Positions 1 to 47,871 of a DNA stretch of 47,871 nt are shown piece by piece; within the stretch, counting starts at the first letter, position 1; each line of letters starts with the position of its first letter. The DNA is from Moorena bouillonii PNG (GTDB lineage Bacteria > Cyanobacteriota > Cyanobacteriia > Cyanobacteriales > Coleofasciculaceae): assembly GCF_001942495.1 (NCBI RefSeq), contig NZ_MKZS01000001.1:2539753-2587623 (forward strand), written 5' to 3'. The position numbers were made by a program, and so were the translations under genes. The notes beneath the pieces were generated by a model that saw nothing but the letters and a program-made list of their open reading frames with translations, was not told where the DNA came from and did not search any database.

Positions 1-55
1 TGAGAGCTATGAAGCTTATACAGTCTACTTTTTAGCTCTCATGTCGCCCCCCCAG
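1..55. mobile_element. End of an IS4-type element (element X), cut by window edge
   Basis: Read on the minus strand, this stretch begins CTGGGGGGGCGACATG, like the IS ends at 1211 and 2915. It abuts the 9-bp ATTTTGGGG (56-64, minus strand), and the same 9 bp follows the other X end at 1212-1220, so these are the two sides of one insertion into the IS1634-type transposase gene. Positions 1-9 and 33-41 form an inverted repeat (TGAGAGCTA/TAGCTCTCA). No transposase of X is visible. Confidence 0.6.
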
Positions 56-474
56 CCCCAAAATACTTCGCCGCCGCCAATGCTACAGTGACGAAGATTT
101 CGGTGAGTCCGAAGCTGTACAATTTGTCCAAGATCCGCCCCCTACGGTCATCGTTGAGGTGTTCTGGTCTGATCCCAACTCCCTTGTAGATGTTCTGTGG
201 CTTTGCCCACAAAGAACCTTTCAAATAGATACAACGGCGCACTGACAAAGCCCAAACCATTCAGAATCATGGCTTTGACTACTTGCCCTGGGGTGATAAT
301 TGACTGGGGATGATTGCCGTATAGTTTGTCTATTTGTTCGACTAGTCCGATTTCATCACAAATTCCAGCCACTATTCCACAGTGGTCAAGATCCTGTACT
401 CTGATATTAGACGCTTCAATTTTACTCATCTTTTAAAAATACCGGATTTTGGAATCACACCTGCGGAATGTGGG
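56..474 (-). pseudogene. 5' part of an IS1634-type transposase (DUF4277 N-terminus), broken
   Basis: The start codon is at 429-427. The first ~85 residues (MSKIEASNIRVQDLDHCG...) are the typical N-terminus of cyanobacterial IS1634/DUF4277 transposases. A frameshift near 180 moves the reading into another minus-strand frame (GIRPEHLNDDRRGR, then LTEIFVTVALAAAKYFG). The gene is then cut at ATTTTGGGG by element X. The outer end at about 450-474 is a terminal inverted repeat (CCCACATTCCGCAGG) matching the one at 2521-2535. The rest of the same transposase lies at 1212-2535 on the opposite strand, so the element has been split and one part inverted. Confidence 0.8.
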
Positions 475-1137
475 TTCAGGTATTCCGTGGCGTGATAAGC
501 CTGAGAGGTTTGGGGATTTTCGGTCTGTGCACAAGCGTCATAGCCTAGGGTCTGAAAGTGGTGTGATAGAACGTGTATTACTGACACTGTCATTAGATGC
601 AGACAACGAATACGCTGCGCTCGACGAACACGATTGTACGTGCCCATCAACACAGTGCTGGCGCAAAAAAAAACAGCAGACGATACACCATTAACACAAG
701 CAATTGGGCGGTTGTAAGGGTGGTTTGACGACCATTATTCATGCTACTACCTGTGACGCACGCTGGTAATCCAACGGGGTTTCATTTGACTCCAGGTCTT
801 GCACACGATTTACAGGGAGCTGATGTGTTACGCGGGTGGTATTCATGAGATTGGTGCATTGCTTGCAGACAAGGCAAAAGATGCTACGGAGCGAGTGCTC
901 AAACGTTTTTTAGAGGCCGACTGCCAAGCTGTCATCCCTCCTAAAGTCAATCGCACTCAACTTTGAAAATATGACTTGCACATGTATAAGTGGCGTCATC
1001 TCATCGAAAACTTTTTTCAAAAACTTAAGCAATACAGGGCAATAGCAACTCGCGCTTGATAAGACAGCTCGCAATTTTCATCGGAGCCATTCATCTCGCC
1101 GCTTCCGTGATCTGGCTTAACTGACGACATGCCCTAG
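475..1137 (+). pseudogene. 3' half of an IS5-family (IS427 group) transposase, decayed
   Basis: The reading opens in SGIPWRDKPERFGDF and continues, with several frameshifts, through LSLDADNEY, GFHLTPGLAHDLQGAD, YKWRHLIENFFQKLK and AIHLAASVIWLN. These are the catalytic half and C-terminus of IS5/IS427 DDE transposases. It ends with a TIR (CTAACTGACGACA-like) and CTAG. The missing 5' half is at 2536-2764 on the minus strand. Joining the two at TTCAG restores the codons for RYRSGIPWR, which shows that the IS1634-type element inserted here with a 5-bp duplication. It is non-functional. Confidence 0.85.
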
Positions 1138-1211
1138 TATGTATCTTTTTGTAACATATCGGCTGAAAGTATTACCCAATAAGGATTTTAGCTTGCATGT
1201 CACCCCCTCAG
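1138..1211. mobile_element. Other end of element X
   Basis: This short piece ends ATTTTAGCTTGCATGTCA then CCCCCTCAG at 1211. It is followed by the 9-bp ATTTTGGGG that also borders the X end at 55. Only about 75 bp of X survive between the IS5 right end and the IS1634 remainder. Confidence 0.5.
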
Positions 1212-2535
1212 ATTTTGGGGTAGAAATGAGCAGCGACTAACCTAGATTCGAGTTCCCTGCACGTAGATGGAAATTACGCCTGTTCCGGTGATGAACCGGA
1301 TCAGCCAGGTACAATTCACATTACCTATGGTTATTCGAGAGACCACCGCCCCGACTTAAAGCAATTCATGGTAGACCTGATGTGCACCGGCGATGGAGAT
1401 ATCCCCAAGTACGCTGAGAGTGGGGGATGGGAATGAAACAGATTCAGCAGTATTTGCTCAACTGATCCAGGAATTTAGACAGCAATGGAATGTAGATGCA
1501 CTTTTTGTCGCCGATGCTGCTCTCTACACCAAGGACAATCTGCAACTCCTGACACAATTCCAATGGGTATCGAGAGTCCCAGCCACCCTCAAAGCGGCTA
1601 AAGAATTGTTACAACAGATTCACCCAGAGGCATTCGTAGACAGTTCTCTAACTGGGTTATGAGATGCCCCTGTGGGTAACAGTTATGGGGATATTCGACA
1701 ACGATGGTTAGTAGTGGAAAGTCAGGCGCGGTTAGAATCTGACTCGAAACAACTAGAAAAACCTATTGCCAGACAGTTAACACTCGCGACTAGAGCACTG
1801 CATCAGGCACGAGAATCAACGGTTTGCTTGTCAACCTGATGCTCTGTGTGCGGCTGACAAGTTGTCCGCACAGTTACCCTACCATCAACTGCATGACCTG
1901 CAAGTGGTAGAAATTCTTCAACACCAAGGACGCGGTAGACCCCGCTTGGATGCCGTCCCTGACAAACACTATTCATACTCTGCCACACTTGTATCCATTG
2001 AGTCAGTCATAGCTGCTGAACGTCAACGAGCTGGCAAGTTCGTGTTGGCTACCAATGTCTTGGATGAGCAGGTGTTGAGTCATGACCAAATCCTTCGTGA
2101 GTACAAGGCACAACAATCGACGGAGCGAGGAAATCGCTTCCTCAAGACCCATTATTCTTCACTTCGAGCGTTTTTCTCCATACCCCTGAGCGAGTGGCGG
2201 CTTTGGCCATGATCATGGGGAAGGTGCTTGCTGGTTTATAGTTTGGGTCAACGCTCTGTGCGTCAGGCAATAGATACAGCGTGGGCAGAAGATTGATAAT
2301 CAGGTCGGTAAGCCTACGGCTCAACCCACTCAATTCTGGATCTTTCAATGTTTCATGTCAATTCATTTACTGACGGTTGATGGTGTCAAGCACATTACCA
2401 ATCTCACATCTGAACGATTGTGGATTCTTCAGTTCTTGGGTGCTCCTTGCCGTAAATATTACCTCTTGGCTTGATTTCGTGCTCAAAGGGGGTAGGAAAA
2501 TTATCTGCATGTGATCCCTACCTGCGGAAAGTGGG
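1212..2535 (+). pseudogene. 3' part of the IS1634-type transposase, frameshifted
   Basis: In shifting frames it reads SSLHVDGNYACSGDEPDQPG, ITYGYSRDHRPDLKQF, RVGDGNETDSAVFAQLI, VADAALYTKDNLQLL, QGRGRPRL, AGKFVLATNVLDEQVLS and finally ERLWILQFLGAPCRKYYLL, ending near 2475. This is the catalytic core and C-terminus of the transposase whose start lies at 56-474. The terminal inverted repeat CCTGCGGAAAGTGGG at 2521-2535 pairs with that at 460-474. Several frameshifts, including ones near 1660-1860 and 2140-2250, make it inactive. Confidence 0.82.
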
Positions 2536-2764
2536 CTGAACGGTATCGGTACAGTACGGCTTCAACAAATAGGCGGTTATCCAATGCATTTCCACCAACA
2601 AGCGCCCTCCTGGCCAGGTAGCATATCCTTGATTCGCTCCCACTGATCCAAGACGCAAAGCATACCGGCGCATTACTCCCCCCAAAATTTATTTTTACTG
2701 ACTTCCCTCAGTTCTATAGCTGCGCTGACTGGTTGTCAATTCTCTAACTGACGACACGCCCTAG
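2536..2764 (-). pseudogene. 5' half of the IS5-family transposase
   Basis: On the minus strand the IS5 left TIR (CTAGGGCGTGTCGTCAGTTA) starts at 2764. A start codon follows at 2673 and decayed coding: RRYALRL, then DQWERIKDMLPGQEG, then in a shifted frame DNRLFVEAVLYRYR. It breaks at CTGAA (2536-2540), the partner of TTCAG at 475-479. It is the missing half of the remnant at 475-1137. Confidence 0.75.
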
Positions 2765-3127
2765 TTTGGCCTGACCTTGGACGTAGTTATAAGGGTTTTA
2801 GCTTCTAGAACATCATTCCTAGGGTCAATTGCCCAGTTTAGTTTATCTTTGCTAAGATAAACTGGCATCAAAGCATTATCTAGTAAGCTTTTAAGGGCTC
2901 ATGTCACCCCCTCAGAAAAAAGTCAGTTTACATAGTTATAAAGCCAGGTTGTTGTGATATTGATTTATCAAAGTTTTCAGGCTTCCTTTCTCACACAATC
3001 TGTATCAAGTGCTAATTTTTGCACTCCGATCTCCGCTTATCCGGACTGGACGGCTTTATCGCGATAGGAATTGGTGATATCCAGATAGCTTAGACTGAAT
3101 TACCCTAAACTTAGTACAACAATTAAG
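2765..3127. other. Gene-free stretch with a third element-X end
   Basis: There is no convincing coding here. Positions 2889-2915 carry a third direct copy of the X end (AGGGCTCATGTCACCCCC then TCAG). A short hairpin (AGTTTATCTT...AAGATAAACT) lies at about 2838-2861. The decarboxylase promoter probably lies in 2950-3127, but I cannot assign boxes with confidence. Confidence 0.5.
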
Positions 3128-4008
3128 ATGCTAACAGAACAAGACATTGATCAATGTTTGAAGATGCTGGATGGCATCTATACTTTATCCGAACCCGAAA
3201 GATTGGAGAGGATTGAAAAATTTGTTAAGTCTACCCTGTCTATTACTCCAGATATCTACAGTCCAAAAAACTTAAAATACTTATTTTCCTATCCTGACCC
3301 CATCGGTGTTTTTGCCGATTTCGTATCTAACTACATTAATTCTAATATTCATACTGAAGAATGTTCGCCAATTTTTACTCGGTGTGAAGTAGAAATGGTA
3401 GAAACTCTGTTACCACTAGTCGGTTATCCTGAAGGGGATGGTATCTTTTATCCGGGTGGTACGTTATCTAATTTGGCATCTGTATTCTTAGCGGTACAAC
3501 GAGCAAAAGTTAATTTAGGACAATCAGTCATTCTGATCTCTGATCATTCTCATTACTCTGTTGAAAAAGCCGCCATAATTTGTGGAATTAAAAATATTAT
3601 CAAAGTTAAAACAACCACAAAAGGAGTCGTAGATCTAGAACATTTAAGAGAATTAGTCAGCCAAATAAAAGCTGATAATCTCAATCTAATTTACTTTTGC
3701 TGTGTGATGGGTTCGACTACTTTGGGAACTTTCGACCCCGTAGAAAAAATATTGGAAATATTCCAAGAATTCGCCATTAAACCTTGGATTCATTTTGATG
3801 CAGCTTGGGGAGGCGGGGTTTACTTTAGTGAAGATGCAGCGTTTTACAGAAAGCTGAGTAGTTTGTCAGATTCGATTGTATTAGACTTTCATAAATTTCT
3901 TTCAGCCCCTCTATTATGCTCAGTCTTACTGGTGAAAGACAAATCTGTTTTAGTGGATGAAGTAACAGCACTTAATGGTAATTATCTATTTACCAGCAAC
4001 CAGAATAT

Positions 4009-4017
4009 AAAATATAG
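4009..4017. repeat. Target-site duplication, left copy
   Basis: AAAATATAG immediately precedes the IS and is repeated at 5287-5295 immediately after it. Nine base pairs is within the range known for IS4-family elements. Confidence 0.9.
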
Positions 4018-5286
4018 CTAACGGGGGGACAGAGCGGGTATAGCCATTGTGTAGCAAGGGATACAGCAGATGAAGGAAAAAAAAGATAGGTCAAATATAG
4101 TCATGCTGACCTATCTAGCAAAAATGATAGCTAAACCATACCAGAAAATCCTACAAAATAAGCTGCATCACACCAGGTATTTGTTACTAATCTTAGTCGT
4201 TGCCAGCCTACAATTGCTCAGACAGGTCAAACTAGAAGTGTTAGCTGAAGCGCTGCCGTTACCTATTTTATTTGAAAGTCGTCGAAAGAAATTACGTCGG
4301 TTTTTGCGCATCAAACAGTTCAATATTGAAACAATCTGGTTTCCCTGCGTAAGTGCTCTGGTAGAAGAGATGTTTAACCCGAACGATAGGATATATTTAG
4401 CGATAGACCGTACCAGTTGGGGGGTGATTAATATCTTGATGGTTAGCGTGATCTATGATCATCGTGCCTGGCCGATTTACTGGGAGTTGTTGGATAAAAA
4501 AGGCAGCAGTAACTTTGATGAGCAAACGGCTGTTTTGGCTAAAAGTCTTGGGTTACTCTCCAACTATAGCGTAGTGGTGTTAGGAGACCGGGAATTTTGT
4601 TCACCCAAACTGGGCAACTGGCTGAGCTTCGAGGGTGCATACTTTTGTTTGAGACAGAAAAATAATACCCTTGTTTGGCAGGATACTGAGGTGGCTCGGG
4701 AGTTGAAAGACTATGGAGTTAAACCAGGAGTAAAACTATTTATTAATGACTGCCATGTGACGAAACAAAAAGGATTTGGGACGTTTAATATAGCCTGTAA
4801 GTGGAAGCGGACTTACCAGGGATTTAAGACGAAAGAACCCTGGTATATTTTGACTAACTTTGATGATGTTGAACCGGCTATTGTAGCTTACCAAAGACGA
4901 TTCTCAATAGAGGAAATGTTTCGAGATTTCAAGTCGGGAGGCTATAGTCTTGAAGGGTCTAAACTGAGTGGTGAGTATCTATCAAAACTGATGATTATTG
5001 TGGCGATTGCCTATACCAGTGCGATTCTCCAAGGGCGACACATTAAGCGAATGGGAATTCAAAAATATGTGGTCAGACCAGAAACCCAATCAAGTGGACA
5101 ACGGCAACATAGCGCTTTTTATGTTGGCCTACATCAGCATTCGTGGCTTTTCTTAAGGGGATTATGCCAAAAAATAGTGGACGAACTTTTGGAAATTAAC
5201 CGTCGTTGGCTCAATTATTACAAGAAGGGTGAGCGGGCTATAGAGTTTGCACTGTGTACGTTATAAGCTTTATGTCCCCCTGTCAG
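4018..5286 (+). mobile_element. Intact IS4-family insertion sequence, 1269 bp
   Basis: It is bounded by AAAATATAG direct repeats. The imperfect terminal repeats are CTAACGGGGGGACA on the left and, on the complementary strand, CTGACAGGGGGACA on the right (12 of 14 match). A single transposase gene fills it. The ends resemble those of the decayed element X in the first 3 kb, so the two are probably related. It inserted in the same direction as the decarboxylase gene. Confidence 0.93.
4070..5266 (+). CDS. IS4-family transposase
   Basis: This 398-aa DDE transposase catalyses cut-and-paste movement of its IS. The catalytic residues are visible: D113 in LAIDRTSW, D173 in LGDREF, and the IS4 signature Y-(2)-R-(3)-E-(6)-K as Y274, R277, E281, K288 in YQRRFSIEEMFRDFK. 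The length is normal and the frame is uninterrupted, so the element may still be active. It sits between the two halves of the decarboxylase gene. Confidence 0.95.
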   Translation: MKEKKDRSNIVMLTYLAKMIAKPYQKILQNKLHHTRYLLLILVVASLQLLRQVKLEVLAEALPLPILFESRRKKLRRFLRIKQFNIETIWFPCVSALVEEMFNPNDRIYLAIDRTSWGVINILMVSVIYDHRAWPIYWELLDKKGSSNFDEQTAVLAKSLGLLSNYSVVVLGDREFCSPKLGNWLSFEGAYFCLRQKNNTLVWQDTEVARELKDYGVKPGVKLFINDCHVTKQKGFGTFNIACKWKRTYQGFKTKEPWYILTNFDDVEPAIVAYQRRFSIEEMFRDFKSGGYSLEGSKLSGEYLSKLMIIVAIAYTSAILQGRHIKRMGIQKYVVRPETQSSGQRQHSAFYVGLHQHSWLFLRGLCQKIVDELLEINRRWLNYYKKGERAIEFALCTL

Positions 5287-5295
5287 AAAATATAG
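5287..5295. repeat. Target-site duplication, right copy
   Basis: AAAATATAG, identical to 4009-4017. Confidence 0.9.
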
Positions 5296-5805
5296 TCTCA
5301 GCCTCAAGTCTTTACAATGTTCCCGAGAAGCCTATGCCTTTAAGCTCTGGCTAATGTTCAAACATCATGGTCTTGAACACTTTCAAAATTTAATTCAAAA
5401 ATACTATGAAAATCAGGAAGAATTAATAAACAAACTTTCGGAGCGAGTTTTATATGTTGTCGAACCCCAGTATTTTAACGTGGGTTTATGGTTTATTCCT
5501 AAAGAAATGGAAGTGAAGGAAACTATCACAGATTACACGGCTGCAGAAATTGAGAAAATCGATCAACTTAATCTCGCTATCTATGATCAGATAGTTAAGG
5601 ATGGCTTTATGAAAGTCAATTCATATCATTTTAATAATCTTCCTCTATTTATTCGGATTATTGTACATCATGGAAATCTGACAACAGACATCATTTCTGA
5701 AATTGTTGCTTATTTATATAAAATCTATGAATCTGTTGGATCAAGCCCTTGTAAAAGTCTAATCTAGAAGTCCAAAATTACAATAATTTACAGGAGGAAT
5801 AGAAA

Positions 5806-6981
5806 ATGGGCAGAGTCAGAAAGCCTGAATCCTACACTAACTCAATTATAACACCGATTTATCAAAATACAGCTTACTATTATGACGATCATAAAACTTA
5901 TGTCAAAGCCTTACATGAAGGATCGATCACAAAAGGCCGCTATGGCAGGTATCATAATCCAAATTGGGAAGAAGTAGAAGGAAGATTAGCCCAACTTGAT
6001 GAGGCTGAAGATTGTTTACTATTTCCCAGTGGGATGAGTGCTATTTACAGTACTTTAATGGCGTTCGCAAAATCTCAAAGCTGTTTCGCAACAACTTGCT
6101 ATCTATATAAAAACACAAGACGTGTTTTTGATAATCTTGAGAAACTTGGGTTCAAAACTTTTATTTTGGATAATTCGGATTTATCTGAGTTGATGATATC
6201 ACTTGATCAAGTCAGTCAAGATATTAATCTTCTCTTCTTGGAAATACCCTCTAACCCTCATCTTTACCTAGCAGATATTGAAAAAATAAAAAAGTTGTTA
6301 GAACCTGATACGCTTCTCGTTGTCGATAGTACCTTTGCCAGCCCTTATAATTTTAAACCCTGTTTATGGGGGGCAGATTTAGTAATTCATAGTTGTACTA
6401 AATATCTCAATGGCCATGCTGATGTAGTACTGGGAAGTGTTGCTGGGAAAAAGGAAGCGATCGATAAAATTAGAAATTTTAGAAATATCAATGGAGTCAT
6501 TCCTAGTCCTCGCGATGTGTTTACATTGGGTCAACACTTGAAAACGTTTAAGTTGAGAATGGAGTCTCTCAATGCTTCAGGTCAAAAACTGACTGAGTTT
6601 TTAAATACACATCCTTTAGTTTCAAAGGTATATTATTTGGGGTTAGATTCTCATCCTCATCGAGAACTCTCTAAGAAATATTTTACTAATGGATATGGCG
6701 GTGTTGTGACCTTTGAACTCAAACTTTCAAAACGTGAGACATCAGAATTGATTGACAATCTGAAAATCCCATATATTGCTTCTAACTTTGGTTCAGCAGA
6801 AACCTATATCGAACAGCTTGCTCCCTTTACCTACTACTATTTATCCGAGGAGGATAGAAAATCATTAAATATTACAGATAGTCTGATTCGACTTTCCATC
6901 GGCTTTAATGATCCAGTCGATAGTATTATTGATGATATCGATTGTAGTCTTGCTCGATATATGGCTACGGCAATACATTAG
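5806..6981 (+). CDS. Cys/Met-metabolism PLP-dependent enzyme (cystathionine gamma-synthase/lyase-like)
   Basis: The 391-aa protein is a fold-type I PLP enzyme of the Cys/Met metabolism family. The markers are RYGRYHNPNWEEVE (46-58), FPSGMSAI (73-80), VVDSTFASP with D174, and HSCTKYLNGHAD with PLP lysine K199. A strong ribosome binding site (AGGAGG, 5792-5797) precedes the ATG. It lies 38 bp after the interrupted decarboxylase gene on the same strand, so the two were probably cotranscribed; the IS may be polar on it. The family includes gamma-synthases, beta- and gamma-lyases and natural-product enzymes, so the reaction cannot be fixed from sequence. The base composition is AT-richer than in the 15-32 kb core genes, which suggests transfer. 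Confidence 0.85.
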   Translation: MGRVRKPESYTNSIITPIYQNTAYYYDDHKTYVKALHEGSITKGRYGRYHNPNWEEVEGRLAQLDEAEDCLLFPSGMSAIYSTLMAFAKSQSCFATTCYLYKNTRRVFDNLEKLGFKTFILDNSDLSELMISLDQVSQDINLLFLEIPSNPHLYLADIEKIKKLLEPDTLLVVDSTFASPYNFKPCLWGADLVIHSCTKYLNGHADVVLGSVAGKKEAIDKIRNFRNINGVIPSPRDVFTLGQHLKTFKLRMESLNASGQKLTEFLNTHPLVSKVYYLGLDSHPHRELSKKYFTNGYGGVVTFELKLSKRETSELIDNLKIPYIASNFGSAETYIEQLAPFTYYYLSEEDRKSLNITDSLIRLSIGFNDPVDSIIDDIDCSLARYMATAIH

Positions 6982-7010
6982 AGTATCTTGTTTTTGTACT
7001 CTATTTACTT
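6979..7010 (+). terminator. Possible intrinsic terminator after the Cys/Met PLP gene
   Basis: The 7-bp stem TAGAGTA/TACTCTA (6979-6985, 6997-7003) overlaps the stop codon. The loop is T-rich and only a short T-rich tail follows, so this is a weak call. Confidence 0.3.
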
Positions 7011-7205
7011 GGTCAGCTTGTCTCTAAACTAGATTCGTAATTTGTATTTCCTTGTTTGGTATATATTTAGTCCGATCTAGCCAATCGATTACTAAACAAT
7101 CCTGATCAGGAAACTACAATTTTGGAAAGGATATGAATTCCCGTAACCTTTTTTTTACTAATATAAAATATCTCGTCAGAATTGAAAATAATAAAGAAGA
7201 TATCT

Positions 7206-8534
7206 TTACCGTATCTGAAGCATTTTTTTTAAGAAAATAATATTAATATATATGGTTCTTACAATCATCAAAATCACCACAGATAACCATAAAATATGAT
7301 TATCTTGATGAAACCAAGCTAAAATACTGAAAGGAATAAATCCAAAAAATAAACCGATTAGAGCAGAATTGCGAATAACGGCTGTATTGTTCAAACCAAT
7401 AAAGTATCCATCAAACATAAAAGCAATAGCATTAAATATAAGAAGTGGAAGTAACCAAAAAACATATATTTTAATTTCGTAAATAATTTCCAGATGATTA
7501 GTTAAAATTATAAATACAGTATGAGGAAACCCGATGGAAATACCAGCAAAAATTAGTGCGAATAAAACTCCCGTTCCTACTGTAACTCCAACTAAAGAAG
7601 GTAAGCGATCGCGTTTTCCACGACCTACAAAATTTCCTGTTAGGGTTTCTGCGGCTAATCCAAAACCCTCAATAAAAGAGATCGTAAACAAAAACACTTC
7701 GATCATTAAGGCATTTGCTGCTAAAATCTGCGTTCCCATTGCCGCACTGATATTGGTAAAAATAACAAGGCTGGCTCGATTGCTTAAAATCTTAATAAAA
7801 GTATCTCGATTAACAGCAAAAACGGTTTGAAATCCTGAACGCTGCCAAATGCAATGACTTAACTGATGAATTTCTTGGAATCGAACATCCTGACTGACAA
7901 ATAAGATTCCCACCAATAAGGTTAAGTATTGACTCAAACAAGCAGAAAAACCGGCTCCCATACTGCCCCAATGCCATTTAAAAATGGCAAAATAATCAAA
8001 AATTATTTTGCCTAAATTGCCAATGATTGTTATCACTAGCACCTTACCACTCATTTCTTTTCCTAATAACCAACCGATCACGACTAAGTTAAGTGCCACT
8101 GCGGGAGCACCCCAAATACGGGCATTAAAATAAGCAATACCAGAAGATTTAACTTCATCAGGAGCATCGAGTATAAGAAACCAAATTTTCTCGATAGGAT
8201 ATTGTAAAATAACAATTAATATACCCAGTACCAACCCTATCAATCCATTACGTAAACCCACTAATAACATGGCTTCGCGGTCATCTTTGCCTACAGCTTG
8301 AGCCGTCGCTCCCGTTGTTCCCATCCGCAAGAAGTGTAAAAGTCGGTAAAGATAGGTAAACAAAACCGTTGCAACTGCGACTCCTGCTAAGTGACGAATT
8401 TCTGTCAGATGTCCCAGGAAAGCCACGCTGACTAAGCCCGATAAGGGAATCATGATATTGGAGAGAGTATTAATGACCGCAAGCCTGTAGAAGCGGGGGA
8501 GAAGACTGTCTGAGTTTAAGCGGGCAAGTTTCAT
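7206..8534 (-). CDS. MATE-family efflux transporter (DinF-like)
   Basis: The protein is a 442-aa inner-membrane antiporter of the multidrug and toxin extrusion family, with about 12 hydrophobic segments. The sequence is typical throughout: VSVAFLGHL near the start, RMGTTGATAQAVG after the second helix, and a repeated second half (ANALMIEVFLF, GFGLAAETLTGNFVGRG). I start at the ATG at 8534; an in-frame TTG at 8549 would add five residues. It converges on the Cys/Met PLP gene across 224 bp. Lying beside two amino-acid-modifying PLP enzymes, it could export their product. That link is inference. Confidence 0.88.
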   Translation of the reverse strand: MKLARLNSDSLLPRFYRLAVINTLSNIMIPLSGLVSVAFLGHLTEIRHLAGVAVATVLFTYLYRLLHFLRMGTTGATAQAVGKDDREAMLLVGLRNGLIGLVLGILIVILQYPIEKIWFLILDAPDEVKSSGIAYFNARIWGAPAVALNLVVIGWLLGKEMSGKVLVITIIGNLGKIIFDYFAIFKWHWGSMGAGFSACLSQYLTLLVGILFVSQDVRFQEIHQLSHCIWQRSGFQTVFAVNRDTFIKILSNRASLVIFTNISAAMGTQILAANALMIEVFLFTISFIEGFGLAAETLTGNFVGRGKRDRLPSLVGVTVGTGVLFALIFAGISIGFPHTVFIILTNHLEIIYEIKIYVFWLLPLLIFNAIAFMFDGYFIGLNNTAVIRNSALIGLFFGFIPFSILAWFHQDNHILWLSVVILMIVRTIYINIIFLKKMLQIR

Positions 8535-8699
8535 CGGCTCAACTATCAACTTTATTGGTATTTTTAATAGTAAATATTAACAAAAATTCAGCTGAATTTA
8601 AAAAAAAAATTATGGGATTTAAAAAATTCCACTTTCTATGAAACACAGGATAGAAAGACAACTCAGATCAAGAACAATTCTGATAGCTGGTCAGCTACC

Positions 8700-8842
8700 T
8701 AAGAGCTGATTTATAAAGTAAATATTAAGAAGCTTGAAAGCTTTGCTATGATTGTCTTTTGGGTATTAAATAGTTCAATTGTTCTAGTTTAGCCCAAGCC
8801 TTATCCTACAAGGATTACAGCGAGTTTACAAATCAGCTCTTA
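8700..8842. mobile_element. Candidate IS630-type MITE, 143 bp
   Basis: It is bounded by TA and near-perfect inverted ends: TAAGAGCTGATTT at 8700-8712 and its exact complement at 8830-8842, extending to about 18 bp with one mismatch. There is no coding. TA target duplication and this size fit a non-autonomous IS630/Tc1-type element. It occupies the gap between the MATE gene and the DUF2330 gene; the rest of 8535-8987 shows nothing else recognisable. Confidence 0.6.
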
Positions 8843-8987
8843 CAAACGGCTCGATTATCTCAAAGGGATCAGAGCTGCTTCCCTGATCCAGTGTACTTTA
8901 TAGGCGACTTGTCTCCCTCTGAGCAAGTAAGAAATAACCAGTAAAACAAGTCACAAGTTACAAGTCACAAGTAACGATTTATATAGT

Positions 8988-10316
8988 TTACCAGAGATGT
9001 CTCCACCAAGGAATAGGCTTAACATCAGGAAAATCGATTTTATTGCGGATTTCATCAATATCCCATCCAGTCAACTCAGCTAAGGTTTTAGCTTCCTGTT
9101 GCAATCGTCGATTTAACGATTGTTGATAGTCAACTCCTGCGCTACAGCTCATCTTTCCAGTAAACGGATGACGAAGGATATATCGTCCCTGAAACAATTC
9201 ACGATTGGACGTTTCCTGGAACATCAAATCTTCTGGGAAGGTATCACGGGTATAGCGAACATGGAGGCGAGTGATATAAACATTATTATTGGGTCTTCTA
9301 TTGGCTCTTCCCGAGTTTAGCCAAAAGACACCTGATTTCCGGAGTTCTTCCGGATTGAGAGGGTTAGCTGAACATGGGTCACAACTAGCCATATTCCAAG
9401 CATATTCAACAAAAGCTACTTTTTTCCCTTCACTCTCGTAAGCAGTTTGGAACATAGCAGTGTAGAAATCACCAAACTCTGTTTTGACAAATACCGGAAT
9501 TTCAGTATTAGAAGGAATCTTCACCGTGCGGTAGTTTGTAATTTCAGTCTGACCTCGGGGTGATAAGACATAGACAATGAGGTCTTGCTCACCGGTAGCA
9601 TTCATCATCCCTAAGCGAATGGGCAGCATAAATCGGGGAGACTCGTAAGCCATCTGGAGGGGTCGCAACCGTTGGTAGGCAGTTTTGTCAAATTCCTCCA
9701 GATTGACTTTGGCAACGAAAAATTTCATATTCTGGCGGATGTAGGGTCGCAATAGCCGATTTGCTCCCTGTGGAATTTTATAACCGTTGCGTCTGAGCCA
9801 GGTTTCTAAACCTCTAGAGTCCTTAGCACTGAGGATAAGAATGTTATATTCTCCAACTGAGAAGCGCTCTTCTACCGTGACACCTAAAGCACGATCATCA
9901 GTATTCCTTGCCCTTGTGCCACTTCTTGGACCACCTAGCCGTGGTGCTGCAGTTTCGGGATACTTTCGGTTATCGGCACAGGGGTCTGGGTCAAAATATT
10001 CCACTAGTCGAGGTGCACTAAACTGATCGAGGCGTTCAATAATCTTAGGGTCACCTACATTCACCTGTTCTCGCTGAAGCACCACAGGAACTGGCACAAC
10101 CATGGCAAAGTCTTTAACATCCCCTTGATAGTCATTTGCCATGGTTAAAACAGTGCGATCGCCATCCCGAGCAATTATCACTTGAGACGTCTGGTTATAT
10201 AGTTTACTATCAGCTTTGGCGACATAAAACCCACAAAAACCCCAGGCTTTTTGAGCCAAGCCTAAACTCAATAAAACCGTTATCAAAATAGTACTTATAA
10301 CCCGAATAATTTTCAT
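8988..10316 (-). CDS. DUF2330 domain-containing exported protein
   Basis: The 442-aa protein starts with a signal peptide (charged MKIIR, a hydrophobic stretch, cleavage likely near AQKAWG). The mature part begins CGFYVAKADSKLYN, followed by VIIARDGDRTVLTM and VVPVP, hallmarks of DUF2330. A cysteine-rich patch (CDPCSANP) lies near residue 315. The function is unknown; it is probably periplasmic or membrane-facing. It follows the RnfD-like gene by 40 bp on the same strand and is likely cotranscribed with it. Confidence 0.88.
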   Translation of the reverse strand: MKIIRVISTILITVLLSLGLAQKAWGFCGFYVAKADSKLYNQTSQVIIARDGDRTVLTMANDYQGDVKDFAMVVPVPVVLQREQVNVGDPKIIERLDQFSAPRLVEYFDPDPCADNRKYPETAAPRLGGPRSGTRARNTDDRALGVTVEERFSVGEYNILILSAKDSRGLETWLRRNGYKIPQGANRLLRPYIRQNMKFFVAKVNLEEFDKTAYQRLRPLQMAYESPRFMLPIRLGMMNATGEQDLIVYVLSPRGQTEITNYRTVKIPSNTEIPVFVKTEFGDFYTAMFQTAYESEGKKVAFVEYAWNMASCDPCSANPLNPEELRKSGVFWLNSGRANRRPNNNVYITRLHVRYTRDTFPEDLMFQETSNRELFQGRYILRHPFTGKMSCSAGVDYQQSLNRRLQQEAKTLAELTGWDIDEIRNKIDFPDVKPIPWWRHLW

Positions 10317-10356
10317 TATTATTTATTTGTTTGTCTTTAACTTAAGTTAATAAACG

Positions 10357-11367
10357 TCATTCAACAGAGTCACTATCATGCCAGGAAAATCTCGTAGATG
10401 ACCAGATAAAATCCAAAATTACGCTCAAAGGGGATAGGGCAAACAACGCCCAGAAAATAGCAGTAGGCATGAATAATTGATTGCGCAATATAAAAGTGAG
10501 TAAAGCAATACACACCGCCCAGAGCAATCGACTAATCGGTGCATTGGGGATTGAGCGAGGGTCGGTTAGCATAAATAGGGCAAACAGTAACAAAGACCCA
10601 CTCATCAACCGATGGCAAAATACATCCCAACTCCAGCCAAGCCAGAGATTTCTAATTCCTTCTAAAACGGCATAAGCACCCAAAAACGCTGCTGTTGTAT
10701 CCCATCGTCCTACCCGTTTTAACACCATACTGCCAGTGCCAGCAAATAATAGACCATACCAACCATCATCCCCCCACTGTCCGGGAGAAACCCAAGCATC
10801 ATTGGTTAAGATAAGAACAGCAATAATGCCGAAATTGGCTGGATTAAAAAAATGCTTGCCCTCAACTCGGAAAATAAATTTACTCAAAATTCCTAGGGAG
10901 CCAGCTAAAACCATAGTACTATAGTTATCAGCTCGCAGTAGCAGGCTCAAGCTTAAGGCTGTAATCATAGCACTTTTTAGGGAAGGGGATTGGGGAGAAC
11001 TCGAAAAACTAGCATCATTATGCTGGGATAAATTTGGTGGTTTTCTCAGCAGATTAAGACTTATTTCTAAGGTTTGAATTTTGCACCATTCAAGGGTAGA
11101 TTCAAGGGTAGTTTTAAAATCGGGTTTGGGATTAAAGCCCAAAGGAAGGCCAAGGAAAGGAAGGCCAAGGTACCCAGAGTTTTTGATTGCGGATCTGTGT
11201 TTGGGGTTTGACCAAAGAAATGCTGCTAACCACTGAGTTAGTAGGCAGCTTATGATTACGACTAGAATCAAGTCTGGTCTTAGTGTCCAGTCCCGAGTGC
11301 TGATGCCCAAGACTAGAAAGATCGAGAGAAACAGAATTTGATTGTTTCGGGGGTCTTGTTGCCACAT
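10357..11367 (-). CDS. RnfD/NqrB-like membrane protein
   Basis: This 336-aa polytopic membrane protein resembles the NQR2/RnfD/RnfE family, whose members carry covalent flavin and move electrons or ions across the membrane. Visible family traits are many transmembrane helices, FNPANFGI in mid-protein and ALFMLTDPRSIPNAP in the second half. The other Rnf/Nqr subunits are absent, so it is a stand-alone homologue whose partner is probably the DUF2330 protein downstream. The start codon overlaps the stop of a small upstream ORF (TAATG), which suggests translational coupling. A serine-rich insertion at roughly residues 110-135 looks unstructured. Confidence 0.8.
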   Translation of the reverse strand: MWQQDPRNNQILFLSIFLVLGISTRDWTLRPDLILVVIISCLLTQWLAAFLWSNPKHRSAIKNSGYLGLPFLGLPLGFNPKPDFKTTLESTLEWCKIQTLEISLNLLRKPPNLSQHNDASFSSSPQSPSLKSAMITALSLSLLLRADNYSTMVLAGSLGILSKFIFRVEGKHFFNPANFGIIAVLILTNDAWVSPGQWGDDGWYGLLFAGTGSMVLKRVGRWDTTAAFLGAYAVLEGIRNLWLGWSWDVFCHRLMSGSLLLFALFMLTDPRSIPNAPISRLLWAVCIALLTFILRNQLFMPTAIFWALFALSPLSVILDFIWSSTRFSWHDSDSVE

Positions 11368-11561
11368 TATCTACGCATTCTGATCCGACTGTTAAAGTAA
11401 TTAGGGCGCTCTGTATGGATCAGGTTTAACACAAAAAAAGACGCTAACTCTACCAAGACTAATGCAACAGCGGTCAACAAATGTTTACCAGCTACCAACA
11501 CCAGGATAAGAGAGCGATCGCACCATACTTTCCAAAGCCCTTTACAAATACCTTGACAAAT
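11367..11561 (-). CDS. Small membrane protein coupled to the RnfD-like gene (start uncertain)
   Basis: An open minus-strand frame encodes GLWKVWCDRSLILVLVAGK, then HLLTAVALVLVELASFFVL and a basic tail ending SRIRMRR. It has one long or two short hydrophobic helices. Its TAA overlaps the ATG of the RnfD-like gene (11365-11369), typical of operon partners. No ATG is available: the coherent sequence extends up to an ATT at 11561, while the first ordinary start is GTG at 11501 (44 aa). I do not recognise the family. It may be a small protein, or the end of a longer gene broken upstream. Confidence 0.4.
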   Translation of the reverse strand: MCQGICKGLWKVWCDRSLILVLVAGKHLLTAVALVLVELASFFVLNLIHTERPNYFNSRIRMRR

Positions 11562-11756
11562 GCTAGCTACTGTTTTTGATTGGTTAATTCAGTATGATCT
11601 CAAGTATAGTCGGGTCAGTTATCAGTGGTCAGTTACCGATTACTCATTACCGATTACCCACTTCACTCAATTATTCCATTAATAATCAATGGAGAATTCT
11701 AAGGGTTATACATTAAGCAAATGTCCGGTATATGGCCAGAACATTGCCCATTGTAA

Positions 11757-12668
11757 TTAACTGTAATTAGCCAAAATTTGACGAATTTGATCATCAATAG
11801 TCTCTGGTTTCTCCACCATCGCCATATGTCCACATTCAGCAATTTCAATCACATTGTCCCCACAGGATTGAAAGAGACTGTGAAAACTAGCCAGATGACG
11901 CACATATTTCGGTTCCATTACCTTATCCTGACTACCAGCAATGAAATAAACAGGTTGTTTTAGTCGGGAAACAACCTGAGGTAAGCGATGCACCTCAGCT
12001 TCTGTGGTAGAATCTAGTAACGTCCTCAGTGCAGCTTCCGCGTTAGCAGTAACAAAATCAATAACCCGTTGACGTCCCCATTTCCGGGAAATAGGATGCG
12101 CTACCTGAGCCCGGGTAAACAGTAAATCGAGTAAAGGGACATAACACAACCAACGGGGACGGCGTTTTACCAACTGCTCACCAGCCAGCCGAAAGCGCTC
12201 AAATTCTTCTTTAAGATAAATTCCACCACCAGCATTAAGACAGATTACCCCTTGAATCCTCTGAGGCAGCAAATAGGCACCCCATAGAGCAATGCTACCC
12301 CCTAGGGAATGACCAACTAACCAAGCTTGTTCGATTCCCAGTTTTTCTAACAGGATGCCCAAGTCCTCAGCATAGGCAGCTAAGCTATAGCGGTCAGTGG
12401 ATGAAACAGCAGTCTCAGGAAATGGTGATTCCGAGTCCCGGTTAGATGTTGAGCTTTGAGTGTTATGAATTTGGGACTGGGATTCACCGAATCCCCGCAG
12501 GTCATAGATCAGACACTGATACTGCTGTGACAACCTATAAATTAGAGGTTGCCAATAGCTACGGCTTAACAGCCAGCCGTGGATGAAAACCAGAACAGGG
12601 CAGGATGATTGGGTAGGAGGTGTTAATTCGTAAGTATGGGATATTCCTAGAATGTTAATGCTTGCCAT
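11757..12668 (-). CDS. Alpha/beta hydrolase
   Basis: The 303-aa soluble hydrolase has the alpha/beta fold signature: an HG oxyanion motif (FIHGWLLSRSYW), nucleophile Ser121 in VGHSLGG, the acid Asp in AGSQDKVMEP and the His in AECGHMAMVEKPE. A polar, low-complexity stretch (residues 66-92) lies between the early strands and is probably a disordered insert. The substrate is unknown; esterase, thioesterase and C-C hydrolase roles all fit. About 90 bp separate it from the ACT-domain gene upstream on the same strand. Confidence 0.87.
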   Translation of the reverse strand: MASINILGISHTYELTPPTQSSCPVLVFIHGWLLSRSYWQPLIYRLSQQYQCLIYDLRGFGESQSQIHNTQSSTSNRDSESPFPETAVSSTDRYSLAAYAEDLGILLEKLGIEQAWLVGHSLGGSIALWGAYLLPQRIQGVICLNAGGGIYLKEEFERFRLAGEQLVKRRPRWLCYVPLLDLLFTRAQVAHPISRKWGRQRVIDFVTANAEAALRTLLDSTTEAEVHRLPQVVSRLKQPVYFIAGSQDKVMEPKYVRHLASFHSLFQSCGDNVIEIAECGHMAMVEKPETIDDQIRQILANYS

Positions 12669-12760
12669 ACCTTGATCTTATCGAAGAATTAACAGGATAG
12701 GAAATTCGTCAGTGATTTTAATCACAACGGGTCGCACCTGTGCTTGTCACCTTTTTATGA

Positions 12761-13519
12761 CTAAAACACTTGACCTAGTAATCGCCTCCGAATGCTTTCA
12801 GCAATTTTTTGACCTAAATAATCGGGAATCAAGTTTCCGTTAGGGCCTAGTAGGTAAAGAATCAGCCTGGTTCGTCCCCGCCACACCAGCAAGTTGGCAT
12901 TGACCACCAGTAAATCCTCTTGCCAGATGGCATACATAACTTTGTAAAATAATCCAGGTTGGTTATTTGCCTCAATTAACAGCGCTGGTAGATGAAACAC
13001 TGGGTCTACATAAAATTCTGTTTCTACCTGCTTCAAGCCAGCATCGAGATTAAATTCCACTGCCAGCATTTGTTCCACCTCAAAGCGCCCTGCCAAAGCC
13101 TCTCTCAGGGCACGGCAGACATTTTCTGAGGTTTTGTGGGTCAGCGCTTTCCGGTTACGAGACACCACTAGTTTCATAAACACCAGCATTGGTGGACTAA
13201 TTTGACCATAAAGACTGAGACTGTGGATAGTCAGTCCATAGGCAGTCAGAACGCCAAAAATGTCACTGAGCAGAAAAGACTCATTCCGGTAAGCAAAGTG
13301 CAGGACACTTTTTGAGCCTTCCGGTTTGATCTCAATTACAGCATGTTGGGTTTTATAGAGTCGGTAAGCAAGTCTGAGGTTGTGCAGTTGGATCTCACTA
13401 CTAACAAACTGCTCATAGAACTTAGGAAACGCTCGGTTGAAGCGTTTCAGGATTTCTTGTTGGGATGATTTCCAACCCACAGTCATCGATAGGGGTAGGT
13501 GGCTATTCTTGTTTATCAA
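12761..13519 (-). CDS. ACT-domain protein (GlnD C-terminus-like)
   Basis: The 252-aa protein lacks a catalytic domain. Two stretches look like ACT ligand-binding repeats: NESFLLSDIFGVLTAYGLTI (about residues 79-98) and PALLIEANNQPGLFYKVMYA (about 174-193) followed by a beta strand (VVNANLLVWRGRTRLILYLL). This pattern occurs at the end of uridylyltransferase GlnD and in amino-acid sensors. A regulatory small-molecule sensor is therefore likely; the ligand is unknown. Confidence 0.65.
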   Translation of the reverse strand: MINKNSHLPLSMTVGWKSSQQEILKRFNRAFPKFYEQFVSSEIQLHNLRLAYRLYKTQHAVIEIKPEGSKSVLHFAYRNESFLLSDIFGVLTAYGLTIHSLSLYGQISPPMLVFMKLVVSRNRKALTHKTSENVCRALREALAGRFEVEQMLAVEFNLDAGLKQVETEFYVDPVFHLPALLIEANNQPGLFYKVMYAIWQEDLLVVNANLLVWRGRTRLILYLLGPNGNLIPDYLGQKIAESIRRRLLGQVF

Positions 13520-14519
13520 AAGGTGCGCGCCCGTTCGCGCCCCGCGTCGGGCTTTGCCTCAAGGTGCTACCCAAGGTCGGGTAACCCGGCCTTGGAGGGG
13601 CGCACCGCCACGGGAATTTAATTGTTAATGGTAAGAGCGCACCTAAGCTTTTTGAGTTAACACAACCCGGTAAGCTTGTAGAGGGACTTACAAAAATACT
13701 GATAAAAGAGCCTTAAATCTATATATAGATAGAGTTTAACATTGATTTGCTTGATTTATTGATATATCTGGGTTTGAGCCCTTTTTGGCTATTTGGTGTA
13801 TTTCCAAGGGTTTCCTCTGGGTTTGAGGCTTTTGTCTTGCTCAAAACTCTCTAAGTCCCCCGAGGCAACAACAAGCGCGGATCTGATTCATTTCTCACCA
13901 ATTCTGCTGATTAGCCTAGTCTAACTAATCTTCCCCAACTTCCCCACCTTCGGTAGCTTGCCGACTTTCCTTGTTAGGTGCGCTCTTACCATTAAGAATT
14001 AAATTCTCGTGACGGTGCGCGCCTGTTGATGCAAAGCGCGAGTGGGGAGGGGCTGTGTGCGGAACACCACCATTCTCCTTTGGAGACACTACGTGAACGC
14101 ACCGCTGTTTGCCCCGTGGAAACCCCCGTCACGCCACTGCATCGGTTGTTGATTTAGATTCGCGCAAGGGCAGCAAACAGCTGTGCCCCCTCCGACGCGA
14201 GCATCTTACCCAAGCGACTTCAAAGAGCGCGACCGATGGGAATGCTAGGATAATAATTTATATAGGAGGCTTAATAGGAGGCTTAATTGTGGTATTATCA
14301 TTTGCACAAAGAATTAGTTTCAGATCAAGGTAGGTCGGGTATGATAGTTTTCCTGGTGGAATAAAACCAATAGATCAAAGATCACTTTCTGTTTTTTGAA
14401 ACAAACATTTAAGTCTGGCTCTGGTTGACCGAGACCCAGAACGTCTGAGCCGTCAGGGAAAGAAGACCATTACCAGTTCAAGTAGCTCACAATTATGATA
14501 ACGCCACTGTCACACCTGC
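13520..14519. repeat. One-kilobase gene-free repeat region
   Basis: Positions 13521-13644 and 13976-14033 are GC-rich palindromic elements of the AGGTGCGC family in opposite orientation; their shared arms contain GGTAAGAGCGCACCT and its complement, with a GAATTTAATT core. Between them (13650-13975) I see no gene. From 14034 to 14230 there is more repeat-like GC-rich sequence (GATGCAAAGCGCGAGTGGGG, also found inverted near 28815). A tandem pair AGGAGGCTTAAT lies at 14263-14287. An open frame at 14109-14333 is repeat-derived and I do not call it a gene. Confidence 0.6.
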
Positions 14520-15041
14520 ATGGGTTTTTGGAAAAGCTTCTTTAGCAGTTCTGACACTGCTTTGCCTCAAACACGACCTGAAGGAGATACCGTAGAAGGT
14601 GTAAAATATCGCACTGACGGTACCTCACGGGTATTTTTCAGTACAACACGAGAAATTGACCTGTACGAATTGGAAGAACTTTGTGATGCTGTTGGTTGGT
14701 CTCGGCGTCCTCTGCGCAAAGTTAAGAAAGCTATTCAGCATAGCTTTTTGGTTACTTCTATGTGGTACCAGCGAGGTAACACCAGGCGCTTAATTGGCTT
14801 TGCCCGTGCCACTTCTGATCATGCTTTCAATGCGACAATCTGGGATGTAGTGGTTCATCCAGATTTCCAAACCAAGGGACTGGGCAAAGCTTTGATGAGA
14901 TATATGATCAAAAAATTGCGCAGCCAGGATATTAGCAATATCACCTTATTTGCCGATCCTCAAGTGGTAAGTTTTTACCGTAAAATGGGATTTATGCCTG
15001 ACCCAGAAGGTATTAAAGGCATGTTCTGGTATCCAGATTAA
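14520..15041 (+). CDS. GNAT-family N-acetyltransferase (Ycf52/plastid GNAT-like)
   Basis: The 173-aa protein has the GNAT fold: [20 protein letters not shown] carries strands 3-4, then the acetyl-CoA loop [10 protein letters not shown], and ends with [13 protein letters not shown]. This arrangement matches the cyanobacterial/plastid group that includes Ycf52 and plant GNAT2/NSI, which acetylate proteins and amines such as serotonin. Acetyl-CoA is the expected donor; the acceptor is unknown. A paralogous but shorter GNAT lies at 19283-19753. Confidence 0.85.
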
Positions 15042-15105
15042 TCTCGAGTACACACAAAGCGCCAAAAGTGAGTTATACTGGTTATACTACATTAGAGGTA
15101 GCACC

Positions 15106-15179
15106 CGGGATGTAGCGCAGCTTGGTAGCGCGCCTGCTTTGGGAGCAGGATGTCGCAGGTTCAAATCCTGTCATCCCGA
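15106..15179 (+). tRNA. tRNA-Pro (TGG anticodon)
   Basis: A 74-nt cloverleaf: acceptor stem CGGGATG/CATCCCG, D-arm with GCGCAGCTTGGTAGCGC, anticodon stem CTGCT/AGCAG with loop TTTGGGA (anticodon TGG), T-arm GCAGGTTCAAATCCTGT, discriminator A. The 3' CCA is not encoded. Confidence 0.97.
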
Positions 15180-15506
15180 TTTTAAATTCATAAGTCAATC
15201 AGTCCATAAGTAAATCCGTAAATCAGTCAAGACACTAGGGTAAACTCAGTGGAACTTGATACAGTCAGGTAAAGTCAAACTTGATACAGTCAAACTTGAT
15301 ACAGTCAAACTTGATAAGAGTTAGCTACAGGGGGATTAAACGCCACTGATCAGCTAAGTTAACAAGCCAGGTCAAGCTATGATCGATCAAGTTTGATTTG
15401 AATCTCTGCCTCTACTAGAGGTTAGTGAGGTGCGTTCAGATCTCTCAGTGAGCAGGGTATTCTAGTTGTAACAGGCTCTTCTTCGTTAAAATTCGAGGTA
15501 ATTTCT
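15180..15506. repeat. Intergenic region with 15-bp direct repeats
   Basis: ACTTGATACAGTCAA-type units recur three to four times between about 15252 and 15316. The remainder up to the Tic22-like gene is probably its leader and promoter; no other element is evident. Confidence 0.6.
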
Positions 15507-16274
15507 ATGAAATCATTGTTCCGTTGGGGCACAACATTAAGTTTAGTAGCGAGTGCCTTACTAGGCTCAGTGAGTGTGGAAAATTTAGCGGCACTGGCTC
15601 TGACCGAAGAGCAGGTAAGAGAAAAGTTGAAAGCTGTACCTGTATTTGCAGTTACTGATAGTAAAGGTTCGCCACTAGTAGCCTCAATTCCAGATCAGCA
15701 AGATCAAAAGAAGACTACCTCAGTGGCAGGTGTGTTTATTAGCCAAGAAGATGCTAATGCGTTTGTACAGCGTTTAAAGCAGGAGAATCCTGAGCTAGGT
15801 AAGAAGGTACAAGTAGTTCCTGTATCTTTGGGGGAAGTTCATGAGCAAAATCAAAAGAATCGCACTGTTCCCAATGGTTTAAATTTTGCCTACATACCAA
15901 ACCAACAGCAGGTAAAGCAGGCACAAGCGATCTGGAACCAAAATGGTCAAGAAAAAAAGCCATTTCAGGGCGTACCGCTGTTTGTTGCCAAAGAAGCTAG
16001 CAACAGCGGATACCTCACTATTCAACAAAATGGGGTCTCATCAATTCCGTTCTTTTTTAACAAAGAGCAATTGCAGAGTATAGTGAATCGCTATAAGCAG
16101 CAAGACCCTAACTCCCAGGTTAAGATAGAGGTAGTGCCTCTAGAGGGCGTTATTAAAACCTTACAGGAGAGGAACGATCAGCAACTAGAGAAAATCGTAC
16201 TAGTGCCATCCCAGGAATCCCTGAAATTTTTGCAAGGTCTGTCCCAAAATCAACTCCAACGTCCAAATCAATGA
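15507..16274 (+). CDS. Tic22-family protein
   Basis: The 255-aa protein has an N-terminal signal sequence (MKSLFRWGTTLSLVASALLG, cleavage probably near ALA) and two related halves. The first contains VPVFAVTDSKGSPLV and VAGVFISQEDANAFV; the second contains GVPLFVAK, QNGVSSIPFFFNKEQLQ and QVKIEVVPLEGVI. This is the Tic22 fold. Cyanobacterial Tic22 is a periplasmic protein linked to outer-membrane biogenesis, related to the plastid import component. Its stop overlaps the start of prmC, so the two are cotranslated. Confidence 0.88.
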   Translation: MKSLFRWGTTLSLVASALLGSVSVENLAALALTEEQVREKLKAVPVFAVTDSKGSPLVASIPDQQDQKKTTSVAGVFISQEDANAFVQRLKQENPELGKKVQVVPVSLGEVHEQNQKNRTVPNGLNFAYIPNQQQVKQAQAIWNQNGQEKKPFQGVPLFVAKEASNSGYLTIQQNGVSSIPFFFNKEQLQSIVNRYKQQDPNSQVKIEVVPLEGVIKTLQERNDQQLEKIVLVPSQESLKFLQGLSQNQLQRPNQ

Positions 16275-17218
16275 TTATGGATCAGCGGTGGATGGTCTCG
16301 GGAAAAGAACTCTGGCAGTGGCGTCAAGATGCTTGCAAGTCTGCAGCTGAGGCAGGTGTCTCTACAGCTGAAGTGGACTGGTTGCTAAAGGAGGTAGCTG
16401 AGCTTGACCCATTAGTGCTACGCTTGGAGTCATGGCAACAGTGTGCATTATCAGGGAAAGTCGCTGAAAACTCAACTATTCAACTTTCCCAACCTCTACC
16501 TGTACTTACCCAACTGTGGCAAAGGCGTATCCATCAGCGATGCCCAGTTCAATACCTAGCTGAGGTTGCTCCTTGGCGTCATTTCTCCTTGAGAGTTTCC
16601 CCAGCTGTCCTAATTCCCCGTCCAGAAACTGAATTCCTGATTGATCTGGCGGTCAATGCTGTAGCTATGAGCTCTAAACCTGACTTATCATCAGGACACT
16701 GGGCGGATTTGGGGACTGGTAGTGGAGCGATCGCTTGTGGACTGGCAGAGGTATTTCCCCATGGGACAATTCATGCCGTTGATTGCACTGAAGAAGCCCT
16801 TGCCATTGCTCAACTTAATGCTCAACAGTTGGGCATGGCAGAAAAAATAAAGTTCTACCATGGTTCTTGGTATTCACCTCTAGAAGCCTTAAAAGGTCAG
16901 TTCAGTGGTATCGTGGCAAACCCACCTTATATACCTAGTAACTCCCTCAAACAGCTACAACCAGAAATCTACTACCATGAACCCCATATTGCCCTCGACG
17001 GCGGCAGGGATGGTCTAGACTGTATCCGACAGCTGATTGAAATATCTGGGGATTATCTGCGCCCCGGCGGTGTTTGGTTAATTGAAATGATGGCAGGACA
17101 AGCTGAGAAGGTTGTTCAACTACTGCAAAACCAGGGCAGTTACTCACAGATCCAGATATTTCCGGATTTAGCAGGTATGGACCGCTTTGCTCTAGCTTAT
17201 AGAAAGTATGAAGTATAA
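16271..17218 (+). CDS. prmC: Release factor glutamine methyltransferase PrmC
   Basis: The 315-aa SAM-dependent enzyme methylates the GGQ glutamine of peptide-chain release factors. Its helical N-terminal domain precedes the Rossmann domain with ADLGTGSGAIACGLAE (SAM motif I) and the catalytic NPPYIP at residues 217-222, followed by HEPHIALDGGRDGLDCIRQL, all standard for PrmC/HemK. The ATG overlaps the stop of the Tic22-like gene (ATGA). The next gene downstream also serves translation. Confidence 0.95.
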   Translation: MIMDQRWMVSGKELWQWRQDACKSAAEAGVSTAEVDWLLKEVAELDPLVLRLESWQQCALSGKVAENSTIQLSQPLPVLTQLWQRRIHQRCPVQYLAEVAPWRHFSLRVSPAVLIPRPETEFLIDLAVNAVAMSSKPDLSSGHWADLGTGSGAIACGLAEVFPHGTIHAVDCTEEALAIAQLNAQQLGMAEKIKFYHGSWYSPLEALKGQFSGIVANPPYIPSNSLKQLQPEIYYHEPHIALDGGRDGLDCIRQLIEISGDYLRPGGVWLIEMMAGQAEKVVQLLQNQGSYSQIQIFPDLAGMDRFALAYRKYEV

Positions 17219-17320
17219 ACAAGGTATGCATCGATGCCAATAGGTAAAAAGCTTTGGATAATTTCAGCCAACGTTTACCTTTGAGGTTATCGCTTCTACT
17301 TTTTAGTGTGCTGGTGAGCA

Positions 17321-17923
17321 ATGACCCAAGTTTCTATGGCTACCCTGATTTCTGGGGCTCTCTCAGGTAAGCTGGTAAGTTTTCCAACAGATACAGTCCC
17401 AGCACTAGCAGTGCTACCGCACAAGTCAGAGTTGGTGTTTGAGGCAAAGCGCCGTCCTCAAGACAAACCTTTGATTTTGATGGGGGCATCCCCTAAGTCT
17501 CTTTGGCCATATGTTCAAGGTACTTCCGCACAGAGGTCGATTTGGGAACAGATGGCTCAGAAGTATTGGCCAGGAGCATTAACATTGGTGTTACCCGCTT
17601 CAGATAAAGTACCTACCGTTATGAATCCTTCTGACCCGACTACTATTGGGGTGCGTGTGCCAGCTTCTAAGGTAGCGATCGCAATTTTGTCCAAGACTGG
17701 TCCGTTGGCAACTACCAGTGCTAATTACTCAGGCGAGCCACCTTTACAAACAATGGCAGCGGTTGAGGTGCAGTTTCCCGAGGTATTGACGCTCCAGCCA
17801 GCTGAGTTAGAAGCGATCAAACCAGACAAGATTGGCGTCCCGTCTACTGTTGCTAAATGGACAAGCAGTGGCTGGGAAATTTTGCGTGCTGGAGGGATTC
17901 AATTAGACGATTCAGGGTTTTAA
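17321..17923 (+). CDS. tsaC: L-threonylcarbamoyladenylate synthase (Sua5/YrdC/YciO family)
   Basis: The 200-aa protein belongs to the family that makes threonylcarbamoyl-AMP from threonine, bicarbonate and ATP for the t6A37 tRNA modification. Seen are FPTDTVPALAV at the N-terminus, KRRPQDKPLILM, WPGALTLVLPAS, TIGVRVPAS and LATTSANYSGEPP. It is single-domain, lacking the C-terminal Sua5 domain, as in TsaC. The YciO subgroup cannot be excluded on sequence alone. It follows prmC by about 100 bp on the same strand. Confidence 0.87.
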   Translation: MTQVSMATLISGALSGKLVSFPTDTVPALAVLPHKSELVFEAKRRPQDKPLILMGASPKSLWPYVQGTSAQRSIWEQMAQKYWPGALTLVLPASDKVPTVMNPSDPTTIGVRVPASKVAIAILSKTGPLATTSANYSGEPPLQTMAAVEVQFPEVLTLQPAELEAIKPDKIGVPSTVAKWTSSGWEILRAGGIQLDDSGF

Positions 17924-18330
17924 TAGTTCTACTCACCTTTGAAAAAAACTAGCTATCCTTAAAAAGATCTGACAAAAAAGTATGAAGTTTGAATTGTGAA
18001 GTATGAAGTTTGAATTGTGAAGGAATCCTGAATTGTGAAGGAATCCTGAATTGTGAAGGAATCCTGAAAACCTTCTATCGATTGGTTACTTGGCAACAGG
18101 TATTTTTTTTAGCCTGGTTGTCTACCCAACTCTATCCTTGTCGATTTCCAGCAGTATAAGCTTCAACCTTCATTCTTTATCCTTCAATTTTGTTAGGTGC
18201 GCTTTCCGTTGCGAATTAAATTCGCGCTTTGGTGGGCGCCTCCTAGGCCGCAAGCAATCCCTCGCGGCCTAGGGTCGCACCAACGGGCTCGCACCTGTTG
18301 ACGTTTTTAGTGTGGCAAGACTTAATAAGC
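17924..18330. repeat. Intergenic tandem repeats and a large AGGTGCGC palindromic element
   Basis: From about 17983 to 18066 there are two copies of a GAAGTATGAAGTTTGAATTG-type unit and three copies of an 18-bp unit containing TTGTGAAGGAATCCTGA. Positions 18195-18296 are a palindromic element opening AGGTGCGCTTTCC and closing GGGTCGCACC plus CTCGCACCT, with two hairpin cores (GCGAATTAAATTCGC and TAGGCCGC...GCGGCCTA). It runs up to the start region of the kinase gene. Confidence 0.7.
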
Positions 18331-19323
18331 ATGGGTGAGACGGATCTGATCTATTTGCTAGTAGGCATTGGGTTAGGAGTTATCGGGAGTCGCTTCAGGA
18401 AATTTTTAAAGGTGCGCTTTCCAATGGCCGGGGCACCCGGCCTTGGGTCGCACCTCCATGAAAGCACAGACTCAAAGACCTCTGTATGCCATCAAACTGA
18501 TACTGATGCTGAAGAAATCCAGCGTCTGAAACAGGAATTCAAGCAAAATCAATTGGCTTACCAAATGGCAATGGAAATGAGCCAGTTTAAAGCCGGATTT
18601 TTGGCACGAACTTCCCACGAGTTGCGATCGCCTCTGAGTCGGTTGATTGGTTTACATCAGTTGATTTTGTCTGATCTGTGTGAGTCTCCAGAAGAAGAGA
18701 GAGAATTTGTGAACCAGGCTAACGCCTCTGCCCATACTATGGTTAAACTGCTTGATGAGGTGACTGCTGTAGCTAAAACTGAACACGGTACTAACGTTTT
18801 GGAGATTTGCTCAGTCTCTTTGAAGCAGCTGTTTGAAGACCTCTATCGTCTGACCCATTTGCAAGCTGCCAATCGCAATCTCCAGCTGGAAATAGTTCCA
18901 CCTGACCCCCAAATTCACGTTTTAGTCGATCCACGGCGTTTTCGACAGGCATTAGTAATGATTGTGGATACTGCAATTACTCAGATAAGTAGTGGTCAAA
19001 TTAAAGTTTGGACTGCACTCTCCTCTAAATCTGAAACTGTTTCCATCTGGATTGATATGCCCTGTGCCATCAGCTGTTGGGCTGAAGCTGTTGATTTATT
19101 GCAATTACCTCCAGATCAATCAAAACAGCCCAGTGAAATGGTATCCACTTCATCTGGACTGACGTTGTTGATGATTCAAACTCTCCTGGAAGTGATGCAG
19201 GGGCGTATAGAAGTATTAACGGTTCCCAGTGAAGAAGCTGACAATGATACCTCTGTTGAGAATCTTACCCGGTTTCAAGTTTCTATACCCCAGGGGATTC
19301 CTGAGATTGTAGAGCCTTACTAG
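18331..19323 (+). CDS. Histidine-kinase-like protein with degenerate ATPase domain
   Basis: About 330 aa: one N-terminal membrane helix (LIYLLVGIGLGVIG), a short coiled linker, a HisKA dimerisation domain with the phospho-acceptor motif TSHELRSPLSRLIG, and a C-terminal region with the size of an HATPase domain. That region lacks a recognisable N-box (VDTAITQIS at the position) and has no DxGxG loop, so ATP binding is doubtful. I use the ATG at 18331; GTG at 18310 and TTG at 18298 are in frame, but the TTG abuts a palindromic repeat. A 46-bp repeat is embedded in frame at 18410-18455. Its end overlaps the convergent GNAT gene by about 40 bp. Confidence 0.75.
   Translation: MGETDLIYLLVGIGLGVIGSRFRKFLKVRFPMAGAPGLGSHLHESTDSKTSVCHQTDTDAEEIQRLKQEFKQNQLAYQMAMEMSQFKAGFLARTSHELRSPLSRLIGLHQLILSDLCESPEEEREFVNQANASAHTMVKLLDEVTAVAKTEHGTNVLEICSVSLKQLFEDLYRLTHLQAANRNLQLEIVPPDPQIHVLVDPRRFRQALVMIVDTAITQISSGQIKVWTALSSKSETVSIWIDMPCAISCWAEAVDLLQLPPDQSKQPSEMVSTSSGLTLLMIQTLLEVMQGRIEVLTVPSEEADNDTSVENLTRFQVSIPQGIPEIVEPY
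18410..18455. repeat. 46-bp AGGTGCGC-family element inside a coding sequence
   Basis: Constant left end AGGTGCGCTTTCC, a 22-bp core whose inner part GGCCGGGGCACCCGGCC is a near-palindrome, and constant right end GGGTCGCACCT. The length and end sequences match the intergenic copy at 37042-37087 (read on the minus strand). Here it is translated as VRFPMAGAPGLGSHL without breaking the frame. Confidence 0.8.
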
Positions 19324-19753
19324 GCACTGGAGTAACTAGAGGCTGATTGTACAATACCATTGTGGTACTGGAGTTTAGCTCAAAACCAATGCGTTCGTAA
19401 AAACTTTGTTGATGGGTGGTCATCAGATAAACTCTCTCTACTCGGCTCATCCTCAGATGAGAGAGTACCGTTTCCACTAGCTTACGCCCTAGCCCAGCCC
19501 CTCGATAGTCTGGGTGGATAACGACATCCCAAATGGTTGCCCGATAAATTCCATCAGAGGTAGCTCTGGCTAATCCAATCAGCTTCTGGTTATCCCAGAC
19601 ACTGATGACAGGATCACTGTTAGCGATCGCAACTTGCCAATCCTCGATTTTTCGGTCTTTTGCCCAAAAAGCACCTAGGTTAAACAATTGCTGTAGCTGG
19701 TAATAGTCGATTTGAGATTTGCGATCGCAAAACTGAATATGGCGGTAGTCCAT
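19283..19753 (-). CDS. GNAT-family N-acetyltransferase
   Basis: This 156-aa acetyltransferase shows GLARATSDGIYRATIWDVVI, the acetyl-CoA-binding YRGAGLGRKLVE and a terminal FYERIGFELNSS. The core strongly resembles the GNAT at 14520-15041, so the two are paralogues. It is convergent with and overlaps the end of the kinase-like gene. The acceptor substrate is unknown. Confidence 0.85.
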   Translation of the reverse strand: MDYRHIQFCDRKSQIDYYQLQQLFNLGAFWAKDRKIEDWQVAIANSDPVISVWDNQKLIGLARATSDGIYRATIWDVVIHPDYRGAGLGRKLVETVLSHLRMSRVERVYLMTTHQQSFYERIGFELNSSTTMVLYNQPLVTPVPSKALQSQESPGV

Positions 19754-20094
19754 AGTTGCAAAAGTTCCTTCTGATTTTGTTAAACGTGCCTTTAAATTGA
19801 CTTACTTTCCTGATGTTAGTCTGGAGTTTTAATGAAAAAATTTTAATTTAAAATAGGGTTCAGAGCCTGTCCTATTGACTACTTTTCAGTAATAGAAACC
19901 AGAAAATTTTTCCTGATTAATTAACAATTTAAAATTGACAATTAATCAGGATTAAACGGGTTTGCAGATAGCTGTTAAAGATATCTCTATCGATAGGTTA
20001 TCTCTGGCTTGACAAACCCAGGGAGCTGAATATTACAAAATGTTAAGATTATAACCTATTGTAATTATCTCGGTCAAATCCAATAACTGATCCC
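19754..20094. other. Intergenic region with an 11-bp hairpin
   Basis: CCTGATTAATT (19912-19922) and its exact complement AATTAATCAGG (19940-19950) can form a hairpin with a 17-nt AT-rich loop that itself contains CAATTTAAAATTG. No coding is seen. The region probably contains the recJ and GNAT promoters. Confidence 0.5.
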
Positions 20095-22146
20095 ATGGGT
20101 GATAGTATGGGCTATTGTTGTTCCATCACGACACCTGTGCACAACCACCTCTCACCCACCCCATCCAAACCCCATCCCCAATTGCCTAATCAGCGTTGGG
20201 AAATTGCCCCCCTCAAAACTGAACAAGCTAACCAACTCGCCCAAGCTAGAGGCATTTCCCCCCTAATCGCTCAACTCCTTATTAATCGGGGTATTGAAAC
20301 CTCTGAACAAGCGCAGGTTTTCCTCAATCCCCTATCTCAGGTGATGCCTGCACCAATTGATGAATTTCCCGATTTGGCAATTAGTGTCGAGATGCTCACT
20401 GAAGCGATCGCAAATCAAGAAAAAATCGCTATCTGTGGAGACTACGATGCTGATGGCATGACCAGCACGGCTTTGTTACTCAGAGCATTACGCTGGTTGG
20501 GGGCGGATGTAGACTACGCCATCCCGAGCCGGATGACAGAGGGTTATGGCATCAATACACGGATTGTGGAAGAATTTGCGGAGGAAGGGGTGGGTGTGAT
20601 TTTAACGGTTGATAATGGTATTGCTGCCCATGAACCTATCGCTAGAGCTGTAGAACTGGGAATAACGGTTATTGTAACTGACCACCATGACCTACCTCCA
20701 GAACTTCCAGACGCTGATGCCATTCTCAATCCTAAGCAATTGCCGGAAGAGTCACCCTATCGAAGTTTAGCGGGTGTAGGGATAGCTTACATTTTAGCTA
20801 TCTGTCTAGCACAAGAACTGGGTCAACTCAAAGGCTTGACGCAACAACTGTTAGAACTATTTACTCTGGGAACTATTGCGGATTTAGCCCCTTTAACCGG
20901 TATCAACCGACGTTGGTTAAAGCGAGGCTTAGGGTTATTGCCTCAATCTCAATTAGCAGGAGTTCAAGCATTAATCGAGATAACTGGGGTTAAAGATGAC
21001 CAAAAATCCCTCAAGCCCGAGGATATTGGATTTAGACTAGGCCCTAGAATTAACGCTATTGGTCGCTTATCGGATCCCCAAATTGTAATTGAACTGCTGA
21101 CGACCACTGCACCCGAAGTAGCACTTGAGAGGGCAATGCAGTGTGAAGAAGTGAACCAACGGCGTCAGCAATTGTGTGCTGATATTGAACAAGATGCGAT
21201 CGCATTTATTGAGGATACTGGACTAGATTGGGAACAGAAGCGGGTATTAGTGATTGTCCAACCGAATTGGCATCATGGAGTCATTGGCATTGTTGCCTCC
21301 CGATTAGTAGAGCGCTATGGTGTCCCAGTCTTTATTGGAACGTATGAAGACAAGGACCAACAACACATTCGCGGTTCAGCACGAGGCATAACTGAATTCA
21401 ATATTTTTGAAGCCTTAGAGTTCTGCAAAGACTTACTGGGTAAATATGGAGGACACAAAGCAGCTGGCGGATTTTCCCTACCTGCTGAAAACTTAAGCAC
21501 CTTTGAACAATCCCTGAGCCGTTTTGGCCATCAATGTCTAAAACCTGAACACCTCAAACCCCTAGTTGAAATCGACGCTAGCCTAGATTTCTCTCAAATT
21601 AGCTCTAAGCTCTACCAGCAATTAGATCTGCTTCACCCCTGTGGCATTGGCAATCGGGATCCTGTCTTTTGGAGTGCTAATGTCCAAATCCTTGAGCAAC
21701 GAGTTGTTGGTAAGGGACACATTAAGCTTACCTTGAATCAGGACAATCAACCAGTCACGATTCAAGCTATTGCTTGGCGTTGGGGGGAATACTTCCCTTT
21801 ACCTAAACGAGTAGATATTGCCTACAAGTTGCGAGAGCATCATTGGGAGGGCAACACGACCATTGAGTTAGAGTTAGTGGGTGTCCGTCTACCCGTAGTT
21901 ACTAGTACCTCAAGCCCCAAAAAAGCAGAATTTTATTACAATCAGCGCCGCTACACCTGTAGCCTTTGGGAATCTTTAAATGAACTAAGGATTAGAAACC
22001 CGGAAGGGAAAGTCCTAGCGATTCAGAAAGGACAACGCATTGGACTTTTGGGTACTAAACGGGAAGATGCTAAAGAAGTTAATGTCACTAAACCTCCTTA
22101 CTACCCCTTGATCAAAGCAGCAACTCGTGCGTTGGGACTCAGCTAA
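20095..22146 (+). CDS. recJ: Single-stranded-DNA-specific 5'-3' exonuclease RecJ
   Basis: The 683-aa cytoplasmic DHH-family nuclease acts in recombination and mismatch/base-excision repair. The metal-binding motifs are CGDYDADGMTSTALL (about residue 115), VILTVDNGI, VTDHHDLPPELPDADAILNP and GTIADLAPLTG; the DHHA1 domain has GVIGIVASRLVERYG and GGHKAAGGFSL, followed by an OB fold. The ATG at 20095 is used; ATG 20104 is equally possible because the first ~30 residues are not conserved-looking. The extra C-terminal ~100 residues are usual in cyanobacterial RecJ. Confidence 0.95.
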   Translation: MGDSMGYCCSITTPVHNHLSPTPSKPHPQLPNQRWEIAPLKTEQANQLAQARGISPLIAQLLINRGIETSEQAQVFLNPLSQVMPAPIDEFPDLAISVEMLTEAIANQEKIAICGDYDADGMTSTALLLRALRWLGADVDYAIPSRMTEGYGINTRIVEEFAEEGVGVILTVDNGIAAHEPIARAVELGITVIVTDHHDLPPELPDADAILNPKQLPEESPYRSLAGVGIAYILAICLAQELGQLKGLTQQLLELFTLGTIADLAPLTGINRRWLKRGLGLLPQSQLAGVQALIEITGVKDDQKSLKPEDIGFRLGPRINAIGRLSDPQIVIELLTTTAPEVALERAMQCEEVNQRRQQLCADIEQDAIAFIEDTGLDWEQKRVLVIVQPNWHHGVIGIVASRLVERYGVPVFIGTYEDKDQQHIRGSARGITEFNIFEALEFCKDLLGKYGGHKAAGGFSLPAENLSTFEQSLSRFGHQCLKPEHLKPLVEIDASLDFSQISSKLYQQLDLLHPCGIGNRDPVFWSANVQILEQRVVGKGHIKLTLNQDNQPVTIQAIAWRWGEYFPLPKRVDIAYKLREHHWEGNTTIELELVGVRLPVVTSTSSPKKAEFYYNQRRYTCSLWESLNELRIRNPEGKVLAIQKGQRIGLLGTKREDAKEVNVTKPPYYPLIKAATRALGLS

Positions 22147-22332
22147 GGAGTTGAAAGTTGACAAGTTACAGGTTGCTGACAAGTTGAAAGTTAACAAGTT
22201 ATAGGTTGCTGGCGAGTTGAAAGTTAACCAGTTACAGGTTGCAGGTTTTCTACTGAACCTTGGCCAAAAGGCCACGCGTGCGCGTTCAACCTTCAACCTT
22301 CAACCTTCAACCCCGTCACCTTCAACCCTCTA
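22147..22332. repeat. Degenerate direct repeats downstream of recJ
   Basis: Units like AGTTGAAAGTTAACAAGTTA and AGGTTGCTG recur three times. A GGCC-AAAA-GGCCACGCGTGCGCG palindrome lies at 22262-22284 and the heptamer CAACCTT recurs near 22290-22310. Confidence 0.6.
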
Positions 22333-22467
22333 TTAAAGGTCGCCTCTAAGAGCATATAGGGCGAAAATGACCACTGGACCAGCAATCACAACAGCTGCCA
22401 GCATAGTCAACTGAGCAATCAATACCCAATCGATGTTACCTATAAAATCTAAAAAAGCTAAATACAT
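22333..22467 (-). CDS. psb30: Photosystem II protein Psb30 (Ycf12)
   Basis: A 44-residue gene missed by length filters. It starts MYLAFLDFIGNIDWVLIAQL, continues with the membrane helix TMLAAVVIAGPVVIFALYAL and ends RGDL. The IAGPVVI helix and the RGxL end are diagnostic of Psb30/Ycf12, a small single-helix subunit at the edge of photosystem II near cytochrome b559 that stabilises the complex. GGAG lies five bases upstream of the ATG. This gene is firm evidence for an oxygenic phototroph. Confidence 0.95.
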   Translation of the reverse strand: MYLAFLDFIGNIDWVLIAQLTMLAAVVIAGPVVIFALYALRGDL

Positions 22468-22668
22468 GTGTTCTCCAGAATTAACCCAACAAAGCCGATG
22501 GTGACTAATCACAATCCATCCCTTAGATATTACTGGGTAATGATCTGTTTTTTTTAAGTAAGTTTACAAAAATATACAAAACTCAACGGCAAGCCTGACC
22601 ACACCTATCACGGGTGAAAACTCGCTAAGCTAGATCTACTTTAAGTTTGTAGCTCTTTTTTCAAAGTC

Positions 22669-23022
22669 ATGGCCACTTGGCGTTGTGTAAAGCAATGTGG
22701 CGCTTGCTGTCATCTTGACCCAGCTGAGCGTCCAGGATTAGAGGAGTATCTGCTACCAGAAGAGCTAGCGCTATATTTGAGTATGGTAGGTGAGGGGGGA
22801 TGGTGTATAAATTTCGACCACACCACCCGTGAATGTCGTATTTATCCCCATCGACCTCGTTTCTGTCGGGTGGAACCTGAGGTATTTCAGGATATGTATG
22901 GGGTGGAGGAAGCAGATTTAAATGATTTTGCCATTGACTGCTGTTTGGAGCACATTGAAGCACTTTATGGAGATTGCTCTCTGGAAATGCTGCGCTTTGA
23001 GCGGGAAATATGGAGGGAATAG
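22669..23022 (+). CDS. YkgJ-family cysteine cluster protein
   Basis: The 117-aa protein carries the zinc/iron-binding CxxCGACCH pattern at its start (CVKQCGACCHLDP) and further cysteines in GGWCINFD, ECRIYPHRPRFCRVEP and DCCLEH. These are typical of the YkgJ/UPF0153 family. The metal and function are not established. It lies about 70 bp before trpF on the same strand. Confidence 0.9.
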   Translation: MATWRCVKQCGACCHLDPAERPGLEEYLLPEELALYLSMVGEGGWCINFDHTTRECRIYPHRPRFCRVEPEVFQDMYGVEEADLNDFAIDCCLEHIEALYGDCSLEMLRFEREIWRE

Positions 23023-23089
23023 GGAAAATCGAAATTAATGAGTAACGAGTAACGACTAACAAGTAACGACTAACAAGTAACAAGTAACA

Positions 23090-23722
23090 ATGCGTGTAAA
23101 AATTTGTGGCATTACGAAACCGGAGCAAGGAAATGCGATCGCAAAATTGGGAGCAACAGCATTAGGCTTTATTTGTGTACCAGGCTCTCCTCGTTACGTT
23201 ACACCCCAGCAAATTCAAGTCGTGGTCAACCACTTGTCCGTATCAGTTGACCGCATTGGTGTGTTTGCTAATACCTCTACGGAAGAAATCACTCAAATTG
23301 TCGCTGATTCAGGGATAAATGCCGTTCAGCTGCATAGTAATGAATCCCCAGAATTTTGCCAAAAGCTGCGCCAAGCTTTACCAGAGATTGAAATTATTAA
23401 AGCCTTAAGGATAAGAACTCCAGAATGTTTAAATCAGGCAGATAGTTATTTAAGTTGTGTAGATACACTATTGCTAGATGCTTACCATCGAAAAATGTTG
23501 GGCGGCACTGGTAAAACCTTAGACTGGCAAAGGCTACAAAAATTTCGTCCCAGTATCCCTTGGTTACTGGCTGGTGGCTTGACACCGGATAATGTCTTAG
23601 ATGCCTTAACGCTGCTAGAACCTAGTGGGATTGATTTATCCAGCGGTGTAGAGCGCACACCAGGTGATAAAGATTTAAAAAAAGTTACTCGGTTGTTCGA
23701 GAAATTAGGATCAAGAGTTTAA
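23090..23722 (+). CDS. trpF: Phosphoribosylanthranilate isomerase
   Basis: The 210-aa TIM-barrel enzyme converts phosphoribosylanthranilate to CdRP in tryptophan synthesis. It starts [14 protein letters not shown] with the catalytic Cys, and contains [43 protein letters not shown] and [16 protein letters not shown], all canonical. No other trp genes are adjacent, as is usual in cyanobacteria. The preceding gap carries AACAAGT-type heptamers. Confidence 0.96.
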
Positions 23723-23840
23723 GGTTGAAGGTTAAAATTTAAATGTTTAATGTTAAGTGTTAAATGTTAAATGTTGAAGGTTGAAGGTTGAAGGTTGTTG
23801 GCCTTTGGCGTTCGGTGTAGGGTAGGTTTAAGATTAAAGA

Positions 23841-25841
23841 TCAATAGTCAACAGTCAACAAGGTTTGGGATGATTCTAATGGAATGGTAAAGTGGAATTG
23901 ACTACCTTGATTTTTCCCCTCAGACTTAGCCCAAATTTTTCCACCCATACCTTTAATAATCTGACGACAAATAGCTAGACCAAGACCTGTGCCACCAACA
24001 GTGCGTCGGAGTGAATCTTCCTCTTGATAAAAACTTTCAAATATTGCGTCTAGCTGACTGGGTTCAATACCCCTACCTGTATCCGCTACAATTACTTCTA
24101 GCATAGGATTACGGTGGCGATTCTTGGTTATCAATCCCACCGAATCAGGTTGAGTTTCATTAATTTGGGCTTGGATAGTGATTTTACCCCCTGGCTCAGT
24201 AAACTTACAGGCATTATCTAGGAGTTTGGTTAAGACTTCTACCAATCCTTCACCATCTGCTAGGACTGTAGGTAACACAGAGGGTAGTTTAACGTTGATT
24301 TCTGGTAGTGTATCTGGTGACCAAATTGATCTCAGAGCAGAAAGAGCCAAGTCTAGGACTTCGATAATCTGGATGGATTCAGGGTAACGGGATGTCTGAC
24401 CACTTTCTAACTTAGACAGAGTGAGGAAATCTTGAATCAGTTTACGCATGCGCTCGGCATCGGTTAACGCCGTATCAAGCATAGTTTGCCGAAACTCCGT
24501 TGGCATTTCTGGTTCACTCTCTAAACTTTCTAGGCAAACTCGAATAGTTGATAAGGGAGTTCGTAATTCATGACCAACGATAGCAATCAGATTATTGCGG
24601 GTTCGTTCTAGGGCTTCTAGTTGGTTATGGAGTTGAGTTAAGTCAGTATAAGCTTGGGCTTGATTCAACGCTACCCCAGCTTGAGTTGCGATCGCTTCTA
24701 CTAAATCAATCTCGTCTTCGAGCCATCTATAGGCTTCCGAACCGCCATGGTGAAGTTCGAGCATCCCCAGCAGTGTTCCTTGATAGTGTATTGGTACCAG
24801 TAACCAAGATCGAATCTGCCAACGCTCAATAGTTGTCCTCAGAGCTGGGTTATTGTGTAAGTTGGGAGCTCCAGTAACATCAGCAATGGCAATGGCTCGT
24901 TCCTGAGCTAGAGCGACTTGAATTAGAGGATTATCTGCTAACGACCACATCTGTCCAGTGAGGGACGGTAAACCAGAAGCAACCGATTCATACTCAATTT
25001 TTGCTTGCTGGTCACTAGGACTACAGCGGTAAAGCAGGCAACGGCAAGAATTAAAGGTGTTTCCTAACTCTTTTACTGTCGCTGCTAAAACATCTTGGGG
25101 ATTGAGGGAGCGACGGATGGTGGCGGTGATGGCATTAATCAGACGCTCCTTGCCTTCTTTGGTGCTGAGGACTCGATAAGCTTTCAGGAGCTTATATTGA
25201 CTCGCTTGCAAATAAGTTACCAGCCGCTGAGCAAAAATACTAATATCAATCCCTGCACTGGTCAGCAACAATGTTTGCTCTGGGACTTCTGTAGTCAAAC
25301 CATAGCGCTGCCATACCTGCTCAACTTTTGGGGCTAGTTCTGGTCGATAACTAGCAATCCGTCCGAGTAACAATCGAGCAGCATGAATGGTAACCCGGCG
25401 GTCAAAGGACCAAAAGCCCTCAAACCTGCGAGCCTGCTCCATGGAAGTTGCTGGTGTTAGTTGTTCTCGACAAATTAGGCAAGCTGTATACTTCTGCGCC
25501 AAAATCACCAGGTGCCACTCTTGGGCAAGACCATCATTTGGGTCTAAGGGGATAATTTCTAAGGATTGTTCAACCACAGCAAAGCCAGACTCGGATTCTG
25601 GTGCCGCCAGCACATAAACTTGGTTTGTACGTTGGGCAATTCGCTGATAGCGGTGGACTTCCTGACGATAAAACTTTTCATGCTGGAAATTGGCAATCAC
25701 CAAGGGAGAGTCATCCACTGCTAGCACGAGGTCTTCCATGGCATGAGAAAGAGCTGTCAAGGAAGATTTGAAGTACATTTGGCAGCGCAGATCTGGTAAC
25801 TCTTGCCGTAAATCTCCCAGTAACGAATTCGGATTATTCAC
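23841..25841 (-). CDS. DICT-GAF sensor histidine kinase
   Basis: A 666-aa soluble kinase. Residues ~1-130 resemble a DICT sensory domain (YFKSSLTALSHAMEDLVL, VIANFQHEKFYRQEV, EWHLVILA), found mainly in cyanobacterial signalling proteins. A GAF domain follows at about 240-390 (DEIDLVEAIATQAGVALNQA), then HisKA with IVGHELRTPLSTIRV and a complete HATPase: DNACKFTEPGG (N-box), VADTGRGIEPSQ (G1) and GTGLGLAICRQIIKG (G2). It should be catalytically competent. No response regulator is adjacent; the signal is unknown. Confidence 0.92.
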   Translation of the reverse strand: MNNPNSLLGDLRQELPDLRCQMYFKSSLTALSHAMEDLVLAVDDSPLVIANFQHEKFYRQEVHRYQRIAQRTNQVYVLAAPESESGFAVVEQSLEIIPLDPNDGLAQEWHLVILAQKYTACLICREQLTPATSMEQARRFEGFWSFDRRVTIHAARLLLGRIASYRPELAPKVEQVWQRYGLTTEVPEQTLLLTSAGIDISIFAQRLVTYLQASQYKLLKAYRVLSTKEGKERLINAITATIRRSLNPQDVLAATVKELGNTFNSCRCLLYRCSPSDQQAKIEYESVASGLPSLTGQMWSLADNPLIQVALAQERAIAIADVTGAPNLHNNPALRTTIERWQIRSWLLVPIHYQGTLLGMLELHHGGSEAYRWLEDEIDLVEAIATQAGVALNQAQAYTDLTQLHNQLEALERTRNNLIAIVGHELRTPLSTIRVCLESLESEPEMPTEFRQTMLDTALTDAERMRKLIQDFLTLSKLESGQTSRYPESIQIIEVLDLALSALRSIWSPDTLPEINVKLPSVLPTVLADGEGLVEVLTKLLDNACKFTEPGGKITIQAQINETQPDSVGLITKNRHRNPMLEVIVADTGRGIEPSQLDAIFESFYQEEDSLRRTVGGTGLGLAICRQIIKGMGGKIWAKSEGKNQGSQFHFTIPLESSQTLLTVDY

Positions 25842-25964
25842 CTAGAAATCCCTCCCTAATTAGTCCCACTCCACCTATGAGGGGGATAGTTTTACCTCAA
25901 CAAACTCTCTTGATCAAACCAACCCTTTTGATCAAACCAACCCTTTTGATCAAGGGATTATTTA

Positions 25965-26597
25965 TTAGTTGTTAGCTGTTAGCTTTTGGAATTTTGAATA
26001 TTCACTAGTCAGTTGATCTGGTACCGTTGCCCCAGAAAGCTCAGCCTGACCCAAATCTACATTTGAGAGAGTAACCCGTCTCAAATCTACCTGACTCAAA
26101 ATTGCTCCACTCAAGTTTGCTTGAGAAAGGTCAGCATCACACAGATTTGCCCTAGTCAAGTCTGCCTGGTGCAGACAAGCACCAGTCAAGTTAGCCCCTC
26201 TTAAGTCAGCGTAGCGTAGGTCTGCCCTGGTTAAATTGGCTCCTCGCAAATCGGTATTCTGAAGAACGGTTAATCTTAAATCGGCTCGGGTTAGAATAGC
26301 TTGGCGCAGGTTTACTCTAGTCAGATTCGCCCGAATCATAAATGCCTGACTCAAGTTAGCCTGCACCAGAGAGGTTTTTTTCAAATTAGTTCGCCATAGT
26401 TTCGCTCCTGTCAGATTTGCCTGATTAAGGTTGACTTCCTGTAAAACCGCGAGACTCAGGTTGGCATCAGCTAGGTTGACTCGTCTGAAAATTACTCCAG
26501 TCAGATTGACTTCACTCAGGTTGATTTGCTGGAGATCTACTCCACGAAAATCCCTCTCACCTGCTGAATAACGCTCTAGAAGCTCATTAGTATCCAT
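25965..26597 (-). CDS. Pentapeptide-repeat protein
   Basis: About 210 aa starting MDTNELLERYSAGERDFRGV, then continuous A(D/N)LxX repeats (for example ANLTRADLRYADLRGANL) forming a right-handed quadrilateral beta helix. The start at 26597 is preferred over the in-frame ATG at 26636 because the NELLxRYxAGERDF opening is the usual family N-terminus. Such proteins are common in cyanobacteria and mostly uncharacterised. Confidence 0.9.
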   Translation of the reverse strand: MDTNELLERYSAGERDFRGVDLQQINLSEVNLTGVIFRRVNLADANLSLAVLQEVNLNQANLTGAKLWRTNLKKTSLVQANLSQAFMIRANLTRVNLRQAILTRADLRLTVLQNTDLRGANLTRADLRYADLRGANLTGACLHQADLTRANLCDADLSQANLSGAILSQVDLRRVTLSNVDLGQAELSGATVPDQLTSEYSKFQKLTANN

Positions 26598-27072
26598 TTG
26601 GGGTATCCATAGCTGGCAGCTGCGCCAACATGACATAGTGTTACTTTTAATGTAACATAATGTTAAGAATACTTTTTGGATGTAAAGGATTATGTTATAT
26701 TTAGAGGTTTTATCCAGGGATAAGCTATTCTTATCGGTGCCTGCAATCGATTGGTGATATAATATGAAGCTTACCCGAACAGGTAAGTGTCGGCTTCAAG
26801 CTAACCCTAGCTATTCCTTGTGCTTTTAAGCTGGCGTAAAGTCTTTGCTGACTTGGTGTTGGATGCCACAATAGAGATCCAACTGAAGATCTAAGAGCAG
26901 TTTTCACCATTGATAGCCCAATAGCTGATTTGGGGGTAAGCTCAGAATAAGCTGTTGCTGTAACCAACGCTATGGTCTATTGATTTGAAAACTGCGTTGA
27001 CCAGATCGAATGTTGCTTTGATGATTATCATCAATCTGTTGTGATTAGCCGTTCTGATAAGGGAAAATTGCC
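26598..27072. other. Intergenic region, no gene recognised
   Basis: A minus-strand open frame at 26731-26967 has no recognisable features and I do not call it. Both flanking genes read away from this gap, so it should hold two divergent promoters. Confidence 0.4.
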
Positions 27073-28101
27073 GTGGAAGCTGGGAATCAGCAAAGGATTT
27101 TAGGCTATTTCATTGAAGAAGCGAAAGAACACCTGGAAACCATTGAACAGGGACTGTTAAATCTGGGCTCAGTGGTCAATGAACCAGAGACGGTTAATGA
27201 ATTGTTTCGCGCTGCTCATTCTGTCAAAGGCGGGGCGGCGATGTTGGGGTTTACAAGTATTCAAAAGACTGCCCATCGTTTAGAGGATTCTTTCAAAGTA
27301 CTTCAAGAGAATAAGATTCAGGTTGATCAACAGCTGGAGACTCTGTTTTTAAAGAGTTATGATACCCTCAAAGCTTTGATTGATCTGTTGGAAGGACCGT
27401 TTGGGTTTGAGCAAAGTGAAGCAGAAAAAATTATAAAAGCAGCTCAGCCAGGCTTTGAACAATTGCAGAGTTATCTCAAAACTTTGGTCAGTGGTGAGAG
27501 TCAATCACCAGCCGCAATGGCTTATAGCTCTGCTGCTGCTGAAAAAGCAATTCGTTCTGATCAAGTTTCGACTAGCAAAGGGTCTTCTTCAGCAAAAGGG
27601 AAATTTCCCCCAGACTTTGGGCCGAAGGTGATTAGCGTACTTAAAGATATGCTAGAGCTGTTTAAACAATCTTCGACGCCAACCAATCGCCAACAACTTC
27701 AAAAGCTTTGTAAGCGTCTGGCTCAACTGGGGGCTGGGATTGGTAGTTGGCATAAATTAGTGGGAGTTTGCCATAAAGCGATCGCAAATCCTAAAAACTC
27801 CTATATCCAGTTAGCACCATTAGTGATCAAAGAACTCAAGGAAGCTAGTGACCAGTTGCATGCAGCACAGGGTAATCTAGAGGAGTTGCGAAAGGCAGCG
27901 GCTGCGATCGCTCCTAGTTCAGCACTGCAAAAACTAGCAGCTGTAGGATCTACTGGGCAAAACCGAACCACTAAGGGTAACGAAATTACGATTGCGCTAG
28001 AACCAAAAGCCGCCGCCAAGGTACTCATCCAAGCCTTTGATAAACGCCAGCTGTCAAAACTGATTAAGTTACTGATTCCAGCAACTCGTGCTTCTTCCTA
28101 G
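27073..28101 (+). CDS. Hpt-domain protein (CheA N-terminus-like)
   Basis: The 342-aa protein begins with a histidine phosphotransfer domain: FIEEAKEHLETIEQGLL followed by the phospho-acceptor motif LFRAAHSVKGGAAMLGF (His near residue 49). The remaining ~220 residues are a linker with S/A-rich stretches and a helical region without a kinase domain. It would relay phosphoryl groups rather than make them. The start is GTG at 27073, which gives the expected N-terminus; no ATG fits. Confidence 0.88.
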   Translation: MEAGNQQRILGYFIEEAKEHLETIEQGLLNLGSVVNEPETVNELFRAAHSVKGGAAMLGFTSIQKTAHRLEDSFKVLQENKIQVDQQLETLFLKSYDTLKALIDLLEGPFGFEQSEAEKIIKAAQPGFEQLQSYLKTLVSGESQSPAAMAYSSAAAEKAIRSDQVSTSKGSSSAKGKFPPDFGPKVISVLKDMLELFKQSSTPTNRQQLQKLCKRLAQLGAGIGSWHKLVGVCHKAIANPKNSYIQLAPLVIKELKEASDQLHAAQGNLEELRKAAAAIAPSSALQKLAAVGSTGQNRTTKGNEITIALEPKAAAKVLIQAFDKRQLSKLIKLLIPATRASS

Positions 28102-28123
28102 CCCGACAAGCTGGTTTTTTTGA

Positions 28124-28645
28124 TTAACGTCCTAAGTGCCGTGATGCCAGCTGGATGGCATCATAAATATCTACATCCCCATCCCCATCAGCATCTAGAA
28201 AGCCACTGAGTACAGAATTAGAACCAAGGGGATTCTGAATATTGGTGCCAGTCTTGAGGAAATTCAATACCACGGGGACTAGGGTTGGTAGCATAGCTTG
28301 GATGATACCAGCATTAATGCCTGTCTTGCTAGTAATTTCTCCAACAAGCTCCTGGATCTGAGGCGCACTAAAGAGCATATTGACCACTTGAGAACTAGCA
28401 CCAATGCCACCGAATTGATTAACTAGTGCTTGTACCTGCTCATCTCCTTCATTTCTGCGCTTTTCTTGGAGCGCTGAACGCACATACTTACCTACAATTG
28501 AGGTGGCAGATTGCACGGCTGAGGGCTGTGTTTGATAGGCACCACTCAACTGCTGTACCGTGTTCAGAATATCCCCTAGCTGACTAGAACTAGCTTGTTG
28601 TGTAGGACTATTAATGGCACTGATAATAGTATTGAATAAGCTCAT
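28124..28645 (-). CDS. DUF937 protein with a C-terminal EF-hand/dockerin-like loop
   Basis: The 173-aa protein starts MSLFNTIISAINSPTQQAS and has the DUF937 pattern (VGEITSKTGINAGIIQAML, LVPVVLNFLKTG). The end, FLDADGDGDVDIYDAIQLAS, is a single calcium-binding loop of the DxDxDGxVD type. The function is unknown. It converges with the Hpt gene, with 22 bp between the stops. Confidence 0.85.
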   Translation of the reverse strand: MSLFNTIISAINSPTQQASSSQLGDILNTVQQLSGAYQTQPSAVQSATSIVGKYVRSALQEKRRNEGDEQVQALVNQFGGIGASSQVVNMLFSAPQIQELVGEITSKTGINAGIIQAMLPTLVPVVLNFLKTGTNIQNPLGSNSVLSGFLDADGDGDVDIYDAIQLASRHLGR

Positions 28646-28732
28646 TGTTTTTTAAAAGATTTAAACAGTCAGTTTGAAACAGTTCTTTGCCAAATCAATT
28701 ATAAATTGCTGATAGCTTAGTATAGCGAAAGG

Positions 28733-28860
28733 CAAGAGGCAAGAGCGATGCAGCGCGGTCTTGGGGAGCCAGTGCGGTCTTGGGGGTTCCCCCCATGAGC
28801 AACTGGCGTGGTTTCCCCCACTCGCGCTTTGCATCAAGACGGCAAGAGGCAAGAGGGGAA
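28733..28860. repeat. Interspersed repeat flanked by GGCAAGA heptamers
   Basis: A GC-rich block containing GCGGTCTTGGGG twice and CCCCCACTCGCGCTTTGCATC lies between AAGAGGCAAGAG-type heptamer runs (28733-28746, 28842-28857). The GATGCAAAGCGCGAGTGGGG core also occurs near 14029-14048. This fills the gap between the DUF937 and GTPase genes. Confidence 0.6.
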
Positions 28861-28962
28861 AGATATCCGGAGTTTTATTGCACAGCCTCTCGGGTTCCTG
28901 GAGATCGGGGAATTATTCCCTGATCTAGCTAAGATTAATAATTAAAAGCTATCCTATCTTCC

Positions 28963-30507
28963 ATGCCCCTGCCACGCCTACTAACCCTAATTATTGGTCT
29001 CATTATTATTCTGGGGCTAATGCTTTGGTTGATTAATGGTCTGTACCAACTATATATCCAAATTTCCTTTACTGCTCCGGTACTGGCTAATTTAGTGCTG
29101 CTGTTGCTGATTACCTTGCTAGGGCTACTAATATGGGCCTTAATCTACACCATGGGGTTATTTGGTAAATCCCGGAAACGGCCAGGTAAGGGTCGTCTGG
29201 AACCTAAAGCCCCCGAGGTGAAAACCGAAGCAGCAGAAGAAACCCTTAAAGCAGTAAGGCAACAGGTCAAACAGATTCAGGATGAAGTGTCACGGCAAGC
29301 GATGCTGCGCCGCTCTGAGGAAATTGAAGCTATCCTCTCCCGTGGGGAACTGTTAGTGGTAGTGTTTGGTACTGGTTCAGCGGGGAAAACTTCTCTAGTG
29401 AATGCTTTGATTGGTCGGATGGTGGGTGAAGTCGGTGCCCCCATGGGAACGACGGAAGTTGGGGAAACCTACAAACTAAAGCTGAAGGGATTAGAACGCC
29501 CGATTCTGATTACTGATACACCAGGAATTTTAGAATCTGGTGTGGTTGGCACTCAGCGAGAGCAATGGGCACGACATCTAGCAACGGAAGCGGATTTGTT
29601 GTTGTTCGTGGTGGATAACGATTTACGACATTCAGAGTATGATCCATTCCAAAAATTGGCACAGATTGGAAAGCGATCGCTTCTGGTGTTCAATAAAATT
29701 GACTTGTACACGGAACAAGACTCAGAAAGGATTCTAGCACGATTGCGCCAGCGAGTAAGGGGCTTTATTGCTGCTTCAGATGTAGTTGCGATCGCAGCCA
29801 ATCCCCAGCCTGTTACCCTAGACAATGGTCAACTTTGCCAACCTGAACCGGAAATTTTGCCCTTAATCCGTCGCTTAGCTGCTGTATTAAGAGCAGAGGG
29901 AGAAGAGTTGATTGCTGATAACATACTGCTACAATCCCAACGCTTAGGCCAAGAAACTCGACACATCCTCGACAAGCAGCGCAGGCGAGAAGCAGATAAG
30001 GTGGTGGAACGCTTCCAGTGGATTGGGGCGAGTGTAATTTCTCTGACTCCCTTACCCGTGGTGGATTTGTTAGCAACTGCAGCAGTCAATGCCCAAATGG
30101 TGGTGGAAATTGGCAAAATCTACGGCTGTGAACTGAATATGGAAAGGGGTCGGGAATTAGCCCTATCCTTGGGAAAAACCTTAGCTAGTTTGGGCATTGT
30201 CAAGGGAGCGATTCAAATCCTTAGCACTACACTAAGACTGAATCTTGCCACCTATATTGTCGGCAAAGCAATTCAGGGGGTAACCGCTGCTTATCTGATC
30301 CGAATTGCTGGGAAAAGCTTTATTGAATACTTCCGCAATGACCAAGACTGGGGAGATGGAGGGATGAGTGAAGTGGTGCAGAAGCAGTTTCAGTTAAACC
30401 AGCGGGATGAGTTTATTAAAGCCTTTGTCAGTGAAGCGATCGCAAAAGTAGTCAAACCTCTGACAGGGAAACCAGAAGCCCAATCACCAATGGATGAACG
30501 GGACTAA
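28963..30507 (+). CDS. Membrane-anchored GTPase with DUF697 domain
   Basis: A 514-aa protein: two N-terminal transmembrane helices (residues ~5-67), then an Era/Ras-like GTPase domain with the P-loop GTGSAGKTS (about 137), switch TT in MGTTEVG, G3 DTPG and G4 NKID. The C-terminal DUF697 region (WIGASVISLTPLPVVDLLAT) carries further hydrophobic helices. Related proteins (YcjF-like) are inner-membrane GTPases of unknown role. It is a full-length, typical cyanobacterial form. Confidence 0.9.
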   Translation: MPLPRLLTLIIGLIIILGLMLWLINGLYQLYIQISFTAPVLANLVLLLLITLLGLLIWALIYTMGLFGKSRKRPGKGRLEPKAPEVKTEAAEETLKAVRQQVKQIQDEVSRQAMLRRSEEIEAILSRGELLVVVFGTGSAGKTSLVNALIGRMVGEVGAPMGTTEVGETYKLKLKGLERPILITDTPGILESGVVGTQREQWARHLATEADLLLFVVDNDLRHSEYDPFQKLAQIGKRSLLVFNKIDLYTEQDSERILARLRQRVRGFIAASDVVAIAANPQPVTLDNGQLCQPEPEILPLIRRLAAVLRAEGEELIADNILLQSQRLGQETRHILDKQRRREADKVVERFQWIGASVISLTPLPVVDLLATAAVNAQMVVEIGKIYGCELNMERGRELALSLGKTLASLGIVKGAIQILSTTLRLNLATYIVGKAIQGVTAAYLIRIAGKSFIEYFRNDQDWGDGGMSEVVQKQFQLNQRDEFIKAFVSEAIAKVVKPLTGKPEAQSPMDERD

Positions 30508-30611
30508 ACTAAGGACAAAGGAAGCAAATCCTAAATCTCCGCCAGAATGCCTATCAAATCGACTCACATTCCTGTTTAATTAAATAGAGTAGATTCAATG
30601 TTTTCTCCAGC

Positions 30612-30647
30612 CCCCCATGCCCCTCACATCAATGGGGGTTTCTTTTT
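30612..30647 (+). terminator. Intrinsic terminator after the GTPase gene
   Basis: The stem CCCCCAT (30612-30618)/ATGGGGG (30632-30638) with a 13-nt loop is followed by TTTCTTTTT. Confidence 0.65.
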
Positions 30648-30707
30648 ATCTATTGTTTTCTATATCGTTTTCTCCAGGAGACTCATCCACTACCTATAGT
30701 CAAAGCA

Positions 30708-30908
30708 CTAGGTAGCAAGCTTCACCCTGCCCCGATTTACAGCGTGGAGCAATCTGTCGATGGAGTCTCTCTCTTCGGAGGTGAGTGAATCCTCCAATAG
30801 TGCTGCCATCAATCCATATCGATCAGCAAGAGTAATTTTTCCAGAGCTGCTAACTTTAGCAAATAGTTCTGGTATAGCACCGGGAATAAGACGAACTGGA
30901 GCCAACAT
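30708..30908 (-). CDS. Small conserved cyanobacterial protein
   Basis: 66 aa, with TLADRYGLMAALLEDSL and a basic end (LLHAVNRGRVKLAT). From memory, short proteins with ADRYGLMAALL are widespread in cyanobacteria with no assigned function. It has no signal peptide or membrane helix and stands alone between the GTPase and mazG. Confidence 0.7.
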   Translation of the reverse strand: MLAPVRLIPGAIPELFAKVSSSGKITLADRYGLMAALLEDSLTSEERDSIDRLLHAVNRGRVKLAT

Positions 30909-31238
30909 TATACTATAGGGTAATGGCTGTTGTTTATATTTTTAACCTTTTTCCGGAGCTTGGGGATGTGGGGCTATACCCCCTGTGATATTAATTCTGG
31001 TTGGGTACCCATAATCTTAGGGAGGGTGGGGAGAAACGGAGGTGTGGGGAGATGGGAAGATGGGGGAGATTTTTATTAAAGGTAATTATTCTGAGATGAT
31101 ATCAGAAGTCAGGATTCAGGAATCATAATCATTGATTTTAAAGTAATTTTTCGATAAATTGGGAAAAAATAAGCAAATATATCTTTATACTACTGCTATG
31201 CTGGCTTAATTATTCTGCTAAATTCTTCTAAGGAGACC
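30909..31238. other. Gene-free stretch, G-rich then AT-rich
   Basis: Positions 31021-31075 hold imperfect GGTGGGGAGA/GATGGGGGAGA repeats. No gene or hairpin terminator is evident. Confidence 0.4.
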
Positions 31239-32078
31239 CTACTTCTGAGCTAACAGTGCTTTAGCCTTTTGCCAGAGAGCATCCAACTCATCCAAGGTGT
31301 AATCAGACAGTGGGCGCTCAGCCAATGCTTCCACTTGCGCTAACCTTTCAATAAAGCGTGCTTGGGTTCCCTGCAAAGCAGCTGAAGGGTCAAGGTCATA
31401 CCAACGCGCTATATTAATCATAGTAAACAGTACGTCTCCCAATTCTGCTTCCTGGTGGGCTTTATCGTCCTGTTCAAGTGCTTGTTGAAACTCAGCCAAT
31501 TCTTCGTGAAACTTATCCCAAACTCCCTCAACATTATCCCACTCAAACCCACCACTAGCGGCCTTTTTCGATATCTTCATCCCAGCCATTAGGGGGGGAA
31601 GGGTTTTACTATAGCGACTGAGTTTATGACTCAATAATTGCTTATCCGCAACGGTTTCTCCTTTCTCTGCTGCCTTAATGTCCTCCCAGTTTTGACGCAC
31701 CTCCTCGACATTATCAACCTCGACATCACCGAACACATGGGGATGACGGCGGATTAGTTTTTGAGTAATCCCCTGAGCTACCTCGGTCAAGCTAAACTGA
31801 CCTTGCTCACTACTAATTTGAGCTTGCAGAACTACCTGCAATAACAAATCCCCCAACTCCTCTGCGATCGCATTTTGATTGTTACTGCGAATCGCATCCA
31901 CTACTTCATAAGCTTCTTCAATCACATAAGGAATTAGGGACTGAGGGGTCTGAGCCAAATCCCAAGGACAACCACCCTCAGGCGATCGCAATCTGGCTAC
32001 CACATCAATCAACTCTTGCAAAGCGGCCAACATCGAAACCTGATCAACTGGCTGAGCTTGTTCCGGGGAAGTAGACAT
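31239..32078 (-). CDS. mazG: Nucleoside triphosphate pyrophosphohydrolase MazG
   Basis: The 279-aa tandem-domain MazG hydrolyses (d)NTPs to monophosphates, a housekeeping function. The first domain has CPWDLAQTPQSLIPYVIEEA and EELGDLLLQVVLQAQ (the EExxE...ExxD metal site); the second has EELAEFQQAL and AELGDVLFTMINIARW. The length matches the E. coli protein, with a short N-terminal extension (MSTSPEQAQPVDQVS). Confidence 0.95.
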   Translation of the reverse strand: MSTSPEQAQPVDQVSMLAALQELIDVVARLRSPEGGCPWDLAQTPQSLIPYVIEEAYEVVDAIRSNNQNAIAEELGDLLLQVVLQAQISSEQGQFSLTEVAQGITQKLIRRHPHVFGDVEVDNVEEVRQNWEDIKAAEKGETVADKQLLSHKLSRYSKTLPPLMAGMKISKKAASGGFEWDNVEGVWDKFHEELAEFQQALEQDDKAHQEAELGDVLFTMINIARWYDLDPSAALQGTQARFIERLAQVEALAERPLSDYTLDELDALWQKAKALLAQK

Positions 32079-32388
32079 AAAACCGAAAAGCGAAACGCCA
32101 CTTAATTAGTCTTAACGAAATCTACCACTAATGCCAAATTTTAGGTAAGCATTCAGCTATCAGCTATCAGCTATCAGCTATCAGCTATTAGCTATCAGCT
32201 TATGCCCATGCTACTTGAAGTGCTATCAGCTTTCAGGCGCTTTAACTGTACGGGGTCGGATCAGTAAAGCGAGCAGGGATTTTCAACCAGCCGTACCAGC
32301 ACCCCCCACCTTGTTTACTACCTCCCGTTGATTAGCTGACGGCTGACAGCTGATAGCTGTTGGCGTAGCCTGCGCGTAGCGCATATGC
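32079..32388. repeat. TCAGCTA heptamer array and related repeats
   Basis: From about 32154 to 32200 the heptamer AGCTATC is repeated about seven times. CTGACGGCTGACAGCTGATAG follows near 32335-32355, and a GCGTAGCCTGCGCGTAGCGC block near 32364-32384. No gene is seen. Confidence 0.75.
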
Positions 32389-32994
32389 TTACCTTTTGCC
32401 TTTGCGTGCTTTGGGTCTTTGTGGTTTACTCTTACCGGCACCCCTGCCCTTGCTCCTCCCTTGCTTGCCAGACCATAACCCCGTGATCCCCCTTTTTTTA
32501 AACTCCTTATAAGCGGAACTTCCCCAATCACTGACAAAATGCGCGATCGCACCCAACTCCAATCCCACCACACAGGCCATCAACCAGGTACGATATTCCC
32601 ACACCCTACTGCCCAGCCCTTGAATCAGCTCTAGCCAACGATCTGGTTCATCCTGGAATAGCTGAAACACCAGCAATCCCACACCCCCAAACAAGACGAG
32701 CCAATTGGCTAGATAAAGCAGTCGCAAAATTGTCCCAATCACTGGTCCATGAGAAAAAATAGAACGGTGAGGCACCATCCTCTGATAAGGAATCCAAATC
32801 CAGCGCAACCAGCCCCAACGCTTAAAGGGTCGAGAGTATAGATCTAAATCAGGGCTAAACATCAAGCCACCGAACAGGAAGCCTCCAGCTACAATCAAGG
32901 TCAAATCACTACTCCGGGTTACTACCAAGCTCAAAACCGTGACTACTGGCAAACTCCACAAGGTTATGCGATCATGTATATAGCCAGAGGACAT
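32389..32994 (-). CDS. DUF2227 putative metal-binding membrane protein
   Basis: The 201-aa protein has the DUF2227 features SSGYIHDRITLW (HD), GLMFSPDLDLYSRPFKRWG and PHRSIFSHGPVIGT, where the conserved His/Asp residues may bind metal. Membrane segments surround them, and AHFVSDWGSS closes the core. The C-terminal ~35 residues are strongly basic (SKGRGAGKSKPQRPKARKGK). The function is unknown. Confidence 0.88.
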   Translation of the reverse strand: MSSGYIHDRITLWSLPVVTVLSLVVTRSSDLTLIVAGGFLFGGLMFSPDLDLYSRPFKRWGWLRWIWIPYQRMVPHRSIFSHGPVIGTILRLLYLANWLVLFGGVGLLVFQLFQDEPDRWLELIQGLGSRVWEYRTWLMACVVGLELGAIAHFVSDWGSSAYKEFKKRGITGLWSGKQGRSKGRGAGKSKPQRPKARKGKR

Positions 32995-33054
32995 ATTTTT
33001 TATAGTTGTTGTCGTCTTTGGAAAAATATGCTATAGTAAGTAAGTATTGCATAC

Positions 33055-33126
33055 GGGCGGTTAGCTCAGCGGTAGAGCGCCTGCCTTACAAGCAGGACGT
33101 CACTGGTTCGAATCCAGTACTGCCCA
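33055..33126 (+). tRNA. tRNA-Val (TAC anticodon)
   Basis: A 72-nt cloverleaf: acceptor GGGCGGT/ACTGCCC with one G-U pair, D-arm GCTCAGCGGTAGAGC, anticodon stem CTGCC/AGCAG with loop containing TTACA (anticodon TAC), T-arm CTGGTTCGAATCCAG, discriminator A. No encoded CCA. GCTGACGGCTGACG repeats follow at 33230-33302. Confidence 0.97.
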
Positions 33127-33305
33127 TGTCCGTTTAATTCCAAAGTTAAACTCCAAGGTTAAACAAAGAACTAACTCTCGCTTGTTAGTTCTTTGTTTAC
33201 TACCTCCCGTTGATTAGCATCATAGCTAAGGCTGATAGCTGACGGCTGACGGCTGTTCGCCTAGCGTGAGCTTTTAGCTGACGGCTGACGGCTGACGGCT
33301 GAACA

Positions 33306-34463
33306 CTAAATTATCATAGCCACACTGGGAGAGCCATTTTCCTTCAGCTGTTTGTAGTCTTGAAGTTGCTTTTCTAGCTCAACATGCAGGTGATCAATCT
33401 CCTCTTTTTCCAGGATTTCTAATAGGGCTAGATTCAAGGTTTGCTGGGCAGCAAAGTAAAGGTTGGGATCAATCACAAATACCCTAACTATAATCACACG
33501 AGCATTCTCTTCAATGTGGGAAAATAAAACTAACAGTTTATGCTTGTGCAAGCCATCGATAGACGGAATTTTTTCTTCAATAGCCTGACAAATTCGGCTA
33601 GTTTGCTCAGCCGAAATCCCATCAACTTTTAGAGTTAAATTTATGCCCCACTCAAAGGTATCGCCAGTCTTCTGGGACCAATTTTCCACAACGCCAGCAA
33701 TCATTTTAGAATTGGGAACTTTTTTGATAGAACCCCACTCAGTCAGACGAAGCTGTGTACTTCTCAGACCAATACTGACTATCTGAACAAAACCATTGAC
33801 TCCGTCAACTCCTACCCAGTCACCGGGTTTATAGAGACCATCAGCGTAGATAATCACGGTACAAAACCAGTCATAGATAATATCTTTCAATAACAAACCT
33901 AAGGCGACACCTGCGCCACCGACTAGACCGATCAGTGCACCGGCAGATGCCCCCAACAAAATCTCACTGGCTTTAATCACAGCAATCAGGATTGCTGCTG
34001 TCTGAAAAAGCCTTGGGAAGTAGGGGACGAACAAATCGTCCAGTTCAGTTTCAGTGTGTGCCGCCAATCCGGCTAGCACCTCCCCCAGTAGTGGAGCAGC
34101 ACGGTAAAGAATATAGGTAACAATGAACAGAGCGCTGACAAAGAGAATCTCCGGGATTTTCTGATTCTGTTCAGGACTAAGATGGGTGGCCACAACACTA
34201 TGTACTAGCCATAGTCCAGCCAGCCAAATTAGCCAGCCTAATGGTGCCCTCAGAATCTTAATAAACTCATCGTCTAGGGTGCTTTCTGTAGCACTAGTCA
34301 GACGCTCGATTCTGTGAATGATTATTGAAGTGAACAAACCTCGACATATTTGGGTGAGCAGGAGGATGATCACCATAATAACTATCGTGGAAAGAGGGAT
34401 GTTGCCGAGCTGGAAGTCGGAATCAAATATCCTTTCTTTGATTAGGTTGATAAGGTTTTCCAT
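33306..34463 (-). CDS. MscS-family mechanosensitive channel
   Basis: The 385-aa inner-membrane protein has about five N-terminal helices. The pore helix is glycine/alanine-rich (SAGALIGLVGGAGVALGLLL). The beta domain reads YKPGDWVGVDGVNGFVQIVS, LRSTQLRLTEWGSIKKVPNS, and a cytoplasmic C-terminal domain follows. The family releases solutes or ions when membrane tension rises. It is complete and typical. Confidence 0.92.
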   Translation of the reverse strand: MENLINLIKERIFDSDFQLGNIPLSTIVIMVIILLLTQICRGLFTSIIIHRIERLTSATESTLDDEFIKILRAPLGWLIWLAGLWLVHSVVATHLSPEQNQKIPEILFVSALFIVTYILYRAAPLLGEVLAGLAAHTETELDDLFVPYFPRLFQTAAILIAVIKASEILLGASAGALIGLVGGAGVALGLLLKDIIYDWFCTVIIYADGLYKPGDWVGVDGVNGFVQIVSIGLRSTQLRLTEWGSIKKVPNSKMIAGVVENWSQKTGDTFEWGINLTLKVDGISAEQTSRICQAIEEKIPSIDGLHKHKLLVLFSHIEENARVIIVRVFVIDPNLYFAAQQTLNLALLEILEKEEIDHLHVELEKQLQDYKQLKENGSPSVAMII

Positions 34464-35320
34464 AGTTTTGACTAAAATAGAACAGCAGAGAGCTCCATCT
34501 GCCTAGTTGCACTGGTTCTTAAACTTAGATATTGCACTAGGACAAAACTAGTTAATAATAGGTAAAGTTGGCTCGAATAGCAGGTGAGTTAAAGACTAGG
34601 GATTAGTTACTGTATTTAGCTAATAACTATTCGAGGTTTTATCAATGTAGATAATAATTTGTGTTCCATGAATCCTAACTAAGAAGTTATTAGCTTTTAT
34701 TTAAAGGGAAGACATCTCAGTATAATCTAAAAAACTCAACACCAACTATAGTAATAATACTGATCATAAATGTATTATCAATTAACGTAGTAATTGCTTA
34801 AGTAAGAGGACTTATAAACTAGGATTAAAGAAATCAAGAATCGATCTATAGCAAAGGGAACAGGGAACAGGGAACAGGTAGCAGGGAGTAGGTAGTAGGG
34901 AATAGGTAGTAGGGAGTAGGCAATAAAAATTATCACAATTTGTACACGGATTGCTAGACTGAAATAAGTAATGATTTACCTCTTAACTATTCAAAATATA
35001 ACACCATCAAATAACCAATCGAATTGTCATAGTTTTAACCTGAAATTAAGTAATTAATATCTCAGTTAACTCTTAGGAATTCGTTCTTAATTATTGTCTC
35101 GACTATCAGTTTATATCTAACTCAGCTAAAATTTATAATTTTTACGGCAAACTAACTAAAACTTTAACTATATCAAGCTTGGATAAAAAAAAATATGATG
35201 ATATAAAAATCGATAGTTTATCCCTTTCCCCAAAAGGGAACAGGGAACAGGGAATAGGGAATAGGGAAAGAAAGGTTGTTGTGGGAGATATGGGAGGTAT
35301 GGGAGGTGTATAAAAATAGG
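34464..35320. repeat. Gene-free AT-rich region with heptamer tracts
   Basis: GGGAACA-type heptamers at 34857-34922 (degenerating to GTAGGGA units) and again at 35236-35268. A GATATGGGAGGTATGGGAGG repeat lies at 35286-35308. ACTTTAACTA..AAGCTTGGATAAAAAA near 35160-35190 recurs near 36862-36895. No convincing coding on either strand. Confidence 0.6.
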
Positions 35321-35351
35321 AAAAAGTGCCCTTGTGGAGGCTACCACAAGG
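35321..35351 (-). terminator. Intrinsic terminator of the 316-aa gene
   Basis: On the minus strand a perfect 8-bp stem CCTTGTGG/CCACAAGG (35344-35351 with 35330-35337) and a 6-nt loop precede GCACTTTTT (T run at 35321-35325). It lies about 57 bp past the stop codon. Confidence 0.75.
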
Positions 35352-35407
35352 ACCAAGATAGCGTTATGGAAATTCCTAAACTATGGCGCTTTAAACAGGA
35401 ATCAATT

Positions 35408-36358
35408 CTACAGACCCAGAAGGTAAGAACCAGCAGCAGCACCTAACCAACCTGCCACCTTAAGGATGATAGGCTTGGCTTTGTCCCAGATGTTTTTACC
35501 CGCATCAACCGTCTTACTCGCTGTTTCGAGAGTTTCTGCTACACTCTCTAGGTTGGCGAGTGCTGTTTCCTTCTTCGGTTCTTCTTTTTCCGTCGCTTTT
35601 TTGGCAGCACCAAGATACATGGTTGCCTCTTCTTTGGTATCTTCTGGCAGTTCTGCTCCTCGAACCAGCTTGTCGAGTTTTGCTAACAACTCAATAACCT
35701 GCTCTTTGGTTAGCTGTTCTTCGTTTGATCCAGCACCTTGACCTTGGATTATTTGAGTGTTATTGTCACCTTGCAGATTGTTGTCACCTTGTTGGTTGTG
35801 GATATCACCACCGACAGAACCACTTACAGAAAATCCACCGGGATTGTTAGTCATAGTACCTACCTCTTTAACATTTGTGTGTGTATAAAAACTCGGACGC
35901 TGTAGCGCTGTTTCTACTTGTCTAATTAAAAGATTAATTAAATTATCTTTTTCTTGAATCAAACGTAGCAAAGCATCTTGAGATAAAGATTTAAGTTCTT
36001 GTTTCGGTTGAAGGTTTTGCTTTTGCTTCCAGGTGCTACTCAGAGATTGCTCCCTCAACTTTGACTGCTCACTCCATGGAAGCGATTGGATAGTTTGCTT
36101 GATAGTTCTAAAGAATTCGACAATGGCTTCTTCTCTTTGATAGGTTGAACTTCCAGAATACTCAAAACTTCTGGGAATTGAATAGGGAATAGTATGATCT
36201 CTGAGAAACTGTTCAAAGCTAGCAAAAGCAATGAGATGTTGTTCGTAGGAAAGACTTTTCCTTTTTTCTAAAAAGCGATCGCATAACTCAATTATTGCCT
36301 TATACACTTTGTCTGGTAAATTTTGGACAAAGTACCTTCTAAATTCTTCGTCTGTCAT
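35408..36358 (-). CDS. Unrecognised 316-aa protein with a C-terminal membrane helix
   Basis: Residues 1-~165 are helical and polar, with no family I can name (MTDEEFRRYFVQNLPDKVYK...), and resemble effector-associated adaptor modules only in general character. Residues ~170-205 are Gly/Asn/Gln-rich (GGFSVSGSVGGDI, QQGDNNLQGDNN). A charged helical segment follows (LTKEQVIELLAKLDKLVRG, then E/K-rich) and the end is hydrophobic (VAGWLGAAAGSYLLGL). An internal ATG with GAGGTAGG upstream starts at MTNNPGG, so a shorter product is possible. The Gly/Asn-rich-plus-helix module recurs in cyanobacterial conflict-type proteins. A TIR-like remnant lies directly upstream on the same strand. Confidence 0.7.
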   Translation of the reverse strand: MTDEEFRRYFVQNLPDKVYKAIIELCDRFLEKRKSLSYEQHLIAFASFEQFLRDHTIPYSIPRSFEYSGSSTYQREEAIVEFFRTIKQTIQSLPWSEQSKLREQSLSSTWKQKQNLQPKQELKSLSQDALLRLIQEKDNLINLLIRQVETALQRPSFYTHTNVKEVGTMTNNPGGFSVSGSVGGDIHNQQGDNNLQGDNNTQIIQGQGAGSNEEQLTKEQVIELLAKLDKLVRGAELPEDTKEEATMYLGAAKKATEKEEPKKETALANLESVAETLETASKTVDAGKNIWDKAKPIILKVAGWLGAAAGSYLLGL

Positions 36359-36502
36359 AGCTTCCCTCTGATCAGTTCAGCAACTTGTTTTTAAGATGTT
36401 CAATAGTTTAATATTTTCGAGATTTTTTCATATATTTTTATTATTTTTTGAATCTAAAATTACGTAAAAAGTGAACGTTTATAATTGTTTGCTATTTAAG
36501 CC

Positions 36503-36843
36503 TTATGGCGGTACAAATGCTTTATAGATAAGGATCGGGTTTTGATGAAAAAGAGCCAAGCAAGCTCCTAAATCGAGTATAGCTTGGAATTGTTGAGATG
36601 ATTCTTCTAATGAAGGTAGACAAATAATCGCACTATAAAAAGAGTTAATTTTATCAATTATCGTATTAACTGTTTCTAAGCTATTAGACTGACTGCGCTC
36701 TATCTTATCTAAGTTACCTATCTCGGCATCTCGTTCGTATAAAACCTTAAATATAGTCCCAATTTGCTCAATAAATTTTCACTGTAATAGGATAAAAATA
36801 TTTTCTTAGGTCTATTATTGTTAGGAATTGGTAGCATACCCAT
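36503..36843 (-). pseudogene. Frameshifted TIR-like small protein
   Basis: From the ATG at 36843 the minus strand reads MGMLPIPNNNRPKKIFLSYY. About 1 nt is then missing in the AAAATTT run near 36776-36784. The next frame continues FIEQIGTIFKVLYERDAEIG through SAIICLPSLEESSQQFQ and AILDLGACLALFHQNPILIY to KAFVPP and a stop. The KKIFLSY(Y)S opening followed by an alternating strand/helix pattern suggests a TIR-like or related flavodoxin-like fold, about 113 aa if repaired. A conserved catalytic Glu is not obvious. It lies 144 bp upstream of the 316-aa gene on the same strand. Confidence 0.4.
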
Positions 36844-36954
36844 GTTTAACAAAAAACTAACTAAAACTTTAACTAGATAAAGCTTGGATAAAAAAAATAT
36901 GATGAGAGAAAATTTGATAGTTTATCCCTTTATCCACAATGGATATCATCTATA

Positions 36955-37165
36955 GCATTTACAAGGGAACAGGGAACAGGGAACAGGGAACAGTAGGAAA
37001 GAGCTCGGAGGATTTTTTGGTGTTATTAAAAAGCGATGCAGAGGTGCGACCCGTGGCGAATTTAATTCGCCTACGGAAAACGCACCTAAGCGGTCTTGAC
37101 CACACTGCATCGCTACTCCCTACTCCCTACTCCCTACTCCCTACTCCCTACTCCCTAAAACCTAG
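36955..37165. repeat. Heptamer tracts and a 46-bp AGGTGCG element
   Basis: CAGGGAA heptamers at about 36964-36992. The 46-bp palindromic element 37042-37087 reads on the minus strand AGGTGCGTTTTCC...GGGTCGCACCT with hairpin core GGCGAATTAAATTCGCC. TACTCCC heptamers (six copies) lie at 37114-37156. Confidence 0.8.
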
Positions 37166-37191
37166 GACAAGGTACTCAAGCCTTAACCCTT

Positions 37192-38289
37192 CTAGGCATA
37201 AACTTTTTGATAGTAAGCTTGATACTCTTGGGATAGCAATGGTTGCCACCAATCCCGGTTGCTGAGATACCACTCAATAGTTTTACGTAGTCCACCTGCT
37301 AGGGTTTCTGTTGGTACCCAACCCAGTTCAGTTTTAATTTTAGTGGCATCAATAGCATAGCGACGGTCATGGCCTGGGCGGTCTTTGACAAAGGTAATTA
37401 ACTGTTGTGCTGGAGCGACGGGTAGATCAGGGGCTAATTCATTCATCAGCTCGCAAATCTGATGAACTAGGTCAAGGTTTTTGACTTCGTTATTGCCACC
37501 AATGTTATAGGTTTCTCCTGGTTGACCTTTGTGAATCACCACATCTAAAGCACGACAATGATCACCCACATAGAGCCAATCTCGAATATTTTGTCCATCC
37601 CCGTAGACTGGTAGAGATTTGCCCAACAGGATGTTGATGCACATCAGGGGAATTAATTTTTCGGGAAAATGATAGGGTCCGTAGTTATTGGAGCAATTGG
37701 TGATAATAGTCGGGACCCCATAGGTATGGTAATAAGCCCGGGCAAGATGGTCACTGCCAGCTTTGGAAGCAGAATAGGGACTGTTGGGGGCATAGGGTGT
37801 GGTTTCACAGAAGGCTGGGTCATCAGCACTTAGACTGCCATACACTTCATCGGTGGAAACATGGAGGAAGCGATAATCCCTTGGTTGTCCTTGATTTTGC
37901 CATTTTTGCCGGAAGGACTCTAGTAGGGTAAAGGAACCGACTACATTGGTGCGGATAAAGGCATCGGGTCCTAAAATGGAGCGGTCAACGTGGGATTCAG
38001 CAGCAAAGTGGGCGACGGTGTCGATGTTTTCTTCCTGTAGCAGGCGGTCTACTAGAGTGCGATCGCATATGTCTCCCTGGACAAACCGCAAATTGGCTTT
38101 CTCTTCCAGACCAGCCAGATTCTGCCGGTTGCCAGCATAGGTCAGAGCATCTAGTACCACCACGCGATCGCCTGGGTACTGTTCACACCAGTGATGAACA
38201 AAATTCGAGCCAATAAATCCTGCACCACCTGTTACTAGTAATTGGCGAGGTTGTCTAGTAGTCAGGGATTTTTGTTCAGAAGAATTCAT
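37192..38289 (-). CDS. rfbB: dTDP-glucose 4,6-dehydratase
   Basis: An SDR-family enzyme of ~365 aa that converts dTDP-glucose to dTDP-4-keto-6-deoxyglucose. It has the NAD-binding [29 protein letters not shown], the catalytic [11 protein letters not shown] and [20 protein letters not shown] (YxxxK), and the substrate-binding [19 protein letters not shown] start at the ATG at 38289 because the 17 residues upstream (from 38340) are not family-like and lie in repeat-rich DNA. With rfbA upstream it feeds deoxysugar (for example rhamnose) synthesis. Confidence 0.95.
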
Positions 38290-38645
<356 letters not shown>

Positions 38646-39719
38646 TTAAGTTAGTTCAACTTGTGAGTCATCACCAATCATGAATCGTAATGCTTTTGGA
38701 TGTTGGGGTGCAGCTTTAACTTTAGCTCTTTCTCCAATTAAACTATCAACAATTCGTTGATGAATACCCGTTAATTTAGCACCTTTTAGAATCACGCTAT
38801 GCTCAATGTCAGCATCTACCAGAGTAGCTTGGTCAGCAATGCTAGTATATGGACCAATGAAGCAGTTTTCCAGATGGCAGTTTTCACCAATGGTAACTGG
38901 ACCACGAATGGTACAATTAGTAATATAAGACCCCTTACCAATCTGTACCCGTCCGCTAATTCGACTTTCGGAGTCAATTTCACCATCAACAGCAGATTCT
39001 AGGCAAGTATCTAGAATAATCTGGTTAGCAGCTAGCAAGTCATCTTTTTTCCCAGTATCGAGCCACCAACCTTTGATTTGAAAAGCTTCTACATTTTTTT
39101 GCTGATCAATCAAGTATTGAATCGCATCGGTAATTTCCAGTTCCCCTCTAGCAGAAGGCTGGATGTTAGCAATTGCTTGATGGATAACAGGAGAAAATAG
39201 GTAAACACCCACCAGTGCTAGATTAGAAGGAGGAACTTTGGGTTTTTCTACTAGCTGCAACACTCGGCCAAATTCATCGACTTTGGCAACACCAAAGGCA
39301 GTAGGATTTTCTACTTCTCTTAGCAGAGTCAGAGCATCCAGATTTTTGTTCTGGAAATTCTCTACAAATAAGTTCAGCTCACTTTGAACCAAGTTGTCTC
39401 CCAAGTACATTACAAAAGGAGAATCTCCCAGAAAGGGTTGGGCGACTTTAACGGCGTGGGCAAGTCCTAAGGGTTGGTCTTGGAGGATATAGGTAATCTT
39501 GGCTCCGAAGCGATCGCCATTTCCTGTTTTAGCCTTAACTTCTTCCCCAGTTTCAGGACTGATAATAATACCGATATCAGTAATACCAGCAGCGATAATC
39601 GCTTCAAGCCCATACCACAAAATTGGTTTATTTGCAACAGGTACTAACTGTTTGGCACCAGTATAAGTTAGGGGACGTAAACGAGTGCCTTTTCCCCCAG
39701 AAAGAATCAGTGCTTTCAT
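38646..39719 (-). CDS. rfbA: Glucose-1-phosphate thymidylyltransferase (long form)
   Basis: The 357-aa enzyme makes dTDP-glucose from glucose-1-phosphate and dTTP. The nucleotidyltransferase motif is MKALILSGGKGTRLRPLTYT, with KQLVPVANKPILWYGLEAI, VMYLGDNLVQSELN, VEKPKVPPSNLALVGVYLF and GWWLDTGKKDDLL. The C-terminal ~110 residues carry left-handed beta-helix hexapeptides (ISGRVQIGKGSYITNCTIRG), which place it in the long RmlA/actinobacterial-type subgroup. It is upstream of rfbB in the same direction; rfbC and rfbD are not in the window. Confidence 0.93.
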   Translation of the reverse strand: MKALILSGGKGTRLRPLTYTGAKQLVPVANKPILWYGLEAIIAAGITDIGIIISPETGEEVKAKTGNGDRFGAKITYILQDQPLGLAHAVKVAQPFLGDSPFVMYLGDNLVQSELNLFVENFQNKNLDALTLLREVENPTAFGVAKVDEFGRVLQLVEKPKVPPSNLALVGVYLFSPVIHQAIANIQPSARGELEITDAIQYLIDQQKNVEAFQIKGWWLDTGKKDDLLAANQIILDTCLESAVDGEIDSESRISGRVQIGKGSYITNCTIRGPVTIGENCHLENCFIGPYTSIADQATLVDADIEHSVILKGAKLTGIHQRIVDSLIGERAKVKAAPQHPKALRFMIGDDSQVELT

Positions 39720-40155
39720 AAGCTATATGAAATCCTCACTATAAAGTCTGAAATATGAAATATGAATTATGAAATATGAAGGTTGGCAGGTTAGCAGGTT
39801 GAAGGTTGAAGGTTGTTTGGTTGAAGGTTGTTTGGTTGAAGGTTGTTTGGTTGAAGGTTGAAGGTTGTTCGCGTAGCGTGGCCAAAGGCCAAGGTTAGCA
39901 GGTTGTTCGCGTAGCGTGGCCAAAGGCCAAGGTTAGCAGGTTGAACGCGATGGACGAAGTCCCGCTTTCAGCGATCGCGTGGCCGAAAGGCCAAGGTTTA
40001 AGGTTTAAGGGTGAACTTGAACTATAGCGGTTTTCATAGTAATCAGGTACACAGGATTTTTTTCCAATTCCCGATTCCCGATTCCCGATTCCCGATTCCC
40101 GACTCCCGACTCCCGACTCCCGATTCCCGATTCCCGACTCCCGATTCCCGATTCC
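39720..40155. repeat. Dense repeat cluster upstream of the CHAT gene
   Basis: GGTTGAA/GGTTGTTTGGTTGAA heptamer arrays at 39779-39868. Two 36-bp direct copies each contain TTCGCGTAGCGTGGCC-AAA-GGCCAAGG (39866-39936). A related GCGATCGCGTGGCCGAAAGG copy lies at 39973-39992. A run of about 12 TTCCCGA/CTCCCGA heptamers at 40069-40155 reads directly into the CHAT coding frame. Confidence 0.85.
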
Positions 40156-40212
40156 CTAGAAGAACAAGCCCAACAACTCTATGAAACAGGGCAATATCAA
40201 CAGGCGATACCG

Positions 40213-42636
40213 TTGTTGGAGCAAGTTATTACTAACTACAGCTACAGTGGCGACTTTATTGGTGAGATTAACTCTTTAGTTAATCTGGCTTTAGTTTATC
40301 AACGTTTGGGAAACTTCGAACAAGCTCAAGAAACACTATCCCAGAGTTATAGCAAATTATCACAACTCCATAATACCAAAGAACGTCAAGAATTACAAGC
40401 CCAAATCCTGTCAGTGGAAGGACAAGTATACTTATCTCTAGGTGATGCCAGAAAAGCCTTATCAAATTGGGAGCAAACTAGTGCTATTTACCAAGACCTA
40501 GGAGACCTAAATCGATTTACAGAAAGTCAGATTTACCAAGTGCAAGCCCTACGATCATTAGGGTTATATAACCAAGCCACTAAAACCTTAACTCAAATCA
40601 AGGAAACGCTTCAAGAGCAACCGGATAGCAAACTCAAAAGTACCGCCCTCCAATACCTAGGTAATATCCTGCGCCGAGTGGGTAAATTCCAAGACTCTCA
40701 AGAAATTTTACAACAAAGTTTAGCTATAGCCGAAACATTAGCAGATCAAACCTTGATTGCTGAAAGTCTACTCAGTTTGGGGGATACAGCTAGATTACAA
40801 GCTGAAAGTCTACCCAGTTTGAGGGATAGAGCTAGATCACAACAGAAAAGAAAAGACGCAATGGCTTTCTATAAACGGGTTGTGGAGGAATCTCCCTTAC
40901 CGGATCTTAAGATTCAGGGACAGTTAAATCAACTGAGTATACTGATAGCTAACCAAGAGTGGTCACAAGCCAGAGCATTATTGTCAGCGATAGAGTATAC
41001 TTTAACGACATTATCTCCAAATCAAACAGCAATAAGTGCTAGAATTAATCTAGCCCAAACCCTTTCAAAAAGTAAAAACTCAAATCTCAAATCTCCCAAC
41101 TCCCTGGCTACTTATCTCGCCGATGCCCTTAAGCTGGCTAGGGATTTAGGAGATCAAAGAGCGGAAGCTGAAGCCATTGGTAACTTGGGGAGGTTATACG
41201 AACAGCAATCACGTCTTGATGACGCCCAAAAATTGACCGAAAAAGCCTTACTCATTGCTCAACAAATCAAGGCTCCAGATTTAGGGTATCAATGGCAATG
41301 GCAACTGGGAAGAATCCTCAACCAAAAAGACGATAAAAAAAACGCGATTGACCGAAGGTCACGCTCCGCGATCGCTGCCTATTCCCAATCCGTGCAAACC
41401 CTCAAATCTATCCGTAGCGATTTAGTCGCAATTAGTAGCGATATTCAGTTTGAGTTTCGAGAGAGTGTCGAACCAGTCTACCGAGAATTAGTAGGACTAC
41501 TCCTAGAACCGAATGCATCTCAAGAAAACCTCAAACAAGCACGAGATGTGATTGAATCCCTGCAACTAGCGGAACTAGACAACTTTTTTCGCGATGCCTG
41601 TCTAGATGCCAAACCAGCTAATATCGACGAAATAGACCCCAACGCTGCTATCGTCTATACCATTATCTTGCCAGACCGCCTGGAAGTAATTGTCACCTTA
41701 CCCGGACAACCTCTGCGCCAGATCACCACTAACTTACCCAAAACAGAAATAGAACAACAACTCGCTTCGGTAAAGACAAATATTACTAGGCCTTGGCGAG
41801 ATCTTCAAAAGAAAAACTTACAAACAATACACGATTGGTTAATCAGCCCGATTCAAACCGAACTAACCAAGAGTAACATCCGCACCCTAGTATTTATCCC
41901 AGACGGAGCCCTGCGCAATCTTCCCATGTCTGTGCTTTATGACGGGGAAAACTATTTGGTCGAGAAATATAGTATTGCGGTAGCACCTAGCTTACAATTA
42001 ATCGACCCTAAAGCAAATGTCAGACAAAACGTTTCTGCTCTGAGTGCTGGAGTGACGGAAACTCGTCCCCATCGTCCCAATTTAGCACCACTTCCTGGGG
42101 TGAAGGTGGAATTAGAGAATATCAAGGCTCAAATTCCTTCATCGATTCTACTCAATGAATCCTTTACTGAATCCAACTTCAATACCGAAGTTAATACCTC
42201 TGGTTACGAAATCGTTCATCTGGCCACTCATGGTGAATTTAGTTCAGTAGCTGAAAAAACCTTTCTGCTGACCTGGGATGACGTGATCAATCTCAATGAG
42301 TTAAATAGTCTAATCAGAGCCGATCAAAAGCAAAAAAATCCCATTGAATTACTCGTCCTCAGTGCTTGTCAGACAGCCGCAGGAGACTCCCGAGCGGCGT
42401 TGGGATTGGCTGGAGTAGCAGTGCGATCTGGTGCACGCAGTACCCTTGCTAGTCTCTGGTCTGTGGACGATGTAGCCACTACAGAGTTAATGACTCGCTT
42501 CTATCAGAGGTTAGCTAAGGGCAAGGTTACCAAGGCTGAAGCTCTGCGACAAGCTCAACAGGAGTTGTTGCAGAGGCAGGAATTTAATCACCCCTATTAC
42601 TGGTCGGCTTTTATTTTGCTGGGAAATTGGTTGTGA
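40213..42636 (+). CDS. TPR-CHAT protein, N-terminus missing
   Basis: At least 807 aa. The first ~400 residues are tetratricopeptide repeats (LVNLALVYQRLGNFEQAQETL, ALQYLGNILRRVGKFQDSQEI). The C-terminal ~330 form a caspase-like CHAT protease domain with the dyad His673 (HLATHGEF) and Cys719 (LVLSACQTAAGDSR) and the usual end FYQRLAKGKVTKAEALRQAQ...HPYYWSAFILLGNW. The start is doubtful: TTG 40213 is the first usable codon, yet homologous TPR sequence continues in frame upstream (EEQAQQLYETGQYQQAIPL) to 40156, where heptamers begin. The signal peptide normally present is absent. An 8-codon repeat insertion lies at 41344-41367. Confidence 0.85.
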   Translation: MLEQVITNYSYSGDFIGEINSLVNLALVYQRLGNFEQAQETLSQSYSKLSQLHNTKERQELQAQILSVEGQVYLSLGDARKALSNWEQTSAIYQDLGDLNRFTESQIYQVQALRSLGLYNQATKTLTQIKETLQEQPDSKLKSTALQYLGNILRRVGKFQDSQEILQQSLAIAETLADQTLIAESLLSLGDTARLQAESLPSLRDRARSQQKRKDAMAFYKRVVEESPLPDLKIQGQLNQLSILIANQEWSQARALLSAIEYTLTTLSPNQTAISARINLAQTLSKSKNSNLKSPNSLATYLADALKLARDLGDQRAEAEAIGNLGRLYEQQSRLDDAQKLTEKALLIAQQIKAPDLGYQWQWQLGRILNQKDDKKNAIDRRSRSAIAAYSQSVQTLKSIRSDLVAISSDIQFEFRESVEPVYRELVGLLLEPNASQENLKQARDVIESLQLAELDNFFRDACLDAKPANIDEIDPNAAIVYTIILPDRLEVIVTLPGQPLRQITTNLPKTEIEQQLASVKTNITRPWRDLQKKNLQTIHDWLISPIQTELTKSNIRTLVFIPDGALRNLPMSVLYDGENYLVEKYSIAVAPSLQLIDPKANVRQNVSALSAGVTETRPHRPNLAPLPGVKVELENIKAQIPSSILLNESFTESNFNTEVNTSGYEIVHLATHGEFSSVAEKTFLLTWDDVINLNELNSLIRADQKQKNPIELLVLSACQTAAGDSRAALGLAGVAVRSGARSTLASLWSVDDVATTELMTRFYQRLAKGKVTKAEALRQAQQELLQRQEFNHPYYWSAFILLGNWL
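41344..41367. repeat. 24-bp HIP1-associated palindromic module in the CHAT gene
   Basis: GCGATTGACC-GAA-GGTCACGCTCC stands immediately before GCGATCGC (41368-41375). It is in frame and adds eight codons (AIDRRSRS) just before AIAAYSQSV, a normal TPR-CHAT linker. Confidence 0.8.
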
Positions 42637-42880
42637 AAATTAGGGATTAGGGTGTGGGGTGTGGGGTGTGGGGAGGGGAGATAGGGAGATAGGGAGATAG
42701 GGAGTCGGGAATCGGGAGTCGGGAATCGGGAGTCGGGAGTCGGGAACCTTAACCTTTACTTCGACTGCTTAAGGAACTGGAGCTGATAACAGTAACTAGA
42801 AATATAGTAGTTGTATTTGGTGCGTTCGCGTAGCGTGGCCTACGGCCAATCGCTTTTTTGTGCTGCTGACGAAGTTAGTG
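42637..42880. repeat. Heptamer and octamer runs, and a 24-bp HIP1-associated module
   Basis: GTGTGGG heptamers at 42652-42674, GAGATAGG octamers at 42677-42704, then a TCGGGAG/TCGGGAA heptamer run at 42705-42747. The last is the reverse complement of the array in front of the CHAT gene. On the minus strand, 42830-42853 is a 24-bp module GCGATTGGCC-GTA-GGCCACGCTAC followed by the degenerate HIP1 GCGAACGC. Confidence 0.8.
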
Positions 42881-43207
42881 CGTCAGTGCAATAGTTTTTA
42901 TTACCCCTTTTTCCACCTTTAACATTCTTACAACTTTTACAACACTTATCACCCTTTACACGCAGATTGTGTTAATGCAACAGTTTTTATGACCCCCTTA
43001 ACTCTTTCCTCTGTTACCACCTTTACCTCCCTTTAGCTAGAAATAGCGTCAATGCAACAGTTTTTATGACCCCCTTAACTCTTTACTCTCTTACAATCCT
43101 TACCACTCTCTAGCTAGAGATAGTGTCAATGCAATAGTTTTTCTAACCCCTTGCATCTTCTGAGAACTTGTGTTAAAATAACAGTATCGTTAAAGCAATG
43201 GTTTTTC
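42881..43207 (+). promoter_or_regulatory. Five spaced direct repeats upstream of the HTH gene
   Basis: The motif GT(C/T)AATGCAA(C/T)AGTTTTTATGACCCC recurs with its start at 42882, 42971, 43048, 43125 and (degenerate, ending at the start codon region) 43189. The spacings are 89, 77, 77 and 64 bp. Copies 2 and 3 extend to a shared CCCCCTTAACTCTTT. They could be operators for the HTH protein encoded just downstream, or iterons. Confidence 0.65.
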
Positions 43208-43211
43208 CGCC

Positions 43212-43628
43212 ATGATGATTTCTACCGCCCAAGCCGCTGAATTACTAGGTGTTTCTGCCACTCGCGTCCGTTTCCTTCTGGGCAAGGGCAGAGTGAAGGG
43301 GGCTTATAAGGTGGGTAGAACTTGGGTGATTCCTCTATTTGACGGTATGCCGGTGGTCACCCCTGGTACTCGCGGACCGAAGCGGAATTGGTCAAAGCGC
43401 ACGGAGTACACTAAGGCTGTGATCCATGTTAATCAGAAGGTAATTCGCGAAAATCTCAAGAGCGGGGAGCGCAACCCTGTGATTACGGTCAAACGGGGTT
43501 CTAAAAATACTTATGGTCATACAGTAGAAGTCAATGGCCCCTGTCGGGTGATGTATCGTCCAGATGATCCATTACATTGTGGGGCTAGGGTCTGGATTGA
43601 GACGATTTCTGATTTTAAGGTCAGCTGA
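43212..43628 (+). CDS. Helix-turn-helix (excisionase/MerR-like) DNA-binding protein
   Basis: The 138-aa protein has an N-terminal excisionase-type winged HTH (STAQAAELLGVSATRVRFLL, then GAYKVGRTWVIP). The C-terminal ~75 residues form a beta-rich domain of unknown function (NPVITVKRGSKNTYGHTVEV, MYRPDDPLHCGARVWIETI). The start is the first of two adjacent ATGs. The five direct repeats in the 330 bp upstream suggest autoregulation or a repeat-binding role. It is not part of a recognisable phage or integrase module here. Confidence 0.75.
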   Translation: MMISTAQAAELLGVSATRVRFLLGKGRVKGAYKVGRTWVIPLFDGMPVVTPGTRGPKRNWSKRTEYTKAVIHVNQKVIRENLKSGERNPVITVKRGSKNTYGHTVEVNGPCRVMYRPDDPLHCGARVWIETISDFKVS

Positions 43629-43665
43629 TTTGGCTACTTGAAGGACGACTTTCAGCATCGGATTT

Positions 43666-43863
43666 ATGAACAAAACACCAGACTTTGATGATGAGATGCT
43701 ACCTGAGTACCAGTTTGACTATCGCAAGGCAAAGCCGAATCGTTTTGCTCAGCAGCAACCAACTAATGCGATTGGCCTCTGGCCACGCTGCGCGATCGCA
43801 ACCAAGTTCCAAAGACAACTTAGTGCAATTCGCTCTCAACTTCAAAAATTAGGTTTGTTGTAA
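43666..43863 (+). CDS. Small antitoxin-like protein with a repeat-encoded tail
   Basis: 65 aa starting MNKTPDFDDEMLPEYQFDYR and KAKPNRFAQQ, resembling short acidic antitoxin-like proteins common in cyanobacteria. From residue 35 the frame enters a 24-bp HIP1-associated module (AIGLWPRC, 43768-43791) and then the HIP1 octamer itself, so the normal C-terminus is displaced or truncated. The usual toxin partner is not seen. Confidence 0.55.
   Translation: MNKTPDFDDEMLPEYQFDYRKAKPNRFAQQQPTNAIGLWPRCAIATKFQRQLSAIRSQLQKLGLL
43768..43791. repeat. 24-bp HIP1-associated palindromic module
   Basis: GCGATTGGCC-TCT-GGCCACGCTGC directly followed by GCGATCGC (43792-43799); in frame with the small ORF 43666-43863. 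A near-identical copy occurs at 44181-44204. Confidence 0.8.
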
Positions 43864-43946
43864 GTGAGTTGTTAAACCCTACAATAACAAGTTACTCCTT
43901 ATCAATTGTAGAAAAGTATGCTCCAATTTAAAGGAGTGTGAGAGAA

Positions 43947-44174
43947 TTGAACAAGTTAAGCATTTCTCTATTTCCTATGACAGTAGTGGAGTTATTTCCT
44001 ACTCTGAAAGGTTTAAACCGTGCAGACAAACTGAAAGTCATTCAGTTTTTGGTAGCAGAGCTAGCTAGGAAAGAGGAACCTACCTTAGAACCAGGAGCTA
44101 CCTATCCAGTTTGGTCGCCCCTTAACTCTCATCAAGCCGCTAATCAACTCGCTCAACTGTTGGAATCGGAGTAA
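43947..44174 (+). CDS. Small antitoxin-like protein of unknown function
   Basis: About 75 aa. The core MTVVELFPTLKGLNRADKLK, VIQFLVAELARKEEP and YPVWSPLNSHQAANQLAQLL looks like a helical antitoxin-type protein. The start is open: AAGGAG at 43931-43936 suits TTG 43947, GTG 43938 is too close to it, and ATG 43977 gives the familiar MTVVEL opening. No toxin gene follows; the next gene is a DUF433 protein. Confidence 0.6.
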   Translation: MNKLSISLFPMTVVELFPTLKGLNRADKLKVIQFLVAELARKEEPTLEPGATYPVWSPLNSHQAANQLAQLLESE

Positions 44175-44180
44175 TGTTAT

Positions 44181-44204
44181 GCGATTGGCCTCTGGCCACG
44201 CTTC
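44181..44204. repeat. 24-bp HIP1-associated palindromic module
   Basis: GCGATTGGCC-TCT-GGCCACGCTTC, directly followed by GCGATCGC (44205-44212). It lies between two small genes. Confidence 0.8.
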
Positions 44205-44293
44205 GCGATCGCATCAAACTAGACAAAACCAGTAGCAGCTTTCCTAGTGCTAGGGTAGTTAATTATGGATTCAGTCTTTTAAGAATAAAGGAT

Positions 44294-44779
44294 ATGAGTT
44301 TAGAGTCTAATGCAAAAGTGGCTATCATTCGCACAGAAAGGGGATTAACGATTTCAGGTACGCGCATCACACTCTATGATGTAATGGATTACCTAACTGC
44401 CCAATATCCTCCTAAGTTTATTCGTGGTCTGTTCAATCTAACCGAGGAACAAATAAATGCTGCTCTTGCCTACATTAAGGCCAATCGTGCTGAAGTCGAA
44501 GCTGAGTATCAAATTGTAGTTAAAGAAGCTGAAGAATTGCGACAGTATTACGAACAGCGCAATCGTGACCTGATTGCCAGACTTGCCAAAAAGCCACCAT
44601 TACCAGGTAGGGAGGCGGCTTGGGAAAAGCTGCAAGCACAGAAAGCAAAACATCAAGCTCAATTTGAGTCCCAGCGTCACCGGTCAGCTTATTTTATTCA
44701 AAAGCACCGATTGCGCTACTTGAGGTGCTGCGCGAACAGTAGCCTTGACTACCGCCAATGGCTGATAGCTGATAGCTGA
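44294..44779 (+). CDS. DUF433 protein with repeat-derived C-terminal tail
   Basis: About 161 aa. The N-terminal ~75 residues (IIRTERGLTISGTRITLYDV, NLTEEQINAALAYIKANRAE) are a DUF433 antitoxin-like domain, followed by a charged helix (EAEYQIVVKEAEELRQYYEQ). The ATG at 44294 with AAAGGAT upstream is preferred over 44174. The last ~30 residues (from about HRSAYFIQKHRLRYLRCC) are encoded by interspersed repeats (CTACTTGAGGTGC, TGATAGC), so the original end has been replaced. The DUF5615/PIN-type partner usually found with DUF433 is missing. Confidence 0.65.
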   Translation: MSLESNAKVAIIRTERGLTISGTRITLYDVMDYLTAQYPPKFIRGLFNLTEEQINAALAYIKANRAEVEAEYQIVVKEAEELRQYYEQRNRDLIARLAKKPPLPGREAAWEKLQAQKAKHQAQFESQRHRSAYFIQKHRLRYLRCCANSSLDYRQWLIADS

Positions 44780-44804
44780 TAGCTGATAGCTGATAGCTGA
44801 ATAA
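44758..44804. repeat. GCTGATA heptamer array
   Basis: GCTGATA repeated about five times between the DUF433 and methyltransferase genes; it forms the end of the DUF433 reading frame. Confidence 0.85.
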
Positions 44805-45683
44805 CTAATATAAAAACCAATCGAAATTTCGGCTAATCAACAATTCTGTCTTCTTGGCATGGTGAGTGTTTTTCATCGCAATAGGTTGTATAGCAAATTC
44901 ATAGCGACTTGCTAGATCCCTTGTTTCTTCTGTATTGTCATAGCTCATCAGAAAATCGCCTTCTAATTTGCTAGCAAGTTTAAATAGAGCTTCATGATCA
45001 ACTGCTGAATATCGATAGAGCCTGCGCCCAGCTTTTAAATAAGGTGGATCAATAAAATAAATAGCATCGTTGCGGTGATAATTTTGCTCACAAACCTCAA
45101 ACCCATCCCCAGCAATAAATTTAATTTTTGTCTTGATTTCAGCAATAGAAAGTATGCGCTTTTTCAGGGTTTGAGGATACCAGCGTGACGTGATTCCTTT
45201 GCCATTTTCCCCATTTTTCATAAAACTAGCACCATCAGCCAGAATTCCACCACGATTAACGCGATTTTTAACTACTGTTGCGAAAGCGAGAGATTCAAGA
45301 GATTCATTTGCAGAATCAATAGCTTGCTTAGCACTCTTTGCAGTTAGATGAAAATTGACAATAGTTTCGGCTAGCCATTCGGCACCACCACCTAAAATGA
45401 CCTGCCACACAGCAGCAACCCCTTCATCTTTTTCTACCATAGTCACTCTACCTACTAAATTATCGAAAGCAGCAGTAAGACTGACTATACCTCCACCAGC
45501 AAAAGGTTCAAAAAGTTCCTTATCTGTACCACCTTTATTATACAACCATTGGCGAATTTGGGGTATTAGCCAAGTTTTACCACCAGCATAGCGAAATGGG
45601 CTACGTTGCGGCACACTAGCTACATTTATGACTTTTTTATGACTGGTGAGAGAGGCAGTATTAAATAGCTCAAGTTGAGTCAT
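44805..45683 (-). CDS. D12-class (Dam-like) DNA adenine N6-methyltransferase
   Basis: The 292-aa enzyme transfers methyl from SAM to adenine N6. The order is that of the alpha (D12) class: SPFRYAGGKTWLIPQIRQWL (29-48), ELFEPFAGGGIVSLTAAF with the SAM-binding loop, and the catalytic DPPY at 212-215 in IYFIDPPYLKAGRRLY. Chemistry is well supported; the recognition site is unknown. It follows the NotI-like endonuclease gene on the same strand by about 150 bp (with GAGCAGG heptamers in the gap), suggesting a restriction-modification pair. Confidence 0.92.
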   Translation of the reverse strand: MTQLELFNTASLTSHKKVINVASVPQRSPFRYAGGKTWLIPQIRQWLYNKGGTDKELFEPFAGGGIVSLTAAFDNLVGRVTMVEKDEGVAAVWQVILGGGAEWLAETIVNFHLTAKSAKQAIDSANESLESLAFATVVKNRVNRGGILADGASFMKNGENGKGITSRWYPQTLKKRILSIAEIKTKIKFIAGDGFEVCEQNYHRNDAIYFIDPPYLKAGRRLYRYSAVDHEALFKLASKLEGDFLMSYDNTEETRDLASRYEFAIQPIAMKNTHHAKKTELLISRNFDWFLY

Positions 45684-45835
45684 TGGCTTATAGCAATTCT
45701 ACGACTTGTTAGGTACAAATTTCTGGTTTTTAGGGAGCAGGGAGCAGGGAGCAGGGAGCATATAATAGGAAAGAGGGAAGAGGGAAGAGGGAAAAAATAA
45801 TGTGTACCTCATAGCTACGATAAACGGCTTATCCT
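45684..45835. repeat. GGGAGCA and AGAGGGA heptamers
   Basis: GAGCAGG units at about 45735-45760 and AGAGGGA units at 45770-45792, between the two restriction-modification genes. Confidence 0.8.
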
Positions 45836-46708
45836 TTATTGTAAAGGAAGATCTACTATGGTTTGAGTATCTGGAGGATTATCTAGTTTATCATCAAGTT
45901 TCTGTTGAAGCACTTCAAGGAAATCTTCTACGTTACCAGCTTTCGGTGTTGAAATAGCGTTAATTGCTGCCCAGTATTCTGTATAAATTACATCGTGTAA
46001 CGTCAAATTGAACTTATTTTTTTCCTGTTCTAGGGTGTAAAGATGCCAGGCAACTTCCGATTTATCCCATTCAACCTGTGGCAATTGTGGCAGAGTATCA
46101 AAGAAACTCTTTTGTAAAACGATTACCTGTTTCTTATTCCACTCACGAAAAATTGACCCCTTATACAAAAGCTGAGGGAGGAGGCGTTTGCGTGAGGATG
46201 ATAGATAATCTGGACTAGGATAATAAGTTGTCAATTTTGCCCAATCTATAGTTTTCCAGTCTTCAGGATTACTAATATACCTTTCAAAGGGTTTTCTAAC
46301 GTTACCAGAAATATAAACAGCTTGCACTTCTACAGAGCCAAAATCTAAAACTTTTCCTCGATCATCATAAGAAACTAAGACTAGATCAATATTTCCAGCG
46401 GACTGACCATTGGCATCTTTCAAGCGAACCTCTGTCAGGGAAGTCCAATTAGTTTCCTCTCCAAAGAAATAATTAGCGGCATTTTCAGCAATTAGCCAAT
46501 CCTGTCGGAAGCGAACTGGACAAGTAATGACCGATTCATCCCTGTGATAGATACTACATACACCTAGAGGATTGTTTGCCTTATCTTTGGTGCAATTCGG
46601 CACCTTATTGTTATAAGGACACAGTTTGTAGCGACGATACCGCTTTGCCTGTTCTGTGAAGTTGTTAGTTGGGAATCCGAAGACCTCTGCAAGAGGATTG
46701 TTGGACAT
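45836..46708 (-). CDS. NotI-like type II restriction endonuclease
   Basis: The 290-aa protein carries the features of NotI: four cysteines C30, C39, C51 and C63 (CPY..., GVCSIY, ITCPVRF) matching the NotI metal-binding Cys4 site, then RQDWLIAENAANYFFGEE. The nuclease core of PD-(D/E)XK type ends in E-x-Q: D108 in GNIDLVLV, and E127/Q129 in FGSVEVQAVYISG. KPFERYISNPEDW and YYPSPDYLSSSRKRLLPQL follow, as in other NotI-type proteins. It is about 90 aa shorter than NotI itself. The methyltransferase next to it is adenine-specific, so the target may differ from GCGGCCGC. Confidence 0.85.
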   Translation of the reverse strand: MSNNPLAEVFGFPTNNFTEQAKRYRRYKLCPYNNKVPNCTKDKANNPLGVCSIYHRDESVITCPVRFRQDWLIAENAANYFFGEETNWTSLTEVRLKDANGQSAGNIDLVLVSYDDRGKVLDFGSVEVQAVYISGNVRKPFERYISNPEDWKTIDWAKLTTYYPSPDYLSSSRKRLLPQLLYKGSIFREWNKKQVIVLQKSFFDTLPQLPQVEWDKSEVAWHLYTLEQEKNKFNLTLHDVIYTEYWAAINAISTPKAGNVEDFLEVLQQKLDDKLDNPPDTQTIVDLPLQ

Positions 46709-47038
46709 ATCAATTTAGTATAGTACTTATGTAAATCTAAGACTACCGTAAGAAGGTCAAGATATTGATTAAAGTTGTACCGCGAAGGGTGAAGCTAGAT
46801 GATTGCTTACGGATGAACAGCTAAGGTGGCAATTTATACTCAGCAGCAATCCATTGATGCGAACGCGAAGCGTGACCGTTCGCGTAGCGTGGCCTTTTGG
46901 CCAAGGTCAATCGCAACCAAGTTCCAGCAAACTTCCTAGTGCAATTCGCTACTTGCCCGATTGTCACGTTTCTTCGGACTGCCCTATAAAATAGATACAG
47001 CTCAACCTTACCATTAGGCTCAAAATCAGGAGACTTAA
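46709..47038. repeat. Intergenic region with a long HIP1-associated module
   Basis: On the minus strand 46884-46914 is a 31-bp variant (24 + 7) with GGCCAAAAGGCCACGCTAC beside degenerate HIP1 GCGAACGG; GCGAAGCGTGACC precedes it. Open frames across it are repeat-derived. The divergent promoters of the NotI-like gene and the gene at 47039 should lie here. Confidence 0.65.
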
Positions 47039-47644
47039 GTGGCATATAGTGACTTTACTCTCAAGAAAGTAAAGCTTGACTTCAATATCCAGACTGTGGA
47101 GGATCAGTCACTATTTTCCAATACTGAAGAAATTCAAATAAGTGATTATCTGGCACAGACCTTAAAAAGAAATGTCCCTTTAGCCTTAGCGATTAATACG
47201 GAAAAAGCTAGGTCAGAACTAATCATTATTAATATCTTACTGGAAGTCAAAGAAAAAGCATCTGAAAAAATTAGTCTATTCTCAGGCATTGATTTTAATG
47301 TAGATAAGGAAAAAGGCTTAACTGGATTTTGCGATTATATCATTAGCGGATCAGAAGAGCAGTTATATTTAGAGTTACCGGTAATTACAATAGTTGAAGC
47401 TAAGAATGAAAATATTATATCTGGCTTAGGTCAATGTATTGCAGAAATGTATGCGGCTCAACTCTTTAATCAAGAAGCAAGTTATGAGTTACCCTGTGTA
47501 TATGGTGCAGTAACAACAGGGGATGAATGGAGGTTTATTAAACTTGAAAAAAATGTCGCTTATATAGATAATGATAGCTATTATATTAGCGATATTAATA
47601 AAATTATTGGGATTCTAGTGAACATGGTTAAAGGAGAAGCCTAA
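47039..47644 (+). CDS. Putative PD-(D/E)XK nuclease-like protein
   Basis: The 201-aa protein begins at GTG 47039, with CAGGAG seven bases upstream. It shows the nuclease core pattern: E60 in KARSELII, D99 in GFCDYIIS, then hydrophobic strand VITIVEAKNE with E120 and K122. This D...ExK arrangement fits PD-(D/E)XK phosphodiesterases. From memory, proteins opening MAYSDFTL are widespread in cyanobacteria, often in multiple copies, without assigned function. It is divergent from the NotI-like gene, so membership of the same system is uncertain. Confidence 0.65.
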   Translation: MAYSDFTLKKVKLDFNIQTVEDQSLFSNTEEIQISDYLAQTLKRNVPLALAINTEKARSELIIINILLEVKEKASEKISLFSGIDFNVDKEKGLTGFCDYIISGSEEQLYLELPVITIVEAKNENIISGLGQCIAEMYAAQLFNQEASYELPCVYGAVTTGDEWRFIKLEKNVAYIDNDSYYISDINKIIGILVNMVKGEA

Positions 47645-47871
47645 TACTATTAGGAAAGGGAGCAGGGAGCAGGGAGCAGGGAGCAGGGAGCAGGTAACAC
47701 GTAAAAGGTAACAGGGAAGAAGGTAAAAATTATGTGTACCTCATTAGGGTAAAATATACTACTTTAGCAAAGGGAACAGGGAAAATAGAAAAAATTCGTC
47801 TACCTCATTCTCCCGATTCCCGATTCCCGATTCCCGATTCCCGATTCCCGATTCCCGACTCCCGATTCCCG
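47645..47871. repeat. Terminal heptamer arrays
   Basis: GAGCAGG heptamers at 47660-47694 and a TTCCCGA array (about eight units, one CTCCCGA) at 47813-47871 running off the window. The same heptamer precedes the CHAT gene at 40069-40155. Confidence 0.85.

Follow-up and report, generated by a model that had tools for sequence, protein, structure and literature searches.

As has been proposed, SDR elements may be the smallest mobile DNA there is, and we know of no enzyme that has been assigned to them. Their families, as reportedly described by Elhai et al. in 2008, are 21 to 27 nt long, fold into hairpins with compensatory changes, lie in heptamer repeats and are in some cases nested within themselves. 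One of them, SDR5 (small dispersed repeat 5), is said to be exclusive to HIP1, and the SDR authors reportedly suggested an RNA intermediate. REP/REPIN elements, associated with RAYT, carry a constant tag, GTAG or CGTC, at one end. In the literature (PMC4390886), SDR5 is placed precisely inside HIP1, with nucleotide 3 on one side and nucleotide 4 on the other; on the opposite strand this junction is GCGAT^CGC, where the module that we describe here from Moorena sits. The rule that such modules enter HIP1, which an earlier note on this DNA had offered as its own inference, was already in print for SDR5 in that source.

The portions of the literature that our search reached did not mention modules like these in Moorena. 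Two things are new, the type found in Moorena, which has stems of its own and a broader choice of targets, and a generic form present across the order, GCGAT-N13-CGCTNCGCGA. The copies are very probably a tiny non-autonomous mobile element of the SDR (SDR5-like) kind inserted at HIP1, a likeness by description and not to the SDR5 consensus sequence. The data show insertion, boundaries at HIP1, nested copies, stems that differ in sequence yet still pair, and a wider range of targets. Size, a fold with compensatory changes, heptamer sites and self-nesting, the traits of the other SDR families, are all seen in the Moorena element (again by description, not by sequence). It is set apart from them, also by description, in that one tail, CGCTNCGCGAA, is common to the HIP1, heptamer and nested copies.

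Copies in the window and structure of the element

The window, as we call the whole 47,871-nt stretch of Moorena bouillonii PNG analyzed here (NZ_MKZS01000001.1), contains exact matches to the strict pattern GCGATTGRCC-N3-GGYCACGCTNC at 41344-41367 (+), 42830-42853 (-), 43768-43791 (+) and 44181-44204 (+), the four modules that the earlier note had listed. Allowing up to one mismatch, no further match was found elsewhere in the window, and 100 dinucleotide shuffles of it gave none. Genome-wide, the pattern relaxed to N2-5 gave 105 matches against 0 for the reversed control and, among the matches listed, all were 24 bp long, i.e., had a 3-nt loop. The right neighbor of the strict copies is GCGATCGC in three cases out of four and GCGAACGC at the minus-strand copy. 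The gene that houses the first of them has Pfam matches to CHAT and TPR, and the module at 43773..43796 is also present, within similar flanks, in another genome (G001, L177).

The 31-bp (24+7) version that had been placed at 46884-46914 turned out to be part of a 48-nt minus-strand insert (46862-46909), which from its sequence we infer to be two nested 24-nt units. Of the related forms noted at 22262 and 39866-39992, those at 22261 and 39868-39929 are indeed hairpins of the same type, but they follow AACCT in heptamer-like repeats and are not at HIP1.

Table 1. Hairpin elements in the window, with their surroundings or the basis of the assignment
Feature	Position	Strand	Context or basis
TGGCC-AAAA-GGCCA hairpin, degenerate tail, after GAACCT	22261..22285	+	sequence
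24-nt element, stem TGCGC-GAT-GCGCA, tail CGCTACGCGAA intact	38551..38574	+	sequence
24-nt element TGGCC-TTT-GGCCA-CGCTACGCGAA in AACCT heptamer array	39868..39891	-	sequence
24-nt element of the preceding type, in the same AACCT heptamer array	39906..39929	-	sequence
24-bp HIP1 module with other stem, GCGAT-GGAC-GAA-GTCC-CGCTTTCA, then GCGATCGC	39947..39970	+	sequence
TGGCC-TTTC-GGCCA hairpin, degenerate tail, after AAACCT	39969..39993	-	sequence
24-nt element TGACC-GAA-GGTCA-CGCTCCGCGAT in HIP1 (GCGAT^CGC)	41349..41372	+	inside TPR-CHAT gene 40213-42636; empty/filled relatives
24-nt element TGGCC-GTA-GGCCA-CGCTACGCGAA between GCGAT and CGC	42825..42848	-	between ORFs listed at at least 60 aa
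24-nt element TGGCC-TCT-GGCCA-CGCTGCGCGAT in HIP1	43773..43796	+	sequence
24-nt element TGGCC-TCT-GGCCA-CGCTTCGCGAT in HIP1	44186..44209	+	sequence
48-nt insert between GCGAT and CGC	46862..46909	-	outer TGACC-loop-GGTCA; inner TGGCC-AAAA-GGCCA (46879-46903) in outer loop

A broad search recovered 149 copies in 1.25 Mb. The element is 24 or 25 nt long and consists of a 5-bp hairpin with a loop of 3 to 4 nt and an 11-nt tail, CGCTNCGCGAA or its T-ending variant. As CGCTACGCGAA, this tail occurs 104 times in the 1.25 Mb, where four similar 11-mers taken as controls do not occur at all. Stems are varied, with 18 different 5' arms among 243 fully paired copies (Moorena and other genera), those of Moorena including TGRCC, TGCGC, TCGGC and GTTCC, i.e., the stem varies with pairing kept, as in a hairpin with compensatory changes. 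Reversal of the loop was considered as a source of variation, with GTA/TAC, TTT/AAA, GAA/TTC and TAT/ATA co-occurring, yet of 30 similar-flank pairs of copies, one had the loop reversed and nine had it changed otherwise. A terminal T was found in 28 of the 59 copies with GAT as left flank vs 3 of the other 90 (p ~7e-11), and in none of the 19 copies in AACCT heptamers, though T is the last base of their left flank as well. Versions ending in A and in T were found with similar flanks (L053 vs L093 and L244; L060 vs L063).

Filled and empty sites

Ten sequences of the genus, orthologues and paralogues mixed, were aligned at the site in the CHAT gene. Seven are empty, six of them with an intact GCGATCGC, and the other three carry two 24-bp inserts with different stems and one 48-bp nested insert, a pattern of empty sites and length steps that the earlier note had anticipated. 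Sixteen further or overlapping filled/empty rows, read manually, cover about ten sites in other DNA, several with only 70-80% identity; the remaining 33 of the 49 rows, which were left out, corresponded to heptamer arrays, module chains or alignments without an intact HIP1. At the level of alignment, these filled and empty alleles, compared outside a tree that would separate gain from precise loss, show the element as apparently inserted DNA. Duplication of GCGAT around the unit had also been claimed. It is apparent in T-ending copies, where target duplication is ambiguous, but A-ending copies (GCGAACGC) compared with empty sites (L146 at the CHAT site; L191) reveal insertion without duplication, unlike a MITE, and the 24 nt give no sign of a parent transposon.

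Targets

Once the flanks were joined, 30 of the 149 copies restored an exact HIP1 (~420-fold over background) and 19 an AACCT heptamer, with CAGC heptamers and hairpin loops as further targets. The insert is followed by C in 122/149 and preceded by T in 108/149 and A in 31/149. Targeting of HIP1 is thus borne out as regards precise insertion and over-representation, but not as the sole target, since 112 of the 149 copies, ~75% of the broad Moorena family, lie more than one mismatch away from it. In this the element differs from SDR5, reportedly confined to HIP1, an exclusivity that would hold here only if the HIP1 copies of Moorena were split off as a subfamily of their own. Outside HIP1, a preference for palindromic targets was weak (stem of at least 5 in 9/80 vs ~4.6% of 5000 controls).

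Long open frames are crossed by 6 of the 34 HIP1-type copies vs 436 of the 565 GCGATCGC sites, a count that leaves out the 10 of 149 copies lying <500 bases from a stretch end and in which the 565 sites include ones forming the right end of a module. The tolerance of coding DNA ascribed to the element is therefore not general, copies being depleted from long open frames. The copy in the CHAT gene is in frame, as had been noted, and adds AIDRRSRS. The module reported in frame in the gene at 43666 is weaker evidence, because the similarity of this ORF to its G001 homologue stops short of the module.

Distribution across the order

The order containing Moorena presumably also contains Nostoc. The generic form was found in 123 of its 195 genomes, many of them with few copies. 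Among the 95 distinct 13-mers, typed by hand, pairing reached 59%, compared with 46% once the arms were shuffled, and none of the 2000 shuffles exceeded 53%. All five pairs of a 5-bp/3-nt hairpin are found in 36 of the 95; the other 59 are not fully paired, and some of these may use another stem and loop. AC and CA pairs (33) outnumber GT and TG (10) in the 95 13-mers, an excess from which nothing is drawn since many of them may fold differently. Among the matches listed, the order-wide copies have no stem sequence in common and the tail base N varies. These sequences suggest a machinery that reads the tail together with the fold and not the sequence of the stem. In family f6, which we take to be Nostocaceae, hairpin modules with a 24-bp step at HIP1 appeared in 18 of 84 typed places, nine of the 18 with a GGGC-GCCC stem, from which the stems of Moorena differ.

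Mode of insertion and alternative explanations

A copy enters the T^C step of GCGAT^CGC with no bases removed; in heptamer repeats the step used is T^C or A^C, and the loops of older copies are entered as well. The machinery would act in trans, recognizing the hairpin shape and the constant tail, and a single-stranded copy (RNA or ssDNA) may be joined at a cut in HIP1. We give such a single-strand mechanism tentatively, at somewhat less than an even chance. The final A would be the element's own end and the T-ending copies later changes that rebuild GCGATCGC, so that the site could be used again and tandem chains could form; the change could also have gone in the opposite direction.

The Y1 transposase and reverse transcriptase surveys of 30 chosen genomes, mostly module-rich and a few module-poor, identified no mobilizing enzyme, and a plasmid blast with a window copy gave as its best hit a short match to a Moorena plasmid (E 0.06), other listed matches having E of at least 0.7. 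Copying through RNA, in which a reverse transcriptase already in the cell (that of a group II intron or another) uses a nick in HIP1 as its primer, would agree with the structure being kept while the stem sequence varies and with the 42 RVT_1 matches in this genome. We find it rather doubtful, given a genome with 19 modules and no RVT_1 match (G397, a draft of 540 contigs) and the disparity between G408 (67 modules, 1 RT match) and G417 (31 modules, 72 RT matches). Nor is the strand-specific G.U signal of an RNA seen among the 58 copies in which a single pair departs from Watson-Crick (GT+TG 2, AC+CA 4, AA 32), numbers too small for a test of strand. We regard as unlikely a REP/RAYT- or IS200/IS605-like process, in which a Y1 transposase cuts ssDNA at the hairpin and inserts the element. 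The modules resemble REP/REPIN in being short hairpins in many copies with a possible GTAG tag on one strand, the complement of the commonest tail reading GTAG beside the hairpin, and this genome contains 18 matches to PF01797, which is present in 29 of the 30. Unlike REP/REPIN, they enter a defined octamer, and GTAG is not constant, since the tail base N that gives it is A in only 114 of the 149 own copies (T in 18, G in 16, C in 1) and is not fixed among the order-wide copies listed. Nor do they appear enriched at Y1 genes, the 18 loci (58,659 bases) containing 4 core matches vs 5.3 expected, with one on each side of a single locus (L129); a genome with 28 modules (G348) has no PF01797 match at E 0.001.

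It is very unlikely that modules spread without current transposition, by homologous recombination and gene conversion among existing copies and their flanks. The element is identical in 15 of the 30 similar-flank pairs, and the 95% match of one genome (G003, L176) to the window starts at the GCGAT of the 44186..44209 module (strict match from 44181), as if joined there. Against this, the length step between filled and empty alleles is exactly 24 or 48 bp at the CHAT site and corresponds to the element at about ten places with unrelated flanks, and gene conversion alone does not put a copy in a new HIP1. Least probable is that the hairpins are not mobile and serve a conserved function, as terminator, regulatory RNA or protein segment. 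Hairpins do lie mostly outside long open frames, but the empty sites at the CHAT gene, where presence differs among similar gene copies, disfavor it, as do the freedom of the stem sequence and the lack of a common stem in the listed order-wide copies.

Returning to a mobile SDR-like element, one old insertion system across much of the order is conceivable, though we rate it as less likely than not. It would read a short-stem shape plus the tail CGCTNCGCGA, so that each lineage would have evolved its own stem sequence, with HIP1 as main landing site and an A-to-T change at the junction that rebuilds HIP1 and permits repeated uptake. The module-rich genomes in which either Y1 transposase or reverse transcriptase went undetected are useful negative controls, and a machinery that reads tail and fold rather than stem would narrow the search for it. 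With its many copies, clean empty sites, nesting and several targets, Moorena offers material for defining the insertion rule.

Hairpin and tail

The four modules placed in the window by the earlier note were recovered by exact match to the strict pattern (GCGATTGRCC-N3-GGYCACGCTNC), and allowing one mismatch brought in no further match there; 100 shuffles of the window gave none. Extraction from the whole genome, as that note had proposed (8.32 Mb, loops of 2 to 5 nt), gave 105 matches, its reversed control none, and the module was 24 bp long throughout among the matches listed. Copies were then counted in 1.2 Mb of the genome plus the window (1.25 Mb, overlaps <1 kb), where the 11-mers CGCTACGCGAA and CGCTACGCGAT occurred 104 and 24 times and four similar control 11-mers 0 times. 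A permissive rule found a hairpin upstream of 131 of 147 tails CGCT[AT]CGCGA[AT]; with a stricter one (arms of 5 bp with 4 or more pairs, loop of 3 or 4), 190 tails CGCTNNGCGA[AT] yielded 149 distinct copies. Among 243 distinct fully paired copies from all DNA then collected, including loci of other genera, there were 18 different 5' stem arms (TGGCC 132, TGACC 33, TGCGC 25, TCGGC 15, plus others). The stem is free to vary in sequence provided that pairing stays. With a constant tail and varied paired arms, the unit is thus a hairpin followed by a tail, 24 nt in all when the loop is 3 nt. Across the collected copies, common loops coexist with their reverse complements (GTA 59/TAC 41, TTT 32/AAA 18, GAA 14/TTC 8), as though the centre of the hairpin flipped at times; pairs of copies with similar flanks include only one case of a reversed loop.

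Empty sites and boundaries

The empty sites that the earlier note had looked to in relatives do exist. Relatives of the TPR-CHAT gene, which holds one copy, are present in three further genomes from the genus. In an alignment of ten sequences (the window, one same-genome paralogue and eight from those three genomes) the GCGAT^CGC site is empty in seven, of which six have an intact GCGATCGC and one has GCGATTGC. The window carries an insert with stem TGACC and last base T, L146 a 24-bp insert with stem GTTCC and last base A, and L148 a 48-bp insert, read from its sequence as one element within the loop of another. Since a single genome (G001, of the genus) supplies five of the ten, some are paralogues, and the series shows gain or loss rather than dated events. 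A search of the collected DNA gave ungapped alignments across the junction for 49 of 269 copies. In 16 rows, read by eye and covering about ten sites including the CHAT one, a filled HIP1-type copy faces an intact GCGATCGC; the other 33, left out of this count, are heptamer arrays, module chains or alignments without an intact HIP1. A tandem array of ~31-bp units carrying HIP1 (L034), with the module in two units and bare HIP1 in others, is a filled and empty series inside one genome.

Features and alignment pairs (L numbers, other DNA stretches compared)
Feature	Stretch	Position	Strand
TCCCGAT/TCCCGAC heptamer arrays	window	40073-40158, 42697-42746, 47811-47871	both
TPR-CHAT gene	window	40213-42636	
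Three 77-bp direct repeats, 69-77% identical to first	window	42926-43156	
HTH gene downstream of these repeats	window	43212	
D12-class adenine DNA methyltransferase (PF02086) adjoining NotI-family restriction endonuclease (PF12183), among modules	window	44805-46708	-
Region compared with L176 (G003)	window	43768-44212	
Match to window 44181 onward and copy of 43740 segment	L176 (G003)	1133-1501	
Tandem HIP1 array	L034	~850-1100	
Two elements	L129	417, 2414	
Y1 transposase gene	L129	1501-1860	
Filled/empty pairs (alignment rows)	L059, L064, L085 vs L097		
Filled/empty pair (alignment row)	L154 vs L159		
Filled/empty pair (alignment row)	L191 vs L193		

Duplication of GCGAT around the module, as first proposed, is apparent in T-ending copies, whose right half again reads GCGATCGC, but absent from A-ending ones, which against empty sites (L146, L191) are a pure 24-nt insertion between T and C with zero duplication. 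The T end was found in 28 of 59 copies with a left flank ending in GAT vs 3 of 90 others (Fisher p ~7e-11), and there are similar-flank pairs in which one member ends in A and its partner in T. A one-base target duplication as the source of T predicts T in AACCT heptamers as well, where it was seen in 0 of 19; we infer that the T end at HIP1-type sites arises through restoring HIP1. The boundary is fixed only at sites with a known empty allele, and in heptamer copies may be one T off. Of 97 copies typed by hand from 25 further genomes in the order, chosen mainly to avoid repeated 13-mers, 61 had T as the last base, 35 had A and 1 had G.

Target preference and relation to genes

Joined flanks of the 149 copies gave exact HIP1 in 30 cases, HIP1 with one mismatch in 7, AACCT heptamers in 19 and other targets in 93, including heptamers of the CAGC type, the loops of other hairpins, and chains in which GCGAT leads into another module. 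The base before the insert was T in 108 and A in 31, and the base after it C in 122. The 1.25 Mb contain 596 GCGATCGC sites. HIP1 is strongly preferred, about 420-fold, but is not the sole target. AACCTTC and CAGCTAT-type repeats also occur, away from the TCCCGAT/TCCCGAC arrays.

The CHAT-gene copy is indeed in frame. Tolerance of coding DNA did not hold up as a general rule: with copies and sites near stretch ends excluded, open frames of at least 200 codons cross 6 of 34 HIP1-type copies, 2 of 18 heptamer copies and 14 of 87 others, compared with 436 of 565 GCGATCGC sites and, for 2000 positions picked at random, 1356. Modules in general avoid genes. The small gene at 43666, also cited for tolerance, is poor evidence of it: it matches its G001 homologue (L177) in its first part, and the module lies beyond the point of divergence; its ORF had no Pfam match at E 0.01. 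In G003, another genome of the genus, the match to window 44181 onward starts at the module there and adjoins a copy of the 43740 segment, which suggests a rearrangement whose break fell at a module. The methyltransferase and endonuclease genes are likely a restriction-modification pair.

Distribution across cyanobacteria

Among 292 cyanobacterial genomes sampled across the phylum, a sample without other Moorena genomes, the TGRCC form was present in one, the source (264 matches). A scan of 84,980 species, possibly without the source genome's own records, gave 35 stretches with an exact match to the GGCC form with HIP1 at its right, all of them in Moorena records. Candidate modules of the generic form GCGAT-N13-CGCTNCGCGA were present in 123 of the 195 genomes surveyed in the order (65 of 95 genera), many having one to four matches and ~59, by hand count, five or more; with NCGC added the form matched in 101. 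Reversed controls gave 0 in nearly all 195 genomes and 1 in a few. Stems vary between genomes (TCTCC, TTCCC, TGCGC, others), and in 95 distinct 13-mers among the matches listed five-position pairing was 59% vs 46% when shuffled (maximum 53%); 36 were paired at all five. In six genomes of family f6, which we take to be Nostocaceae, a search covering the 24-bp step found GCGAT-N19-GCGATCGC places including GGGC-TAC-GCCC forms, with the hairpin at 18 of 84 typed places (four genomes) vs ~1% of shuffles.

Mechanism and relation to known repeats

The analysis establishes insertion, a constant tail, a free but paired stem, a T^C or A^C target and nesting. Copies were not enriched around Y1 transposase genes (4 found vs 5.3 expected); no Y1 transposase was detected in G348, a genome with 28 modules, and no reverse transcriptase in the fragmented draft of G397, with 19. 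The two elements in L129 lie one on each side of a Y1 transposase gene, and the left-hand flank is similar to the one beside a further copy, in L112, and may be part of a larger repeat. We favour a single-stranded hairpin copy that would be acted on in trans and joined to HIP1 where the host has cut it. PvuI-type enzymes cut CGAT^CG, the same step as the insertion point.

A module exactly inside HIP1 has already been published as small dispersed repeat 5 (SDR5), and directed cutting at HIP1 is mentioned as a partial explanation of its insertion, in passages of the 2015 HIP paper (PMC4390886). Precise placement inside HIP1, described there for SDR5, is shared by the Moorena copies at HIP1. Within an incomplete coverage of the literature, we found no published account of this family in Moorena, of its several kinds of target, of the A/T rule for the last base or of the order-wide tail, part of which the 2008 SDR paper may already contain. 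We file the Moorena family with the SDR kind, as an added member.
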